Positions 1 to 64,000 of a DNA stretch of 64,000 nt are shown one piece after another. The first letter of the stretch is position 1; each line of letters opens with the position of its first letter. The position numbers and the translations under genes were made by a program. The notes beneath the pieces are model-generated. The model was not told the DNA's origin, did not search any database, and saw only the letters and a list, made by a program, of their open reading frames with translations. This stretch comes from Agrobacterium sp. RAC06 (GTDB taxonomy: Bacteria > Pseudomonadota > Alphaproteobacteria > Rhizobiales > Rhizobiaceae): positions 2,882,501 to 2,946,500 of the forward strand of contig NZ_CP016499.1 of assembly GCF_001713475.1 (NCBI RefSeq), read 5' to 3'.

Positions 1-1401
1 GAAATCCTGTCGAGCGACCTTTCCGGCCTTGCGCTGGATCTTGCCCATTGGGGGGTTGCGGATCCAGGCCAGCTCCTTCTCATCGACATGCCGCCTGAGG
101 CTGCCCTCAAGGAGGCGCGCCAGTTGCTGATCGGGCTCGGGGCGATCGACGAAAAGCTGCAGTTGACCGCCAAGGGGCGACGCATGCGGGATTTCGGACT
201 GCCACCCCGGCTGTCTGCCATGGTGCTTGGCGCGTCCGAACATGGCGAAGCTCAAGCCGCCGCAGAGTTGGCGGTTCTCCTCACCGAACAGGGACTGGGC
301 GGCAATGATCTCGATCTCGATGAGCGGCTGAGGCAGTTCCGCAGGGATCGCGGCGAGCGGGCCCGCAATGCCCGCAATCTCGCACAGAGGCTGTCGTCCG
401 GCCTCAATCACCGTGAGGAAGGCAATATAGCGCCTGTTTCCGCCGGCGCCCTGCTCATCCACGCCTTCCCGGACAGGATCGCGCGCCAAAGGGGTGGGCG
501 CGGCCGGTTCGTCATGGCCAATGGCCGGGGAGCAGAGATCCCCGCATCGGAACGCCTGGCGGGTGCCGAGCTGCTTGTCATCGCCGATCTGACCGGCAAG
601 GCGGCGCAGGGGCGTGTGCTCGCAGCAGCCGAAACCTCACACGGCGACATCGAGACACTTCTCCCCAAGGCTATCACGACGTCGGAGGAAAGCGGCTTCG
701 ATACGGCGAGCCGCCAGGTGCGGGCGAGACGGGTGACACGGTTGGGGGCGATCATCTTCGACGAACAACCCCTGCCGAAGCCAAAGGGAGACAATGCTGC
801 CAGAGCACTTGCCGAAGGGGTCCGCCTTCTGGGTGTCGCCGCCCTGCCCTTCTCGAAGGCGGCGGCTCAGTTGCGACAGAGGCTCGGCTTTCTTTACCGA
901 AGCCTCGGCGAGCCATGGCCGGATACCAGCGATAACGGTCTCATCGCGAGGCTGGACGACTGGTTCGTGCCCTTCCAGTCGGGCGTGACGAGCTTTCAGG
1001 AGATCGGTGCCGGCAGCCTGCATGACGGACTGATGGCGCTGGTCCCTGGAGGATCGCAGCGGGAGCTCGACCGGCTCGTCCCGACGCATTTCACCGCGCC
1101 GACCGGACAATCCCATCCGATCCGCTACGAGGGCGATGAGCCTGTCCTGCAGATCCGGGTGCAGGAGCTTTTCGGGTTGAAGACGCACCCCACGATCGGC
1201 GGCGGCAAATTGCCACTGCTTCTGGAGTTGACCTCGCCCGCCCATCGACCCATTCAGACAACACGGGATCTTCCGGGGTTCTGGACCGGATCGTGGAAGG
1301 ATGTGCGCGCCGACATGCGTGGTCGCTATCCGAAGCATCCCTGGCCAGAGGACCCTGCTGCGGCAGATCCCACGACACGAGCGAAACCCCGCGGAACCTG
1401 A
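1..1401 (+). CDS. hrpB: ATP-dependent helicase HrpB, C-terminal part (5' truncated by window edge)
   Basis: The frame is already open at base 1 (reading EILSSDLSGLALDLAHWG) and runs to a TGA at 1399-1401, so this is the 3' portion of a longer gene. The stretch resembles the winged-helix/HA2 region and the conserved C-terminal domain of HrpB, a DEAH-box (DExH) RNA helicase-like protein of unclear role in bacteria. The helicase motor motifs themselves lie upstream and are not visible. Recognisable C-terminal signatures are FQSGVTSFQEIGAGSLHDGL and the end HPTIGGGKLPLLLELTSPAHRPIQ followed by FWTGSWKDVRADMRGRYPKHPWPEDP. This close matches the typical HrpB ending. regB begins 26 bases downstream on the same strand. 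Confidence 0.9.
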   Translation, partial: EILSSDLSGLALDLAHWGVADPGQLLLIDMPPEAALKEARQLLIGLGAIDEKLQLTAKGRRMRDFGLPPRLSAMVLGASEHGEAQAAAELAVLLTEQGLGGNDLDLDERLRQFRRDRGERARNARNLAQRLSSGLNHREEGNIAPVSAGALLIHAFPDRIARQRGGRGRFVMANGRGAEIPASERLAGAELLVIADLTGKAAQGRVLAAAETSHGDIETLLPKAITTSEESGFDTASRQVRARRVTRLGAIIFDEQPLPKPKGDNAARALAEGVRLLGVAALPFSKAAAQLRQRLGFLYRSLGEPWPDTSDNGLIARLDDWFVPFQSGVTSFQEIGAGSLHDGLMALVPGGSQRELDRLVPTHFTAPTGQSHPIRYEGDEPVLQIRVQELFGLKTHPTIGGGKLPLLLELTSPAHRPIQTTRDLPGFWTGSWKDVRADMRGRYPKHPWPEDPAAADPTTRAKPRGT

Positions 1402-1426
1402 TGGCGCGGCAGAACAGGGAATAGTG

Positions 1427-2728
1427 ATGACCATGGATCTGGCAGCCAAATTCGGTCCGAGCAGCCGGCGCCTGCGTCTCGAAACCCTGGTGAAGCTCCG
1501 CTGGGTGGCCGTGGCGGGGCAATTGCTGACCATTCTGGTCGTGGCGCTCTGGTTCGAATTTCCCCTGCCGCTCGTGACATGTCTGGGGCTGATCGCCGCA
1601 CTGGCTGCGGCCAATTCGTTGATGTCGGTGGCCTTCCCGCCCACCTACCGCCTGGAGCCGGCGGCAGCCTTTGCGGTGCTTGCGCTCGATCTCTTCCAGA
1701 TGGGTGCGCTGCTCTTCATCACCGGCGGGCTCAACAACCCGTTCGCGCCGCTGATCTGCATTCCCGTCATCATCTCCTTTGCGTCGCAGCCGAGCCGCCA
1801 TTCGATCGCGCTTTTTGTAACCGCGCTCGCCTTCATCACCCTGCTTGCGTTCACACCCTATCCCCTGCCCTGGTTCGAGGGTCGCACGCTCGAGGTGCAC
1901 CCGCTTCTGCAGCTCGGCATGTGGAGCTCTATTGTCTCGATGACGGCCTTTGCCGCCTTTTATGCCTATCGCGTCTCCCAGGAAGCGACCCTGCTTGCCG
2001 ACGCCCTGACCGCGACCGAACTCATCCTGCAGCGGGAAAAGCATTTGCATCAGCTCGATGGTCTCGCAGCAGCGGCTGCGCATGAACTGGGTACACCGCT
2101 GGCAACGATCAGCGTGGTAGCCAAGGAGATGGAGCGGGACCTTGGTCAGGACGAGCGCTACCGGGAGGATGTGCAGCTGCTGCGTAGCCAGAGCGAGCGC
2201 TGCCGCGACATCCTGCGCCGCCTGACCTCGCTCGCCACGGAAGGCGAAGCCCACATGCGCGAGCTGCCGCTCTCCTCGATGATGGAGGAGGTCATTGCGC
2301 CGCATCGGGAATTCGGGGTGAAGGTTGAGCTGATCGAGCTGTCCGACCGGGCACTCGAGCCGGTCGGGACCCGCAATCCCGCCATTCTCTATGGTCTCGG
2401 CAACCTGCTCGAGAATGCGGTCGATTATGCCAGGTCCAAAGTCATGGTCAGCGTGGAGCATACAGCCGCCGATGTAACCGTCACGATCGAAGACGACGGA
2501 GCCGGTTTCTCCGCGGGGGTCTTGCAAAGAATTGGCGAGCCCTATGTTACAAGCAGGCAGAATGAAACGCGCGCCGGGGGTCTCGGCCTTGGGCTGTTTA
2601 TCGCAAAGACACTGCTCGAACGGTCCGGAGCCAGCCTTCGCTTCGAAAATCGCAGCCCGGAAGGGTCCGGGGCGCGCGTCATGGTGATTTGGCCCCGTGA
2701 ATACATGGAATTGGACACGTCGTTATGA
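1427..2728 (+). CDS. regB: Redox-sensing sensor histidine kinase RegB/ActS/PrrB family
   Basis: Membrane-bound kinase of the RegB-RegA two-component system, known in Alphaproteobacteria to sense redox state and control respiration, carbon and nitrogen metabolism (ActS/ActR in rhizobia). The 433-residue protein has about six hydrophobic segments over residues 25-180, with the family quinone-site motif GGLNNPF at 100-106. The H-box AAAAAHELGTPLATI carries the predicted phospho-acceptor His219. The cysteine in SERCRDILRRL (Cys259) corresponds to the redox-active Cys of RegB. N- and G-boxes follow (NLLENAVDYA, DDGAGF, GGLGLGLFIAKTLL). I start at ATG 1427; ATG 1433 and GTG 1424 are in frame and possible. 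The regulator regA follows after 71 bases. Confidence 0.93.
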   Translation: MTMDLAAKFGPSSRRLRLETLVKLRWVAVAGQLLTILVVALWFEFPLPLVTCLGLIAALAAANSLMSVAFPPTYRLEPAAAFAVLALDLFQMGALLFITGGLNNPFAPLICIPVIISFASQPSRHSIALFVTALAFITLLAFTPYPLPWFEGRTLEVHPLLQLGMWSSIVSMTAFAAFYAYRVSQEATLLADALTATELILQREKHLHQLDGLAAAAAHELGTPLATISVVAKEMERDLGQDERYREDVQLLRSQSERCRDILRRLTSLATEGEAHMRELPLSSMMEEVIAPHREFGVKVELIELSDRALEPVGTRNPAILYGLGNLLENAVDYARSKVMVSVEHTAADVTVTIEDDGAGFSAGVLQRIGEPYVTSRQNETRAGGLGLGLFIAKTLLERSGASLRFENRSPEGSGARVMVIWPREYMELDTSL

Positions 2729-2799
2729 CTTTACCTGTAGGGTCTTGGCACGCATAAGGTCGGCAGCGAAGTTTTTGGAACAGTCGCAGGAACGAGAAG

Positions 2800-3396
2800 A
2801 TGGCAGACGCAGCATCACAGGTCGCAAAACCAGCCGCCGGCACGCAAGCAGCGGGCAGTCACGATCTCGGCCCTGACCCTTCGCTGCTGATCGTCGATGA
2901 CGATGCGCCGTTTCTGCGTCGTCTGGCGCGCGCCATGGAAAGCCGCGGCTTCACGGTGGAGCTCGCCGGCTCCGTCGCTGAGGGCATGGCGAAAGTCAAG
3001 GAAGCAGCACCTGCCTATGCCGTGGTCGATCTGCGGTTGGGTGACGGAACCGGGCTCGACGTCATCGAGGCGATCCGGGAGCGCCGTTCCGACACACGGA
3101 TCATCGTGCTGACAGGTTATGGCAATATCGCCACGGCCGTTACCGCGGTCAAACTCGGGGCGCTCGACTATCTGGCGAAGCCCGCAGACGCCGACGATGT
3201 CTATCTGGCACTGACCCAACGACCAGGCGAGAAGGCCGAGATCCCCGAAAACCCGATGTCGGCCGACCGGATCCGCTGGGAGCATATCCAGCGCGTCTAT
3301 GAGAGCTGCGAGAGGAATGTCTCCGAGACAGCTCGTCGCCTCAACATGCATCGCCGGACACTGCAGCGCATACTGGCCAAACGCGCCCCGAAGTAA
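2800..3396 (+). CDS. regA: Response regulator RegA/ActR/PrrA family
   Basis: Cognate DNA-binding response regulator for the upstream RegB kinase. The 198-residue protein has a receiver domain (about residues 28-140) with the acidic pocket VDDD at 32-35, predicted phospho-acceptor Asp77 in VVDLRLGDG, the conserved Thr in VLTGYG and Lys127 in LAKPAD. A short linker leads to a Fis-type helix-turn-helix (about 155-198, ending NVSETARRLNMHRRTLQRILAKR), which is characteristic of the family and nearly invariant. The N-terminal 25 residues are Ala-rich and poorly conserved. The TAA stop at 3394-3396 directly abuts the stop codon of the convergent mmcB gene, with no spacer and no terminator-like hairpin between them. 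Confidence 0.95.
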   Translation: MADAASQVAKPAAGTQAAGSHDLGPDPSLLIVDDDAPFLRRLARAMESRGFTVELAGSVAEGMAKVKEAAPAYAVVDLRLGDGTGLDVIEAIRERRSDTRIIVLTGYGNIATAVTAVKLGALDYLAKPADADDVYLALTQRPGEKAEIPENPMSADRIRWEHIQRVYESCERNVSETARRLNMHRRTLQRILAKRAPK

Positions 3397-3879
3397 TCAG
3401 ACAGACTTGAGCTGGGCCGCCCATTCCGCGGCCATGAGCCTCTGGGCGGCAGTCCTCGAAAAATCGAGGGTAACCGACTTCCGCGTTGCAGGCGGAAGGC
3501 GGTGCTCGGGAGCGTCCCGCAACAGGTGGCCCGAATACCCATCCGATAGAAAGAGGCCGCAGTCTTCCGGGAAGATCTCGAGAGGCACACCGGCGTGGGT
3601 GGCAAAAAACAATCGGTCGCAGTAGCGACGATAATCCGGCCATTTCCGGTCGACGCGAAAGTCCTCGACCGAGGATTTGATCTCGACGATCCAGATCTCG
3701 CCCTTGTCTGAAAGGGCGATCAGGTCAGCACGACGTCCATTGGAGAGCGTCAGTTCCGGCAGGATGGCAAAACGCATCTCCGCCAGAAGGATCTGGACAC
3801 CACGCCGAATCATCATGGCGCGATCCGACTGCCGCCCGTCGATTAAGGGATTGTTTACTGCGACAGAGACTAAGGTCAT
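3397..3879 (-). CDS. mmcB: MmcB family DNA repair protein (DUF1052)
   Basis: Small 160-residue protein recognised as the MmcB/DUF1052 family, linked to mitomycin C resistance in Caulobacter and predicted to be a PD-(D/E)xK-type nuclease. Visible nuclease-fold signatures are the motif RRADLIALSDKGEIWIVEIKSS (shown in part: RADLIA, then IVEIKSS), where the Asp and the E-x-K would bind metal, and a downstream YRRYCDRLFFAT. Start: ATG at 3879 with GGAG six bases upstream is preferred; a TTG at 3885 is also in frame. No GTTC-N7-GTTC SOS box was seen in the 100 bases upstream. The function is inferred from family membership only. Confidence 0.85.
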   Translation of the reverse strand: MTLVSVAVNNPLIDGRQSDRAMMIRRGVQILLAEMRFAILPELTLSNGRRADLIALSDKGEIWIVEIKSSVEDFRVDRKWPDYRRYCDRLFFATHAGVPLEIFPEDCGLFLSDGYSGHLLRDAPEHRLPPATRKSVTLDFSRTAAQRLMAAEWAAQLKSV

Positions 3880-4056
3880 GGACAACTCCGCTCCGCACGC
3901 TCAAGTCTGTTGCAAAAAAGCAATGCGGAGTCATTTTGCAGCGCCGAAGACATTCGGCGGAAGTACGGCACTTGCGTCGCCGAGATTAATTCAAAATAAA
4001 CCATAATCAAAGATGGTCACAAGACCGTCTCTCAGCCATCACCCACGAGCTTTATC

Positions 4057-4722
4057 ATGCGCTTCCGCAACATCTTGACCGCGCTTGGCCTGGTTATGTC
4101 CCTAGGCCTCGCGGGCTGCACAACGACGACCGGCGACAAGGCCGAAGTGGCCGAAACCACCAAGGTCGAGATCTTCAGCGACACCTATGGTTCGGTAACG
4201 GATGCAGGTTATGCCCTGCCGGCGATTCCGATCCAGAAAGTCGACAAGAAGTTTCACCGACAAATTGTCGATTATGCGACCAAGGAAAAACCCGGCACGG
4301 TCGTTGTCAACACGCGCGAGCGCTTCCTCTATTACGTGCTGCCGCGCGGCAAAGCGGTCCGTTATGGGATCGGCGTCGGCAAGCAGGGTTTTGCTTGGCA
4401 GGGTGAGGCCTATATCGCCTGGAAGCAGGCCTGGCCGACCTGGCATCCGCCGAAGGAAATGGCGGAACGGAAGCCCGAAGTCGCCAAGTATGTCGAAAAG
4501 GGCATGGAACCCGGCCTGCGCAACCCGCTCGGCGCCCGCGCCATGTATCTCTTCAACGAGAAGGGACAGGACACGCTGTTCCGCCTGCACGGCACGCCGG
4601 AATGGGCATCGATCGGAACGGCTGCTTCATCGGGCTGCATCCGCATGATGAACCAGGACGTGATCGACCTCTACAACCGCGTCAAGCCGGGCCGGAACTC
4701 CAAGGTCGTGGTTCAGCAGTAA
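4057..4722 (+). CDS. L,D-transpeptidase (YkuD/ErfK family), lipoprotein
   Basis: Predicted periplasmic enzyme that makes 3-3 peptidoglycan cross-links or attaches proteins to the cell wall. The 221-residue protein begins with a lipoprotein signal peptide: basic MRFRN, a hydrophobic core, and the lipobox LGLAGC with lipidation Cys21. The YkuD domain spans about residues 80-220. The catalytic signature is complete: His178 in RLHGTPEWASIG and SSGCIRM with nucleophile Cys194 and Arg196. Rhizobia carry many such paralogues, so I give no specific gene symbol. The gene stands alone, with a strong bidirectional terminator downstream shared with the convergent glcB. Confidence 0.93.
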   Translation: MRFRNILTALGLVMSLGLAGCTTTTGDKAEVAETTKVEIFSDTYGSVTDAGYALPAIPIQKVDKKFHRQIVDYATKEKPGTVVVNTRERFLYYVLPRGKAVRYGIGVGKQGFAWQGEAYIAWKQAWPTWHPPKEMAERKPEVAKYVEKGMEPGLRNPLGARAMYLFNEKGQDTLFRLHGTPEWASIGTAASSGCIRMMNQDVIDLYNRVKPGRNSKVVVQQ

Positions 4723-4741
4723 GCTGCACCAACGCAGAATA

Positions 4742-4779
4742 CGAAAAGCCCCGCCGGAGCGATCCGGCGGGGCTTTTCG
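4742..4779. terminator. Bidirectional rho-independent terminator between ykuD and glcB
   Basis: A perfect 16-bp inverted repeat (4743-4758 with 4763-4778) with a GCGA tetraloop; the stem has a GC-rich centre flanked by A4 on the left and T4 on the right. It lies 20 bases after both convergent stop codons, so it can terminate transcripts from either side. Confidence 0.93.
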
Positions 4780-4798
4780 TTTCGCCAAAGGCCGGCTG

Positions 4799-6967
4799 TC
4801 AGGCCGCAGACTGTGCCTTCAGTTCGATGCGACGACGATGGAGAACCGGCTCGGTGTAGCCGTTCGGTTGCTCCCTGCCCTTCAGCACGAGGTCAAGCGC
4901 CGCCTGGAAGGCAACCGAGCCGTCGTAATCCTTCGCCATCGGCACATAGACCGGGTCAGTGGCATTCTGGTCGTCGACGACCATCGCCATGCGCTTCAGC
5001 GTCTCGACGACCTGTTCTTCCGTCACCACGCCGTGATGCAGCCAGTTTGCCATGTGCTGGGCGGAGATGCGGAGCGTGGCGCGATCCTCCATCAAACCGA
5101 CATTGTTGATGTCCGGCACCTTGGAGCAGCCGACGCCCTGGTCGATCCAGCGGACGACATAGCCGAGAATACCCTGGGCATTGTTGTCGAGTTCCCGCTG
5201 GATTTCTTCCGGGGTCCAGTTCGGACGCGTCGCGACCGGAACCGACAGAATATCCGACAGCTTGGCGCGCGAGCGGGACTTCAGGCTTTCCTGAACGCCC
5301 GCGACATTGACGCTGTGATAGTGTGTGGCGTGCAGTGTTGCTGCCGTCGGCGACGGAACCCAGGCCGTGTTGGCCCCGGCCTTCGGATGGGCAATCTTCT
5401 GCTCCAGCATGGCCGCCATCAGATCCGGCATGGCCCACATGCCCTTGCCAATCTGGGCATGGCCGGACAGGCCGCATTCAAGGCCAATATCGACGTTCCA
5501 GTTTTCATAGGCTGCGATCCAGGCGGCCTGCTTCATGTCGCCCTTGCGGATCATCGGGCCCGCTTCCATCGAAGTGTGAATTTCGTCGCCCGTGCGATCG
5601 AGGAAGCCGGTGTTGATGAAGACGACGCGGTCTCGGGCCGCGCGAATGCACTCCTTGAGATTGACAGTGGTGCGGCGCTCCTCGTCCATGATCCCCATCT
5701 TGATCGTGTTGGGAGCCATGCCGACGAGTTCTTCGACGCGGGAGAAGATCTCGCAGGCGAAGGCGACCTCTTCTGGACCGTGCATCTTCGGCTTCACGAC
5801 ATACATCGAGCCTGCGCGGGAGTTCTTCCGGCGGCCATTCGGGCCGATGTCATGCAGCGCGACGAGAGCGGTGATCGCGGCATCCAGGATGCCTTCCGGC
5901 ACCTCATGGCCGTCCCTGTCGGTGATCGCGGGATTGGTCATGAGGTGACCGACATTGCGGATGAGCATCAGGGATCGGCCCGGCAGTGTCACCTCACCGC
6001 CGTCAACGCCGGTCAGTTCGAGGTCATTGTTCAGGGAACGGGTGAAGGTCTTGCCGCCCTTCGTAACTTCCTCCGTCAGGTCACCCTTCATCAGGCCGAG
6101 CCAGTTGGAATAGACGGCGATCTTGTCCTCGGCGTCGACGGCCGCGACCGAATCCTCGCAGTCCATGATGGTGGTGAGTGCCGATTCAAGCCCGACATCG
6201 GCGATGCCGGCGGGGTCGTCCTTGCCGATCAGGCTGTCCGGATCGACGAAGACGAGGGTGTGCAGGCCATTGGTGCGGAAATAGAGGCGGTATGCCTTTT
6301 CGCTCTCACGCTTGAAGCCGACATATTGGTCGGGACTGGAAAGGCCTGTCCGGCCGCTGGCGGTCTCGACGAAGAGCGCGCCGTTTTCAAAGTCGAAGCC
6401 TGTAACGTCAGCCCAGCTGCCGCCGGCGAGCGGCAGGCTCCGGTCGAGAAAGGACTTCGCCCACGCCACGACCTTGCCACCGCGAACCGGATTGTAGCCC
6501 TTGCCCTTGTCCGCGCCATCAGCCTCGGAAATCGCATCCGTGCCGTAAAGCGCGTCGTAAAGCGAACCCCAGCGGGCATTGGCGGCGTTCAGCGCATAAC
6601 GCGCGTTCATGACCGGCACGACGAGCTGCGGACCGGCGATCGACGAAATCTCCGGATCGACATTGGCCGTCTCGATCTTGAAGTCGGGGCCCTCGGGCAG
6701 GAGATAGCCGATTTCACGCAGGAAGCTTTCATAGGCGGCGAGATCGGCGGGCGCGCCGTTCTCGCGATACCAGGCGTCAATCTGGGCCTGCAGGTCATCC
6801 CGCTTGGCGAGCAAGGCGCGGTTTTTCGGCGCCAAGTCGTGAACGATCCGGGAGAAGCCGGCGAAGAAGGCATCGGCCTCGACTTGCGTTCCCGGGATCG
6901 CCTGGGTCACGATGAAATCGTAGAGGCGCTTGTCGATCGAAAGGCCGTGAGCTTCAATAGATGTCAT
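4799..6967 (-). CDS. glcB: Malate synthase G
   Basis: Condenses glyoxylate with acetyl-CoA to malate in the glyoxylate bypass and glycolate/glyoxylate assimilation. At 722 residues it has the length of the large monomeric G isoform. Recognisable blocks include [20 protein letters not shown], the TIM-barrel stretches [15 protein letters not shown] and [19 protein letters not shown], and [20 protein letters not shown] with the catalytic-region residues. The C-terminal part holds [26 protein letters not shown]. Start ATG 6967 has an AAGAGGA ribosome site 8 bases upstream. The upstream region carries a small imperfect palindrome, GAAA-TATTG-TTTC at 7046-7058, that could be an operator. Transcription is probably separate from the upstream hydantoinase gene, given the 103-base gap. 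Confidence 0.97.
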
Positions 6968-7070
6968 GACGTCATTCCTCTTACTGGACTGGCTTTGGCA
7001 CGCAGCATGGCTGAAACCGATTAGCAGTCAATCCGTCATAAATACGAAATATTGTTTCCAAATTCGAAAG

Positions 7071-9074
7071 TCAGCCGCGTGCAGTCCTGGGGCGACCCGA
7101 GGCCGTCGCCGTGATCCGCGCTTCCACGAGCTTGCGGCGTCCCTCGATCTCAGGCGCATCGAGCTCCTCCCGGAGGATCAGCACGACATCCACGGCGCCA
7201 CTGGCTTCAGCCCTTGCACGCGCGAGTTCGGTCGCCCTTGTCCTCGCCCTTTCCAGAGCAACGGTCTCATCCGTCGCCCGCTCGCTGTCGCCGCCGCCGG
7301 TGATCATGAAAAGCCCCTCCTCCGGCGATCCGACAGTGACAGAAACACTGCTGCGCACCTGCCCGACGACGGCGCCGACGGCATTGGCCACATCGGCATC
7401 CGCAGGCACGGCGACATCGGAAGCCAGCATCTCGGCGATCGCCGGGTAGTAGACGCCGGCCGAGGCACCGAGGCCGATCAATGGCCGGTCGAGCGAGAGG
7501 TTGAAGCGGGCGATACCCCCCTGTCGCTTGAGCGCGCGATCGATCAGCACCGATTTCGCAGGCTCGATGTCGGCAAGGCCATCTTCGGCAAGCGCTGCGG
7601 AGAGAATGACTTCGGCCGACTGGCGCGTCAGGCGATCAACGATCAACTTGGCAAGCACTTCCGGCGATGACGCGATCGGCTGGCCAGAACCATCCTTCTG
7701 TCGGATCGCCAGCGCCATGCCGAGTTCGGCCGCCTTGCGATCCCATTGGCCCTGGCGGTTCAGGACATGCATGGCGTCGGATGGCGTGAGCCCACACAGA
7801 TGCACGAGGCCACGGGCGACGAGACGGTCGAGTGTCGCCTTCTGCTGGGTGAAGCTGATCAGCTGGTCCAGGGGAAGCGGCACGCTGCCGATCTTTTGAA
7901 AGAGTGCTGCCTCCTGCGGCTGGAGACCGGCCGCCAGATGATCCGGGACGCCGGTGCGGACCGCGAAGCGCCCATCGTGACGTCCGAGATGTGGCGCGCG
8001 GAGCTGGCGCTCGAGTACGTCAGTGATGGACGCTCCATGCAGGGCTGCTGCAAGGCTCAACGGGACAAGGCGACGGGGGCCGAGGTCGATCTTCGCCGCA
8101 AGGCCGCGATCGTCGAAACGCACCTCCGAGTCACCACCGAGGCCGAAGGTGCGCATGGCGACTGCTTCCACCATAGTTCGGTAACCGCCGACGACGGCGC
8201 CATCCTGATCAAGCCGCGGCTGACCGGCCTCCATCACGGCGACGTCGGTCGTCGTGCCACCGATATCGGACACGACGGCATCATCGAGGCCGGTCAGGTG
8301 GCGTGCGCCGACGAGGCTCGCGGCGGGACCGGAGAGAATGGTCTCGATCGGTCGCAACCGAGCTTCGGCTGCCGAGATCAACGCGCCGTCACCACGCACG
8401 ACCATCAGTGGCGCATGAATGCCGCGCTCCCCGAGATAGCGCTCGGCAGAGCCGATCAACCGGTCGATCATCGAGACCAGGCGGGCATTGAGAAGGGTTG
8501 TCAGTGCCCGTCTTGGCCCGCCGAGCTTGGAGGAAAGCTCGTGGCTGCAGGTGACGGGCAGGCCGGAATGCCGGCGAATGATCTCGCGCGCCCGCTGCTC
8601 GTGCGCCGGATTGCGAACCGCAAAATAACCGGCGATCGCGAAGGATGAGACATTGGCCGAAAGCTCGGGCAGTGCCGCTTCCAGCGCCGCCTGGTCGAAA
8701 AGTGTCTCGGTGCCATGAACGTCATGACCGCCGGCAATGAAGAGGACCGGATCATTGCCAAGCGCATCGGCCAGGCCATCGCGCTTCATATCGTCTGGCC
8801 CGAACCCGATCATGATCAGGCCGGCGCGGCCGCCCTGCCCTTCCACCAGCGCATTGGTCGCGAGCGTCGTCGACAGCGAGACGAGACCGATCGCCGAGGG
8901 ATCAATCGCTGATTCGGCGAGCACGCTTTCGAGCGCGCCGGAAATGCCGATCGACAGGTCGTGCCGGGTGGTGAGCGACTTCGCCTTGGCGACGATCCCA
9001 TGCGTCTCGCTGTAGATCACGGCGTCCGTGTAGGTGCCGCCGGTATCGATGCCCAGCATGTAATCGGATGTCAC
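7071..9074 (-). CDS. Hydantoinase/oxoprolinase (HyuA-like) family protein
   Basis: Member of the ATP-grasp-free, actin/Hsp70-like-fold HyuA family, whose characterised members hydrolyse 5-oxoproline, N-methylhydantoin or carboxylate acetone with ATP. Visible are the N-terminal phosphate motif LGIDTGGTYTDAVIY (residues 7-21), the LSTTLATNALVEG segment, LNARLVSMIDRLIG, and the second nucleotide motif VVSDIGGTTTDVAVM. I choose GTG 9074 as the start because GGGGAAG lies just upstream; ATG 9059 is an alternative. The usual HyuB partner is absent, so the substrate cannot be assigned. It lies 98 bases downstream of a cytochrome P450 on the same strand, which may mean co-transcription. Confidence 0.85.
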   Translation of the reverse strand: MTSDYMLGIDTGGTYTDAVIYSETHGIVAKAKSLTTRHDLSIGISGALESVLAESAIDPSAIGLVSLSTTLATNALVEGQGGRAGLIMIGFGPDDMKRDGLADALGNDPVLFIAGGHDVHGTETLFDQAALEAALPELSANVSSFAIAGYFAVRNPAHEQRAREIIRRHSGLPVTCSHELSSKLGGPRRALTTLLNARLVSMIDRLIGSAERYLGERGIHAPLMVVRGDGALISAAEARLRPIETILSGPAASLVGARHLTGLDDAVVSDIGGTTTDVAVMEAGQPRLDQDGAVVGGYRTMVEAVAMRTFGLGGDSEVRFDDRGLAAKIDLGPRRLVPLSLAAALHGASITDVLERQLRAPHLGRHDGRFAVRTGVPDHLAAGLQPQEAALFQKIGSVPLPLDQLISFTQQKATLDRLVARGLVHLCGLTPSDAMHVLNRQGQWDRKAAELGMALAIRQKDGSGQPIASSPEVLAKLIVDRLTRQSAEVILSAALAEDGLADIEPAKSVLIDRALKRQGGIARFNLSLDRPLIGLGASAGVYYPAIAEMLASDVAVPADADVANAVGAVVGQVRSSVSVTVGSPEEGLFMITGGGDSERATDETVALERARTRATELARARAEASGAVDVVLILREELDAPEIEGRRKLVEARITATASGRPRTARG

Positions 9075-9172
9075 GCAGTCTTCCCCATCTTCCCCGCCAC
9101 TACGGCGACGCATCCCTTATGGCACAGGGCTTAGTGCGATTTCCAGCGAGGGAGCGGCAGGAACACGCCGCA

Positions 9173-10576
9173 TTACGGCTTGCGCGGCGTGACCCGCATC
9201 GGCAGGCCGCCAGCTGGCTGGGTGGTAAGCTTCTGAACCGGCCAGGGTTTCGTCTGCGGCGTCGTCGCGAAACGATATCGCTGCATCAGCACCGCGAGCG
9301 CGATCACGGCTTCCTGTAACGCAAAGGTGGCGCCGATGCAGACGCGTGGACCGGCGCCAAATGGCAGATACTGAAAGCGGCCGATCTTCTCGCGCTCCCC
9401 TGGCAGAAAGCGGGAGGGGTCAAAGATCCGTGGCTTGTCCCAGTAAAGCTCGTGGCGATGCAGCGTCCAGGGCATGACAAGGACAGTGGCGCCCTTCGCA
9501 ATCTCGACGGTCTCGCCACTGGGCGCCGTATAGCGATCGTCGGCGATCGCATCGCGGTTGATTGAGGGCGCCGGCGGATAGAGCCGCATCGCCTCTTCGA
9601 AAGAGGCTCGCACATGCGGCATCTGCTCAAGCCAATCGACCGGATCGGCGCCGGACGCTATGACCTCATCGATTTCCCGCTCCATTGCGTCCCTGACATC
9701 CGGACAGTGGGCCACGCAATACAAGGTCCAGGCCAGGGCACGCGCCGTCGTCTCGTGCCCGGCCCCGATGAAGGTCAGGATATTGTCCTCGATCTCTTCC
9801 GAGGTCAGACCGTCAGGTCCTTCCAGCTCGAGAAGCAATGTCAAGAAATCGTCCGGTGCGTTCTCCCGATCCGTCTTGATGATGGCCCGGCGGTGATCCA
9901 TCGTCCGTCGCACGAGTTCGCGGAACTTGCGCAAGACGCCGAGACCCCGGATTCGGGTCAGGCGCGGGATCCATCTCGGAGCTTTCAACAAGTCCAGCGG
10001 ATCGATCCGTCCCATGCTGTGCAGGAGATCGTCGACATCCTTGGCGAAATCGCCCTGTTCGGAGACGATCCCGCCGGAGAAGAGAGTTTCGGAAAGGATC
10101 GCATAAGTCAGTTCGGTCATGTCGACGGCGATATCGCGGACGACGCCCTCGGTCCCCGCTTCGTAACGTTCAAGAAAAAGTTCGCTCTGCTCGCGCATCT
10201 GGCGGGCGAAGCCGCGGGCATGGCGAGGAGTGAAGACCGGCGCCATGGCCTTGCGCGAGCGTTTCCACACGGGACCTTCGGCCGTCAGTAGGCCATCGCG
10301 CAGAATGGGGCGCAGGACAAGCTGGCGGATCTCGGACATCTCGTAATTCGAGGCGTTGTCGACGAGCACGTGGCGGATCAGACCTGGGTCATTGGCAATG
10401 ATGGTGGTCTGGCCAAAAAAGCGAGTGACGATCCAGGGCCAGGTGTAGGACGGCTGCCCCCAAAGTTCGAGCGGGTTCCTCAGCACTGTGCGGATGATTT
10501 CCAGTCGGCTGGGCGGGACCGTCCGCGGCACAGGCGCCGGCGGCTCGAAAGTCGATTTGCGCAGACTGGCGTCCAT
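9173..10576 (-). CDS. Cytochrome P450
   Basis: Soluble bacterial P450 of 467 residues with no signal peptide or membrane anchor. All core signatures are present: the I-helix oxygen-activating motif AGHETT at 272-277, the K-helix ExxR (Glu328-Arg331 in EEAMRLYPP), the FDPSRF meander region, and the heme-thiolate loop FGAGPRVCIG at 406-415 with ligand Cys413. No ferredoxin or reductase gene is adjacent, so the electron donor is unknown. The E-AMRLYPPAP and I-helix sequences resemble fatty-acid or alkane-type P450s, but the substrate is not predictable. Start ATG 10576 has GAGGGAG six bases upstream. Possible operon with the downstream hydantoinase-like gene. Confidence 0.92.
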   Translation of the reverse strand: MDASLRKSTFEPPAPVPRTVPPSRLEIIRTVLRNPLELWGQPSYTWPWIVTRFFGQTTIIANDPGLIRHVLVDNASNYEMSEIRQLVLRPILRDGLLTAEGPVWKRSRKAMAPVFTPRHARGFARQMREQSELFLERYEAGTEGVVRDIAVDMTELTYAILSETLFSGGIVSEQGDFAKDVDDLLHSMGRIDPLDLLKAPRWIPRLTRIRGLGVLRKFRELVRRTMDHRRAIIKTDRENAPDDFLTLLLELEGPDGLTSEEIEDNILTFIGAGHETTARALAWTLYCVAHCPDVRDAMEREIDEVIASGADPVDWLEQMPHVRASFEEAMRLYPPAPSINRDAIADDRYTAPSGETVEIAKGATVLVMPWTLHRHELYWDKPRIFDPSRFLPGEREKIGRFQYLPFGAGPRVCIGATFALQEAVIALAVLMQRYRFATTPQTKPWPVQKLTTQPAGGLPMRVTPRKP

Positions 10577-10615
10577 GTGATGCTCCCTCGAAGGGTTGGA
10601 GCCCCCCTAGAGGAA

Positions 10616-11566
10616 TTAGAGCAGGGACTCCAACTCGTCCAGCCGATCATTGATCAGCCAGCCGTAATAGTTCTCTTCCGGCCAATTCGCCGCACCGCTC
10701 GCCCGCTTTGCCGCCAGAGCACGGGCCCGCTGCTGCGAGCCGCCAATGTTGAAAAGCGTCGCCGTAACACCCGGGTTCCCCGAGATATCGACATCGGCAA
10801 TCTGTCTGTAGTCGTCAATCGACTTGCGGATGACCGCTGCCATGAAGGCGAGCGAGATGTCGGGATCCATGATCGCCTTGTAGACGCCCGCCGCGTCGTT
10901 CTCGTCGAGCCGGGCATAGCCGGACTTCTGATGCACGAGATCCGACAGCATGAGGGCCGTCAAAGGATTGATCTGCCCCAGACCAAAGGTCTGACCCGCA
11001 TAGAAGGGCTGGAAGAACACGGCGCTGAAGCGATTGTTCGGATAGGACTTGCCGCCGACGGATTTGCCGCGGAAGCGATCCTGCCACACATCTTCGCGGC
11101 AGGTCCAGAGACGGTAGGAGTCAGAATAGCCGTTGCATTCGGCAAATTCCGGCCGGCCGACGAAGTCGGCAATGCTCTCGTCCTTGTAGCCGAATCGGAA
11201 GCTGTTGCCGGCGTAAGATGCGGCCTTCACGTAATAGCTCTGGAGGCTGTCATAGGCGTCGACATTGTAGGTGTGCTCGCCGACGATGGCACCCACCATG
11301 TGGATGGGCGCAATGCCATAGGCGGCGGCCGTCTTCTTGAGCTTGCCCACCAGCTTCGAGTCCGTCTTCAGGAGATCGCGGACCTTTTCATATTTCAGAT
11401 CGAAGCTGGTCTTGCCCGCTTTGGTACGCCGCACGGAGGCGCCGGGAATGGCCGGCTGTTCGGCATTGCGATTTCCCGAGGGGACCTTGTCGTCAGCAAG
11501 CGACACTGCGGGCACAAGCCCGGCGAGCGTAATGGCGACGATGAGATTTCTGGCAATAGTAAGCAC
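10616..11566 (-). CDS. DUF1402 family secreted protein, possible lytic transglycosylase-like enzyme
   Basis: The predicted protein of 316 residues begins with a Sec signal peptide (LTIARNLIVAITLAGLVPAVSLADD, cleavage near residue 24) from GTG 11566, preceded by AGGGG. It belongs, as I recognise it, to the rhizobial family DUF1402. The order of motifs resembles SLT-type lytic transglycosylases: a Glu in VGAIVGEHTYN (Glu97), then FGLGQINPLTALML (194-207, compare the GxMQxxPxTA block), then VTATLFNIGG (267-276, in the place of the AYNAG block). Two cysteines (144, 156) could form a disulfide. This functional reading is my inference. The reading frame remains open upstream to 11728 but that extension is not signal-like. 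It lies 165 bases downstream of hslU. Confidence 0.75.
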   Translation of the reverse strand: MLTIARNLIVAITLAGLVPAVSLADDKVPSGNRNAEQPAIPGASVRRTKAGKTSFDLKYEKVRDLLKTDSKLVGKLKKTAAAYGIAPIHMVGAIVGEHTYNVDAYDSLQSYYVKAASYAGNSFRFGYKDESIADFVGRPEFAECNGYSDSYRLWTCREDVWQDRFRGKSVGGKSYPNNRFSAVFFQPFYAGQTFGLGQINPLTALMLSDLVHQKSGYARLDENDAAGVYKAIMDPDISLAFMAAVIRKSIDDYRQIADVDISGNPGVTATLFNIGGSQQRARALAAKRASGAANWPEENYYGWLINDRLDELESLL

Positions 11567-11731
11567 GATGCGCGGCCCCTGGACATTTGTCCTCGAACGG
11601 ATTGCCGGCGCATTCGCGGGCAGCGTCCGACTGCGGCCCTCCTTACATAAGAGGCACCTGTATTGTCGATATGGGCCGCTTTCACTTTCCCGGCACGCCG
11701 GGGGCGAAAGCGACCCATAGATGCACAAAGA

Positions 11732-13039
11732 TCACAGGATGTAGCGGCTAAGGTCCGTGTTGGCGGCGAGATCGCCGACATGCTCCTGCACATAAGCCGA
11801 GTCGATCATCACTTCCGAGCCACCGCGGTCCGGTGCATGGAAGGAAATCTCGTCGAGCACCCGCTCCATCACCGTCTGCAGGCGACGGGCACCGATGTTC
11901 TCAACCGTTTCGTTGAGCTGAACCGCGACATCGGCGAGAGCATCGATCGCATCCTCGGTGAAGTCGAGATTGAGCTCCTCGGTTGCCATCAGCGCCTTGT
12001 ACTGGCGGATCAGGCTCGCTTCGGTCTCTGTCAGGATGCGGCGGAAATCTTCCTTGGTCAGTGGCTTCAGCTCGACGCGGATCGGCAGGCGGCCCTGAAG
12101 CTCCGGCAGAAGGTCGGAGGGCTTGGACACATGAAATGCGCCAGACGCGATGAAGAGGATGTGGTCGGTCTTCACCGGACCGTATTTGGTCGCGACCGTC
12201 GTCCCTTCGACCAGCGGCAGGAGGTCACGCTGCACGCCTTCGCGCGAAACACCGGCGCCCATGGCACCTTCGCGGGCGGCGATCTTGTCGATCTCGTCGA
12301 GGAAGACGATGCCGTCATTTTCGACGGAACGCAGCGCTTCCCGCTGGATGACTTCATTGTCGATGAGCTTGTCCGATTCATCACGGATCAGGTCGGCATA
12401 GGATGCCTTGACGGTGGTCCGGACCTTCTTGGTACGGTTACCCATGGCCTTGCCGAACATTTCCGACAGGTTGAGGATGCCGATGTTGGCACCGGGCATG
12501 CCGGGAACTTCGAAGCCGGGCGCGCCGGAGCCGCTGTCGGCCACTTCGATATCGATTTCCTTGTCATCGAGCTCGCCGTTGCGGAGCTTCTTGCGGAAGC
12601 TGTCCCGTGTAGCCGGAGATGCCGTGGCGCCGACAAGGGCATCGAGCACGCGCTCTTCGGCCAGCTGATGCGCCTTGGCCTGCACTTCCAGACGCTTCTT
12701 GTCGCGGATGAGTGCGATGCCGATCTCGACCAGATCGCGGATGATCTGCTCGACATCGCGGCCGACATAACCGACTTCGGTGAACTTTGTCGCCTCCACC
12801 TTGATGAAGGGCGCGCCGGCGAGCTTGGCCAGGCGGCGGGAGATTTCCGTCTTGCCGACGCCGGTCGGTCCGATCATCAGGATATTCTTCGGCATCACCT
12901 CGTCGCGCAGATCTTCCGAAAGCTGCTGGCGGCGCCAGCGGTTGCGCAAGGCGATCGCGACCGCGCGCTTGGCGTCATGCTGGCCGATGATATGGCGGTC
13001 GAGCTCGGAAACGATCTCGCGCGGGGAGAAATTGGTCAT
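11732..13039 (-). CDS. hslU: ATP-dependent protease ATPase subunit HslU (ClpY)
   Basis: AAA+ unfoldase that feeds substrates to the HslV peptidase. The 435-residue protein has the family start [36 protein letters not shown], Walker [23 protein letters not shown], the pore loop motif [14 protein letters not shown], Walker B in [14 protein letters not shown], and the C-terminal sensor region [20 protein letters not shown]. The C terminus ends DLSRYIL, the tail that activates HslV. It follows hslV by 69 bases in the same direction, the usual operon order. The stop codon lies immediately beyond the end of the open frame of the following DUF1402 gene, with its real start 165 bases downstream. Confidence 0.98.
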
Positions 13040-13108
13040 TTCGGGTTGCTCCTCACGATGCCGCGGACCCGCGCATCGTCTCTTGGTGTGGAATTCGATC
13101 GGCAGCCG

Positions 13109-13636
13109 TCAGTCGGCGTCGAGGGTTTCGACCACCATGTTGTTGTTGGTGTAGACGCAGATCTCGCCGGCGATGGTCAGAGCGCGCCGGGCGATGTCCT
13201 CCGCCGAGCGCTCTGTATCCATGAGGGCGCGGGCAGCAGCATAGGCGAAGTTGCCGCCGGAGCCGATGGCGATGGTGCCGTGTTCGGGTTCCAACACATC
13301 ACCATTGCCGGTGATCGCGAGCGTGATCGACTTGTCGGCCACCAGCATCATGGCTTCGAGATTGCGCAGATACTTGTCAGTGCGCCAGTCCTTGGCGAGC
13401 TCGACGGCTGCGCGCATCAGCTGGCCGGGATATTGTTCGAGCTTCTTTTCGAGGCGATCGAGCAGCGTAAAGGCATCGGCTGTCGCGCCGGCAAAGCCTG
13501 CGATCACATCGCCGCCCTTGCCGATGCGGCGGACCTTGCGGGCATTGCCCTTCATCACGGTCTGGCCAAGGCTGACCTGTCCGTCACCGGCCATCACCAC
13601 CTTGCCGTCCTTGCGTACGGTAACAATCGTTGTCAT
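13109..13636 (-). CDS. hslV: ATP-dependent protease peptidase subunit HslV (ClpQ)
   Basis: Threonine peptidase of the HslUV protease. The 175-residue protein begins [24 protein letters not shown]; the second residue run provides the catalytic N-terminal Thr after processing (TTIVTVR, as in the family). Other conserved stretches are [22 protein letters not shown] and [19 protein letters not shown] 13636 is chosen; an in-frame TTG at 13639 is directly upstream. The gene is divergent from hisB with about 200 bases between. I looked for a heat-shock sigma promoter on the minus strand there and found only a partial GTTGAAA element without a properly spaced -10. Confidence 0.97.
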
Positions 13637-13836
13637 CAATCACCTGTCACCCGCCTCTGCGGGCCTTGTGGAACGGGCTTTGAGGCCCGGTTTGTCGGTT
13701 CCTATGTAAGTGGGCTTTCAACGATTGCAATCTGCGGCAAAAGCTCCAGCGCCGCCTTGCGGCAGCGCAATGTAACTTCTGGATATTTCACCGCCCTGCT
13801 GTTATGGGAGGGCCGAGATCCTCATGGAGCAGCCAA

Positions 13837-14433
13837 ATGGCAGAGCGTAAAGGCGAAGTTTCCCGCAAAACCAACGAAACCTCGGTCTCGGTTTCCGTCC
13901 ATATTGACGGCACCGGCACGGGCAAGATTTCGACGGGCGTGGGCTTCTTCGACCATATGCTCGACCAGCTCTGCCGCCACTCGCTGATCGACATGAACAT
14001 CGATGTGAAGGGCGACCTGCATATCGACGATCACCACACCGTCGAGGATACGGGCATCGCGCTCGGCCAGGCGATTTCCAAGGCGCTTGGCGACCGCAAG
14101 GGTATCACGCGTTATGCCTCGATCGATCTTGCCATGGACGAGACGATGACCAAGGCGGCCATCGACGTCTCCGGCCGTCCGTTCCTGGTCTGGAACGTCG
14201 CTTTCAGCGCGCCAAAGATCGGCACCTTTGACACCGAACTGGTGCGCGAATTCTTCCAGGCTCTTGCCCAGAACGCCGGGATTACGCTGCATGTGCTGAA
14301 CCATTACGGCGCGAACAACCATCATATCGCCGAGACCTGCTTCAAGGCGGTCGCGCGGGCGCTTCGGACGGCAACCGAAGTTGATCCGCGGCAGGCAAAC
14401 CGTATCCCCTCCACCAAGGGCACCCTGGTTTAA
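13837..14433 (+). CDS. hisB: Imidazoleglycerol-phosphate dehydratase
   Basis: Sixth enzyme activity of histidine synthesis, dehydrating IGP to imidazole acetol phosphate; monofunctional form of 198 residues. Metal-binding His-rich motifs are intact: [27 protein letters not shown] and the second set [16 protein letters not shown]. The start at ATG 13837 ([17 protein letters not shown]) matches the family; upstream in-frame codons are not conserved-looking. First gene of a hisB-hisH-hisA-hisF-hisE-coaA cluster. The 83-base gap to hisH holds no gene. Confidence 0.97.
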
Positions 14434-14516
14434 GGGGCAGTTTCCCGAGTGAGACTGCCACCTTGCTCCGGTTCGGACGTTGAAGCCGAACCGTCGAGCA
14501 GAAAGGACTGGAAGAC

Positions 14517-15167
14517 ATGCGTGTAGCTATCATCGACTACGGCTCGGGCAATCTGCGCTCGGCCACCAAGGCCTTTGAACGGGCCGCCCGCGAGGCCGGC
14601 CTTAACGCCGAAATCGAACTCACCGACAAGGCGGACCGTGTCGCCATCGCCGACCGAATCGTGCTTCCGGGTGTCGGGGCCTATGCCGACTGCCGCAAGG
14701 GGCTCGATGCCGTTCCCGGCATGCATGACGCGATCACGGAAGTGGTTGAGACCAAGGGGCGTCCCTTTTTCGGTATCTGCGTCGGAATGCAGCTCATGTC
14801 GTCGCGTGGTCTCGAGAAGACCGTGACCGACGGCTTCGGCTGGATTGAAGGCGATGTCGTCGAAATGACGCCGTCCGATCCATCCCTCAAGATCCCCCAG
14901 ATCGGCTGGAACACGCTGACGCTCAACCGACCGCATCCCTTGTTTTCGGGCATTCCGACGGGACCGGACGGGCTGCACGCCTATTTCGTCCATTCCTATC
15001 ACCTCGCTGCGCGCAAGCGCGAGGATGTCATCGCTACGACTGAATATGGTGGCGCGATGACGGCCTTTGTCGGCCGCGACAACATGGTGGGTGCGCAATT
15101 CCACCCCGAGAAGAGCCAGGCACTCGGCCTGAAGCTGATCGCCAATTTTCTGACCTGGACGCCCTGA
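14517..15167 (+). CDS. hisH: Imidazole glycerol phosphate synthase glutamine amidotransferase subunit HisH
   Basis: Glutaminase half of IGP synthase, channelling ammonia to HisF. The 216-residue class I amidotransferase begins [15 protein letters not shown] and carries the oxyanion-strand PGVGAY, nucleophile Cys88 in [11 protein letters not shown], and the His-Glu pair in [10 protein letters not shown]. Start ATG 14517 with GAAAGGA upstream. Followed by hisA after 17 bases. Confidence 0.97.
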
Positions 15168-15184
15168 AGGGCACGGATACTCCC

Positions 15185-15919
15185 ATGATCCTCTTTCCCG
15201 CCATCGACCTCAAGGACGGCCAGTGCGTACGCCTCAAGCTTGGTGATATGGACCAGGCGACCGTTTACAATCCCGATCCGGCCGCTCAGGCGCGCGCTTT
15301 CGAAGACCAGGGCTTCGAATGGCTGCATGTCGTCGACTTGAACGGCGCCTTTGCCGGTGAAAGCGTCAATGGCGCTGCCGTCGATGCAATCCTGAAGGCC
15401 ACGAAGAACCCGGTACAGCTCGGCGGCGGCATCCGCACGCTCGACCACATCGAGAGCTGGCTGTCGCGTGGGCTGTCGAGGGTGATCCTGGGTACGGTTG
15501 CCGTGCGTGATCCGGCGCTTGTCATCGACGCCTGCAAGCGCTTCCCCGGCAAGGTCGCCGTCGGCATCGATGCCAAGGGCGGCAAGGTTGCCGTCGAGGG
15601 CTGGGCGGAAGCTTCCGAACTCGGCGTAATCGAACTCGCAGAGCGCTTCGAAGGCGCCGGTGTCGCGGCGATCATCTATACCGACATCGACCGCGACGGG
15701 ATCCTGACCGGGATCAACTGGGCCTCGACGCTGGAGCTGGCCGCTGCCGTTTCGATCCCGGTGATTGCGTCGGGCGGTCTCGCCTCGATCGAAGATATCA
15801 AGCGTATGCTTGAACCTGATGCGAAGAAGCTCGAAGGTGCGATTTCCGGGCGCGCGCTTTATGATGGGCGCATCGACGCAGCAGAGGCGCTGGCGCTTAT
15901 CAAGGCTGCGAGAGGCTGA
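15185..15919 (+). CDS. hisA: Phosphoribosylformimino-5-aminoimidazole carboxamide ribotide isomerase
   Basis: Fourth step of histidine synthesis, an Amadori rearrangement of ProFAR. The (beta-alpha)8 barrel of 244 residues has the family catalytic aspartates in [15 protein letters not shown] and in [14 protein letters not shown], and phosphate-binding loops QLGGGIRTL and VIASGGLAS. Homologous to HisF directly downstream by ancient duplication. hisF begins 11 bases after the stop. Confidence 0.97.
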
Positions 15920-15929
15920 GGACAAGACC

Positions 15930-16706
15930 ATGACACTCAAGGCCCGCGTGATCCCCTGCCTCGACGTCAAGGACGGCCGCGTCGTCAAGGGCGTCAACTT
16001 CGTCGATCTGATCGATGCCGGTGATCCGGTCGAGGCGGCCAAGGCCTACGATGCAGCCGGCGCCGACGAGCTCTGCTTCCTCGACATCACCGCATCCTCG
16101 GACAATCGTGACACGATCTTCGACGTGGTCGCCCAGACGGCCGATCATTGCTTCATGCCGCTGACGGTCGGTGGTGGCGTTCGCGCCGTTGCCGATATCC
16201 GCAAGCTGCTGCTTTGCGGCGCCGACAAGGTGTCGATCAATTCGGCAGCGGTGAAGAACCCCGATTTTGTCGCGGAAGCCGCCGACAAGTTCGGCAACCA
16301 GTGCATCGTCGTGTCGATCGATGCGAAGAAGGTTTCAGCTGCGGGCGAAACGGATCGCTGGGAGATCTTCACCCATGGCGGACGCCAGCCGACCGGGATC
16401 GATGCGGTGGAATTCGCGGTGAAGATGGTCGAGCGCGGGGCCGGCGAACTTCTGGTCACGTCCATGGACCGGGATGGCACCAAGAGCGGCTACGATATCG
16501 GCCTCACCCGCACGATCGCCGACAGCGTTCGCGTCCCCGTCATCGCCTCGGGCGGCGTTGGCAATCTGGACGATCTGGTCGCGGGTATTCGCGATGGGCA
16601 TGCGACCGCCGTGCTTGCCGCCTCGATCTTCCACTTCGGCACCTATTCGATTGCAGAGGCGAAGGCCCATATGGCCGCAGCCGGCATCGCCATGCGTCTC
16701 GACTGA
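15930..16706 (+). CDS. hisF: Imidazole glycerol phosphate synthase cyclase subunit HisF
   Basis: Cyclase half of IGP synthase, using ammonia from HisH to form IGP and AICAR. The 258-residue barrel starts [19 protein letters not shown] with the general-acid Asp, followed by the ammonia-gate region, PLTVGGGVR, and [17 protein letters not shown] with the second catalytic Asp. Start ATG 15930 is fixed by family alignment and by the preceding hisA stop. hisE follows after 16 bases. Confidence 0.97.
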
Positions 16707-16722
16707 CGCGGAAGGACCCGTG

Positions 16723-17046
16723 ATGAGCAGTTTCACCCTTGCCGATCTCGAAGTCATTGTAGATAGCCGGGCCCAGGCGGATCCAAGCCAATCCTGGACG
16801 GCAAAACTCGTGGCAGGCGGCCAGGACAAGGCTGCAAAAAAGCTCGGCGAAGAGGCGATCGAGGCTGTGATGGCCGCGGTCAGGCAAGACCGCGAGAACC
16901 TCGTCTACGAGAGCGCGGACCTCCTTTATCACCTGATGGTCGTATTGAAAATTGCGGACATCCCTTTACAAGCAGTAATGCAGGAACTTGAGCGCCGCAC
17001 TGCTCAGACAGGCCTGAGCGAGAAGGCCAGTCGGCAGGATCCATGA
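16723..17046 (+). CDS. hisE: Phosphoribosyl-ATP pyrophosphatase
   Basis: Second step of histidine synthesis, hydrolysing PR-ATP to PR-AMP; monofunctional MazG-like all-alpha protein of 107 residues. The metal-binding motif is seen in [15 protein letters not shown] and [14 protein letters not shown] (E-E-x-x-E and E-x-x-D pattern). HisI is not in the window, so the two activities are encoded separately here. The stop codon overlaps the coaA start (ATGA). Confidence 0.95.
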
Positions 17047-18038
17047 CGATAGCTATGCGGGACCCCGAAACGCCAGACGTCCTCGACCATTTCCAGGCGA
17101 ACGGCTATTCCCCCTATCACTTCTTCGATTCCGAAGAATGGGCGCATTTCCGCGCCGATACGCCGCTGACCCTGACAGCTGACGAGGTTCACCGGCTCCG
17201 CTCGATCGATGATCCGATCGATCTCAATGAAGTCCGGCGGATCTATCTGTCGCTCTCGCGCCTGTTGTCTTCACATGTAGAATCCTCGCAGCTGTTGTTC
17301 GAGCAGCGCAACCGCTTCCTCAGCCTTTCCGACGTCTTCAAGACGCCGTTTGTGATCGGCATTGCCGGATCCGTTGCCGTGGGCAAATCGACGACCGCGC
17401 GTGTTCTGAAAGAACTTCTGGCGCGTTGGCCATCCAGCCCGAAGGTCGACCTCGTGACGACCGACGGCTTCCTGTATCCGAACGCGCATCTGGTGAAGAA
17501 CGGCATCCTGAACCGCAAAGGCTTCCCGGAAAGCTACGACATCGGTGCGCTCCTGCGCTTCCTGTCGGCGATCAAGGCGGGACTGCCGAATGTCAAGGCG
17601 CCCAGCTATTCGCACTTGACCTATGACGTATTGCCGAACGAGCACCGGGTGATCGACCGTCCGGATATCCTGATCTTCGAGGGCATCAACGTCCTTCAGT
17701 CGCGCAACCTTCCGGCCGACGGCAAGATCGTGCCGATGGTCTCGGACTTCTTCGACTTCTCGATCTATATCGACGCCGATGAGAACGCGACCCACCGCTG
17801 GTATGTCGACCGCTTCATGAAACTGCGGCAGACCGCGTTCCGCGATCCTAACTCCTACTTCCATCGCTATGCTACCATCAGTGAGGACGAGGCCAAGGAG
17901 ATCGCCGAGGGCCTCTGGACGAATATCAACCTGAAGAACCTCAGGGAAAACATCCTGCCGACCCGGCCACGCGCCGATCTCATCCTGCGCAAGGGTGACA
18001 ATCACCTCGTCGAAACCGTGGCGCTGAGAAAACTGTAG
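17043..18038 (+). CDS. coaA: Type I pantothenate kinase
   Basis: First step of coenzyme A synthesis, phosphorylating pantothenate. The 331-residue protein has the P-loop [16 protein letters not shown] (105-120), the family blocks [16 protein letters not shown] (here [20 protein letters not shown]) and [21 protein letters not shown]. It overlaps hisE by four bases (ATGA), so it is translationally coupled to the his operon, an arrangement common in rhizobia. The coaE gene for the last step of the same pathway lies at 54.9 kb. Confidence 0.97.
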
Positions 18039-18051
18039 GCGATCGATCGCC
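18038..18051. repeat. 14-bp perfect palindrome between convergent coaA and alkB
   Basis: GGCGATCGATCGCC, overlapping the last base of coaA and filling most of the 15-base gap before the alkB stop. No T-tract follows on either strand, so it is not a canonical terminator, though a cruciform or transcript hairpin is possible. Confidence 0.5.
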
Positions 18052-18053
18052 GG

Positions 18054-18683
18054 CTACGGATTGACCCGGCGCAGGGTCAGATTGATGCGCCCACCCGATT
18101 TCAGAAGGGTCGAGGTCCCGGGATAGATTCGATCGACCCCGTGGAAGCAGAGGCGCCCCTCCCCTCCCAGCAAGAAAACATCGCCGCTTTCCAGCTTCAG
18201 CGATTGGGTGCGATCGGTCCGTGCCAATCCCCCGATGCGAAACAGGCAGGTATTGCCGAGTGAGATCGAGAGCACCGGTGCGGCAAATTCCGATTCGTCG
18301 CGGTCCTGATGCAGGCCCATCTTGGCATCGTCGGCATAGAAATTGACGAGGCAGGCCTCCGGATCTTTCGGATAGCCTGAAAGCTCGCGCCAGAGATCAA
18401 GAAGAACGTCCGGAATTGCCGGCCATCGCTTGCCCGTCATCGGGTGGGTTGCCTGATAACGATAGCCGCGCTCCTTGTCCGTCACCCAGCCGAGCGGTCC
18501 GCAATTCGTCATCCGGACAGACATGGGCCTGCCGGAGCCAGGCATGACCGGCACGTAAAGCGGTGCATCGGTCACGACACCGCGAATGATCTCGACAAGG
18601 CTTTCCTGCTCCTCACGCGCCAGCCGGCCAGGCAGGTACCGAAGACCGGATGAAAGACTGATCTCGGCTTTCGCTGCGGCCAT
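18054..18683 (-). CDS. alkB: Alpha-ketoglutarate-dependent DNA dealkylase AlkB
   Basis: Fe(II)/2-oxoglutarate dioxygenase that removes alkyl groups from DNA or RNA bases. The 209-residue protein has the complete metal triad His125-x-Asp127 (GLHQDRDE) and His181 (CFHGVDRIYPGT), and the 2-oxoglutarate-binding arginines of the R-x5-R motif in RINLTLRR (199-205). The conserved NFYADDAKMG precedes the HxD. ATG 18683 is preferred over the in-frame TTG at 18689 because GGGAG lies eight bases upstream. It begins two bases after the arfB stop, so the two are probably co-transcribed. Confidence 0.95.
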   Translation of the reverse strand: MAAAKAEISLSSGLRYLPGRLAREEQESLVEIIRGVVTDAPLYVPVMPGSGRPMSVRMTNCGPLGWVTDKERGYRYQATHPMTGKRWPAIPDVLLDLWRELSGYPKDPEACLVNFYADDAKMGLHQDRDESEFAAPVLSISLGNTCLFRIGGLARTDRTQSLKLESGDVFLLGGEGRLCFHGVDRIYPGTSTLLKSGGRINLTLRRVNP

Positions 18684-18685
18684 GC

Positions 18686-19120
18686 TCAATCTCCCGCCGG
18701 TTTGCCACGCATCTTCTTCACGTCCGAGCGACCGGATTTCGCCTTGAGGCGCCGTTCGATGGAGCCTTTAGTCGGCTTTGTCTTCTTGCGTGGGGGCGGT
18801 GGCGGCTTGGCGGCCTCGAGGAGCAATTCCTTCAACCGTTCCCGTGCATCTTCGCGATTGCGATCCTGGCTGCGGAAGCGGCTGGCCTCGATCATCAACA
18901 CGCCTTCCTTGGACAGGCGTTTGCCGGCGAGCTTCGCGGCGTTCTGCTTCACGCGATCATTAAGCGCCGGAGATCCGAGCAGATTGAAGAAGAGCTGAAC
19001 CGCAGTCGAAACCTTGTTGACGTTCTGACCGCCCGGGCCCCCGGCCAGCACGAACTGCTCCGTCAGCTCCCAGCCGGCTATCGTGATGCGGTTGTTGATC
19101 TCGAGTGGTTCGCTTGCCAT
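18686..19120 (-). CDS. arfB: Alternative ribosome-rescue peptidyl-tRNA hydrolase ArfB (YaeJ)
   Basis: Release-factor-like protein that frees nascent chains from ribosomes stalled without a stop codon. The 144-residue protein has the catalytic GGQ motif in AGGPGGQNVNK (GGQ at 30-32) and a lysine/arginine-rich C-terminal tail (KKTKPTKGSIERRLKAKSGR) that in ArfB enters the empty mRNA channel. It lacks the codon-recognition domain of true RF1/RF2. Start ATG 19120 gives the family N terminus MASEPLEINNRI. Confidence 0.95.
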   Translation of the reverse strand: MASEPLEINNRITIAGWELTEQFVLAGGPGGQNVNKVSTAVQLFFNLLGSPALNDRVKQNAAKLAGKRLSKEGVLMIEASRFRSQDRNREDARERLKELLLEAAKPPPPPRKKTKPTKGSIERRLKAKSGRSDVKKMRGKPAGD

Positions 19121-19182
19121 GTCATCGGTCTCTTGGTCAGGCCTCCATATCGGCCGTGACCGCAGCAAAGGCAAGCCACAAG

Positions 19183-19214
19183 CAGAAAAGGCCCGGCAGC
19201 AAAGCTACCGGGCC
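19183..19214 (-). terminator. Rho-independent terminator after pckA
   Basis: Read on the minus strand: an 11-bp stem (one G-U pair) formed by 19204-19214 and 19190-19200 with a 3-base loop, followed by TTTTC. It lies about 26 bases beyond the pckA stop and before arfB, so arfB-alkB probably has its own promoter or relies on read-through. Confidence 0.85.
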
Positions 19215-19240
19215 TCCTTCATCTTCGGGAATTCAGTCGT

Positions 19241-20851
19241 TCATTCCGCCGCGAGGCGAATGCCCGGGGCCGCATCACGAACCTTGCCGTCGACATGAGC
19301 TTCGAACTTGGCGAAGTTGTCGATGAACATGCCGACCAGCTTCTTGGCCTGCGCGTCGTAGGCCGCACCATCGGCCCAAGTCGAACGCGGGTCGAGGATC
19401 TTGGTATCGACGCCATCAACGGCGACCGGAACCGCGAAACCGAAGTTCGCATCTGTGCGCATCTCGACCTTCTTCAATTCGCCGGTTAGTGCAGCGGTCA
19501 GCAGCGCGCGCGTCGCCTTGATCGGCATGCGATTACCGATCCCGTAGGCACCTCCGGTCCAGCCGGTGTTGACCAGCCAGCAATCGACTTGATGACGGGC
19601 GATCAGATCACGCAGCAGGTTGCCATATTCGGTCGGATGGCGCGGCATGAAGGGTGCGCCAAAGCATGTCGAGAAGGTCGCTTCCGGTTCGGTCACGCCC
19701 TTTTCAGTGCCGGCTACCTTTGCAGTATAGCCGGACAGGAAGTGGTACATGGCCTGTTCCGGCGTGAGCTTCGCGATCGGCGGCAACACGCCGAAGGCAT
19801 CCGCCGTCAGCATGATGATCGTCTTCGGATGCGGCGCGATTCCGGTTTCCGACGCATTCGGGATGAAATGCAGCGGATAGGCGCAACGGGTGTTTTCCGT
19901 GAGCGAACCATCGTTGAAGTCGGGCACGCGGTTCTCGTCGAGAATAACGTTTTCCAGCACCGTGCCGAAACGCTTGGTCGTTGCGAAGATCTCCGGCTCG
20001 GCTTCGGCCGAGAGACGGATGGTCTTGGCGTAGCAGCCACCTTCGAAGTTGAAGATGCCGTTTTCGCCCCAGCCATGCTCATCGTCACCGACCAGTGTGC
20101 GCTTTGGATCGGCCGAGAGCGTCGTCTTGCCGGTACCGGACAGGCCGAAAAACACAGCCGCATCGCCATCGGGACCGACATTGGCCGAGCAATGCATCGG
20201 CATGACGCCCTTCGACGGCAGCAGGTAGTTCAGCACCGTGAAGACCGACTTCTTCATCTCGCCGGCGTAGGACGTGCCGCCGATGAGGACGATGCCATTG
20301 GTCAGGTCGCAGGCAATGACGGTTTCGGTGCGGCAGCCATGGCGGGCCGGATCGGCGCGGAAGCTCGGCAGATCGATGATGGTCAGCTTCGCCAGGAAAC
20401 CTTCCAAGGCGTCACGCTCGGGACGAATCAGCAGATTGCGGATGAAGAGCGAGTGCCAGGCGAATTCGGTCACTACCCGCGTTGGCAAGGCGTTATCCGC
20501 GTCGGCGCCGCCGATCAGGTCCTGAACGAAAAGATCGCGGCCTTCCGCATGGGCCAGCATGTCCTGATGCAACACGGCGAAATGTTCCGGCGACATCGGC
20601 TTGTTGTTGTCCCACCAGATCTGGCCGTCGGTATTGCCGTCGCGGACGACGAACTTGTCCTTGGCAGAACGGCCGGTGTGCTGACCGGTCAGCGCACGAA
20701 GTGCACCATCTGCTGTCAGCTCCGCCTCGCCGCGACGGATCGCCTCTTCATAAAGAGCCGCTTCCAGGAAGTTGTAGCGAACGCTGGCAGCCTTCCCCAA
20801 GCCGATTTCCGAGATCCCCGCAGCCGGGTTCCTCACGCCGAATTCCTCCAT
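19241..20851 (-). CDS. pckA: Phosphoenolpyruvate carboxykinase (ATP)
   Basis: Key gluconeogenic enzyme converting oxaloacetate to PEP, needed in rhizobia for growth on dicarboxylates. The 536 residues match the family. Visible signatures are [11 protein letters not shown], the PEPCK-specific kinase P-loop [16 protein letters not shown], the upstream [17 protein letters not shown], and [21 protein letters not shown]. Start ATG 20851 ([12 protein letters not shown]) has GAGGAAA eight bases upstream. It is divergent from chvI across a 322-base, partly very AT-rich intergenic region, so the two promoters lie close together. Confidence 0.98.
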
Positions 20852-21173
20852 GGTCCGCTTTCCTCTCACATGGGCCAGAACTTTGAATGAGCGAAACCTA
20901 AACGGCAGAGCAGTGAAATGCAAGGCAGCAGGGCAAAAAATATAATGATATCAATTATTTAATCGATTTAAAACGAAAAACACTCTTTTTAAATCGTTTA
21001 GTTCCGCTTCCATTCCGCCATCATCGGGGGCCGCGATGGACGGAAAACGGCGGACGAAACGAAATCCGCTGTCCCTGCCCCTTCCCCTCTGCCACAATTT
21101 GTTCCACCTTTATCCCCATATCGCACTGCCATGGAACCAGAGCTGGGCTGGACAGACCAGGAGCAGCGCAACG
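20852..21173. promoter_or_regulatory. Divergent pckA-chvI intergenic region with AT-rich island and inverted repeat
   Basis: No gene is seen here. Bases about 20936-21003 are conspicuously A/T-rich in a GC-rich surrounding. Within it, CGATTTAAA (20964-20972) is mirrored by TTTAAATCG (20988-20996), spaced 15 bases apart. This is the likely location of the promoter for pckA and possibly for chvI, and the repeat could be a regulator site. Which protein binds is not determinable from sequence alone; ChvI itself or a LacI-type carbon regulator such as PckR are candidates. Confidence 0.5.
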
Positions 21174-21917
21174 ATGACGGAGACGTACCCTATGCAGACG
21201 ATCGCCCTCGTGGATGACGACCGCAATATTCTGACTTCGGTTTCCATCGCACTCGAAGCGGAAGGTTATAAGGTCGAAACCTACACCGATGGCGCCTCGG
21301 CTCTTGACGGTCTTCTGGCCCGACCGCCACAGCTCGCCATCTTCGACATCAAGATGCCGCGCATGGATGGCATGGAGCTGCTGCGTCGCCTGCGCCAGAA
21401 GTCCGATATCCCGGTGATCTTCCTGACCTCGAAGGACGAGGAAATCGACGAGCTCTTCGGCTTGAAGATGGGCGCTGATGATTTCATCACCAAGCCCTTC
21501 TCGCAGCGCCTGCTGGTGGAGCGCGTGAAAGCGATCCTGCGACGGTCTGCAAGCCGCGAGAGCTTTGCTGCGGGTAACGGCCCTGCAAAGGGAAGCCCCG
21601 AGCAACAGGCCCGCACGCTGGAGCGCGGACAGCTGGTGATGGACCAGGAACGCCATACCTGCACCTGGAAGGGTGATCCGGTGACGCTGACCGTGACCGA
21701 ATTCCTCATCCTGCAGTCGCTAGCGCAGCGCCCCGGCGTGGTCAAGAGCCGTGACGCCTTGATGGACGCGGCCTATGACGAGCAGGTCTATGTTGACGAC
21801 CGCACGATCGACAGCCACATCAAGCGGCTGCGCAAGAAGTTCAAGATGGTCGATACCGACTTCGACATGATTGAAACGCTGTACGGTGTCGGCTACCGCT
21901 TCCGCGAAGCAGCGTAA
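21174..21917 (+). CDS. chvI: Response regulator ChvI (OmpR/PhoB family)
   Basis: DNA-binding output of the ChvG/ChvI acid and envelope-stress system, essential or near-essential in rhizobia and controlling succinoglycan, motility and virulence genes. The receiver domain has LVDDDRN, phospho-acceptor Asp58 ([10 protein letters not shown]) and the Lys in ITKPFS. The winged-helix domain ends with [16 protein letters not shown] and [10 protein letters not shown]. Two starts are plausible: ATG 21174 (AGGAG nine bases upstream, 247 residues) and ATG 21192 (GGAGA eight bases upstream), the latter giving the N terminus [10 protein letters not shown] usually seen in Sinorhizobium. chvG follows after 52 bases. 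Confidence 0.95.
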
Positions 21918-21969
21918 GATCCCGCCGTAGCAGCCTTGAAGGCTGACAGGACGGGCGAAAGGCAAAGGT

Positions 21970-23751
21970 TTGACCCAGCAGGTTGACGAGGGACATCTGG
22001 AGGAGACGGATTCCGGCTCCGAGCAGCGTCGGCTGTTCAGCCATCCCTTCACGCTCATCCGCCGGATCTTCGGCCACGCGCTGTTTTCCAGCCTGACGCG
22101 CCGGATCGTCTTCTTCAATCTCGCCGCACTCATCGTGCTCGTCGGCGGCATCATGTATCTCAATCAGTTCCGCGAGGGACTGATCGATGCACGCGTCGAG
22201 AGCCTTCTGACGCAGGGCGAGATCATCGCGGCGGCCGTATCGGCATCTGCCTCTGTCGATACGAACTCGATCACGATCGATCCGGAGAAACTGCTCGAAC
22301 TGCAGGCCGGACAGAGCATCACGCCGGTTCCGAACGACGAAGATCTCGAGTTTCCGATCAATCCGGAACGCGTGGCACCGGTTCTTCGGCGCTTGATCTC
22401 CCCGACGCGCATCCGCGCCCGCCTCTTCGACGCCGATGCCAACCTGCTGCTTGATTCGCGGCATCTCTATTCGCGCGGCCAGGTTCTGCGCTTCGACCTG
22501 CCGCCGGTCGACAATGATTCCACCAGCTTTACCGACTGGATCACTCGCCTCTTCAACACGATCCTGCAGCCCGGCAATCTGCCGGTCTATCGGGAAGCGC
22601 CTGGCGGTGACGGCTCGATCTATCCGGAGGTCATGAACGCGCTGACCGGGGTTCGCGGTGCGGTCGTCCGCGTGACCGACCAGGGGGAGCTCATCGTGTC
22701 TGTCGCAGTACCGGTACAGCGCTCCCGTGCCGTACTTGGTGTGCTGCTGCTTTCGACCCAGGCAGGCGACATCGACAAGATCGTCCATGCTGAACGCCTC
22801 GCGATCCTGCGGGTGTTCGGGGTTGCGACCCTCGTCAATATCGTTGTGTCGCTGCTCTTGTCCTCGACCATCGCCAATCCGCTGCGCCGCCTCTCGGCAG
22901 CCGCCATCCGTGTTCGCCGTGGCGCAAAGGAGCGTGAGGAAATCCCCGACTTCTCCATCCGACAGGACGAGATCGGCAACCTTTCCATCGCGCTTCGCGA
23001 AATGACGACAGCGCTCTACGATCGCATTGATGCGATCGAGAGTTTCGCTGCCGACGTCAGCCACGAGCTCAAGAACCCGCTGACCTCGCTGCGTTCGGCC
23101 GTCGAAACCCTGCCGCTCGCCAAGACAGACCAGTCCCGGCAGCGGCTTATGGATATCATCCAGCACGATGTCCGCCGTCTCGACCGTCTGATCAGCGACA
23201 TCTCCGACGCCTCACGCCTCGACGCGGAACTGGCGCGCTCGGACGCAAAGCCTGTCGATCTCGGGGTGCTCGTTTCCAGCCTCGTCGACATCTCCAGGGA
23301 AATCCGCAGCGGCAAGAAGGCCGTTCAGATCGACTACGTGATCGATCAGAAACCCGGATCGAACCAGCATTTCGTCGTCCACGGGCACGACCTGCGTCTC
23401 GGACAAATCGTCACCAACCTGATCGAGAATGCACGGTCCTTCGTGCCAGAAGACAGCGGCCGGATCCTCGTCAAGCTGTCGCGCAATCGCACGCGGTGCC
23501 AGATCCAGGTGGAGGACAACGGGCCCGGCATTCAGGCCGAGGACATCGACCGCATCTTCGAACGTTTCTATACCGACCGACCAGAGGGCGAGAGCTTCGG
23601 CCAGAATTCCGGTCTCGGACTTTCGATCAGCCGACAGATCGCCGAGGCCCATGGCGGCACCCTGCGGGCCGAAAACGTCGTGGACCCGGCATCGGGCCGC
23701 ATCACCGGCGCCCGCTTCGTCCTGTCCCTGCCCGTAGAAACTGCGGCATGA
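21970..23751 (+). CDS. chvG: Sensor histidine kinase ChvG (ExoS)
   Basis: Inner-membrane kinase partner of ChvI. Layout of the 593-residue protein: cytoplasmic N-tail, transmembrane segment at about 48-65 (FFNLAALIVLVGGIMYL), a large periplasmic sensing domain, second transmembrane segment LRVFGVATLVNIVVSLLLS, HAMP (NPLRRLSAAAIRVRRGAKER), H-box FAADVSHELKNPLTSLRS with His365, and ATPase motifs NLIENARSFV, DNGPGI and SGLGLSISRQIAEAHGG. The start is TTG 21970, supported by AAAGG six bases upstream and by the conserved MTQQVD beginning. The stop overlaps hprK by four bases, coupling stress signalling to the PTS genes. Confidence 0.95.
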   Translation: MTQQVDEGHLEETDSGSEQRRLFSHPFTLIRRIFGHALFSSLTRRIVFFNLAALIVLVGGIMYLNQFREGLIDARVESLLTQGEIIAAAVSASASVDTNSITIDPEKLLELQAGQSITPVPNDEDLEFPINPERVAPVLRRLISPTRIRARLFDADANLLLDSRHLYSRGQVLRFDLPPVDNDSTSFTDWITRLFNTILQPGNLPVYREAPGGDGSIYPEVMNALTGVRGAVVRVTDQGELIVSVAVPVQRSRAVLGVLLLSTQAGDIDKIVHAERLAILRVFGVATLVNIVVSLLLSSTIANPLRRLSAAAIRVRRGAKEREEIPDFSIRQDEIGNLSIALREMTTALYDRIDAIESFAADVSHELKNPLTSLRSAVETLPLAKTDQSRQRLMDIIQHDVRRLDRLISDISDASRLDAELARSDAKPVDLGVLVSSLVDISREIRSGKKAVQIDYVIDQKPGSNQHFVVHGHDLRLGQIVTNLIENARSFVPEDSGRILVKLSRNRTRCQIQVEDNGPGIQAEDIDRIFERFYTDRPEGESFGQNSGLGLSISRQIAEAHGGTLRAENVVDPASGRITGARFVLSLPVETAA

Positions 23752-24218
23752 CGGGCGAGACCCACAACATCCACGCGACGGCGATCAGCGTCGATGGTCT
23801 CGGCTTGGCATTTGTCGGGCCATCGGGCAGCGGCAAGTCGAGCCTTGCTTTCGATTGCCTCGCAGAAGCCAGGCTCGCCAATATCCCGGCTGCGCTAATC
23901 TCGGATGACCGTGTCATCATATCGCTGGAGAACGGCCAGGTCTTTGCCTCCTGCCCCGAACCGATCCGCGGTCTGATCGAACTCCGATACAGCGGTATCG
24001 TCTCCGTCGATCATGTGGACCGCGCCGAACTGAGCTATATTGTGCTGCCGGTCGGCGCGGATGAAAGACATCGGTTGCCGCCGGACGACGAGCAAGCCGA
24101 GCTTATCGCGGGACTTAGCCTTCCGGTCGTCAGGGTGCCGATGTGGAGCCGTTTTCCACTCAGCCTGATCTTGGCGCGTATTCGAAGCCTTGCAGCGAAC
24201 CGGCAATTTACACGCTGA
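23748..24218 (+). CDS. hprK: HPr kinase/phosphorylase, short alphaproteobacterial form
   Basis: Phosphorylates HPr on its regulatory serine. At 156 residues it is only about half the length of Firmicutes HprK: the N-terminal domain is missing and only the P-loop kinase core remains, as is usual in rhizobia. Walker A is GPSGSGKSS at 24-32; ISDDRV follows as the next active-site block, and IRGLIELRYSGIV corresponds to the signature loop. It overlaps chvG by ATGA and sits upstream of the EIIA and HPr genes, its probable partner and substrate. Confidence 0.93.
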   Translation: MTGETHNIHATAISVDGLGLAFVGPSGSGKSSLAFDCLAEARLANIPAALISDDRVIISLENGQVFASCPEPIRGLIELRYSGIVSVDHVDRAELSYIVLPVGADERHRLPPDDEQAELIAGLSLPVVRVPMWSRFPLSLILARIRSLAANRQFTR

Positions 24219-24323
24219 TTTGGCTTGCACTTCCCGCTTTGATCGACAAGATGGCGTCCTACTGATGGACGAAACGCCAATCTTGAGCTATTTGGCGAGA
24301 GTTGCGCTAAGGGGCAGTAGAGA

Positions 24324-24725
24324 ATGATCGGACTTGTGCTTGTCACGCATGGCAAGCTGGCTGAAGAGTTTCACCACGCGGTGGAGCACGTCGTAGGCCC
24401 ACAAAAATGCATCGAGACCGTCTCGATCGGCCCCGAAGATGACATGGATCAGCGTCGTCAGGACATTCTTGATGCCGTGTCACGTGCCGATGATGGCCAT
24501 GGCGTAATCATCCTCACCGACATGTTCGGTGGTACGCCCTCGAACCTCGCGATCTCCGTGATGAACACCGGCCGGATCGAAGTGATCGCCGGGGTCAATC
24601 TGCCGATGCTGATCAAGCTTGCCGGCGTTCGCGGCGACAACGACATGGATCGCGCCCTCGTCGAGGCCTCCGAGGCTGGGCGCAAGTACATCAATGTTGC
24701 AAGCCGCGTATTGAGTGGCAAATGA
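24324..24725 (+). CDS. PTS system mannose-family EIIA component
   Basis: A 133-residue EIIA-Man domain with the phospho-acceptor His9 in VLVTHGKLAEEF and the core TDMFGGTPSNLAI. No EIIB/EIIC transport subunit lies nearby, so in rhizobia this protein is thought to act in regulation rather than sugar uptake, together with HPr, HprK and the nitrogen PTS. The stop overlaps the HPr start by four bases (ATGA). Confidence 0.94.
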   Translation: MIGLVLVTHGKLAEEFHHAVEHVVGPQKCIETVSIGPEDDMDQRRQDILDAVSRADDGHGVIILTDMFGGTPSNLAISVMNTGRIEVIAGVNLPMLIKLAGVRGDNDMDRALVEASEAGRKYINVASRVLSGK

Positions 24726-25009
24726 CTGCGATGGCCGACCCGATCTCCCGCGATCTTTTGATCATCAACAAGCGTGGCCTGCATGCGCGCGCCTCCGCCA
24801 AATTCGTACAGACCGTCAGCGGCTTCGATGCGAGCGTCAGCGTCTCCAAGGATGGAACGACTGTCGGCGGCACCTCGATCATGGGTTTGATGATGCTGGC
24901 GGCAAGCCCGGGGTGCTCGATCTGCGTCTCGGCTTCGGGCAGTCAGGCCGAGGACGTCATGAACGCACTTGCCGCCCTGGTCGCGGACCGCTTTGGTGAA
25001 GAGATGTAA
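24722..25009 (+). CDS. ptsH: Phosphocarrier protein HPr (NPr-like)
   Basis: A 95-residue HPr. The catalytic His21 is in NKRGLHARASAKFV, and the regulatory Ser52 targeted by HprK is in GGTSIMGLMMLAAS. Both phosphorylation sites being intact fits co-occurrence with hprK in the same operon. It probably receives phosphate from EI-Ntr (PtsP, not in the window) and passes it to the EIIA proteins. Confidence 0.94.
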   Translation: MTAMADPISRDLLIINKRGLHARASAKFVQTVSGFDASVSVSKDGTTVGGTSIMGLMMLAASPGCSICVSASGSQAEDVMNALAALVADRFGEEM

Positions 25010-25025
25010 AGCATCGCGACATAAA

Positions 25026-25047
25026 GACATAAAGACTTCTTTATGTC
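25026..25047. promoter_or_regulatory. Candidate operator: 22-bp palindrome upstream of ahcY
   Basis: Half-sites GACATAAAGA (25026-25035) and TCTTTATGTC (25038-25047) are perfect mirror images around a central CT. A further partial copy, GACATAAAGA, overlaps directly upstream (from 25019), making a direct repeat. ATAAAGA/TCTTTAT palindromes are, from memory, the predicted sites of an ArsR-type SAM/SAH-responsive repressor of methionine-cycle genes in Alphaproteobacteria. Its position 120 bases before ahcY fits. It could instead be an RNA hairpin, but no T-tract follows. Confidence 0.5.
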
Positions 25048-25169
25048 AGATTGCGTTTGATGCGGTTCCCTGCTAGAAGACGACCAGCCCTGCAGCCAGA
25101 TCTGCGGGAGAGCCAGTTAATCCATCCGCCATGAGATGCGGATCGGGTCGGATCCAGCCGGAGAATCCC

Positions 25170-26567
25170 ATGAGCAAACATGACTATGTGATCGCTGATA
25201 TCGGTCTTGCCGATTTCGGCCGCAAGGAAATCAGCATCGCTGAAACCGAAATGCCGGGCCTGATGGCCTGCCGCGAAGAATTCGGCGCGAGCCAGCCGCT
25301 GAAGGGTGCACGGATCACCGGTTCGCTGCATATGACGATCCAGACCGCTGTTCTGATCGAAACGCTCGTCGCGCTCGGTGCCGATGTCCGCTGGGCATCC
25401 TGCAACATCTTCTCGACCCAGGACCACGCCGCTGCAGCGATCGCCGCTGCCGGCATCCCGGTCTTTGCGATCAAGGGCGAGTCGCTCACCGATTACTGGG
25501 AATACACCGACAAGATCTTCCAGTGGACCGACGGCGGCTTCTCCAACATGATCCTCGATGATGGCGGCGATGCCACCATGTACATCCTGCTCGGCGCCCG
25601 CGCAGAAGCCGGCGAGGACGTTCTTTCCAATCCGCAGTCGGAAGAAGAAGAAATCCTGGTTGCGCAGATCAAGAAGCGTCTCGCCGCTTCGCCTGGCTGG
25701 TTCACCAAGCAGCGCGATGCGATCAAGGGTGTCACCGAAGAAACCACCACCGGCGTGCATCGCCTTTATGAACTCGCCAAGAAGGGCCTCCTCCCCTTCC
25801 CGGCCATCAACGTCAACGACTCGGTCACCAAGTCGAAGTTCGACAACAAGTATGGCTGCAAGGAATCGCTGGTCGACGGCATTCGCCGCGGTACCGACGT
25901 GATGATGGCCGGCAAGGTCGCTGTCGTCTGCGGTTACGGCGACGTCGGCAAGGGTTCGGCCGCCTCGCTGCGCGGCGCCGGCGCCCGCGTCAAGGTGACG
26001 GAAGTCGATCCGATCTGCGCCCTGCAGGCCGCCATGGACGGCTTTGAAGTGGTCACGCTGGAAGACGTGGTCTCCTCGGCCGACATCTTCATCACCACGA
26101 CCGGCAACAAGGACGTCATCCGCATCGAGCATATGCGCGAGATGAAGGACATGGCGATCGTCGGCAATATCGGCCACTTCGACAACGAAATTCAGGTCGC
26201 TTCTCTGAAGAACCTGCGTTGGACGAACATCAAGCCGCAGGTCGACATGATCGAGTTCCCGAAGGGCAACCGCATGATCCTGCTGTCTGAGGGTCGTCTC
26301 TTGAACCTCGGAAATGCAACGGGTCACCCGTCCTTCGTGATGTCTGCGTCGTTCACCAACCAGGTTCTCGGCCAGATCGAACTCTTCGCCAAGACCGACG
26401 AGTACAAGCCGGGCGTCTACGTCCTGCCGAAGCACCTCGACGAAAAGGTCGCTCGCCTGCACCTCGAAAAGCTCGGCGTGAAGCTGACGACGCTCTCGGA
26501 CGAACAGGCCGCCTATATCGGAGTCACGGCGCAGGGTCCGTTCAAGGCAGAGCACTACCGCTATTAA
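25170..26567 (+). CDS. ahcY: Adenosylhomocysteinase (SAH hydrolase)
   Basis: Splits S-adenosylhomocysteine to homocysteine and adenosine, closing the methyl cycle. The 465-residue protein has the NAD-binding Rossmann motif [18 protein letters not shown], substrate and catalytic blocks [14 protein letters not shown] and [17 protein letters not shown], the NIGHFDNEI stretch, and the canonical C terminus KAEHYRY. Start ATG 25170 ([17 protein letters not shown]). An upstream palindrome at 25026-25047 may regulate it, and a strong terminator follows. Confidence 0.98.
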
Positions 26568-26597
26568 AATATAGCTGGATAATATCTACATCTAGTG

Positions 26598-26632
26598 GGC
26601 GGCGCCTTGACAAAGGCGCCGCCTTCTTTTTT
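26598..26632 (+). terminator. Rho-independent terminator after ahcY
   Basis: Perfect 11-bp GC-rich stem (26598-26608 with 26613-26623), GACA loop, then a T-rich tail TTCTTTTTT. It lies 31 bases after the ahcY stop and isolates ahcY from divL. Confidence 0.94.
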
Positions 26633-26765
26633 AGGGCCCGGCCTTCCCGACCCTTCCCATCAAAGGTATTGTTTTAGAACTTGATTCGTGAACTGCACGA
26701 GCGGTCCGCGGATACGGATGTCTTGTCGACGATGCGGCACATAATAAGACGGAGACAGACCGAGA

Positions 26766-29348
26766 ATGTCGGTAAATCAACGCGCCCCGCGTCAGCGGGA
26801 TACGGCTATGACGGCCGGTTTTCCAAGCCTCTGGCGGCCAGTTTCTGAGCGAAAAAACGGGATGCTCCACGAGCTGTCCCATCGTCCCGCCTTGGCGCTG
26901 AGAAGGCGTGTTCTGGCTTGCGGAAGTGCGCTCGCGAGCCTGTTTGCTCCGGGCCTTGCGTATGCGCAGGCGACGACCGCCATGCGCGGCTTCAACAGCA
27001 TCGACGTCGCCGGATATGCGGTGCTTCTCGGTTCGGTTTCGGCCGCCCTGATCTTCGCGGCTGTTCTCTTGCGTCAACGCAACAAACTCGATGGCGAAGT
27101 GCGCGAACTGCGCTCCGCCTATTCGGACAGTCAGCAGAAGATCTCACGCTATCAGACGCTGATTGCCGACAAGAATCGCCGCACGGTGATCTGGGACGGT
27201 CACAACGGCCGCGCCGAGCTTCTCGGACAGCTCCCGGCGGAGACGGGTGCTCCCCAGCAGGATCCGGACTTTCTGGCGTTCGGACGCTGGCTGAAGCCTC
27301 ATTCCGCCAGTGAGGTGGAGCACGCAATCGAGGCACTCCGGCTGAACGCCAAGACTTTCGATCTCGTGGTCGAGACCCAGCGCGGAGACGTTTTGGAGGT
27401 TCAGGGCAACCTCTACGGTGGCCGCGCCTATGCGCATTTCGTGGCGCTGGACAATCTGCGTGCAGAACTCGCTGAACTCAAGATCGAACGCAACCGGTTG
27501 CGAAGCTCGATCGCGACCTTCGAATCGCTGCTCGATTCGATCGAACAGCCGGTCTGGCAGCGGGATGGCGACGGGCGTCTCGTCTGGGTGAACCAGGCCT
27601 ATAGCGATGCCGTCGAATCCACGTCACCGCAACAGGCGGTGCAGGAAGGACGCGAGATCCTGGGCACTCTGACGCGTGAGAAGATCAAGGCTTCCGCAAC
27701 GCCGGAATCACCGTTCCACGATACCGTTTCGACCGCCGTCCGCGGCGCACGCACCTTCTTCGACGTCGTCGATGTGCGGGGGCCTGGCGGCTCCTGCGGC
27801 ATGGCAATCGACGTCTCCTCCTCCGAGACACTCAGGGAGGAACTTGCGCGGACCCTCAAGAGCCATGCCGATACGCTCGATCATCTCGCGACCCCGGTTG
27901 CGATCTTCGACGCTGATCGCCGCCTGCAGTTCTACAATCAGGCTTTCCTCCAGCTATGGGGTCTCGAGACCAAGTTCCTTGAAAGCCGACCGGATCATGC
28001 CGAACTGCTCGACCGCTTGCGCGCCGCGCACAAGCTGCCGGAGCAGCTGAGCTGGAAAGCCTGGAAGGACAATTGCCTTTCTGTCTATCGGGCGCTCGAA
28101 ACCCAGACCGACCTATGGCATCTGCCCAACGGCCAGACGCTGCGCGTGATCGCCTCGGCTCACCCGCAGGGCGGCGCGACCTGGGTCTTTGAAAACCTGA
28201 CCGAACAATTCAATCTGGAAACCCGCTACAATACGCTGGTCCAGGTGCAGGGCGAAACCATCGACCATCTGTCGGAGGGTGTTGCCGTTTTCGGGCCCGA
28301 TGGCCGGATTCAGCTCTCCAACCCCGCCTTCCGGGCACTCTGGGGCATCACCGAGACCCAGGCGGCGGTCGGCACGCATATCCGGCTGCTCGAAGCCGCC
28401 TGTGCGCCGTCCTATGACAAGCCGGACGGCTGGAAAGCCTACGGCAAGATGATCACCAGCTTCGAGGACGAACGTCCTTCCAGCCAGGGGACGCTCGAAC
28501 TCTATTCCGGCCTCGTCCTCGACTATGCCGTGACGCCACTGCCCAACGCACAGACCATGCTGACCTTCGTCAACATGACGGACAGCGTCCGGGCGGAACG
28601 GGCCTTGAAGGAGAAGAATGAAGCGCTGCGGAAGGCCGACGAGCTGAAGAACGATTTCGTCCAGCACGTCTCCTACGAACTTCGCTCGCCGCTCACCAAC
28701 ATCATCGGCTTCACCGATCTTCTGAAGACACCGACGATCGGTCCGCTCAACGAGCGGCAGGCCGAATACATCGATCATATTTCGACGTCGTCGTCCGTCC
28801 TCCTGACCATCGTCAACGACATCCTAGATCTCGCGACCGTGGATGCCGGGATCATGCAGCTCGACTATTCAGAGATCGATCTGAGCGACCTGCTCGACGA
28901 TGTCTCCATGCAGATGACCGATCGGCTCCAGGAGAGCAGCGTGACGCTGGAGATTGCTGCCCCTGCCCAGCTCGGCCACCTGATCGCAGACCGGCAGCGG
29001 TTGAAGCAGATCCTCATCAAGATCCTGACGAACGCCGTCAATTTCGCACCCGAAGGCAGCGTGGTTTCCATGAAATGCTGGCGCGACGGCACCGACTTCT
29101 CGTTCTCGGTGACTGACAGTGGCTGCGGCATGAGCGCCGATCTCCTGTCCTCGGCCTTCGATCGATTTTCGACGAGCGCCAAGGGTGGCAAGCGCAGCGG
29201 ACCGGGCCTTGGTCTGTCGATCGTCCAGAGCTTCGTCAATCTCCACAAGGGAGACGTCAAGATCGAGAGCGAGCCAGGTCAGGGTACCACGGTTCATTGC
29301 CGCATCCCCAATGCCAGCATACCGCAGATGATCGCCGCCGCAGAATGA
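26766..29348 (+). CDS. divL: DivL-type pseudo-histidine kinase with PAS domains (Tyr in place of phospho-acceptor His)
   Basis: Cell-cycle signalling protein that in Caulobacter and Sinorhizobium controls the CckA-CtrA pathway by binding DivK. The 860-residue protein has a signal-like stretch (42-68), one transmembrane segment (about 82-102), a coiled region, several PAS-like domains (about 255-560), and a kinase core. In the H-box QHVSYELRSPLTNIIGF the expected histidine is Tyr637 (codon TAC at 28674), the hallmark of DivL. The ATP-binding motifs KILTNAVNFAPEG, DSGCGMS (from 784) and GPGLGLSI are retained. ATG 26766 is used; ATG 26808 and 26862 are in-frame alternatives. The stop overlaps the next gene by ATGA. 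Confidence 0.9.
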   Translation: MSVNQRAPRQRDTAMTAGFPSLWRPVSERKNGMLHELSHRPALALRRRVLACGSALASLFAPGLAYAQATTAMRGFNSIDVAGYAVLLGSVSAALIFAAVLLRQRNKLDGEVRELRSAYSDSQQKISRYQTLIADKNRRTVIWDGHNGRAELLGQLPAETGAPQQDPDFLAFGRWLKPHSASEVEHAIEALRLNAKTFDLVVETQRGDVLEVQGNLYGGRAYAHFVALDNLRAELAELKIERNRLRSSIATFESLLDSIEQPVWQRDGDGRLVWVNQAYSDAVESTSPQQAVQEGREILGTLTREKIKASATPESPFHDTVSTAVRGARTFFDVVDVRGPGGSCGMAIDVSSSETLREELARTLKSHADTLDHLATPVAIFDADRRLQFYNQAFLQLWGLETKFLESRPDHAELLDRLRAAHKLPEQLSWKAWKDNCLSVYRALETQTDLWHLPNGQTLRVIASAHPQGGATWVFENLTEQFNLETRYNTLVQVQGETIDHLSEGVAVFGPDGRIQLSNPAFRALWGITETQAAVGTHIRLLEAACAPSYDKPDGWKAYGKMITSFEDERPSSQGTLELYSGLVLDYAVTPLPNAQTMLTFVNMTDSVRAERALKEKNEALRKADELKNDFVQHVSYELRSPLTNIIGFTDLLKTPTIGPLNERQAEYIDHISTSSSVLLTIVNDILDLATVDAGIMQLDYSEIDLSDLLDDVSMQMTDRLQESSVTLEIAAPAQLGHLIADRQRLKQILIKILTNAVNFAPEGSVVSMKCWRDGTDFSFSVTDSGCGMSADLLSSAFDRFSTSAKGGKRSGPGLGLSIVQSFVNLHKGDVKIESEPGQGTTVHCRIPNASIPQMIAAAE

Positions 29349-30874
29349 ACTCCGAGCCGTCCACGCTTGTCGTTCACCTCGCCGATGATGCCGCCACGGC
29401 ACTGTTCGGCGAGGATCTGTTGCTGGCACTTCAGGTCGGCGATTGTGTCGCGCTGGACGGCGATCTCGGGGCCGGCAAATCGAGTTTGAGCCGGGCATTC
29501 ATACGCGCCCTGGCCGATGATCCCGATCTCGAAGTGCCCAGCCCGACGTTCACGCTGGTTCAGAATTATGAACTCAGTATTCCCGTTGCCCACTTCGACC
29601 TGTACCGGCTCTCCGATCCGAGCGAACTGGATGAACTGGGGCTGGAAGAAGCCTTGGCCGATGGCATATGCCTCGTCGAGTGGCCGGACAAGGCAGGCCG
29701 CGCGCTTCCTAGAACCCGGATCGAGATCGAGTTTCAATTCGCGTCCGATGGCGGGCGAAACCTGGTAATCCGCGCGCCAGAGGCAAAACTGGCTCGGCTT
29801 CGGCGCGTGGATGAAATCCGCCGCTTCCTGAAGAGATGCGGATACGGAGATGCCCATCGACGGCATTTGACGGGCGACGCTTCCAACCGGGCCTATGAGC
29901 ACGTCTATCCTGCCGACGGCAGTGCCCGCCTCGTCCTGATGGATGCGCCCAGGCGGCCGAACGGTCCGCCGATCCGGGACGGCAAGCCCTATTCGCAGCT
30001 CGTGCATCTGGCCGAGGATGTGCGTCCCTTCGTGGCCATCGGACAGGCGCTGCGCGAGCGCGGCTTTGCCGCTCCCGAAGTCCTGGAACAGGATCTCGAC
30101 GCAGGTCTGTTGCTTCTCGAAGATCTCGGCGAAGGCGGTGTTCTCGACGAACAGGGAAAGCCGATCGCTGACCGCTACCGTGCCAGTGCGGCTTGTCTGG
30201 CCGCCATTCATGACACGCCCTTCGATCGGGAGATCGTCATTGCGGGCGGGCATAAACACGTCATTCCCGATTTCGATCGCGCGGCGATGAAGTTCGAGGT
30301 GGAGCTGCTTCTTGACTGGCACCTGCCCTGGAAACGCAAGGGGCAACAGGCGACAGCGGAAGAACGTGCCAGCTATCTCGCCATCTGGGACCAACTGATC
30401 GACGAACTGGCGGGCTCCGATACGTCCATCGTCATGCGTGACTTCCACTCGCCCAACATCATCTGGCGCGAAGACCGCGAAGGGCATGACCGGGTCGGCC
30501 TTATCGATTTCCAGGATGCGATGATTGGCTCCTCGGCCTATGATCTCGTCTCGCTGATCCAGGATGCGCGGGTGACGATCGAGCGGCCGCTGATGGATCA
30601 GCTGATGGCAGACTATCTTTCGGCACGCGCCAGGAAAGCGGATTTCAACGAAGCCGCATTCCTGAAGAGCTGGGCGATCATGTCGGCGCAGCGCGCCTGC
30701 AAGCTGAACGGGCTCTGGGTGCGCCTCAAGGACCGGGACGGCAAGCCGGGCTATATGCGCCATCTGCCGCGGACCCTTTGGCATCTCAACGTGGCTTTTG
30801 AGCATCCTGTTCTGGCCCCCTTGCGGAACTGGTGCATAGAGGCTGGAATCGAGCTTCCCGAATCACCGGCCTGA
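29345..30874 (+). CDS. Fusion protein: TsaE tRNA t6A synthesis ATPase + AmgK-like sugar phosphotransferase
   Basis: One 509-residue frame carries two families. Residues about 1-150 are TsaE, the ATPase needed for threonylcarbamoyl-adenosine at tRNA position 37: P-loop DGDLGAGKSS (38-47), SPTFTLVQNYE, HFDLYRL and LVEWPDKAG. Residues about 165-509 are an aminoglycoside-phosphotransferase-fold kinase resembling AmgK, which phosphorylates MurNAc/GlcNAc at C1: LTGDASNRAYEHV, catalytic MRDFHSPNIIW (Asp366) and metal-binding LIDFQDAMIGSSAYDL. The following gene is MurU-like, the next enzyme of that salvage route, which supports the kinase assignment. The frame is continuous with no sign of frameshift. 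It starts inside the divL stop (ATGA). Confidence 0.9.
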   Translation: MNSEPSTLVVHLADDAATALFGEDLLLALQVGDCVALDGDLGAGKSSLSRAFIRALADDPDLEVPSPTFTLVQNYELSIPVAHFDLYRLSDPSELDELGLEEALADGICLVEWPDKAGRALPRTRIEIEFQFASDGGRNLVIRAPEAKLARLRRVDEIRRFLKRCGYGDAHRRHLTGDASNRAYEHVYPADGSARLVLMDAPRRPNGPPIRDGKPYSQLVHLAEDVRPFVAIGQALRERGFAAPEVLEQDLDAGLLLLEDLGEGGVLDEQGKPIADRYRASAACLAAIHDTPFDREIVIAGGHKHVIPDFDRAAMKFEVELLLDWHLPWKRKGQQATAEERASYLAIWDQLIDELAGSDTSIVMRDFHSPNIIWREDREGHDRVGLIDFQDAMIGSSAYDLVSLIQDARVTIERPLMDQLMADYLSARARKADFNEAAFLKSWAIMSAQRACKLNGLWVRLKDRDGKPGYMRHLPRTLWHLNVAFEHPVLAPLRNWCIEAGIELPESPA

Positions 30875-30878
30875 GCAA

Positions 30879-31613
30879 ATGATCATCAAGCAAGCCATGG
30901 TGCTCGCGGCCGGACTCGGTACGCGGATGCGCCCCATTACAGAGACGACCCCGAAGCCGCTGGTTCAGATCGGCGGAAAGCCGATGATCGACTATGTGCT
31001 CGACGCGCTTGTTGAGGCGGGCGTCGAGACGGTCGTGGTCAATGTGCATCACCATGCCGATCAGATGGAGGCCCATCTCGCCGGGGAGACACGGGCCGAG
31101 ATCCGGATCTCCGACGAACGGGAGCGGTTGATGGATTCGGGCGGTGGTCTGGCCAAGGGCCTCAAGCTGCTCGACCAGGACCAGCCGGCACTCGTCATGA
31201 ATGCCGACCTGTTCTGGGTCGGAGAACGGGATGATGAGCCGCGCAATCTTGTCCGGCTGGCGCAACAGTTCGATCCCTCCCGGATGGACATTGCGATGCT
31301 CTGTGTCGAGCAGGAACGGACCACGGGCCATAACGGCAAGAATGATTTCTCGATGGCGGATGACGGCAAGCTCACCCGCTATGTCTCGGGCGCACCGAAC
31401 CCGGTCGTCTATGCCGGGGCCTTAGCGCTGATGCCGCATCTCTTCGACGATGCGCCGGATGGCCCCTTCAACCTCAACATCTATTTCGATCGTGCGATTG
31501 CCGCCTGTCGGCTATTCGGTACGGACCTTAATGGACAGTGGCTGACCGTTGGCACACCCGACGCGATCGCGCCTGCCGAAGCCGTGGTGGCCCGCTACGG
31601 CAGGGGCCTTTGA
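30879..31613 (+). CDS. murU: Nucleotidyltransferase, MurU-like (MurNAc-1-phosphate uridylyltransferase)
   Basis: Sugar-1-phosphate nucleotidyltransferase of 244 residues. It has the pyrophosphorylase signature MVLAAGLGTRMRPITETTPKPLVQIGGKPMI (here AAGLGTRMRPIT and TPKPLV), the metal/sugar site VMNADLFW, and NFDSGGGL-type loop (DSGGGLAKGL). Placed four bases after the AmgK-containing fusion gene, it most likely makes UDP-MurNAc from MurNAc-1-P in cell-wall recycling, bypassing de novo synthesis. Other NTP-sugar transferases share this fold, so the substrate is inferred from context. addB starts one base after its stop. Confidence 0.88.
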   Translation: MIIKQAMVLAAGLGTRMRPITETTPKPLVQIGGKPMIDYVLDALVEAGVETVVVNVHHHADQMEAHLAGETRAEIRISDERERLMDSGGGLAKGLKLLDQDQPALVMNADLFWVGERDDEPRNLVRLAQQFDPSRMDIAMLCVEQERTTGHNGKNDFSMADDGKLTRYVSGAPNPVVYAGALALMPHLFDDAPDGPFNLNIYFDRAIAACRLFGTDLNGQWLTVGTPDAIAPAEAVVARYGRGL

Positions 31614-31614
31614 G

Positions 31615-34600
31615 ATGGTGAGCAAGGCGCCGCGTCTGCTGACGATCCCACCGGGCCGGCCCTTCCTCAGGACGCTGACGGAAGCGCTGCTCGACGGTCG
31701 CCTCACCGACGATTTTCGCTATGACCCCGCCGATCCGCTTTCTCTGGCAGGCGTCACTCTGCTCGTTCCGACCCGACGCGCAGCGCGCGTGCTGCGGTCT
31801 GAGTTCGTCGATCTGCTCGGTGGTCGCGCGGCGATCCTTCCCGACATTCGCACGCTCGGCGAGACGGATGACGACAGTGGCTTCTTCGATCTCGATGCGC
31901 CGCAGCTGATGGATCTTGCCCCGCCGGTGAGCGGCACCGTCATGCTTCTGGAACTCGCCCGGCTGATCCTTGCCTGGCGCAACCAGCTGCCGGAGATCGT
32001 CCGGTCAATCCATTCGGACACGCCGTTCGTGGCACCGGCGAGCCCGGCAGATGCCGTCTGGCTGGCACGGGCGCTGGTGGAGCTGATCGAAGCAGCCGAG
32101 ACGGAAGGTTGCGACTGGACGGAATTGGAGAACCTTCAATCGGCCGACTTCGGCTCCTGGTGGCAGCTGACGCTGGAGTTTCTGAAAATTGCGACCCTGT
32201 TCTGGCCTGCACGGCTGCAGGAACTGGTGCGGTCGTCTCCGGCCCGCCACCGCGATGCGGTGCTGAGGGCCGAGGCCGAACGGTTCAGAAGACAGGGTGC
32301 TTCCGGTCCCGTCATCGTTGCGGGCTCCACCGGCTCGATCCCGGCAGCGGCCGAGCTCATTGCCGCGATTGCCGAGCTCGACCAGGGGGTCGTGGTGCTG
32401 CCCGGGCTTGATCTGGACATGCCGGACGAGGACTGGGCGAAGCTCAACGATCGCGAGATCTCCGTGATACGTCCAAGCCCTGCCGTGCGCGGGCATCCGC
32501 AATATGGCCTTGCCCATCTGCTGCGGCATATGAAACTTGAACGCGCCGATGTTCAGGCTCTCGAAGCCTCCGATCCGGCGCTCCGGGATCGAGCCGAATT
32601 TCTGTCGCGTGCCATGGCGCCCGCCGAGGCGACCGACACCTGGAAGGCCTGGCGGCAGGATATCGACGATTCACGCCTGCTCGCGGCATTTCGCGATGTC
32701 GCCCTGATCGAGACGGCCAATGAGCGCGAAGAAGCAACGGCGATTGCAATTGCGCTCCGGCTGGGGCTCGAAGAGGTTTCCGACAATCCCGAAAGCCGGG
32801 TGGCGCTGATCACGCCGGATCGCGCGCTGGCGCGGCGTGTCATGTCCGAACTCGCGCGGTTCGGGATCGAGGCGGATGATTCGGCGGGTACGCCGATGAC
32901 CGGGACCCAGGCTGCCATGCTGACCCAGGTGGTGGCCGAGGCCTGCCTGCGTCCGGGCGATCCGGTGGCCATCGTCTCCCTGATCAAGCATCCTCTGGCA
33001 CGGTTCGGTTTCACGGCCGAGGATATGCGCAAGGCTGCCGACGCGCTGGAACGCATCGCGCTGCGTGGCGGTCTGAAGAGCCTCGACCTTGCCGAGATGG
33101 AACCGTTGTTTGCGGAAGGGCTCGAAGCGCATCTGGCCGACCGTCACAAGCCGCAATGGCGCATCTCGATTGCGCCCGAGGAGATCGAGCTTGCTCGCCT
33201 GCTGGCGAGCCGGGTAACCAAGGCGGTCGACCCCCTCGTCTCGTCCGTCATCCGGTCGACTGACGGGCGCGTGCTGTCGCAGACATTGACGGTCAGTGAC
33301 TGGGCCGAGCGCACGGGTCGGGTGCTGGAAGCCGTCACGGTCGACGAGCGCGGTGATCTGGCCGGTCTCTGGGGCGATGCGGCGGGCGAGGCTCTGGCGA
33401 GGCTCCTCGCCGAGGTGCTTGAGACGGACGGACAGATCGAGGCGGACGGCGCGCAATGGGTTGATATCCTGACGGCGCTGATGGCCGGCCAGGCGGTCAA
33501 GCCACGCGCCATGCGGCATCCCCGCGTCTTCATCTTCGGGACGCTCGAAGCGCGCCTGCAGAATGTCGACATGATGGTGATCGGCGGGATGAACGAGGGG
33601 AGCTGGCCGAGCCAGACCAAGAACAATCCCTTCCTGTCGCGCGTCATGAAGACCGAAGTCGGGCTTGAGCCGCCGGAACGGCAGATCGGCCAGGTGGCGC
33701 ATGACTTCCAGATGGCCTGTGGCACGCGGAAACTGATCTTCTCGCGCTCGCTACGCCAAGGCTCTGCGCCGACGGTCGCCTCTCGCTGGCTGCAGCGTCT
33801 GATGGCTCTTGGCGGGCCCCTTCTGGAAGACGAGATGCGAAAGCGCGGACAGATCTATCGGCGCTACGCCGACCTGATCGACCAGGGCGAAAACCAGGCA
33901 CCGGCACAGCGCCCCGCGCCACGACCGCGCGCAGAACTTCAGCCGCGTAGCTTCAGCTTTTCCGAGGTGGGGCGCTTCCGGCGGGACCCCTATTCCATCT
34001 ATGCGCGGCGCATCCTGCGTCTCGATCCCGTCGATCCCTTCAACCAGGATCCGGGGGCGGCGGAACGCGGGACGCTCTATCACCGCATCGTCGAGCGTTT
34101 CATCCGCGAGGATCATGACCCGGCCCGGCTGGACGCGCTCGATATCCTGCACCGGATCACCGATGAGGAGTTCCTGACGGAGGCTCTGCCGCTGCACATC
34201 GATATCGTCTGGCGTCAGCGCTTCTACAGTGTCGCCTCTGCCTTTCTCAGCTGGGAGCGGCAGCGGAGACCGGAAATCAAGCGCTCGATGACGGAAGTCA
34301 GAGGCAATGTGCTGCTTCGCCCTGTTGATATCACCATTAGCGGAATAGCGGACCGGATCGATATCCGAGGCGGCGGCTTTGCCGATATCATCGACTACAA
34401 GACGGGCCTCAACCCGAGCGCCAATCAGGCGCGCAGCCTGCTTGACCCACAATTGGCGCTGGAGGCGGCGGCCCTTCTCCAAGGCGCCTTCAAGCCTGCC
34501 GGTGACGTGAAACCTCTCAATCTTGTCTATGTACGCCTGAGACCTGGCGATCGCTTTTCGGCAGACCAGGTGAACAACGAAATGGCAACGCGGGGCGACA

Positions 34601-34803
34601 ACAAGAAGTCTGCGCTTGAGCTTGCGACGCAATCCGTTGACGAACTTGGCCGCTTCGTCCAGGCGCTGCAGAGCGGCGAGCGGGGTTATGTCTCCCGCCT
34701 CATCCCGGCGGAACAGAACGCCTATGGCGGCGAATACGACCATCTGGCGCGAGTCGCGGAGTGGTCGACGGCGGAAGCCGAGGAAGGAGCCGGCGATGAG
34801 TGA
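31615..34803 (+). CDS. addB: Double-strand break repair protein AddB
   Basis: Helicase-nuclease subunit of AddAB, the alphaproteobacterial counterpart of RecBCD. The 1062-residue protein starts MVSKAPRLLTIPPGRPFL, with ATG 31615 just after the murU stop. An inactive-helicase-like N-terminal half (LVPTRRAARVLRSEF) leads to the C-terminal PD-(D/E)xK nuclease: RGTLYHRIVERF, then ADRIDIRGGGFADIIDYKTG with the metal-binding Asp and the DYK motif. I see very few cysteines and not the four-Cys cluster that binds iron-sulfur in Bacillus AddB, as in other alphaproteobacterial proteins. The last eight bases overlap addA. Confidence 0.95.
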   Translation: MVSKAPRLLTIPPGRPFLRTLTEALLDGRLTDDFRYDPADPLSLAGVTLLVPTRRAARVLRSEFVDLLGGRAAILPDIRTLGETDDDSGFFDLDAPQLMDLAPPVSGTVMLLELARLILAWRNQLPEIVRSIHSDTPFVAPASPADAVWLARALVELIEAAETEGCDWTELENLQSADFGSWWQLTLEFLKIATLFWPARLQELVRSSPARHRDAVLRAEAERFRRQGASGPVIVAGSTGSIPAAAELIAAIAELDQGVVVLPGLDLDMPDEDWAKLNDREISVIRPSPAVRGHPQYGLAHLLRHMKLERADVQALEASDPALRDRAEFLSRAMAPAEATDTWKAWRQDIDDSRLLAAFRDVALIETANEREEATAIAIALRLGLEEVSDNPESRVALITPDRALARRVMSELARFGIEADDSAGTPMTGTQAAMLTQVVAEACLRPGDPVAIVSLIKHPLARFGFTAEDMRKAADALERIALRGGLKSLDLAEMEPLFAEGLEAHLADRHKPQWRISIAPEEIELARLLASRVTKAVDPLVSSVIRSTDGRVLSQTLTVSDWAERTGRVLEAVTVDERGDLAGLWGDAAGEALARLLAEVLETDGQIEADGAQWVDILTALMAGQAVKPRAMRHPRVFIFGTLEARLQNVDMMVIGGMNEGSWPSQTKNNPFLSRVMKTEVGLEPPERQIGQVAHDFQMACGTRKLIFSRSLRQGSAPTVASRWLQRLMALGGPLLEDEMRKRGQIYRRYADLIDQGENQAPAQRPAPRPRAELQPRSFSFSEVGRFRRDPYSIYARRILRLDPVDPFNQDPGAAERGTLYHRIVERFIREDHDPARLDALDILHRITDEEFLTEALPLHIDIVWRQRFYSVASAFLSWERQRRPEIKRSMTEVRGNVLLRPVDITISGIADRIDIRGGGFADIIDYKTGLNPSANQARSLLDPQLALEAAALLQGAFKPAGDVKPLNLVYVRLRPGDRFSADQVNNEMATRGDNKKSALELATQSVDELGRFVQALQSGERGYVSRLIPAEQNAYGGEYDHLARVAEWSTAEAEEGAGDE

Positions 34804-37800
34804 TCAGCGCTTTGCCCTGGACGAGCTACCGACCGGCAGCGATCCCGCCGCCTGGCTCGGCTGGACGACGCTTGCCCAGTCGCGCGCTTCGCATCCCGGC
34901 CAGTCGGCCTGGGTGTCGGCGAATGCCGGCTCCGGCAAGACGCATGTGCTGACGCAGCGGGTGATCCGGCTGCTGCTCGCCGGCGCCCGCCCCTCATCCA
35001 TTCTCTGCCTGACCTACACCAAGGCTGCGGCGTCCGAAATGTCGAACCGCGTCTTCGAGCGGCTGGCGGAATGGGCGACGCTCGATGACCGGGAACTGTC
35101 CAAGCGGATTGCGGCCATCGAGCAGAGGGAGCCGGATCGGGCGACGCTTGCGGCTGCACGGCGGCTCTTTGCCAAGGCGCTGGAAACGCCGGGTGGTCTT
35201 AAGATCCAGACGATTCACGCCTTCTGCGAAGCGTTGCTGCACCAGTTTCCCTTGGAAGCGAATGTCGCCGGGCATTTCAACGTCCTCGATGATCGCGTCG
35301 CGGTCACCGTTCTGGCCGAAGCGCGGCGATCGCTGCTGACGGCCACGTCGACGGAGAATGATGCAGCACTCGCCGAAGCTTTCTCGCAGGTCTTGAGCAT
35401 TGCCGATGAAAGCGGGCTCGAAGGCTTGATTGCCGATACCGTGGCCAACCGCCATGCTGTCAGAGACTTCCGGCAGCGGGCGGAACGGACGGGAGGCCTT
35501 GATGCGACCCTGCGGAAGGGCCTCGGCATCGGGCCGCTGGAGAGCGAGACCAGCCGCGCGGAGGACTACTGGCCGCTTGCCGGTTTGTCCGGTGGCAATT
35601 TTGCCCGGTACATCCAGCTTGCCCTCGAAAAGGGCGGCGAGAAGGTGCGGGCCGTCGCGGAAGTGCTGGAACGGGCGCTGGTGGAAGCCGATCCGCTGGA
35701 GCGAGCGAAGCTTCTGGACCAGGCTTTCCTGACGGCACAGGAAGCGCCAAAGGCCGACAGCTCGCTGATTGCCGCCGCCATGACCAAGGTGGCGCCGGAT
35801 CTCAAGGATGCCGTGATTGCGGCCCGGGATCATGTGGTCGCGATGCGGGACGGGCTGCGGATCTTCCGCATGTATGAGGCGACGCGGTCTGCACTGACGC
35901 TGGCCGTGCGTCTCGACACCGACTACGAGGAACTGAAGAAGCGACGGTCTCAGCTCGATTTCGAGGATCTGATCGTGCGCACCGCCCGGCTTCTGACGCG
36001 CGGCGATGTCGGCGCCTGGGTGCATTACAAGCTGGACCAGGGTATCGACCATATCCTCGTCGACGAAGCGCAGGATACGAGCCCAGTGCAATGGGATGTC
36101 ATCCGGTCGCTGCGCGAAGACTTTTTCACCGGATTGAGCGCCCGGCCCGGGATCCGCACCTTCTTCGCCGTGGGCGACGAGAAGCAGTCGATCTATTCCT
36201 TCCAGGGCGCGCGCCCGGAGCAGTTCTCGCAAGAGGCGCGCCAGACCGCGCAGGCCGTGACTGAAAGCGGACAGGACTTCAACACGGTGCGTCTGCCGCT
36301 CTCCTTCCGCTCGACGCAATCGGTCCTTGCGGCCGTCGACCAGGTCTTCAGCCTGCCGGAAAACAGCCGGGGCCTCAGTGCCGGCGGCGAACCCGTCATC
36401 CACCAGTCGAGCCGCATCGGACATCCGGGGACCGTCGATGTCTGGGATATGATCGCCGCCGAAAAGCAGGAGAAGGACGAGAACTGGACCGCCCCCTTCG
36501 ACGCGACGCCGGAAAGCGCCCCGTCGGCAATTCTCGCACGACGCGTGGCGCATCAGATCAGCCAGATCGTCGGACGGGAAACGATCATCGAGAAGGGCAA
36601 CAAGCGGCTGATCCGCCCGGGCGATATCCTCGTGCTCGTGCGCAAGCGCGACGGCTTCGTCAATGCGCTGACCCGCGCGCTGAAACGCCCGCATAACGTA
36701 CCGGTCGCTGGTGCAGACCGCCTGAAGCTGACAAGCCATATTGCCGTGCAGGACATGCTGGCGCTCGGACGTTTCCTGCTGCTGCCGGGAGACGATCTGT
36801 CTCTCGCTTCGCTGTTGAAGAGCCCACTGTTCAATCACGGCGAAGATGATTTGATGCAGCTCGCTGCCGAGCGACCGGAAGGACAGAGCCTCTGGGCGAG
36901 ACTGACGGAGCAGGCTGAAACTGATGGCGCGTGGAAGAAGACCTACGACCGGCTCACCCTGTTTCTCGAACAGGCGCGGGAGTACTCCGTTCATGATTTC
37001 TATGCCCGGGTGCTCAGCGTTCATGGTGGTCGGAGGGCCTATCTCGGTCGCCTCGGCTCCGAGGTCAGCGACATCATCGACGAGTTCCTGACCTTTGCCC
37101 TCTCCTTCGAGACCAGCGGATTGCCCGGCTTGCAATCCTTCGTTTCGACGCTCGAGATGGAAGCGCCTGAGGTCAAGCGCGAACAGGACAAGGAGCGCAA
37201 CGAAGTCCGGATCATGACGGTTCATGCCTCGAAGGGACTTGAGGCGCCAATCGTCTTCCTGATCGATGGCGGCTCGAAGCCCTTCAATTCGAACCATGTG
37301 GCAAAGCTGCGAATCATTGGGACGGCTGAAGGCATGCCCTTCCCGATCTGGGTGCCGTCGAAGTCGCTCGGCAATTCGATCTCCGCTGCCGACATGGATC
37401 GGCGCAAGGATCAGGCCGAGGAGGAATATCGCCGGCTGCTCTATGTCGCGATGACCCGCGCTGCCGACCGTCTGATCGTCGGTGGTTATCGCGGCGTGCA
37501 GGACACGGGCGAGATCTGGCACAAGATGATCGCGCGGGCGCTGAGCGCCGACGAAACGCGCTGCAAACAGGTCGAATTCACCGGGCCGGATGGCAGCTGG
37601 GCCGGATTGCGCTGGTCTCTCGGCGAGGCAGAGCATGATCTGCCGGTGACCGAAGAGGGCGCCGAAAGCGAGGAGAGCCACAGCCTTCCCTCGACGCTCT
37701 GGAAGCCGCTGCCGCCACCGATCAGCCTACCGAGACCGCTCAGCCCCTCCGGTGCCGGCAGCATCGTCATCGACGAAGACGAGGATGCGTTGACCGCCTC

Positions 37801-38353
37801 TGCGCTGTTCTCGACGACGGAAAAGGCGGATCTCGCTCTGCAGCGCGGGCGGCTCATCCATCGGATGCTGCAGAATTTGCCGAGCTTTCCGGAGGGTGAC
37901 CGCCGCGAGGCAGCTGAGCGTTATGCAGAACGTGCTGCCCGGTTCTGGCCGGCAGAGCAGCGACAGAGACTGGTCTCCACCGTGATCACCGTTCTCGAAG
38001 ACGAGGCGCTTCGCCCGCTGTTCGATGCCGGCAGTCGCGCGGAAGTTTCGGTCATGGGCACGATGCGGCTGAAGGGAGAATTGCGTGCGGTCTCCGGCCG
38101 GATCGACCGCATGACCGTGCTTGCCGACCGGGTGATCATCGCCGACTACAAGACCAACCGGAATCCACCACTGGAGGCGGCCCAATGCCCCCTCTCGCAT
38201 CGGGTGCAGCTCGCCATCTATCGCGAGATCCTGCAGCCGCTCTATCCCGGCAAACAAGTCGAATGCTGGCTGATCTACACCGAAAACGGCAGCCTCATTC
38301 CCCTTGATGAAAGCCTTCTTCAGCGGTCCCTTGCCGACCTCGAAACATCGTGA
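34796..38353 (+). CDS. addA: Double-strand break repair helicase/nuclease AddA
   Basis: UvrD-like superfamily 1A helicase with a C-terminal nuclease, 1185 residues. Motif I is SANAGSGKTH (41-50); motif Ia LTYTKAAASEM; motif II HILVDEAQDTSPVQW; motif III FFAVGDEKQSIYSFQGARPEQF; motif V/VI IMTVHASKGLEAPIVFLIDGG and RRLLYVAMTRAADRL. The nuclease domain has GRLIHRMLQNLP and GRIDRMTVLADRVIIADYKTNRNPP-type metal-binding residues. Start ATG 34796 overlaps the addB end, giving translational coupling. trxA follows after 75 bases, probably from its own promoter. Confidence 0.97.
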   Translation: MSDQRFALDELPTGSDPAAWLGWTTLAQSRASHPGQSAWVSANAGSGKTHVLTQRVIRLLLAGARPSSILCLTYTKAAASEMSNRVFERLAEWATLDDRELSKRIAAIEQREPDRATLAAARRLFAKALETPGGLKIQTIHAFCEALLHQFPLEANVAGHFNVLDDRVAVTVLAEARRSLLTATSTENDAALAEAFSQVLSIADESGLEGLIADTVANRHAVRDFRQRAERTGGLDATLRKGLGIGPLESETSRAEDYWPLAGLSGGNFARYIQLALEKGGEKVRAVAEVLERALVEADPLERAKLLDQAFLTAQEAPKADSSLIAAAMTKVAPDLKDAVIAARDHVVAMRDGLRIFRMYEATRSALTLAVRLDTDYEELKKRRSQLDFEDLIVRTARLLTRGDVGAWVHYKLDQGIDHILVDEAQDTSPVQWDVIRSLREDFFTGLSARPGIRTFFAVGDEKQSIYSFQGARPEQFSQEARQTAQAVTESGQDFNTVRLPLSFRSTQSVLAAVDQVFSLPENSRGLSAGGEPVIHQSSRIGHPGTVDVWDMIAAEKQEKDENWTAPFDATPESAPSAILARRVAHQISQIVGRETIIEKGNKRLIRPGDILVLVRKRDGFVNALTRALKRPHNVPVAGADRLKLTSHIAVQDMLALGRFLLLPGDDLSLASLLKSPLFNHGEDDLMQLAAERPEGQSLWARLTEQAETDGAWKKTYDRLTLFLEQAREYSVHDFYARVLSVHGGRRAYLGRLGSEVSDIIDEFLTFALSFETSGLPGLQSFVSTLEMEAPEVKREQDKERNEVRIMTVHASKGLEAPIVFLIDGGSKPFNSNHVAKLRIIGTAEGMPFPIWVPSKSLGNSISAADMDRRKDQAEEEYRRLLYVAMTRAADRLIVGGYRGVQDTGEIWHKMIARALSADETRCKQVEFTGPDGSWAGLRWSLGEAEHDLPVTEEGAESEESHSLPSTLWKPLPPPISLPRPLSPSGAGSIVIDEDEDALTASALFSTTEKADLALQRGRLIHRMLQNLPSFPEGDRREAAERYAERAARFWPAEQRQRLVSTVITVLEDEALRPLFDAGSRAEVSVMGTMRLKGELRAVSGRIDRMTVLADRVIIADYKTNRNPPLEAAQCPLSHRVQLAIYREILQPLYPGKQVECWLIYTENGSLIPLDESLLQRSLADLETS

Positions 38354-38428
38354 GATACCGCATATTGAAATTGCTGCCGCGCGGCATCACATATCTAGTC
38401 AATTCCGTATTTATGAAGGGAGAGCCCC

Positions 38429-38749
38429 ATGGCTACCGTTAAAGTCGACAAGTCCAATTTCCAGGCCGAGGTTCTCGACGCTTCCGAACCGGTCGTCGTG
38501 GATTTCTGGGCCGAATGGTGCGGCCCGTGCAAGATGATTGCACCGAGCCTCGAAGAAATCTCCAACGAACTCGCCGGCAAGGTGAAGATCGCCAAGCTCA
38601 ACATCGATGAAAACCCGGAACTGGCTGCCCAGTTCGGTGTTCGCTCGATCCCGACGCTGGCCGTCTTCAAGGGTGGTGAAGTGGCCGATATCAAGGTGGG
38701 TGCGGCTCCGAAGACTGCGCTTTCCAGCTGGATCGCCGGCGCGGCATAA
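38429..38749 (+). CDS. trxA: Thioredoxin
   Basis: A 106-residue thioredoxin with the redox-active site WCGPCK (Trp30, Cys31, Cys34), cis-Pro loop RSIPTLAVF and C-terminal ISSW-like SSWIAGAA. Start ATG 38429 has GAAGGGAG upstream. It lies downstream of addA, a gene order shared by related bacteria, and ends before a bidirectional terminator facing folC. Confidence 0.97.
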
Positions 38750-38772
38750 GCCTCACGTCATTGATGAATAAA

Positions 38773-38803
38773 GAAAAAGCCCGGTTACAGCCGGGCTTTT
38801 TTC
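38773..38803. terminator. Bidirectional terminator between trxA and folC
   Basis: A stem with arms GAAAAAGCCCGG and CCGGGCTTTTTTC around a short TTACAG loop: A-run on one side and T-run on the other, so it works in both directions. The folC stop codon lies at its right edge (38802-38804). Confidence 0.93.
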
Positions 38804-40142
38804 ATTTGGGGATGGTGCCGTTTTCGGCGAGTACATTGCCCGCCAGATAAAGCGAGCCGCCGATCATGATGCGGGGCGGAACGCCATCTTCACTGCGTTC
38901 GCGGATTGCGTCCAGCGCCTGGCCAAGCGACTCCATCGGAAGGGCCTTCAAACCAGCCTCAGCTGCCGACTGGGCAAGTGCCACCGGGTCGAGGCCAACG
39001 TCAGAGCCCGTTATCGGGACAGTGTAGACGTTATGGGCGATATCCACGAAAGCGCGGAAGAAGCCGATCGGATCCTTGGTGTTGATCATGCCGATGACCA
39101 GATGCAGCGGTCGCGCCTGGCGTTCTTCCATGGATGCCATGGCCTCCGCGATGACTTCGCCTGCGCCGGGATTGTGGCCTCCGTCGAGCCAGATTTCAGC
39201 GCCGGCCGGCGCACGCTCCACCAGCCGACCCTCGGTGAGCTTCTGCAGGCGGCCCGGCCATTCGACCGACAGCATGGCCTTTTCGGCAATCTCTTCGGTG
39301 ACGGAGTAGCCGGCTGCCTTGACCGCACGGATGGCGGTTGCGGCATTGCCGATCTGGTGCCGACCCGGCAGACGCGGCAGCGGCAGGTCCATCAGACCGA
39401 ATTCGTCCTGGTAGACGAGCCGTCCGAATTCTTCGTACGCCAGGAAATCCTGGGCGAAGACGGTGAGAGGACAGCCGAGGCGTTCGGCCGTGCTGATCAG
39501 CACATCCTTGGCGCCGTCGAACTCCTGGTGTCCAATCACGACGGGGACGCCGCGCTTCATGATTCCGGCCTTTTCGGCGGCGATCAGTTCGACGCGATCG
39601 CCGAGATAGGCCTGATGATCGAGCGAGATCGGCTGGATGATGCAGACAGCCGGCTTTTCGACGACATTGGTGGCGTCGAAGCGGCCGCCAAGACCGACCT
39701 CCAGCACGACGACGTCGGCAGGCTGTTCGGAAAAGAGAATGAATGTCACCGCCGTCAGGATCTCGAAGACGGTGATCGGTTTGCCGCCGTTTGCCTCGGC
39801 AACGCGGCGCAGAGCATCGGCAAACAGTTCATCGTCGACGATCTGACCGGGGCCACCCTTTACGCCGATGCGATAGCGCTCATGCCAGCGCACCAGATGC
39901 GGTGAGGTGTGGACGTGGACGGACAGGCCCTGGGCCTCCAGAAGCGCCCGGCAAAAGGCCGAGGCCGACCCCTTGCCGTTTGTGCCGGCCACATGAATGA
40001 CCGGCGGCAGCTTCAGATGCGGGTTACCCAGAACCTCAAGGAGGCGGCGGATACGGTCGAGCGACAGATCGTAGCCCTTGGGGTGCAGCCCCATGAGTTT
40101 TTCGATCTCGGCATCGGCCTGGCTGACGATGGGGGCTGTCAT
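38802..40142 (-). CDS. folC: Bifunctional folylpolyglutamate synthase/dihydrofolate synthase
   Basis: Mur-ligase-type enzyme adding glutamate to dihydropteroate and folates. The 446-residue protein has the P-loop HVAGTNGKGSASAF (50-63), folate-signature VHVHTSPHLVRWHERY and LVVLEVGLGGRFDATN-like stretch, SLDHQAYLG, and WLDGGHNPGAGE. ATG 40142 is preferred over GTG 40145. It lies 40 bases after accD, last in the trpF-trpB-trpA-accD-folC run. Confidence 0.96.
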   Translation of the reverse strand: MTAPIVSQADAEIEKLMGLHPKGYDLSLDRIRRLLEVLGNPHLKLPPVIHVAGTNGKGSASAFCRALLEAQGLSVHVHTSPHLVRWHERYRIGVKGGPGQIVDDELFADALRRVAEANGGKPITVFEILTAVTFILFSEQPADVVVLEVGLGGRFDATNVVEKPAVCIIQPISLDHQAYLGDRVELIAAEKAGIMKRGVPVVIGHQEFDGAKDVLISTAERLGCPLTVFAQDFLAYEEFGRLVYQDEFGLMDLPLPRLPGRHQIGNAATAIRAVKAAGYSVTEEIAEKAMLSVEWPGRLQKLTEGRLVERAPAGAEIWLDGGHNPGAGEVIAEAMASMEERQARPLHLVIGMINTKDPIGFFRAFVDIAHNVYTVPITGSDVGLDPVALAQSAAEAGLKALPMESLGQALDAIRERSEDGVPPRIMIGGSLYLAGNVLAENGTIPK

Positions 40143-40182
40143 CACTTTCGTTCCGCGACCGCGGCCTCACAGAAAACGCGGC

Positions 40183-41091
40183 TCAGGCCGAGGCCTTCTC
40201 GACCGGCTCTGCCACCTTCGCAGGGACCGCCGTGTCGTTGGCAGGGCGCTTGGTCATGATCTTCAGGACGCGCGCGAGCGTGTCAGGAATGTCGTGACGC
40301 TTGACGACCATGTCGACCATGCCGTGTTCCAGTAGGTATTCAGAGGTCTGGAAGCCTTCCGGCAACTTCTCGCGGATCGTCTGCTCGATAACGCGCTTGC
40401 CGGCAAAGCAGATCTCGGCACCTGGCTCTGCAATGTGGAGGTCGCCCAGCATGGCGTAAGAGGCCGTTACGCCGCCCGTAGTCGGGTTGGTGAGGACGAC
40501 GATGTAGGGCTGGCCGGCTTCCTTCAGCATGTCGACGGCAACCGTGGTGCGCGGCAGCTGCATCAGCGAGAGGATACCCTCCTGCATGCGGGCGCCACCC
40601 GAAGCCGGGAACATGACCAGCGGGCACTTTTCCTTGATGGCGCGTTCGAAGGCCTTCACGATCGCTTCGCCAGCGGCAATGCCGAGCGAACCGCCCATGA
40701 AGTTGAACTCGTGGACGACGGCAACGAGCTTCAGGCCCTGCACCGTGCCGACGCCGGCAACGATCGTGTCTTCCTGATCCGTCTTCACGCGGCTGTCACG
40801 AAGACGGTCGGTGTATTTCTTGGAATCGCGGAACTTCAGCGGATCCTGCGCAACTTTCGGCTGCGGCAGGGCTTCGAAATGGCCACCGTCGAAGAGATCG
40901 ATCAGGCGCGACTTTGCCGGCATCTTCATGTGATAGCCGGAAGCCGGGATCACCCACTTGTTCTCTTCCAAGTCCTTGTGGAAGACCATCTCGCCCGTTT
41001 CCGGGCACTTGATCCAGAGGTTTTCCGGAACTTCGCGGCGGCCCAGCATGGAATTGATGCGCGGGCGCACATAGTTGGTGATCCAGTTCAC
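40183..41091 (-). CDS. accD: Acetyl-CoA carboxylase carboxyltransferase subunit beta (zinc-finger cysteines lost)
   Basis: Beta subunit of the carboxyltransferase that makes malonyl-CoA for fatty acids, 302 residues. Core motifs are [39 protein letters not shown] and [15 protein letters not shown]. In the N-terminal region that forms a four-Cys zinc ribbon in E. coli only Cys29 (IKCPETGEM) remains; the others align with Thr32, Ile48 and Ser51. The start is GTG 41091 with AGGAG eight bases upstream. It follows trpA by 38 bases in one operon. Confidence 0.96.
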
Positions 41092-41129
41092 GCGGCTTAC
41101 TCCTGATATTTAAAGCCCATATGGGGTGC

Positions 41130-41969
41130 TTATTCGGCAGCAGCAAGGCGTGCAGACCGCACGCCGGTTGCCAGTCCGCGCACCAGCGTGGCGACGGCCT
41201 GAACCGTATCCGCCGTCGCTTTGCCATCGGCTGTGAGATTTGTAGCAACCTGATTGACGATCGCGGTCCCAACCACGACGCCATCGGCATTGGCGCCGAT
41301 CAGGCGGGCATGCTCGGCAGTCTTGACGCCGAAGCCGACGCAGATAGGCAGGTCCGTATGCGCCTTGATGCGCTGGACGGCACCGGCAACACGGGAGGGA
41401 TCCGGCAGTGCCGAACCGGTGATGCCGTTCATCGAGACGTAATAGACGAAGCCCGAGGTGTTCTTGAGAACAGTGGGCAAACGCTTGTCGTCGGTTGTCG
41501 GGGTTGCCAGACGGATGAAGTTGATGTCACGGCTGCGGGCCGGGATGCAGAGTTCGTCATCCATTTCCGGCGGCAGATCGACAACGATCAGGCCATCGAT
41601 GCCGGCAGCCAATGCGTCGTCAAGGAAACGCTCGACGCCATAGACGTAGATCGGGTTGTAGTAACCCATCATGACGATCGGCGTTTCATTGTCCGTCTTG
41701 CGGAATTCACGCGCCAGATCGAGCGTGCGAACGAGGGTTTGGCCGGCTTTGAGGGCCCGCTGGCCGGCAAGCTGGATCGCCGGGCCATCGGCCATGGGAT
41801 CCGAGAAGGGCATGCCGAGCTCGATAACGTCGGCGCCGGCTTCCGGCAGAGCCTTCATGATCGCGAGCGACGTGTCGTAGTCCGGATCGCCACCCATGAA
41901 ATAGGTGACGAGAGCCGGGCGGCCTTCTGCTTTCAGTGCAGCGAAACGTTGGTCCATACGCGCAGTCAT
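41130..41969 (-). CDS. trpA: Tryptophan synthase alpha chain
   Basis: Cleaves indole-3-glycerol phosphate to indole, which tunnels to TrpB. The 279-residue barrel has the catalytic Glu in [19 protein letters not shown] and the Asp in [14 protein letters not shown], and phosphate-binding residues in [10 protein letters not shown]. It starts two bases after the trpB stop. Confidence 0.97.
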
Positions 41970-41971
41970 GA

Positions 41972-43192
41972 TCAGAGCCCCATACCGAGAATCTTGCCGA
42001 CAGTGAAGATATCCTTGTCGCCGCGGCCGCAGAGGTTCATCACAATGATCTGGTCCTTGTCCATCTTCGGGGCGCGCTTGACGACTTCGGCGAGCGCATG
42101 GCTCGGCTCGAGCGCCGGGATGATGCCTTCGGTGCGCGTCAGCAGCTGGAAGGCGGCGAGCGCCTCGTCGTCCCTGATCGGAACGTATTCGACGCGGCCC
42201 ATATCCTTCAGCCAGGAATGCTCCGGGCCAATACCCGGATAATCGAGGCCGGCGGAGATCGAGTGACCTTCCTTGATCTGGCCGTCGCCGTCCTGCAGCA
42301 GATAGGTGCGGTTGCCATGCAGGACGCCGGGCGTACCTGCGGTCAGCGAAGCGCAGTGCTCCTCGCCTTCGAGACCCTTGCCACCGGCTTCGACGCCAAC
42401 GATGCGGACACTCTCGTCATCCAGGAAGGGATGGAAGAGGCCGATCGCGTTCGAACCACCACCGACGGCAGCAATCAGCATGTCCGGCAGGCGGCCTTCC
42501 GCAGCCAGCATCTGCTCGCGCGTTTCGCGGCCGATGACCGACTGGAAGTCGCGGACCATTTCCGGATAGGGATGAGGGCCGGCGGCTGTGCCGATCATAT
42601 AATAGGTATCGTCGACATTGGTGACCCAGTCGCGCAACGCCTCGTTCATCGCGTCCTTGAGGGTGCCATGGCCAGAGGTAACCGGCTTCACCTCGGCACC
42701 GAGCAGCTTCATGCGGAAAACGTTCGGCGCCTGGCGCTCGACGTCGGTCGCGCCCATGTAGACGACGCAAGGGATGCCGAAGCGAGCGGCGACCGTGGCA
42801 GAGGCCACACCATGCTGGCCGGCGCCGGTTTCAGCGATGATACGGGTCTTGCCCATGCGCTTGGCGAGCAGGATCTGGCCGAGGCAGTTGTTGATCTTGT
42901 GCGAACCGGTGTGGTTCAGCTCATCGCGCTTGAAGTAGATCTTTGCGCCACCGAGTTCTTCGGTCAGACGCTCGGCGAAATAGAGCGGGCTTGGGCGACC
43001 GGTATAATGGGTGTTGAGATGCGCCAGTTCGGCCTGGAATTCCGGATCCGTTTTCGCCTTTTCCCATTCCGCCTGCAGGTCCAGGATCAGCGGCATCAGC
43101 GTCTCGGCGACGAAACGGCCACCGAAGATGCCGAAGCGGCCGTCTTCGTCTGGACCTTCACGGAAGGAATTGGGTTTCGGTGACTGGTTCAC
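41972..43192 (-). CDS. trpB: Tryptophan synthase beta chain
   Basis: PLP enzyme joining indole and serine to tryptophan, 406 residues. The PLP-lysine block is [18 protein letters not shown], followed by [19 protein letters not shown], the phosphate loop VGGGSNAIG, and the conserved [16 protein letters not shown]. The start is GTG 43192, which overlaps the trpF stop by four bases (GTGA). Confidence 0.97.
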
Positions 43193-43863
43193 TTGACACT
43201 CCCTGAAACCGGCTGTGCACGACTTGCCTCGGCAACGGCCGCAAAAAACTCATCCATTATCTGCAGATCCTTGACGCCCGGCGCAGATTCCACGCCAGAG
43301 GATACGTCGATTGCCCGTGCTCCGGTTTCCCGCAGGGCCTCTGCGATATTGGCCTTGTTGAGGCCTCCGGAAAGCATGTAATCGACGCTGTCGTCAAGCG
43401 AACGCAAGAGACGCCAATCGAAGGTGACGCCATTGCCGCCGGGCAAATCGGAGCCCACAGGCGGTTTGGCATCGAAGAGAAAACGATCGGCAATCCCGAT
43501 ATAGGGCTCGATACGCCTCAGGTCATCGGCATCGCGAATGGAAAATGCCTTCATAATCGGAAGACCGGTGACCGCCTTGACTGTCAGCAGCCGTTCCGGG
43601 CTTTCGTGGCCATGGAACTGCAGGATATCAGGACGCATAAGCGCAATAATCTCGTCGAGATCGTCATTATCTGCATCGACTGTCACCGCGACGCTTTTCA
43701 CCCGGCCGCGAACGCGGTCTGCGAGCACACCTGCGATATCAGGCTCGATGTTGCGCGGGCTCTTTTCAAAGAAGATGAAGCCGATATGGCTCGCGCCGCG
43801 GTCGGCCGCACGATCGACCGCCTCCGGCGTCTTCAGTCCGCAGATCTTGATATCGGGTCTCAT
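43189..43863 (-). CDS. trpF: Phosphoribosylanthranilate isomerase
   Basis: Third step of tryptophan synthesis. The 224-residue barrel begins [19 protein letters not shown] with the catalytic Cys of the KICG motif, and ends with [14 protein letters not shown] and [16 protein letters not shown] carrying the catalytic Asp. Start ATG 43863; an upstream extension to 43887 is less family-like. First gene of the trpFBA-accD-folC operon. No attenuator-like leader with Trp codons was seen upstream. Confidence 0.96.
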
Positions 43864-43936
43864 GGCAGCGAAGTCGCACGAAATCAAAAAAGAGTCGAGC
43901 CAATTTGCGACAGAGGCTGAAAGGTCGCGGGGTCAA

Positions 43937-44695
43937 TCAGTCGAAGTCTATGGCATGAAGGGCCGAGCCATGACGCTTCAGCCAGGACTTCGCTTCGTCC
44001 ATGGGTGGGCAGAGCTCCTTGCAAAGTGCCCAGAAGGCCGGACCGTGGTTCATCTCCCGCAAATGCGCAACCTCGTGGGCAGCGAGATAGTCGATGACCA
44101 GAGGCGGCGCCATGACAATGCGCCAGGAGAAGCTCAGCTTGCCGTCCCAGGAACAGGATCCCCATCTGCTGCGGGTATCCTTCAGCGTCATGCTTTTGAC
44201 TGGCTTGCCGACATTTCTGGCATGCAGAGCCACGAGGCGCTCGAGGTCATGGCGTGCTTCCTTCTTGAGGAAATCGGCGACGCGCCTCGGCAAATGGTCC
44301 TCAAGGCCGCTGACGCTGAGGACATGGCCAATCTCGCTGTCGATCGATTGGGTCAGGCCGCGCAACTGACCTGTATGGACGATACGATGGGGAATGCCTC
44401 GGAGTAGAATGTCTCCGCCATCCTCAATGGCGCCGACCGTTTTCTGGCGCTTGAGCTTGGTGCTGAGCCAGCCCTGGTGGCGATCGAGAAAGTCATCGAT
44501 GTCCCGTTCGCGCAGCCCTGGCGGAATTGTCATCTTCAAAGCGCGCCCGCCGGGCTCGATCCTGAGCGTGATGCGGGTCGCGCGGCTGTTCTTTCTGATG
44601 GTCAGCGGAATGGACCGTCCATCCACGGCAATCGCCCGCTCCAGCTGGATCGCCGGGGCTCTCTGCGGTGTCAGCTTTTTAAGCAGGGGAAACAT
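43937..44695 (-). CDS. YgjP-like (DUF45/M48-related) zinc metallopeptidase domain protein
   Basis: A 252-residue protein of the SprT/YgjP-like family. The zinc-binding HExxH is seen in AAHEVAHLREMNHGPAFWAL, with the downstream His supplying a third ligand. Upstream motifs SRWGSCSWDGKLSFSWRIVMAP are typical of the family. Physiological substrate unknown. It lies between the DUF2852 terminator and trpF, on the same strand as both. Confidence 0.88.
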   Translation of the reverse strand: MFPLLKKLTPQRAPAIQLERAIAVDGRSIPLTIRKNSRATRITLRIEPGGRALKMTIPPGLRERDIDDFLDRHQGWLSTKLKRQKTVGAIEDGGDILLRGIPHRIVHTGQLRGLTQSIDSEIGHVLSVSGLEDHLPRRVADFLKKEARHDLERLVALHARNVGKPVKSMTLKDTRSRWGSCSWDGKLSFSWRIVMAPPLVIDYLAAHEVAHLREMNHGPAFWALCKELCPPMDEAKSWLKRHGSALHAIDFD

Positions 44696-44731
44696 GCGTG
44701 TGTTCTAGCCGATTCGGGAGCTCTTCTTGCA

Positions 44732-44762
44732 ATAAAAAAGGCCGGCGCAAGTGCGCCGACCC
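44732..44762 (-). terminator. Rho-independent terminator after the DUF2852 gene
   Basis: Read on the minus strand: a GC-rich hairpin (GGTCGGCGC and GCGCCGGCC around ACTT) followed by TTTTTTATT. It lies about 27 bases past the DUF2852 stop and upstream of the YgjP gene. Confidence 0.9.
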
Positions 44763-44788
44763 CGGTTGCGACAGGATGGCTCGACCGG

Positions 44789-45223
44789 TCAGTTGCCGGT
44801 GAAACCCTGGGCGGGACCGCCCTCGCCTGAAGTCTTCATCTGCTGACGGTCGCGCATGAAGCGGTCGAACTCTTCCTGGTCCTTCGCCCGGCGCAGTTCG
44901 CGGGCGTAGTTGTCGAATTCGGCGCGCATTTCATCGAGACGGCGACGTTCTGCGTCGAGACGCTCGAGTTCTGTCTTGCGCCAGTCGTCGAAAGCGACGT
45001 TGCCGGTGGAGGCAGGCGCAGTGTAGCTGTTGGAGCGGCACCAGGCGAAGGCACTATCCGCCTTCTGGTTGGCTTCCCGCTTGAAGCTCTGGAACTTCTC
45101 GCCGAACAGGATGTAGGCAAGCATGGCCAGACCGAGCGGCCAGAAGACCATGAAGCCGAGCACCATCAAGGCGACGGTTGCCGGAGTCCAATCCGGCCGA
45201 AGCAGTGCTGACTGGTTCATCAT
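44789..45223 (-). CDS. DUF2852 domain-containing membrane protein
   Basis: A 144-residue protein I recognise as DUF2852, of unknown function and largely restricted to Alphaproteobacteria. One hydrophobic segment near the N terminus (about 15-40, VALMVLGFMVFWPLGLAMLAYILFG) suggests a membrane anchor, followed by a charged, probably coiled-coil C-terminal half (LERLDAERRRLDEMRAEFDNYARELRRAKDQEEFDRF in part). ATG 45223 and ATG 45220 are adjacent possible starts. It forms a single-gene unit with its own terminator. Confidence 0.8.
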   Translation of the reverse strand: MMNQSALLRPDWTPATVALMVLGFMVFWPLGLAMLAYILFGEKFQSFKREANQKADSAFAWCRSNSYTAPASTGNVAFDDWRKTELERLDAERRRLDEMRAEFDNYARELRRAKDQEEFDRFMRDRQQMKTSGEGGPAQGFTGN

Positions 45224-45364
45224 CGATAACCTCGTTTTGCGCGGACAGCGGAATGCCGTCCGATGGTTTCGATGTGGGAAATGCCGCCCTGCCCTTCAAG
45301 AAAGAAGCGGACCCAATCGGAGAACCGACTGAATCCGCTTCTTAAATTCGGAATGACGAAAATG

Positions 45365-46648
45365 TCAGAGAGCCTTGCCGCCCTTGATGACGCGCTTGAC
45401 CGGAGTGGTGGTCTTGGCCTTCTTGCCGTGTGTGCGGGCGAATTCGACAATGCGCGGCGCGATTTCGCGACGGAAACGCGAGCCATTGAAGACGCCGTAG
45501 TGGCCAACGTCCGGCTGCATGTAATGCAGGCGCATATCATCGGGAATGTTGGTGCAGATTGTCTGCGCCGCCTTGGTCTGACCGAGACCCGAGATGTCGT
45601 CGTTTTCGCCTTCGACTGTCAAAAGCGCGACGTTGCGGATCGCTGTCGTGTCGACGCGCTTGTTGCGATGCATCATCTCACCCTTGGGCAGGGAGTGCTT
45701 GATGAACACCGTCTCGACGGTCTGAAGATAGAATTCCGCCGTGAGGTCCATGACCGCCAGATATTCATCGTAGAAGTCGCGGTGCTTCTCGGCCGGTTCC
45801 CCGTCGTTCTTGACGAGGTGCATGTAAAACTCCTTGTGCGCAATCATGTGCCGATCAAGGTTCATCGACATAAATCCCGAGAGCTGCAGGAAGCCCGGAT
45901 AGACCTGACGCATGAAGCCGGGCTGCGGCCACGGCACCTGCATGATGACGTTGTCGCGGAACCATTCGAGCGGCTTGTCCTGGGCCAGTTGATTGACGGC
46001 CGTCGGGTTGATGCGCGTGTCGATGGGGCCACCCATGAGTGTCATCGAGGACGGTGCGCAGACGTCCCCCTCACCTTCCATGACGGCGACGGCGGCCAGC
46101 ACGGGAACGGAGGGCTGACAGACTGCGACCACATGGGTGTCAGGACCGAGGTGATGAAGGATGTCGATGACGTAGTCGATATAGTCGTCGAGATCGAAAT
46201 CGCCTTCGGTCACCGGCACCATACGGGCATCGATCCAGTCGGTGATGTAAAGGTCCGCACTCGGCAGCAGTGCCTCGACCGTCCCACGGAGCAAGGTCGC
46301 GTAGTGGCCCGACATGGGTGCGACGATGAGGATGCGCGGACCCTTTTCGGTGCCGGCTGGAAGATGGCGCTTGAAATGGATCAGGTCGCAGAAAGGCTTG
46401 CGCCAGACGATTTCTTCCTCGACCGTGACGCTTTCATCCCCGATCCTGGTTGTCGGGAGGCCGAAGGCGGGCTTGCCATAGCGGCGCGTCACACGTTCGA
46501 AAACTTCAAAGCCCGCTGAGAATGAACGCCCGACGACCGTATGGGACCAAGGGTTGAGCGGGTTTCTCCATGCCAGGTTCATCGCGTCCGCTGTTGCCCG
46601 GAATGGCGCCATGAATGCATGGTTCAGTTCATAGAGCTGATAGAACAT
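45365..46648 (-). CDS. phaZ: Intracellular polyhydroxyalkanoate depolymerase (PhaZ)
   Basis: Mobilises stored PHB granules. The 427-residue alpha/beta-hydrolase starts MFYQLYELNHAFMAPFRA. Its nucleophile elbow has cysteine rather than serine: VVAVCQPSVPVL with Cys177, as in the Ralstonia PhaZ1 group. The C-terminal DVGHYGVFNGSRFRREIAPRI supplies the catalytic His. No signal peptide, consistent with cytoplasmic action on native granules. ATG 46648 is chosen over an upstream in-frame start at 46690. It is divergent from the nitroreductase gene across 275 bases in which only a small AAGTC/GACTT repeat (46755-46768) stands out. Confidence 0.92.
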   Translation of the reverse strand: MFYQLYELNHAFMAPFRATADAMNLAWRNPLNPWSHTVVGRSFSAGFEVFERVTRRYGKPAFGLPTTRIGDESVTVEEEIVWRKPFCDLIHFKRHLPAGTEKGPRILIVAPMSGHYATLLRGTVEALLPSADLYITDWIDARMVPVTEGDFDLDDYIDYVIDILHHLGPDTHVVAVCQPSVPVLAAVAVMEGEGDVCAPSSMTLMGGPIDTRINPTAVNQLAQDKPLEWFRDNVIMQVPWPQPGFMRQVYPGFLQLSGFMSMNLDRHMIAHKEFYMHLVKNDGEPAEKHRDFYDEYLAVMDLTAEFYLQTVETVFIKHSLPKGEMMHRNKRVDTTAIRNVALLTVEGENDDISGLGQTKAAQTICTNIPDDMRLHYMQPDVGHYGVFNGSRFRREIAPRIVEFARTHGKKAKTTTPVKRVIKGGKAL

Positions 46649-46923
46649 GGGTTCTGTACCTTTTTGTCGGACCAGAGGGTCCTCGTTCATTCGCTACACT
46701 AACAGACTTTGTGCATCGCAAAAGCCCGGATTATCCCTCCTTTCGCAGCACATAAAGTCTCATGACTTCGGATGATGTTGGAAAAGCCTTAAGGTTCCCT
46801 CCCCTCGATGGGGTTAATCAACGATCACAGTGTTCACCCGAATTTGCAGCCGCGACCCTTTCCGAGGCTTGCGAATTGATGTTTGTTCCATCCGTCATCC
46901 CAAGACATGTGTGAAGGAACACC

Positions 46924-47514
46924 ATGACCAGCAGCAATCACCGCCAGTCCGAATACAATGTCGATCCGATCTTTCTCGATCGATGGTCGCCGCGTGCCTT
47001 TGATGGCAGCACGATGCCGAAGGAAGATCTCCTGACCATCCTCGATGCTGCGCATTGGGCGCCGTCAGCGTTCAACTACCAGCCCTGGCGCTTCATCTAC
47101 GCCCTGAAGGGAACACCTGAGTTCGACAAGTTTCTCGATATCTTGATCGAGTTCAACCAGGGTTGGGCCAAGAATGCCGCGGCCCTCGTCTTCATCTTTT
47201 CCGACACGCTGAGCCGTCCGGCTGATGGTTCGGAGCCGAAGTCCTATCGCAGCCACAGTTTCGACGCGGGTGCTGCCTGGGGTCTGCTCTCTGTTCAGGC
47301 CATGAAGTCGGGCTATTTCGCCCACGCGATGACCGGCTTCGACTTCGATCGGGCCGTCTCCGAGCTGGGCGCGCCTGATGGTTTCCACATCAACGCAGCG
47401 GTGGCCATCGGCAAGCTGGGTGACAAGGAAGCGCTGCCGGAAGGTCTGCGTTCGAAGGAAACGCCGAATGGTCGCAAGGCTCTGGCTGAAGTGGCATTCG
47501 AGGGACGTTTCTGA
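46924..47514 (+). CDS. Nitroreductase family protein
   Basis: FMN-dependent NAD(P)H oxidoreductase of 196 residues with the family N terminus FLDRWSPRAFDGSTMPKEDL, the FMN-binding ILDAAHWAPSAFNYQPWRF, and the GAAWGLLSVQAMKSGYFAH region. Natural substrate not predictable. Start ATG 46924 has GAAGGA seven bases upstream. A parS-like sequence lies 15 bases after its stop and a shared terminator follows. Confidence 0.88.
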   Translation: MTSSNHRQSEYNVDPIFLDRWSPRAFDGSTMPKEDLLTILDAAHWAPSAFNYQPWRFIYALKGTPEFDKFLDILIEFNQGWAKNAAALVFIFSDTLSRPADGSEPKSYRSHSFDAGAAWGLLSVQAMKSGYFAHAMTGFDFDRAVSELGAPDGFHINAAVAIGKLGDKEALPEGLRSKETPNGRKALAEVAFEGRF

Positions 47515-47528
47515 GCCCGCGCATTCAT

Positions 47529-47544
47529 GGTTTCACGTGAATCA
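47529..47544. other. parS-like centromere site A (2 mismatches to consensus)
   Basis: GGTTTCACGTGAATCA, compared with the bacterial parS consensus TGTTTCACGTGAAACA: differs at position 1 and at position 14. It shares the unusual T at position 14 with the sites at 56326 and 62600. It is intergenic, between the nitroreductase stop and the gyrB terminator, about 10 kb from the candidate oriC. Confidence 0.55.
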
Positions 47545-47581
47545 CGTTAACCATCTCAACAACGAAACCTGTTGATCAAGA

Positions 47582-47612
47582 AAAAGGGCCGCTCCCGAGG
47601 AGCGGCCCTTTT
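47582..47612. terminator. Bidirectional terminator between the nitroreductase gene and gyrB
   Basis: Perfect 14-bp stem (47582-47595 with 47599-47612), 3-base loop CGA, with A4 and T4 at its ends. It lies between two convergent genes and serves both. Confidence 0.93.
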
Positions 47613-47630
47613 GATTTGCATCTGCAGATC

Positions 47631-50066
<2,436 letters not shown>

Positions 50067-50207
50067 TCAGCAATCTTTCCAGTCAATTCTCAAAGGCCCG
50101 GCTGATTCGAATCAGCAGCTTCAAGTGGCCCGACTATAGGGGTTTTGGCCTGAGTTCCAAAGGCGAGGGCGTTGTTTCTGGTGGATAGAGAGGGCTTTTC
50201 AACCCCA

Positions 50208-50573
50208 TCACGGCCGTTTTTTGGCGCCATCCAGAATATCCTGCATGTCTCGTATCACATCCGGGGAGAGCTGGCGAATCAGCTTCGAAAGATCGTTGGC
50301 GAAAGCCGTGTATTCCGGCTTCATGCCTGATGTGTCCACCACCACTCGGGGATCGGAACGGCCGGCCGTCGAGAAGAGCTCCTCGGCCTCGTCCCAGATG
50401 ATGTTGAAATAGCCTGCAACGCGCTGGAGAAAGTCGAAATTTGGTAAGCCGCGCCGGCCGTGTTCGAGTGCCGAGAGATAGGCTGGAGAGACCCCGATCG
50501 CTGCGGCCATCTCCTTCTGAGAGACACCCTTGCGTTCCCGCAACTGCCGTAACGCGTCACCGAAAGGCGTCAT
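50208..50573 (-). CDS. XRE-family helix-turn-helix regulator
   Basis: A 121-residue protein with an N-terminal Cro/CI-type HTH (about 5-62: LRQLRERKGVSQKEMAAAIGVSPAYLSALEHGRRGLP in part) and a C-terminal part I do not recognise (63-121). Its start overlaps the smr stop by one base (TGATG), so it is the last gene of the tim44-mltA-smr-xre operon. Targets unknown. Confidence 0.85.
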   Translation of the reverse strand: MTPFGDALRQLRERKGVSQKEMAAAIGVSPAYLSALEHGRRGLPNFDFLQRVAGYFNIIWDEAEELFSTAGRSDPRVVVDTSGMKPEYTAFANDLSKLIRQLSPDVIRDMQDILDGAKKRP

Positions 50574-51130
50574 CAGCGCTCCTGTCCGCGGCGGGCGAGC
50601 CGCACATAGAGAGCCCCCTCCCCGCCATGCTGACGTGCGGCAGGCTCGTAGGAGGAAATCAGGAAACGGAATTCCGGCAGGGAAAACCAGAGCGGCACCG
50701 CGCGCTTCAAGGCGCCTTCACTCCCCAGCGAGCTTCCCTTGCCAGTAATCACGAGGACATGGCGCAAACCCCGATCATGCGCCCGGATGAGGAAATCGAG
50801 CAGCATTCCATGCGCCTCACTCTGGATCAGTCCGTGCAGATCGATCCGAGCTTCAAGCGCCAGGTGACCGCGAGAGAGCTTGCGCTTGACCGGTTTTTCG
50901 AGGGGGTGGTGGATTCGGGGTGCGGATTTGCGATCAGGATCGGTGCTCGCACTCAACGATGAGATGGCAGTCCGATTGAGAGCGGGCACGTCCTTCTCTT
51001 CTACCGGAGTCTCGAACTGCTCTTCGAAACTCAGCAGGTCTTCCATACGTCCGGGCATCGGGCGGGTCGAACGCGCGACCTTGCCCCAGAGGATGCGATC
51101 TTCCGGATTGAGCTTTGGTCCACCCGACAC
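50573..51130 (-). CDS. Smr/MutS2-domain protein
   Basis: A 185-residue protein with a variable N-terminal half and a C-terminal Smr domain, identified by EARIDLHGLIQSEAHGMLLDFL and HVLVITGKGSSLGSEGALKRAVP. Stand-alone Smr proteins are proposed nucleases acting on DNA or ribosome-bound mRNA; the role here is unknown. The start is GTG 51130 directly after the mltA stop, with GAGAGG nine bases upstream. Confidence 0.88.
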   Translation of the reverse strand: MSGGPKLNPEDRILWGKVARSTRPMPGRMEDLLSFEEQFETPVEEKDVPALNRTAISSLSASTDPDRKSAPRIHHPLEKPVKRKLSRGHLALEARIDLHGLIQSEAHGMLLDFLIRAHDRGLRHVLVITGKGSSLGSEGALKRAVPLWFSLPEFRFLISSYEPAARQHGGEGALYVRLARRGQER

Positions 51131-52246
51131 TCAGACAAACCTCTCTGCCGCCTGCTTCGGGATGAGTATATAGAAGTCGGCCGTGTTGCGCACGGCCCCT
51201 GCCAACTCGCCCGCCTCGTCTCCGGAGCCCGTAAAGATATCCCCGCGTGCAGGTCCGACGATTGCAGAACCGGTATCGAGCGCCAGCATGGTCCGCGCGA
51301 AATCGCGTCCGCCATCCATATGCGTCAATCCCTTGGCATGGATGAAGAAAGGAAATCCGAAAGTATGGATCTGGCGATCGACCGCGAGAGATCGGCCCGC
51401 AATCAGCGGTACCTTGGCGGCCGCAATCGGACCACGGGTGAGATCGTCAACCTCCGCCTCCCGGAAGAAGATGTAGGATCGGTTGTGCCAGAGGATCTCG
51501 TCCACGCGATCCGGATGTGCAGCGAGCCAGGCCCGAATCGACTGCATGGAGATATTGACCTCCGGGATCTCCCCCCCATCGATCAGCAGGCGCCCGATGC
51601 CGGAGAAAGGATGACCAGCCTTGGCCGCATAGGTTATCCGACGCAGGCGTCCATCGGGATATCGCAACCGTGCAGCACCCTGGACATGGGCGAAGAACAC
51701 ATCGACCTTCGAGCGAGCCCAGGCGATTTCGAGCCCCCTGCCCTCGAGCCAGCCCCGATCAATGTCGCGGCGATCCGGATACGGCTTGAGGCCATCGTCT
51801 GTGCGTAGAGCGAATGCGTAACCGGCGTCGAGGTCGGCGGTTCGGTTGGCGTCATCCACGTCTACGAGATCCAGAGGACGACGATAGAAGGGATGGCGGT
51901 ATTCGTCATCGGGCTGATCGCTGACAGCGACTTCAGGCTCGTAGAATGCCGTGACCAGACCTGCGTTTTGGCCGCTGGGCTCGACCAGGAAGGGTCGCGT
52001 TCGCTGTTCGAAGAAAAGCCGCGCCTGAGCTGCGTTGTCCGGACTGTGCGTCGATGCAGCGTCCAGCAGAGGCATCAGATCTTCGGCGGTCAGTCCCAAG
52101 GCACCTGGCTTATATGGTTTGACCGACTGCAGGTATCTCCTACAGTCGGTCAAGGCAGGCCAAAGCGATGACGGATCGTCGGATGACCAGCCGGGCAGAT
52201 CATCGAAGGATGCCGGCCTCAGACGACAGGCGCTGAGATCGGTCAT
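51131..52246 (-). CDS. mltA: Murein transglycosylase A (MltA), no visible signal peptide
   Basis: Lytic transglycosylase of 371 residues. MltA signatures: GLVTAFYEPEVAVSDQ, the VFFAHVQGAARLRYPDG block, ISMQSIRAWLAAHPDRVDEIL, and the 3D-like domain GSAIVGPARGDIFTGSGDEAGELAG with the catalytic Asp. From ATG 52246 the N terminus is TDLSACRLRPASFDDLPGWSSDD, lacking any hydrophobic signal or lipobox; extending to 52315 does not add one. The start overlaps the tim44 stop by four bases. Either export uses another route or the true start is different. Confidence 0.92.
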   Translation of the reverse strand: MTDLSACRLRPASFDDLPGWSSDDPSSLWPALTDCRRYLQSVKPYKPGALGLTAEDLMPLLDAASTHSPDNAAQARLFFEQRTRPFLVEPSGQNAGLVTAFYEPEVAVSDQPDDEYRHPFYRRPLDLVDVDDANRTADLDAGYAFALRTDDGLKPYPDRRDIDRGWLEGRGLEIAWARSKVDVFFAHVQGAARLRYPDGRLRRITYAAKAGHPFSGIGRLLIDGGEIPEVNISMQSIRAWLAAHPDRVDEILWHNRSYIFFREAEVDDLTRGPIAAAKVPLIAGRSLAVDRQIHTFGFPFFIHAKGLTHMDGGRDFARTMLALDTGSAIVGPARGDIFTGSGDEAGELAGAVRNTADFYILIPKQAAERFV

Positions 52247-52941
52247 TGTTCTGCTTCGGTCGCGATCAGCTTCCAGTTCGGATCGCGCGAGCGCACATCG
52301 CGGGCGAAGGTCCACACGTCGTTCACCTCCGACACCGCCTCGGCATCGCCATCAATGATGACGCCTGCCTTGTCGTAGGTGGCCGTGATCAACTGGCTGA
52401 CGATGCGAACGGTCACCTGCTCCTCGTTTTCACGAGCGGATGCCTGGATTATGTCCGCCTTCTCGATGCCGACAAAAGTCGACTTCACGATCTCGCCGCG
52501 GCTCTCGCGATCGGCGATTGCGCTTTCGAAACCGTCGAAGACCTCGCGGGAGAGCAGTCCTTTCAAAGCCTTCCGGTCGCCATCGGCATAGGCCATGACG
52601 ATCATCTCGTAAGCGATCTTGGCACCGTTCAGGAATTCCTTCGGGTTGAAGCTCGCGTCGTGGCGCAGAAGTTCGCGCAACTGATCGTTCAGGGCTGTGC
52701 CGGCAGGCGCGTAGGCGTCCACGGCCACATAGCGATCTTCAGCGTTGCCATCCTCACGGCGCGGAAGGGTGACAACCTTGCCATCGTCTCGCGCTGCACC
52801 CTTGGCCAGATCGCGCTGTGCGAACGGATCGAACGGCGGCTTTTCATGGCCCGTGCGTCGTCCAAGCACGCTACGGAGCTGAAAGAAGATCAGAACCGCC
52901 GCGACCAGGAAGAACAATGTAACGAAATCACTAGACCCCAT
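52243..52941 (-). CDS. Tim44/TimA family putative adaptor protein
   Basis: A 232-residue protein with an N-terminal membrane anchor (FVTLFFLVAAVLIFFQL) and a Tim44-like C-terminal domain (about 90-230), related to the mitochondrial import motor subunit. The bacterial role is unknown but likely at the inner membrane. First gene of the minus-strand tim44-mltA-smr-xre operon, divergent from fxsA and close to secB, so an envelope or export connection is reasonable. Confidence 0.88.
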   Translation of the reverse strand: MGSSDFVTLFFLVAAVLIFFQLRSVLGRRTGHEKPPFDPFAQRDLAKGAARDDGKVVTLPRREDGNAEDRYVAVDAYAPAGTALNDQLRELLRHDASFNPKEFLNGAKIAYEMIVMAYADGDRKALKGLLSREVFDGFESAIADRESRGEIVKSTFVGIEKADIIQASARENEEQVTVRIVSQLITATYDKAGVIIDGDAEAVSEVNDVWTFARDVRSRDPNWKLIATEAEQ

Positions 52942-53089
52942 GAATACCGCCAGGCTTGATTGAATTTAATTTTTCCTTCTCCCATATAGTCCGCAGCGCC
53001 GCATCATTCAAATGGCGCAATGCATTCTTTGCATCGAGTAAGCGCCGACTCTTGCGATATCCGGATCACAAAGGCGTTTGGAGCAGCCC

Positions 53090-53578
53090 ATGCGCCTTCC
53101 CCTGGTGCTTTTTCTCATCGCACCGCTCATTGAAATCGCCAGCTTTATCCTGGTCGGGCAAGCCATCGGCGTGTTGCCGACCCTGGCGCTGATCATTCTG
53201 TCGGCATTCGCAGGTGTCATACTGCTTCGCTATCAGGGGGCGGGTATCCTGCGCCGATTGCAGAGCGAGGCGCAGCGAGGCATGGATCCCGGACGGGAAC
53301 TGGTTCACGGTGCCCTTCTGGTGGTGGCTGCCTTTCTTCTGATCGTGCCCGGCTTCTTTGGCGATATCATCGGAATTCTGCTCTTCCTGCCCTTCGTTCG
53401 TGATCTCGCCTGGCGTTTGATCAAGCCGCGGCTCGTTGTCCGCAGCAGTTTTTCCGAAGCCGGTTTCAGGACGAGCCGCCCAAAAGACGAGAATGTGGTC
53501 GACCTCGGCGACGACGAGTATCAGCGTGAACCCGACCCGAACTCGCCCTGGCGCGATCCGCGGATCGGCCGCGACTGA
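53090..53578 (+). CDS. fxsA: FxsA family membrane protein
   Basis: Small integral membrane protein of 162 residues; in E. coli FxsA relieves phage T7 exclusion by the F plasmid. The N-terminal half is hydrophobic with about three to four membrane segments and the family motifs [20 protein letters not shown] and [17 protein letters not shown] (here [12 protein letters not shown]). The tail is charged. ATG 53090 has GGAG six bases upstream; an in-frame TTG at 53078 is less likely. Confidence 0.9.
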
Positions 53579-53664
53579 CGCTCCGCGGCACTGGCCGGCA
53601 GGGTTGTAAGCGCCAGTTTCAAATGTTAGATGGCCTTAGCAATTCATCTTCAAGGACACGCCCT

Positions 53665-54141
53665 ATGGCCGACAACAATCAGGGAACGGCTTCTCCGTCC
53701 CTCAATATTCTCGCCCAGTACATCAAGGATTTTTCGTTTGAAAATCCGGGTGCACCCCGCTCGCTTCAAGCGCGCGACAAGGCGCCGGCCATCAACATAA
53801 ACGTCAATGTCAATGCAAACCCGCTTTCCGACAACGACTTCGACGTCGTCCTGGCGCTGAATGCGGAAGCCAAGGATGGCGACAAGGTCGTGTTCGTGAC
53901 CGAACTGATCTATGGCGGCGTCTTCCGCATCTCAGGCTTCCCGCAGGAACACATGCTGCCGGTTCTCTTCATCGAGTGCCCGCGCCTGCTCTTCCCGTTT
54001 GCCCGTCAGATCATCGCCGACGCGACCCGCAACGGTGGCTTCCCGCCGCTGATGATCGATCCGATCGACTTCGCCCAGATGTTCGCTCAGCGTGTTGCCG
54101 AAGAGCAGTCCCGCGCGAAGACGCAGTCAGTGCCGAACTGA
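53665..54141 (+). CDS. secB: Protein-export chaperone SecB
   Basis: Tetrameric cytosolic chaperone keeping preproteins unfolded for SecA. The 158-residue protein begins [27 protein letters not shown] and has [20 protein letters not shown], the [33 protein letters not shown] region. Start ATG 53665 with AAGGA upstream. A terminator follows. Confidence 0.97.
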
Positions 54142-54165
54142 GACCCATTCTCTGTTTGCCAAAGC

Positions 54166-54190
54166 AAAGGGCCCTTTTGGGCCCTTTTTT
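54166..54190 (+). terminator. Rho-independent terminator after secB
   Basis: Nine-bp stem AAAGGGCCC/GGGCCCTTT with a TTTT loop and a T6 tail on the plus strand. Its end touches the stop codon of the convergent dnaQ (54190-54192). Confidence 0.9.
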
Positions 54191-54891
54191 CATGCGTCGT
54201 ATTTTGACCAGATCGCTTTGCCGCCAAGACGCCCGACGAGTTTGGCATGGCCTTCCACCTCGGCCGCGGAGAGACGTGGTGCAAGAGCACGCGGACGGTC
54301 GTAGCTGATCTCGATCACGTCATCGACTTCGCTCGTCTGGCTCCGGCGCGTGTCGATGGTCGTCAGACCCAGTGCTGCCTGCCGCCCGCCGAGCATCTCG
54401 ATATAGACTTCGGCCAGCAGTTCGGAGTCGAGCAGAGCGCCGTGCTTCGTACGATGCGAGTTGTCGATGCCGTATCGACGGCAGAGGGCGTCCAGCGAGT
54501 TCGGCCCCATCGGATGCTTGCGGCGTGCGAGCGCCAGCGTGTCGATCACCATATCGGACGGGACCGGTGCGAGGCTCAGGCGCTCGAACTCAGCGTTGAT
54601 GAAACCCATGTCGAATGAGGCGTTGTGCGCGATCCACTTGGCGCCTTCAAAAAATTCCTGGAGCTCGGAAACGATCTCTGCGAAGACCGGCTTGTCCTTC
54701 AGGAACTCATCGGTGATGCCGTGCACCGCCAACGCATCGGGATGTACCTTCCGGTCGGCGGGGTTGATGTAGACATGAAAGGTGCGACCGGTCGGAAAAT
54801 GATTGAGCAATTCGATGCCACCGATTTCGATGATCCGGTCAGCCTTGTTGTCGAGCCCGGTCGTTTCCGTATCGAAGATGATCTCACGCAT
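54190..54891 (-). CDS. dnaQ: DNA polymerase III epsilon subunit (3'-5' proofreading exonuclease)
   Basis: DEDDh exonuclease of 233 residues. Exo I is [14 protein letters not shown], Exo [18 protein letters not shown], and Exo [21 protein letters not shown] with the catalytic His. The C-terminal region would bind the alpha subunit. The start at ATG 54891 overlaps the coaE end by eight bases. Confidence 0.97.
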
Positions 54892-55489
54892 TGTCTGTCC
54901 GCTCCGCCTCTTCGCGTAGTTCTTTGACGATCGTTTTGACCTGCGCCCGCGCGCTGTCAATCCCGTGACCGGTATCAATGACGTAATCGGCCCTCGCACG
55001 CTTCTGTGCGTCCGGAACCTGCCTGGAGAGGATCAACTGGAACTTCTCTTCGGTCATCCCAGGCCGTGCCAGCACCCGCGCTCTCTGCATCTCGGGTTCG
55101 CAACTCACGACAACGATCCGGTCAACACGCTTTTCACCGCCGGTCTCGAACAACAAGGGAATGTCGAGCACGACGAAAGCTTGGCCGAGTGCGCGTTGCT
55201 GCTCGAGAAAAGTCAATTCCCTGTTCCGCACCAGAGGATGCACGATGGCTTCGAGCTCTTTAAATTTAGCCGGATTCTTTGCCAGATTCGCCGACAGTTT
55301 GGCACGATCAACAATGCCGTCGACAATGGTATCGGGGAAGATGCGTGCGACGGGCTCGACGGCTTCCGAGCGGTAGAGTTCGTGAACCACGCGATCCGCA
55401 TCATTGACGGGCACACCTTCGTCGGCAAAGAGCGCAGCCGTTGTGGACTTGCCCATGCCGATCGAGCCTGTGAGCCCCACGATGATCAT
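54884..55489 (-). CDS. coaE: Dephospho-CoA kinase
   Basis: Last step of coenzyme A synthesis, 201 residues. P-loop [17 protein letters not shown], substrate residues in [12 protein letters not shown], the lid [10 protein letters not shown] and [20 protein letters not shown]. The start overlaps the aroE stop by ATGA. Confidence 0.97.
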
Positions 55490-56346
55490 GCATGCGCCTC
55501 GATGTCGTCGAGCACGAGTTGGCGCAACTCAGCAGTCACTTCGGGCTTTTGTCCGAACCATCGTTCAAATCCAGGCACGGCCTGGTGCAGAAGCATGCCG
55601 AGACCATCGACCGTCGGCAGACCAATCTGCTCTGCCTGCTGAAGGAAGGGTGTCTTCAAAGGGACGTAGACGATATCGGTGACAAGGGCGTCATTCTTCA
55701 TCCTGTCAAAGGGAAGAAGGGGCGCAGCCGTGCCATCCATGCCCAAAGATGTCGTGTTCACGAACAGCCCGGCACCGTCCAGAAGGGAATTGAGGGCGTC
55801 CATGCCGTGCGCATGGAGCGGTGCCCCAAACCGATCTGCGAGTTCCTGCGCGCGCTCTATCGTCCGGTTGACCACATGGATTTCAGAGATGCCCCGATCA
55901 CGAAGAGCTTGGAGAATGGCACGGCTGGCCCCCCCTGCTCCCAGAACCACGGCGCGATCGACCTTATCCCATCCCGGGTGCTGTGCATCGAGATTTGCAA
56001 CAAAGCCGATGCCGTCGGTGTTCGTCGCGTGCAGCAAACCGTCTTCACGCCAGAGCGTATTGGCTGCTCCGAGCTCTTCTGCCACCGGGTCAATCCGATC
56101 GACAAGTCTGCTCGCCGCCTCCTTGTGCGGGATCGTGATGTTGCCGCCCCGATAGGGGCTGTCTGCGTCTTTGAGACGAAGCATGAAATCGCCAAAGTCC
56201 TCCGGGGCCACCGCAATCTTCTCATAGGTACCCGGCAGACCGTAGGCTTGAAGCCAGTGCCCATGGATCACAGGCGAGCGAGAATGCTTAATTGGATAGC
56301 CGGCGACAAAAGCACGAGCAAAAGATGTTTCACGTGAATCACGCAT
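55486..56346 (-). CDS. aroE: Shikimate dehydrogenase
   Basis: Reduces dehydroshikimate to shikimate in aromatic amino acid synthesis, 286 residues. Shikimate-binding [17 protein letters not shown] and [12 protein letters not shown], catalytic Asp in [11 protein letters not shown], and NADP-binding [13 protein letters not shown]. The start ATG 56346 overlaps the maf end by eight bases; codons 2-7 (DSRETS) coincide with a parS-like sequence, so this N terminus may be partly constrained by DNA function. Confidence 0.95.
56326..56341. other. parS-like centromere site B (1 mismatch), inside the maf/aroE overlap
   Basis: TGTTTCACGTGAATCA, one mismatch (T at position 14) to TGTTTCACGTGAAACA. It lies within the 5' codons of aroE and includes the maf stop codon (56339-56341). 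It is about 1.5 kb from the candidate oriC, typical of ParB-binding sites. Confidence 0.7.
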
Positions 56347-56938
56347 GGTTAATCTCGTGCTGACGAAGGGCTGCGAGGAGAGGCAAAAGCGGTAGGCCGA
56401 GAATGGTGAAATAGTCGCCAGCGATGGCATCAAAGAGCTGAATGCCCTCCCCTTCGAGCTGATAGCAGCCGACGCTGGACAAGATCGACTTGCCATTGCG
56501 CTCGATGTAGCCGTCCAGGAACTCATCTGAAAAGTCACGAACCTGCATGCAGGCTTTCGTCACGTCGCTCCAGATCAGCTCGCCATCCCGAACCAGACAG
56601 ACTGCGCTATTCAGGAAGTGTGCCTTGCCGCGCAGGCTGACCAAGGTCTGCCGGGCCTCATCCAGAGAAGCGGCCTTGTGAAAGATCTGGATTCCGAGAG
56701 ACATGGTCTGGTCGCAGCCGATGACGAAGGCGCCTGGAGCGCGGTCCGACACATCCATGGCCTTGGCCAGCGCCAGGTGCCGGGCAACCGATACCGGGTC
56801 TCGTCCTGCGAGCGGCAGATTTTCCTCGATCGCTCTTTCATCCACCGTCGCCGGGATCGCGATAAAGTCGAGGCCGGCATTTTTCAAAAGCATCTGGCGC
56901 GCCGTGCTGCCCGACGCGAGAATCAAGGGTGAGCCCAT
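56339..56938 (-). CDS. maf: Maf family nucleotide pyrophosphatase
   Basis: Nucleoside triphosphate pyrophosphatase of 199 residues that hydrolyses non-canonical or modified nucleotides. Family motifs: [34 protein letters not shown] and [16 protein letters not shown]. Start ATG 56938. It overlaps aroE and follows ppsR by 31 bases in the same direction. Confidence 0.93.
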
Positions 56939-56969
56939 GCTGAGACCTTCGTGATGGTAGTGTCCTGAA

Positions 56970-57791
56970 TTAGCGCGGCTTGGGACGCAGAGCAACAATC
57001 GCCGCCGCCGTCTCCTCGATCGACCGGCGCGTCACGTCGATCAGAGGCCAGTTGTTGCGCGCACACAGCGAGCGGGCATATTTCAGCTCCTCCGTGATTG
57101 AGGCCCGGTCGACATACTCGCTGCGGTCATAGCCTGTTGTCGCGCCAAGGACCCGGTTCTCGCGAACCTGGGAAATCCGATCCGACGTGGCGATGAGACC
57201 AACGATCAGAGGCCGCGTTGCTTTCAGCAATCCTTCGGGCAGTGGAACGCCCGCGACGATCGGCAGGTTCGCGGTCTTGATGCCGCGGTTGGCGAGATAG
57301 ATGCTCGTCGGGGTCTTGGAGGTGCGGCTGATGCCGATGATCACGACATCGGCCTGATCATAATCCTCCGGCGCCTGGCCATCGTCATGGTCCATGGTGA
57401 AATTCAACGCTTCAATGCGTGCGAAATATTCGGCGTTCAGAACATGCTGAGCACCGACGCGGCCGCGGGACGGCGCGCCCAGATAGTCCTGAAACTTCTC
57501 GATGATCGGGGCCAGCACGTTGACGCAGGGCAAGCCCAGTTCATGACATCCCGTTTCGACAAGTGCTGCGAGATCCTGGTCGACGATCGTGTAGAGCACG
57601 ATACCGGGTTCGCGATCGAGCGCATCGATCAACGCCTTGATCTGTTTCTTGCTGCGGATCAGGGGATAAACATGCTCGATGGCATTGGAACCGCGAAATT
57701 GCGCGGCGGCTGCTCGGCCTGCCGAGATCAGAGTCTCGCCCGTTGAGTCAGAAATCAGGTGGAGATGGAAGAAGTTTTTCCGGTTCTCCAC
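56970..57791 (-). CDS. ppsR: PEP synthetase/pyruvate phosphate dikinase regulatory protein (DUF299)
   Basis: Bifunctional serine/threonine kinase and phosphorylase that controls PPDK or PEP synthetase. The 273-residue protein has [15 protein letters not shown], the P-loop [18 protein letters not shown], and [19 protein letters not shown] 57791 gives the usual start [14 protein letters not shown] 57800 is also in frame. It reads away from the candidate oriC and heads the ppsR-maf-aroE-coaE-dnaQ run. It fits with pckA elsewhere in the window as part of PEP/pyruvate control. Confidence 0.93.
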
Positions 57792-58196
57792 GTTCTTCAC
57801 CGCACCCTGTTGATAGTCTGGGATAAACAGAGGCCACGGCGAGCGGGGCGGACCAGGCGCGGGAAAAGTGTCGATTTATCCACAATTGGACCCCGAGAGG
57901 CTCTCGATTCCAGGGGGCTGTGAATTACGGTAATGACAGAAGATCGTTCTTAGCATTTCGACTCCTCCTCCTCCGTTAACCCGGATTCTGTCCGGATCGC
58001 AAATCCATGGAATCACGGGTTAATTTGCAGTTATCCCCATTATCCCAGAGCCGGAGCGAACTCGGTGGCCTCGACTATCGACTGAAATCCCGGATTGCGA
58101 ACAAGCTGTGATCGTCGATTAATCCTTGATAGTCAGAGACTCTTAGAAATAGAAGAAGATTCAATATCTCTTTTCTTTTTTGAAAGGGCTTGAGCC
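57792..58196. other. oriC: Candidate chromosomal replication origin (oriC) between ppsR and hemE
   Basis: A 405-base gene-free gap. Contents seen: a perfect DnaA box TTATCCACA (57876-57884); TTATCCCCA (58031-58039), one mismatch; two weaker TTATCCCAG copies (58040-58048, and 57818-57826 on the minus strand); a CtrA-like TTAA-N7-TTAT (58020-58034) overlapping a DnaA box; an inverted repeat TTAACCCG/CGGGTTAA (57976, 58016); six GANTC methylation sites (57906, 57960, 57984, 58010, 58138, 58158); and an AT-rich, T-rich tract at 58140-58182. The hemE-adjacent position is that of oriC in Sinorhizobium meliloti and Caulobacter. Confidence 0.8.
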
Positions 58197-59228
58197 TTGA
58201 GCACGCCGAACCGAAAAGTCCTCGACGTTCTGAATGGGAAAACGGTCACGCCACCGCCCATCTGGCTCATGAGACAAGCAGGCCGTTATCTCCCGGAGTA
58301 TCGGGAAACACGGAAGAAGGCCGGGAGCTTTCTCGATCTCTGTTACTCCCCCGAGTATGCGACGGAGGTGACCCTTCAGCCGATCCGCCGATATGGCTTT
58401 GATGCAGCTATCCTGTTTTCGGATATTCTGGTCATCCCGGATGCGCTTCATCGCAACGTGACCTTCACGGAAGGCCATGGTCCGCAGATGGACCCCATCG
58501 ACACGGACGGCATACTGGCGCTTTCGCAGGAAGGCGTCCTGGATCACCTCAAGCCGGTCATGGAGACGGTTTCACGGCTGCGTGGGGCGCTGCCCAGCGA
58601 AACGACCCTGCTTGGCTTCTGTGGGGCTCCCTGGACGGTGGCGACCTACATGATCGCAGGACATGGCACACCCGACCAGGCGCCTGCCCGTCTCTTCGCC
58701 TATCGTCATCCGGAGGTCTTTGCCCGTCTCCTCGATTTTCTCGCCGATGTCTCCGCCGACTACCTCGTCGCGCAGATCGATGCGGGTGCGGACGCCGTTC
58801 AGATCTTCGATTCCTGGGCAGGTGTTCTGGGCGAGGCAGAATTCGAGGCTTTCGCCGTGCGGCCCGTTCGCCGCATCATCGACTCGGTCAAGTCGCGTCG
58901 TCCTCAGGCGAAGGTGATCGCCTTTGCCAAGGGCGCCGGCATCTTGTTGAAGAATTATCGCCAGGACACCCGTGCTGACGCCATTGGTCTCGATTGGTCG
59001 GTTCCCTTGAGCTTTGCTGTGGAGCTGCAGAAGGATGGTCCTGTTCAAGGTAACCTCGATCCGATGCGTGTGGTGGCCGGCGGTGTAGCGCTCAAGGACG
59101 GGATCGATGCGATCCTCCAGGCACTCGGCCATGGACCGCTGATCTTCAATCTCGGCCACGGGATTACGCCGCAGGCTGATCCGGAGCATGTGACCGAGCT
59201 CGTCGCCCAGGTTCGGAGTTTCGGCTGA
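58197..59228 (+). CDS. hemE: Uroporphyrinogen decarboxylase
   Basis: Decarboxylates uroporphyrinogen III to coproporphyrinogen III in heme synthesis, 343 residues. Active-site block [32 protein letters not shown] with the catalytic Asp, [13 protein letters not shown], and [10 protein letters not shown]. The start is TTG 58197 with AAGGG upstream; alignment with related HemE (xxxxxRKVLDVLxGK) supports it and there is no suitable ATG nearby. It begins right at the edge of the candidate oriC and is followed two bases later by hemJ. Confidence 0.96.
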
Positions 59229-59230
59229 CC

Positions 59231-59767
59231 ATGGAAAAGCAGATCGACGACAAGCCCGGGATGCGCGCAGCGAGAAAGGCTGCGACAGCTCTCGTGTTTT
59301 TCGGGATCGTCGGTGCCGGTATCATGCTGGCCGGACCAGATCAGGCTTACCCCTGGATCAAAGCGCTGCATGTCATCGCGATCATCTCGTGGGTGGCAGG
59401 CATGCTCTACCTGCCGCGACTGTTCATCTATCATTCGGACTGTGATCCATCGTCACAGCAGGCAAAAACGTTTGCCGTCATGGAAACCAGGCTGATGAAG
59501 GTGATCATGACGCCGGCGATGGTCGTTTCCTGGATTCTGGGATTGTATCTGGCCTGGCAGGTTTTTGCGTTCCAGGGTGGTTGGCTGCATGCCAAGATCG
59601 CAGCCGTTGTCGCATTGTCCGGCGTTCACGGCTATTTCGCCAAGGCTGTCAAATCGTTCGGGCGTGGCGAGTACGTGGGAACGCCGCGTTACTGGCGCAT
59701 GATGAACGAGGCGCCTACCCTGCTGATGATCCTGATTGTGGTCCTTGCGGTCGTGAAGCCCTTCTGA
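59231..59767 (+). CDS. hemJ: Protoporphyrinogen IX oxidase HemJ
   Basis: Membrane heme-synthesis enzyme oxidising protoporphyrinogen IX, 178 residues. About four transmembrane segments; the conserved His in IKALHVIAIISWVAGMLYLPRLFIYH and the YWRMMNEAPTLLMI region are typical of the UPF0093/HemJ family. An unusual N-terminal hydrophobic segment (ALVFFGIVGAGIMLAG) precedes the canonical start of the domain. Two bases separate it from hemE, so both are co-transcribed. Confidence 0.92.
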   Translation: MEKQIDDKPGMRAARKAATALVFFGIVGAGIMLAGPDQAYPWIKALHVIAIISWVAGMLYLPRLFIYHSDCDPSSQQAKTFAVMETRLMKVIMTPAMVVSWILGLYLAWQVFAFQGGWLHAKIAAVVALSGVHGYFAKAVKSFGRGEYVGTPRYWRMMNEAPTLLMILIVVLAVVKPF

Positions 59768-59959
59768 TCGCGGCGCGATCACGCATTATTTTCGGTAGTG
59801 CCGGCTTTTCGCTTGCGGTCGAATCCGCGAGTCGCTATTTTCGCGCTACTTCCTCCCTTGGCTTGCGTACTATTCAGTCATTTGCGGCTCTCGCGATCGT
59901 ACCGAATTCCACCAGCTCGCCGTTCCCCTTGAAAATTCTATCTGACGTGGTCCCTCTTC

Positions 59960-61225
59960 ATGGCTGAAATGAAGCTACAAGAACTCAAAAGCAAATCGCC
60001 GACCGATCTCCTGACCTTTGCTGAATCGCTCGAAGTTGAAAACGCGAGCACGATGCGCAAGCAGGAGCTGATGTTTGCGATCCTGAAGATGCTCGCGAGC
60101 CAGGATGTTGAGATCATCGGCGAAGGCGTGGTGGAAGTACTGCAGGATGGCTTCGGTTTCCTGCGTTCGGCCAATGCGAACTATCTCCCAGGCCCTGACG
60201 ATATCTACATTTCGCCCTCACAGATCCGCCGCTTCTCGTTGAAGACCGGCGATACCGTCGAAGGTCCAATCCGGGGACCGAAGGAAGGCGAGCGCTATTT
60301 CGCCTTGCTGAAGGTTAACACGATCAATTTCGAGGATCCCGAAAAGATCCGCCACAAGGTGCATTTCGACAACCTGACGCCGCTCTATCCGAACGAGCGC
60401 TTCAAGATGGAACTCGATGTTCCGACGTCGAAGGACCTGTCTGCACGCGTCATCGATCTCGTGGCGCCACTCGGCAAGGGCCAGCGTGGCCTGATCGTCG
60501 CACCACCGCGCACCGGTAAGACGGTCATTCTCCAGAATATCGCGCATTCGATCACGGCCAACCATCCGGAATGTTATCTGATCGTCCTTCTGATCGACGA
60601 ACGTCCGGAAGAAGTGACCGACATGCAGCGTTCGGTCCGCGGTGAAGTCGTGTCTTCGACCTTCGACGAGCCCGCGGTTCGTCACGTTCAGGTGGCGGAA
60701 ATGGTCATCGAGAAGGCCAAGCGTCTTGTCGAACATGGGCGAGACGTCGTCATTCTGCTCGATTCCATCACGCGCCTCGGCCGCGCCTACAACACCGTTG
60801 TGCCGTCGTCCGGCAAAGTCTTGACCGGTGGTGTCGATGCCAATGCATTGCAGCGCCCGAAGCGCTTCTTCGGTGCAGCGCGCAACATCGAAGAAGGCGG
60901 TTCGCTGACGATCATCGCAACGGCACTGATCGACACTGGTAGCCGTATGGACGAAGTCATCTTCGAAGAGTTCAAGGGCACTGGTAACTCGGAAATCGTT
61001 CTCGATCGCAAGGTCGCGGACAAGCGCATCTTCCCGGCCATGGACATCCTCAAGTCCGGTACGCGTAAGGAAGATCTGTTGGTCCCGCGCCAGGATCTCC
61101 AGAAGATTTTCGTTCTCCGCCGTATTCTTGCGCCGATGGGCACGACCGATGCCATCGAATTCCTCATCGACAAGCTCAAGCAGACGAAGAACAACGGCGA
61201 CTTCTTCGACTCGATGAACACCTGA
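59960..61225 (+). CDS. rho: Transcription termination factor Rho
   Basis: Hexameric RNA helicase, 421 residues. N-terminal [18 protein letters not shown]-binding cold-shock fold with [30 protein letters not shown], Walker A APPRTGKT (about 181-188), Walker [18 protein letters not shown], and the Q/R loops with [34 protein letters not shown]. Start ATG 59960. The 192-base gap before it probably holds its promoter, but I could not assign one with confidence. Confidence 0.98.
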
Positions 61226-61264
61226 TGTGGTGCCGGTTTCGGCCGGCAGCCTCAGGCTTCGCCT

Positions 61265-62602
61265 GTGAGTGATCTCGTGACCGCTCGTTCCGATACGATT
61301 TGTGCTCTTGCGTCCGGCGGTTTACCCGCCGGCGTTGCTGTTATCAGGGTCAGTGGTCCTAGCAGCTTCGAAGCCGTCAGTCAGATGGTTGGCTCACTGC
61401 CCGAACCGCGCCTGGCAGCCCTGCGGACATTGCGGACCACGAGCGGTGAGTTTCTTGATCGGGGTCTTGTTCTCGTTTTCCCAGCACCCAATTCCTTCAC
61501 CGGTGAGGACTGTGTGGAATTGCATCTGCATGGTGGCCGCGCCGTTGTGAACGCGGCACTTCGATCATTAGCCGGATTCAACGGGATTAGATTGGCCGAA
61601 GCCGGAGAGTTCTCGAAACGCGCGTTTGAAAACGGCAAGATGGATCTTGTCGAGGTCGAAGGTCTCGCCGATCTCCTTAGCGCCGAGACCGAGATGCAGA
61701 GAAGGCTTGCGGGTGAACAGGCCAATGGTCATCTGTCCGCTGTCTACGACGAATGGCGTGAGAAACTTGTATTCGTACGCGCCATGCTCGAAGCAGAACT
61801 GGACTTCAGTGACGAGGGCGACATTCCAGGTTCGGTGTCCGATCGTATCTGGGCCGACGTCGGCGAGCTAAAGTTACAGGTGGACCGGGCAATCGGCAAT
61901 CTTCGGGCCGGCGAGATCATCCGTGATGGTTTCAAGGTGGCCCTTGCCGGCCTGCCGAATGCCGGGAAATCAAGCCTGATGAATGCGTTGGCGCAGCGCG
62001 ACGTGGCAATTGTGACACCTGTAGCCGGTACGACGCGCGATGTTGTTCGCTGTGAACTGGACATCGATGGATACAAGTTTGAACTCTCCGATACTGCTGG
62101 TCTCAGAGACACAGACGATCTGGTTGAGCAGGAGGGGATCCGTCGTGCCTTCCGGACGATCAATGATGCTGATCTTGTTCTGCATCTGATCGATCTGTCC
62201 GAGCAGCCGAAAGCGCAGCCGATAGATTTCGACCGCCCCACACTGTGTATCGGGACGAAAAGCGACCTTGCCAGCGATGTAGTGCCTAATTCTGCTTGCG
62301 CTTTCCACGTGTCGTCCGCTTCAGGAGAAGGGCTTGATGTCCTGAGAGATCGGCTGCTCGATGCAGTGCGTAGCCATACTCAGGTCGAGAGCCTTGCAAT
62401 TCCCAGTCGTTTGAGGCATGCAGAGCGCCTTCGGTTGGCGTCGAGACATCTTGCGTCCGCGCTGGAGGGCATTTTGTTACCTCTCGAGATCCGTGCCGAA
62501 GAATTGCGATTGGCGTCCGTCGAATTGGCGCGAGTGACCGGTCGAATCGATACCGAAACGCTTTTGGGTAAAATCTTCTCCGAATTCTGTGTCGGCAAGT
62601 GA
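61265..62602 (+). CDS. mnmE: tRNA uridine-5-carboxymethylaminomethyl modification GTPase MnmE
   Basis: With MnmG it installs the cmnm5 group on wobble uridine of certain tRNAs. The 445-residue protein has the folate-binding N domain ([21 protein letters not shown]), the embedded G domain with P-loop [14 protein letters not shown] (from 229), [13 protein letters not shown] G2 ([10 protein letters not shown]), DTAGLRDT, and the C-terminal farnesylation-like FCVGK tail with catalytic Cys. The start is GTG 61265. Its stop codon (62600-62602) forms part of a parS-like site. Confidence 0.97.
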
Positions 62603-62615
62603 TTCACGTGAAACA
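62600..62615. other. parS-like centromere site C (1 mismatch), overlapping the mnmE stop
   Basis: On the minus strand TGTTTCACGTGAATCA, one mismatch to TGTTTCACGTGAAACA; identical over all 16 bases to site B at 56326. The mnmE TGA is its first three plus-strand bases. It lies 16 bases before mnmG and about 4.4 kb from the candidate oriC, and in many bacteria parAB lies just downstream of mnmG-rsmG. Confidence 0.7.
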
Positions 62616-62630
62616 GGCTGTATCGCGATC

Positions 62631-64000
62631 ATGTCTGAGAGACATTTCGATGTAATTGTTGTTGGTGGTGGTCATGCCGGTACCGAAGCAGCCGCAGCGG
62701 CTGCACGCATGGGTGCAAAAACCGCGCTCGTGACCCACAAGGCTGAAACAATCGGCGTCATGTCCTGCAATCCGGCGATTGGCGGCTTGGGAAAAGGGCA
62801 TCTTGTCCGTGAGATTGATGCGCTTGACGGCATCATGGGTCGCGCGGCGGACGAGGGCGGCATTCAGTTTCGTATGTTGAACCGGAAGAAGGGCCCGGCT
62901 GTTTGGGGGCCGCGCACGCAGGCGGATCGAAAGCTCTATCGACGGGCTGTTCAGCGTTTGCTTGCGGACATTCCTAATCTCGACATCATCGAAGGTGGCG
63001 TGGTCGGATTTGTTCGTGACACTACCGAAATAAATGGTGTGATCCTTGGTGACGGGCTGCAACTTCGTGCTGCAGCAGTCGTCTTGACAACCGGTACCTT
63101 TCTCAACGGTGTGATCCACATCGGTGACAAAAAGATTGCTGCCGGCCGTGTTGGCGAGGCCCCTGCCCTGGGTGTCAGTGATGACTTGGCAGCGTTGGGC
63201 CTGAAGCTTGGTCGCCTCAAGACCGGGACCCCTGCGCGCCTCGATCGCAAAACGATCCGCTGGGACGAGCTTGAAGTTCAGGAAGCGGATGAGAATCCCA
63301 TCCCATTCTCATTCATGACGGAAACGGTCACTACGCCACAGATCGCTTGCGGCATCACGCGAACGACGACTGAAACCCATCGGATCATCCGGGAGAACAT
63401 CCACCGCTCGGCCATGTATTCCGGCCAAATCGAAGGTGTCGGTCCGCGGTATTGTCCTTCCATTGAGGACAAGATCAATCGCTTCGGCGATCGCGATGGT
63501 CATCAGATCTTTCTGGAGCCGGAAGGATTGGATGACGACACCATCTATCCAAACGGGATCTCGACCTCGCTTCCGGAGGATGTCCAGGAGCTATTCATAC
63601 GGTCAATCCCTGGCCTGGAGAATGTCCGAATCCTCCAGCCGGGTTATGCGATCGAGTATGACTACGTCGATCCACAGCAGCTCGACCTATCGCTGGCTGT
63701 TAAAGGTGTGAAGGGTTTGTACCTCGCTGGTCAGATCAATGGCACCACTGGTTATGAAGAGGCTGGCGCGCAAGGGTTGCTGGCAGGGATCAATGCAGCC
63801 CGGCTTGCAGCCGGTCAAAGTGGTTTCTCCTTCAGCCGTACGGATTCTTATATCGGCGTAATGATCGATGACCTGACATCGCGCGGCGTTGCAGAGCCCT
63901 ATCGTATGTTTACCTCGCGGGCCGAGTATCGGTTGTCGTTGAGGGCTGACAATGCCGACATGCGGCTTACGCCCTATGGCATTGAGCTTGGTTGCGTATC
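62631..64000 (+). CDS. mnmG: tRNA uridine-5-carboxymethylaminomethyl modification enzyme MnmG (GidA), 3' truncated by window edge
   Basis: FAD-dependent partner of MnmE; about 456 of the usual 620-odd residues are in the window. Rossmann motif [22 protein letters not shown] near the N terminus, then [25 protein letters not shown], the GGTYLNG-type [47 protein letters not shown], and [19 protein letters not shown] near the end. Start ATG 62631. The frame is open to base 64000. Confidence 0.97.

Follow-up and report, generated by a model that had tools for sequence, protein, structure and literature searches.

A candidate chromosomal replication origin between ppsR and hemE in Agrobacterium sp. 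RAC06, with GANTC sites in a conserved low-stability block

Conserved elements of the ppsR-hemE gap

In the window, i.e. the whole stretch of 64,000 nucleotides that was analysed, the divergent genes ppsR (PEP synthase regulator family) and hemE enclose an intergenic gap that corresponds to positions 2,940,292-2,940,696 of the chromosome (C1; 4,641,140 bases). The features of this region are compiled in Table 1. A position between divergent hemE and ppsR (COG1806), here assigned by NCBIfam, is one of the marks by which we judged a hemE-type alphaproteobacterial oriC. Further out, coaE, dnaQ and gyrB follow on the ppsR side and hemJ, rho and mnmE beyond hemE on the other (NCBIfam); mnmG was read from the sequence itself, without an NCBIfam search, from 62,631 past the window end. 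A previous sequence-only reading had called this the longest gene-free gap in the window, and a mechanical ORF tiling agrees (396 bases; runner-up 345), its value being 396 instead of 405 because it took a ppsR start 9 bases upstream of the likelier one. The sole DnaA-domain match in the genome is located about 424 kb from the gap. Among the best 80 named loci used for comparison, Rhizobium rosettiformans W3 is the closest named relative (HemE 91%).

Table 1. Positions of genes and sequence elements in and around the gap, in window coordinates.
Feature	Positions	Strand	Basis or remark
Candidate oriC, intergenic, divergent ppsR/hemE	57792..58196	.	405 bases
ppsR, left flank of gap	56970..57791	-	NCBIfam
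hemE, right flank of gap	58197..59228	+	NCBIfam
Left DnaA box CTATCAACA	57808..57816	-	2 mismatches
Central DnaA box TTATCCACA	57876..57884	+	exact
Weak DnaA box TAATTCACA	57919..57927	-	2 mismatches
DnaA box TTATCCCCA	58031..58039	+	1 mismatch, partly conserved
Putative DNA-unwinding element, near-invariant core GACTCTTAGAAATAGAAGAAGA	58118..58177	.	stability and conservation
GANTC site	57906..57910	.	position kept in 4/30
GANTC site	57960..57964	.	position kept in 8/30
GANTC site	57984..57988	.	position kept in 1/30 (own only)
GANTC site	58010..58014	.	position kept in 8/30
GANTC site GACTC in block	58138..58142	.	30/30 own-genus loci (own included)
GANTC site GATTC in block	58158..58162	.	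GANTC in 24/30 own-genus loci (own included)
parS-like site	47529..47544	.	motif match, 2 mismatches
parS-like site	56326..56341	.	motif match, 1 mismatch
parS-like site at mnmE end	62600..62615	.	motif match, 1 mismatch

The perfect DnaA box and the degenerate copies announced in that reading are both present. With up to two mismatches the gap contains four sites, a cluster beyond chance: its score of 8 compares with a shuffle mean of 0.97 and was reached by 0 of 1000 shuffles. The exact box by itself is weak evidence, because the whole genome holds 11 exact copies, and was dropped as proof of an origin. In 957,500 sampled bases, 21% of the chromosome, the highest-ranking 405-base frame (score 11) overlaps the gap; it begins 146 bases ahead of the gap, whose own frame scores 8, and the next separate place scores 7.

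From 36 genomes of the genus 35 loci were obtained (own included); the remaining genome is 66% complete and gave no match. Thirty of them (own included) form the footprinting alignment and the other five were added for the spacing counts. The gap length varies only from 398 to 406 bases in the 35 loci, in all of which the TGTTGA motif of the left box starts 16 bases off the ppsR start. The central box is exact at its aligned column in 25 of the 30 loci, and CTGTGGATT is frequent in relatives at the aligned position of the weak box. The distance from left to central box is 68–69 bases in 31 out of 31 loci in which the central-box pattern matched, and in the same 31 the central box lies 255–264 bases from the block core. 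Three islands are conserved, with mean pairwise identities of 0.90 (left box), 0.97 (central box) and 0.87 (hemE-side block) in the 30 loci, compared to only 0.41 between central box and block. This conserved spacing would reflect a fixed nucleoprotein geometry.

Of all 60-mers in the gap, the one with the lowest stability begins at 58118, in the hemE-side block. Compared with separate places throughout 177.5 kb it comes second, and it thereby provides the low-stability, AT-rich region looked for in an oriC. The AT-rich tract described before is thus a real low-stability tract adjoining hemE, in a gap that overall is only about half A+T. Eighteen of the 20 columns 58138-58157 are invariant among the 30 own-genus loci. 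A 34-base model of the block, for which 17 origins from other families served as training set, was applied upstream of hemE to the best 80 named loci, 41 with a divergent ppsR and 39 without. It scored above 8.6, a threshold picked after the scores were seen, in 27 of the 41 (14 remaining not above it) versus 1 of the 39, where some test families may overlap training families and the 39 are phylogenetically clumped and not independent, because they are mostly Rhodobacteraceae and Bradyrhizobium relatives. Judged by these sequence comparisons, the block goes with the origin, that is with ppsR-hemE adjacency, more than with hemE alone. In a Cohaesibacter locus (L125) an unwinding block is found upstream of hemE at 2382-2415 and no ppsR was found beside hemE; here ppsR may have been lost from an origin that retained hemE.

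GANTC sites in the hemE-side block

The gap contains six GANTC (CcrM) sites, compared to a rate per 405 bases of 0.42 overall and 0.93 in 253 non-ORF gaps. This is the highest count of any of these gaps (next 4), although a shorter one, of 162 bases with three GANTC, is denser. Only the two sites within the block hold their position in the genus, the other four being kept in 1–8 of 30 loci. Across the 24 loci that share the second block site, its N is T in 19, G in three, and A and C in one each.

A set of 47 origins was assembled from our own locus, 17 loci of the order and 29 of the 41 named ones, 12 named near-duplicates having been removed; loci of the order without a detectable ppsR in the stretch examined were left out. 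Their hemE-side 150 bases contain 91 GANTC versus 35.7 expected from dinucleotide shuffles (maximum of 300: 54), with at least one in 39 and at least two in 31 of the 47 origins. N is A in 33, T in 23, C in 20 and G in 15 of the 91 sites. As controls, GATC, GAN3TC and GAN4TC were close to expectation and GAN2TC below it; the palindrome AGNCT, which overlaps AGACTC, was enriched, with z values of 4.2 for the gap as a whole and 4.5 close to hemE. One or more GANTC lie no further than 130 bases from hemE in 30/30 own-genus, 15/17 order and 34/41 named loci, compared to 8/39 of the ppsR-less loci (best 80 named loci). Three of 58 listed origins have no GANTC (L094, L105, L176). The RAMA domain, which is not proof of CcrM, was found in 42 of 43 genomes searched, and the genome without it (G066, locus L135) still carries three GANTC. 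A comparison of CcrM with GANTC presence is therefore uninformative and was discarded as a test.

Could the conserved block belong to hemE instead of an origin, as its promoter or leader, perhaps under the control of GcrA and CcrM? It does end close to the hemE start, two reports attach importance for replication in Caulobacter to transcription of hemE or at the origin (PMC4287350, PMC8959179), and L125 keeps the block without ppsR, with L136, a contig-end locus, looking alike. However, the block model stays at or below 8.6 in 38 of the 39 ppsR-less loci of the best 80 named, in which GANTC is depleted upstream of hemE to 0.40 of expected. Furthermore, no sigma-70-like pattern was seen in 57700-58300, and a promoter leaves the DnaA cluster, parS and the chromosome position unexplained. 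We therefore regard this explanation as unlikely. Still less probable is that the strongest conservation marks a non-coding RNA encoded in the origin, similar to CcnA, a transcript of the Caulobacter origin for which a role in S. meliloti has been proposed (PMC8959179). Against this reading, a search of 57000-59000 gave no Rfam match with E up to 1, nothing resembling a promoter or terminator was seen in 57700-58300, and the middle of the gap is 41% identical.

Chromosome-scale markers

Allowing two mismatches, the whole genome yields seven parS-like sites, all of them at 2,930,029-3,020,465 of C1 and thus around the gap (2.9405 Mb), whereas the backwards control pattern gave one forward and one reverse match in the genome. 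Five of the seven are at most 16 kb away from the gap; the others include sites at 3.006 and 3.020 Mb. With the same tolerance the 16-base dif core has a single match on C1, at 671,718 (two mismatches), nearly opposite the gap. On a circular C1, two arms of 2.27 and 2.37 Mb would separate the gap from 671.7 kb, and the gap would miss the antipode of the dif-like site, 2.992 Mb, by 51.8 kb (1.1%). By motif matches, then, parS is near and dif opposite, as looked for around an oriC. For the 24-base dif consensus nothing was found in L076 at up to three mismatches. The second replicon, C2, has a dif-like core at 221443-221458 with one mismatch, a better fit to the pattern than the C1 site.

The polarity of KOPS inverts at dif, according to PMC13342612. 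Near the dif-like core, KOPS are forward at 670,500 and 670,730 and reverse at 672,994-681,853, with one more forward at 685,620. Among the matches listed for forward GGGCAGGG (100 of 236), 86 have positions below 686 kb, and the 2.15 Mb that follow hold the other 14. With the dif-like site held fixed, 153 of 174 GGGNAGGG in the sampled stretches fit an origin at the gap and 159 one at 2.996-3.000 Mb, the average over all tested origin positions being 121.6. Between the gap and 2.998 Mb there are seven KOPS with the sign of the ppsR arm versus one other; from 2,945,661 to 2,995,001 of C1 (window position 63161 onward) this sign prevails for about 55 kb past the gap. A similar lag is seen on the hemE side of two relatives, with 9 versus 3 sites across 60 kb in G015 and at least eight forward sites (forward only) across 55 kb in G010; the three genomes are not independent, because many sites may sit in shared genes. 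Weak constraint near the origin is the sole explanation we can offer.

The GC-skew check proposed with the sequence-only reading was made on 40 sampled stretches, three of them with masked bases, and the skew is weak. Of the 20 stretches along the arm of hemE 19 have a positive skew, but only seven of the 20 along the opposite arm have a negative one, and over the 177.5 kb the cumulative GC curve reaches its minimum near 2.912 Mb, 28 kb left of the gap. GC skew was therefore dropped as proof of an origin. On the ppsR-side arm, four stretches at 1505001-1870000 of C1 have a positive skew (0.017-0.035), contrary to the expected sign, and KOPS there are still mostly of the expected one. Taken together, the strand bias of GC skew and KOPS leaves an uncertainty of about 60 kb in the position of the switch.

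A true origin some 55 kb away, near 2.998 Mb, with the gap as a relic or a DnaA-regulated promoter, would suit the best-fitting KOPS switch, the antipode of the dif-like site and the parS-like sites at 3.006 and 3.020 Mb, but is very improbable given that DnaA-box scores are 0–2 in 10 out of 10 1-kb stretches of 2.979-3.001 Mb, that the best 20 DnaA-box clusters all lie more than 20 kb, and the 12 least stable 60-mers all more than 15 kb, from 2.998 Mb, that the local cumulative GC and TA minima are on the opposite side of the gap, and that most parS-like sites cluster at the gap.

The candidate origin and its relatives

The geography of parS, dif and KOPS, the top-ranked DnaA-box cluster and the conserved elements at fixed distances concur. 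On these sequence features, we consider it very probable (roughly 95%) that the ppsR-hemE gap is the chromosomal oriC of this Rhizobiaceae bacterium near Rhizobium rosettiformans. The earlier proposal that the window straddles the chromosomal origin is thus supported, by the parS-like sites, the convergence of KOPS on the dif-like core, the DnaA-box cluster and the constant spacing. This oriC sits at the location expected for its group and is ordinary in kind, a known type of origin.

The chromosomal oriC of Sinorhizobium meliloti likewise lies beside hemE. The Caulobacter crescentus Cori occupies the interval between the same two genes, hemE and DUF299/COG1806 (ppsR), as the sequence-only reading had held; it measures 404 bp and includes DnaA boxes and an AT-rich region, according to PMC1914354. 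That paper also describes five CtrA sites and an IHF site, in contrast to the gap analysed here. Of the several TTAA-N7-TTAA CtrA sites of a Caulobacter-type Cori the gap holds one CtrA-like version, TTAATTTGCAGTTAT at 58020-58034, with one mismatch. The site noted in the sequence-only reading therefore exists, but is at chance level, as 11.8% of shuffled gaps also have one (chance 0.118) and only 9 of the 30 own-genus gaps (own included) have any. CtrA control of the gap is thus unsupported and was rejected. A Caulobacter-type IHF site was rejected too, since the consensus WATCAN5WTR is absent from the gap; it is present in 8 of 30 own-genus gaps. In S. meliloti, PMC4433202 reports no CtrA motifs or CtrA binding at oriC, a reported likeness to our gap. 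We also rejected a basal unwinding system of DnaA box and DnaA-trios, defined after PMC8287927 (box with up to two mismatches, spacer 0–16, at least three 3'-NAN-5'; box-to-trio orientation partly assumed): the gap contains no such arrangement, one weak case begins within ppsR at 57784, and 15 of 30 own-genus gaps have it versus 21.6 expected under a rough random model.

At the oriC proposed here, DnaA would bind the conserved pair of boxes near ppsR, 68 bases apart and in opposite orientation, together with the weaker inner boxes. Across some 260 bases, a distance that hardly varies, the complex would reach the low-stability block adjoining hemE and would melt it. Two forks would then leave the origin, one via hemE-mnmE-mnmG and the other via ppsR-dnaQ-gyrB, and ParB on the flanking parS sites would partition the origin region.

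The less expected feature is the conserved, easily melted block carrying sites of CcrM, a cell-cycle DNA-methylating enzyme. Several GANTC motifs have been published for the Caulobacter origin as well, in PMC3973325, which further states that CcrM overexpression leads to over-replication and that ccrM deletion left initiation control intact. An earlier modelling paper assumed that re-initiation needs a fully methylated origin (PMC2217572); judged by these papers, the literature on a role of CcrM in initiation is mixed. CcrM is reported to be essential in other Alphaproteobacteria (PMC6090056). Open-access listings showed no paper that treats GANTC in the unwinding element for the class as a whole, which is not proof. 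The 13-mers of the Escherichia coli oriC are alike in that they melt easily, adjoin DnaA boxes and contain an adenine-methylation motif (GATCTNTTNTTTT according to PMC1914354; GANTC here). They differ in the methylase site, and the parallel is no more than a resemblance. It is conceivable, if rather doubtful, that alphaproteobacterial origins share a methylation-marked unwinding element, in which selection would hold GANTC in the melting block while N drifts and CcrM methylation would tune DnaA-driven opening, as a counterpart of GATC in the E. coli 13-mers. Perhaps such tuning matters in rhizobia, with CcrM reported essential, although CcrM is dispensable for initiation control in Caulobacter.

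With this origin fixed, the replichore and gene-dosage coordinates of the Agrobacterium sp. RAC06 genome would be fixed, and its layout is ruler-like throughout the genus. The methylation-marked block is the part of the locus worth testing: the enrichment of GANTC in the melting block of many alphaproteobacterial origins makes it a testable question whether a hemimethylated origin affects re-initiation outside Caulobacter.
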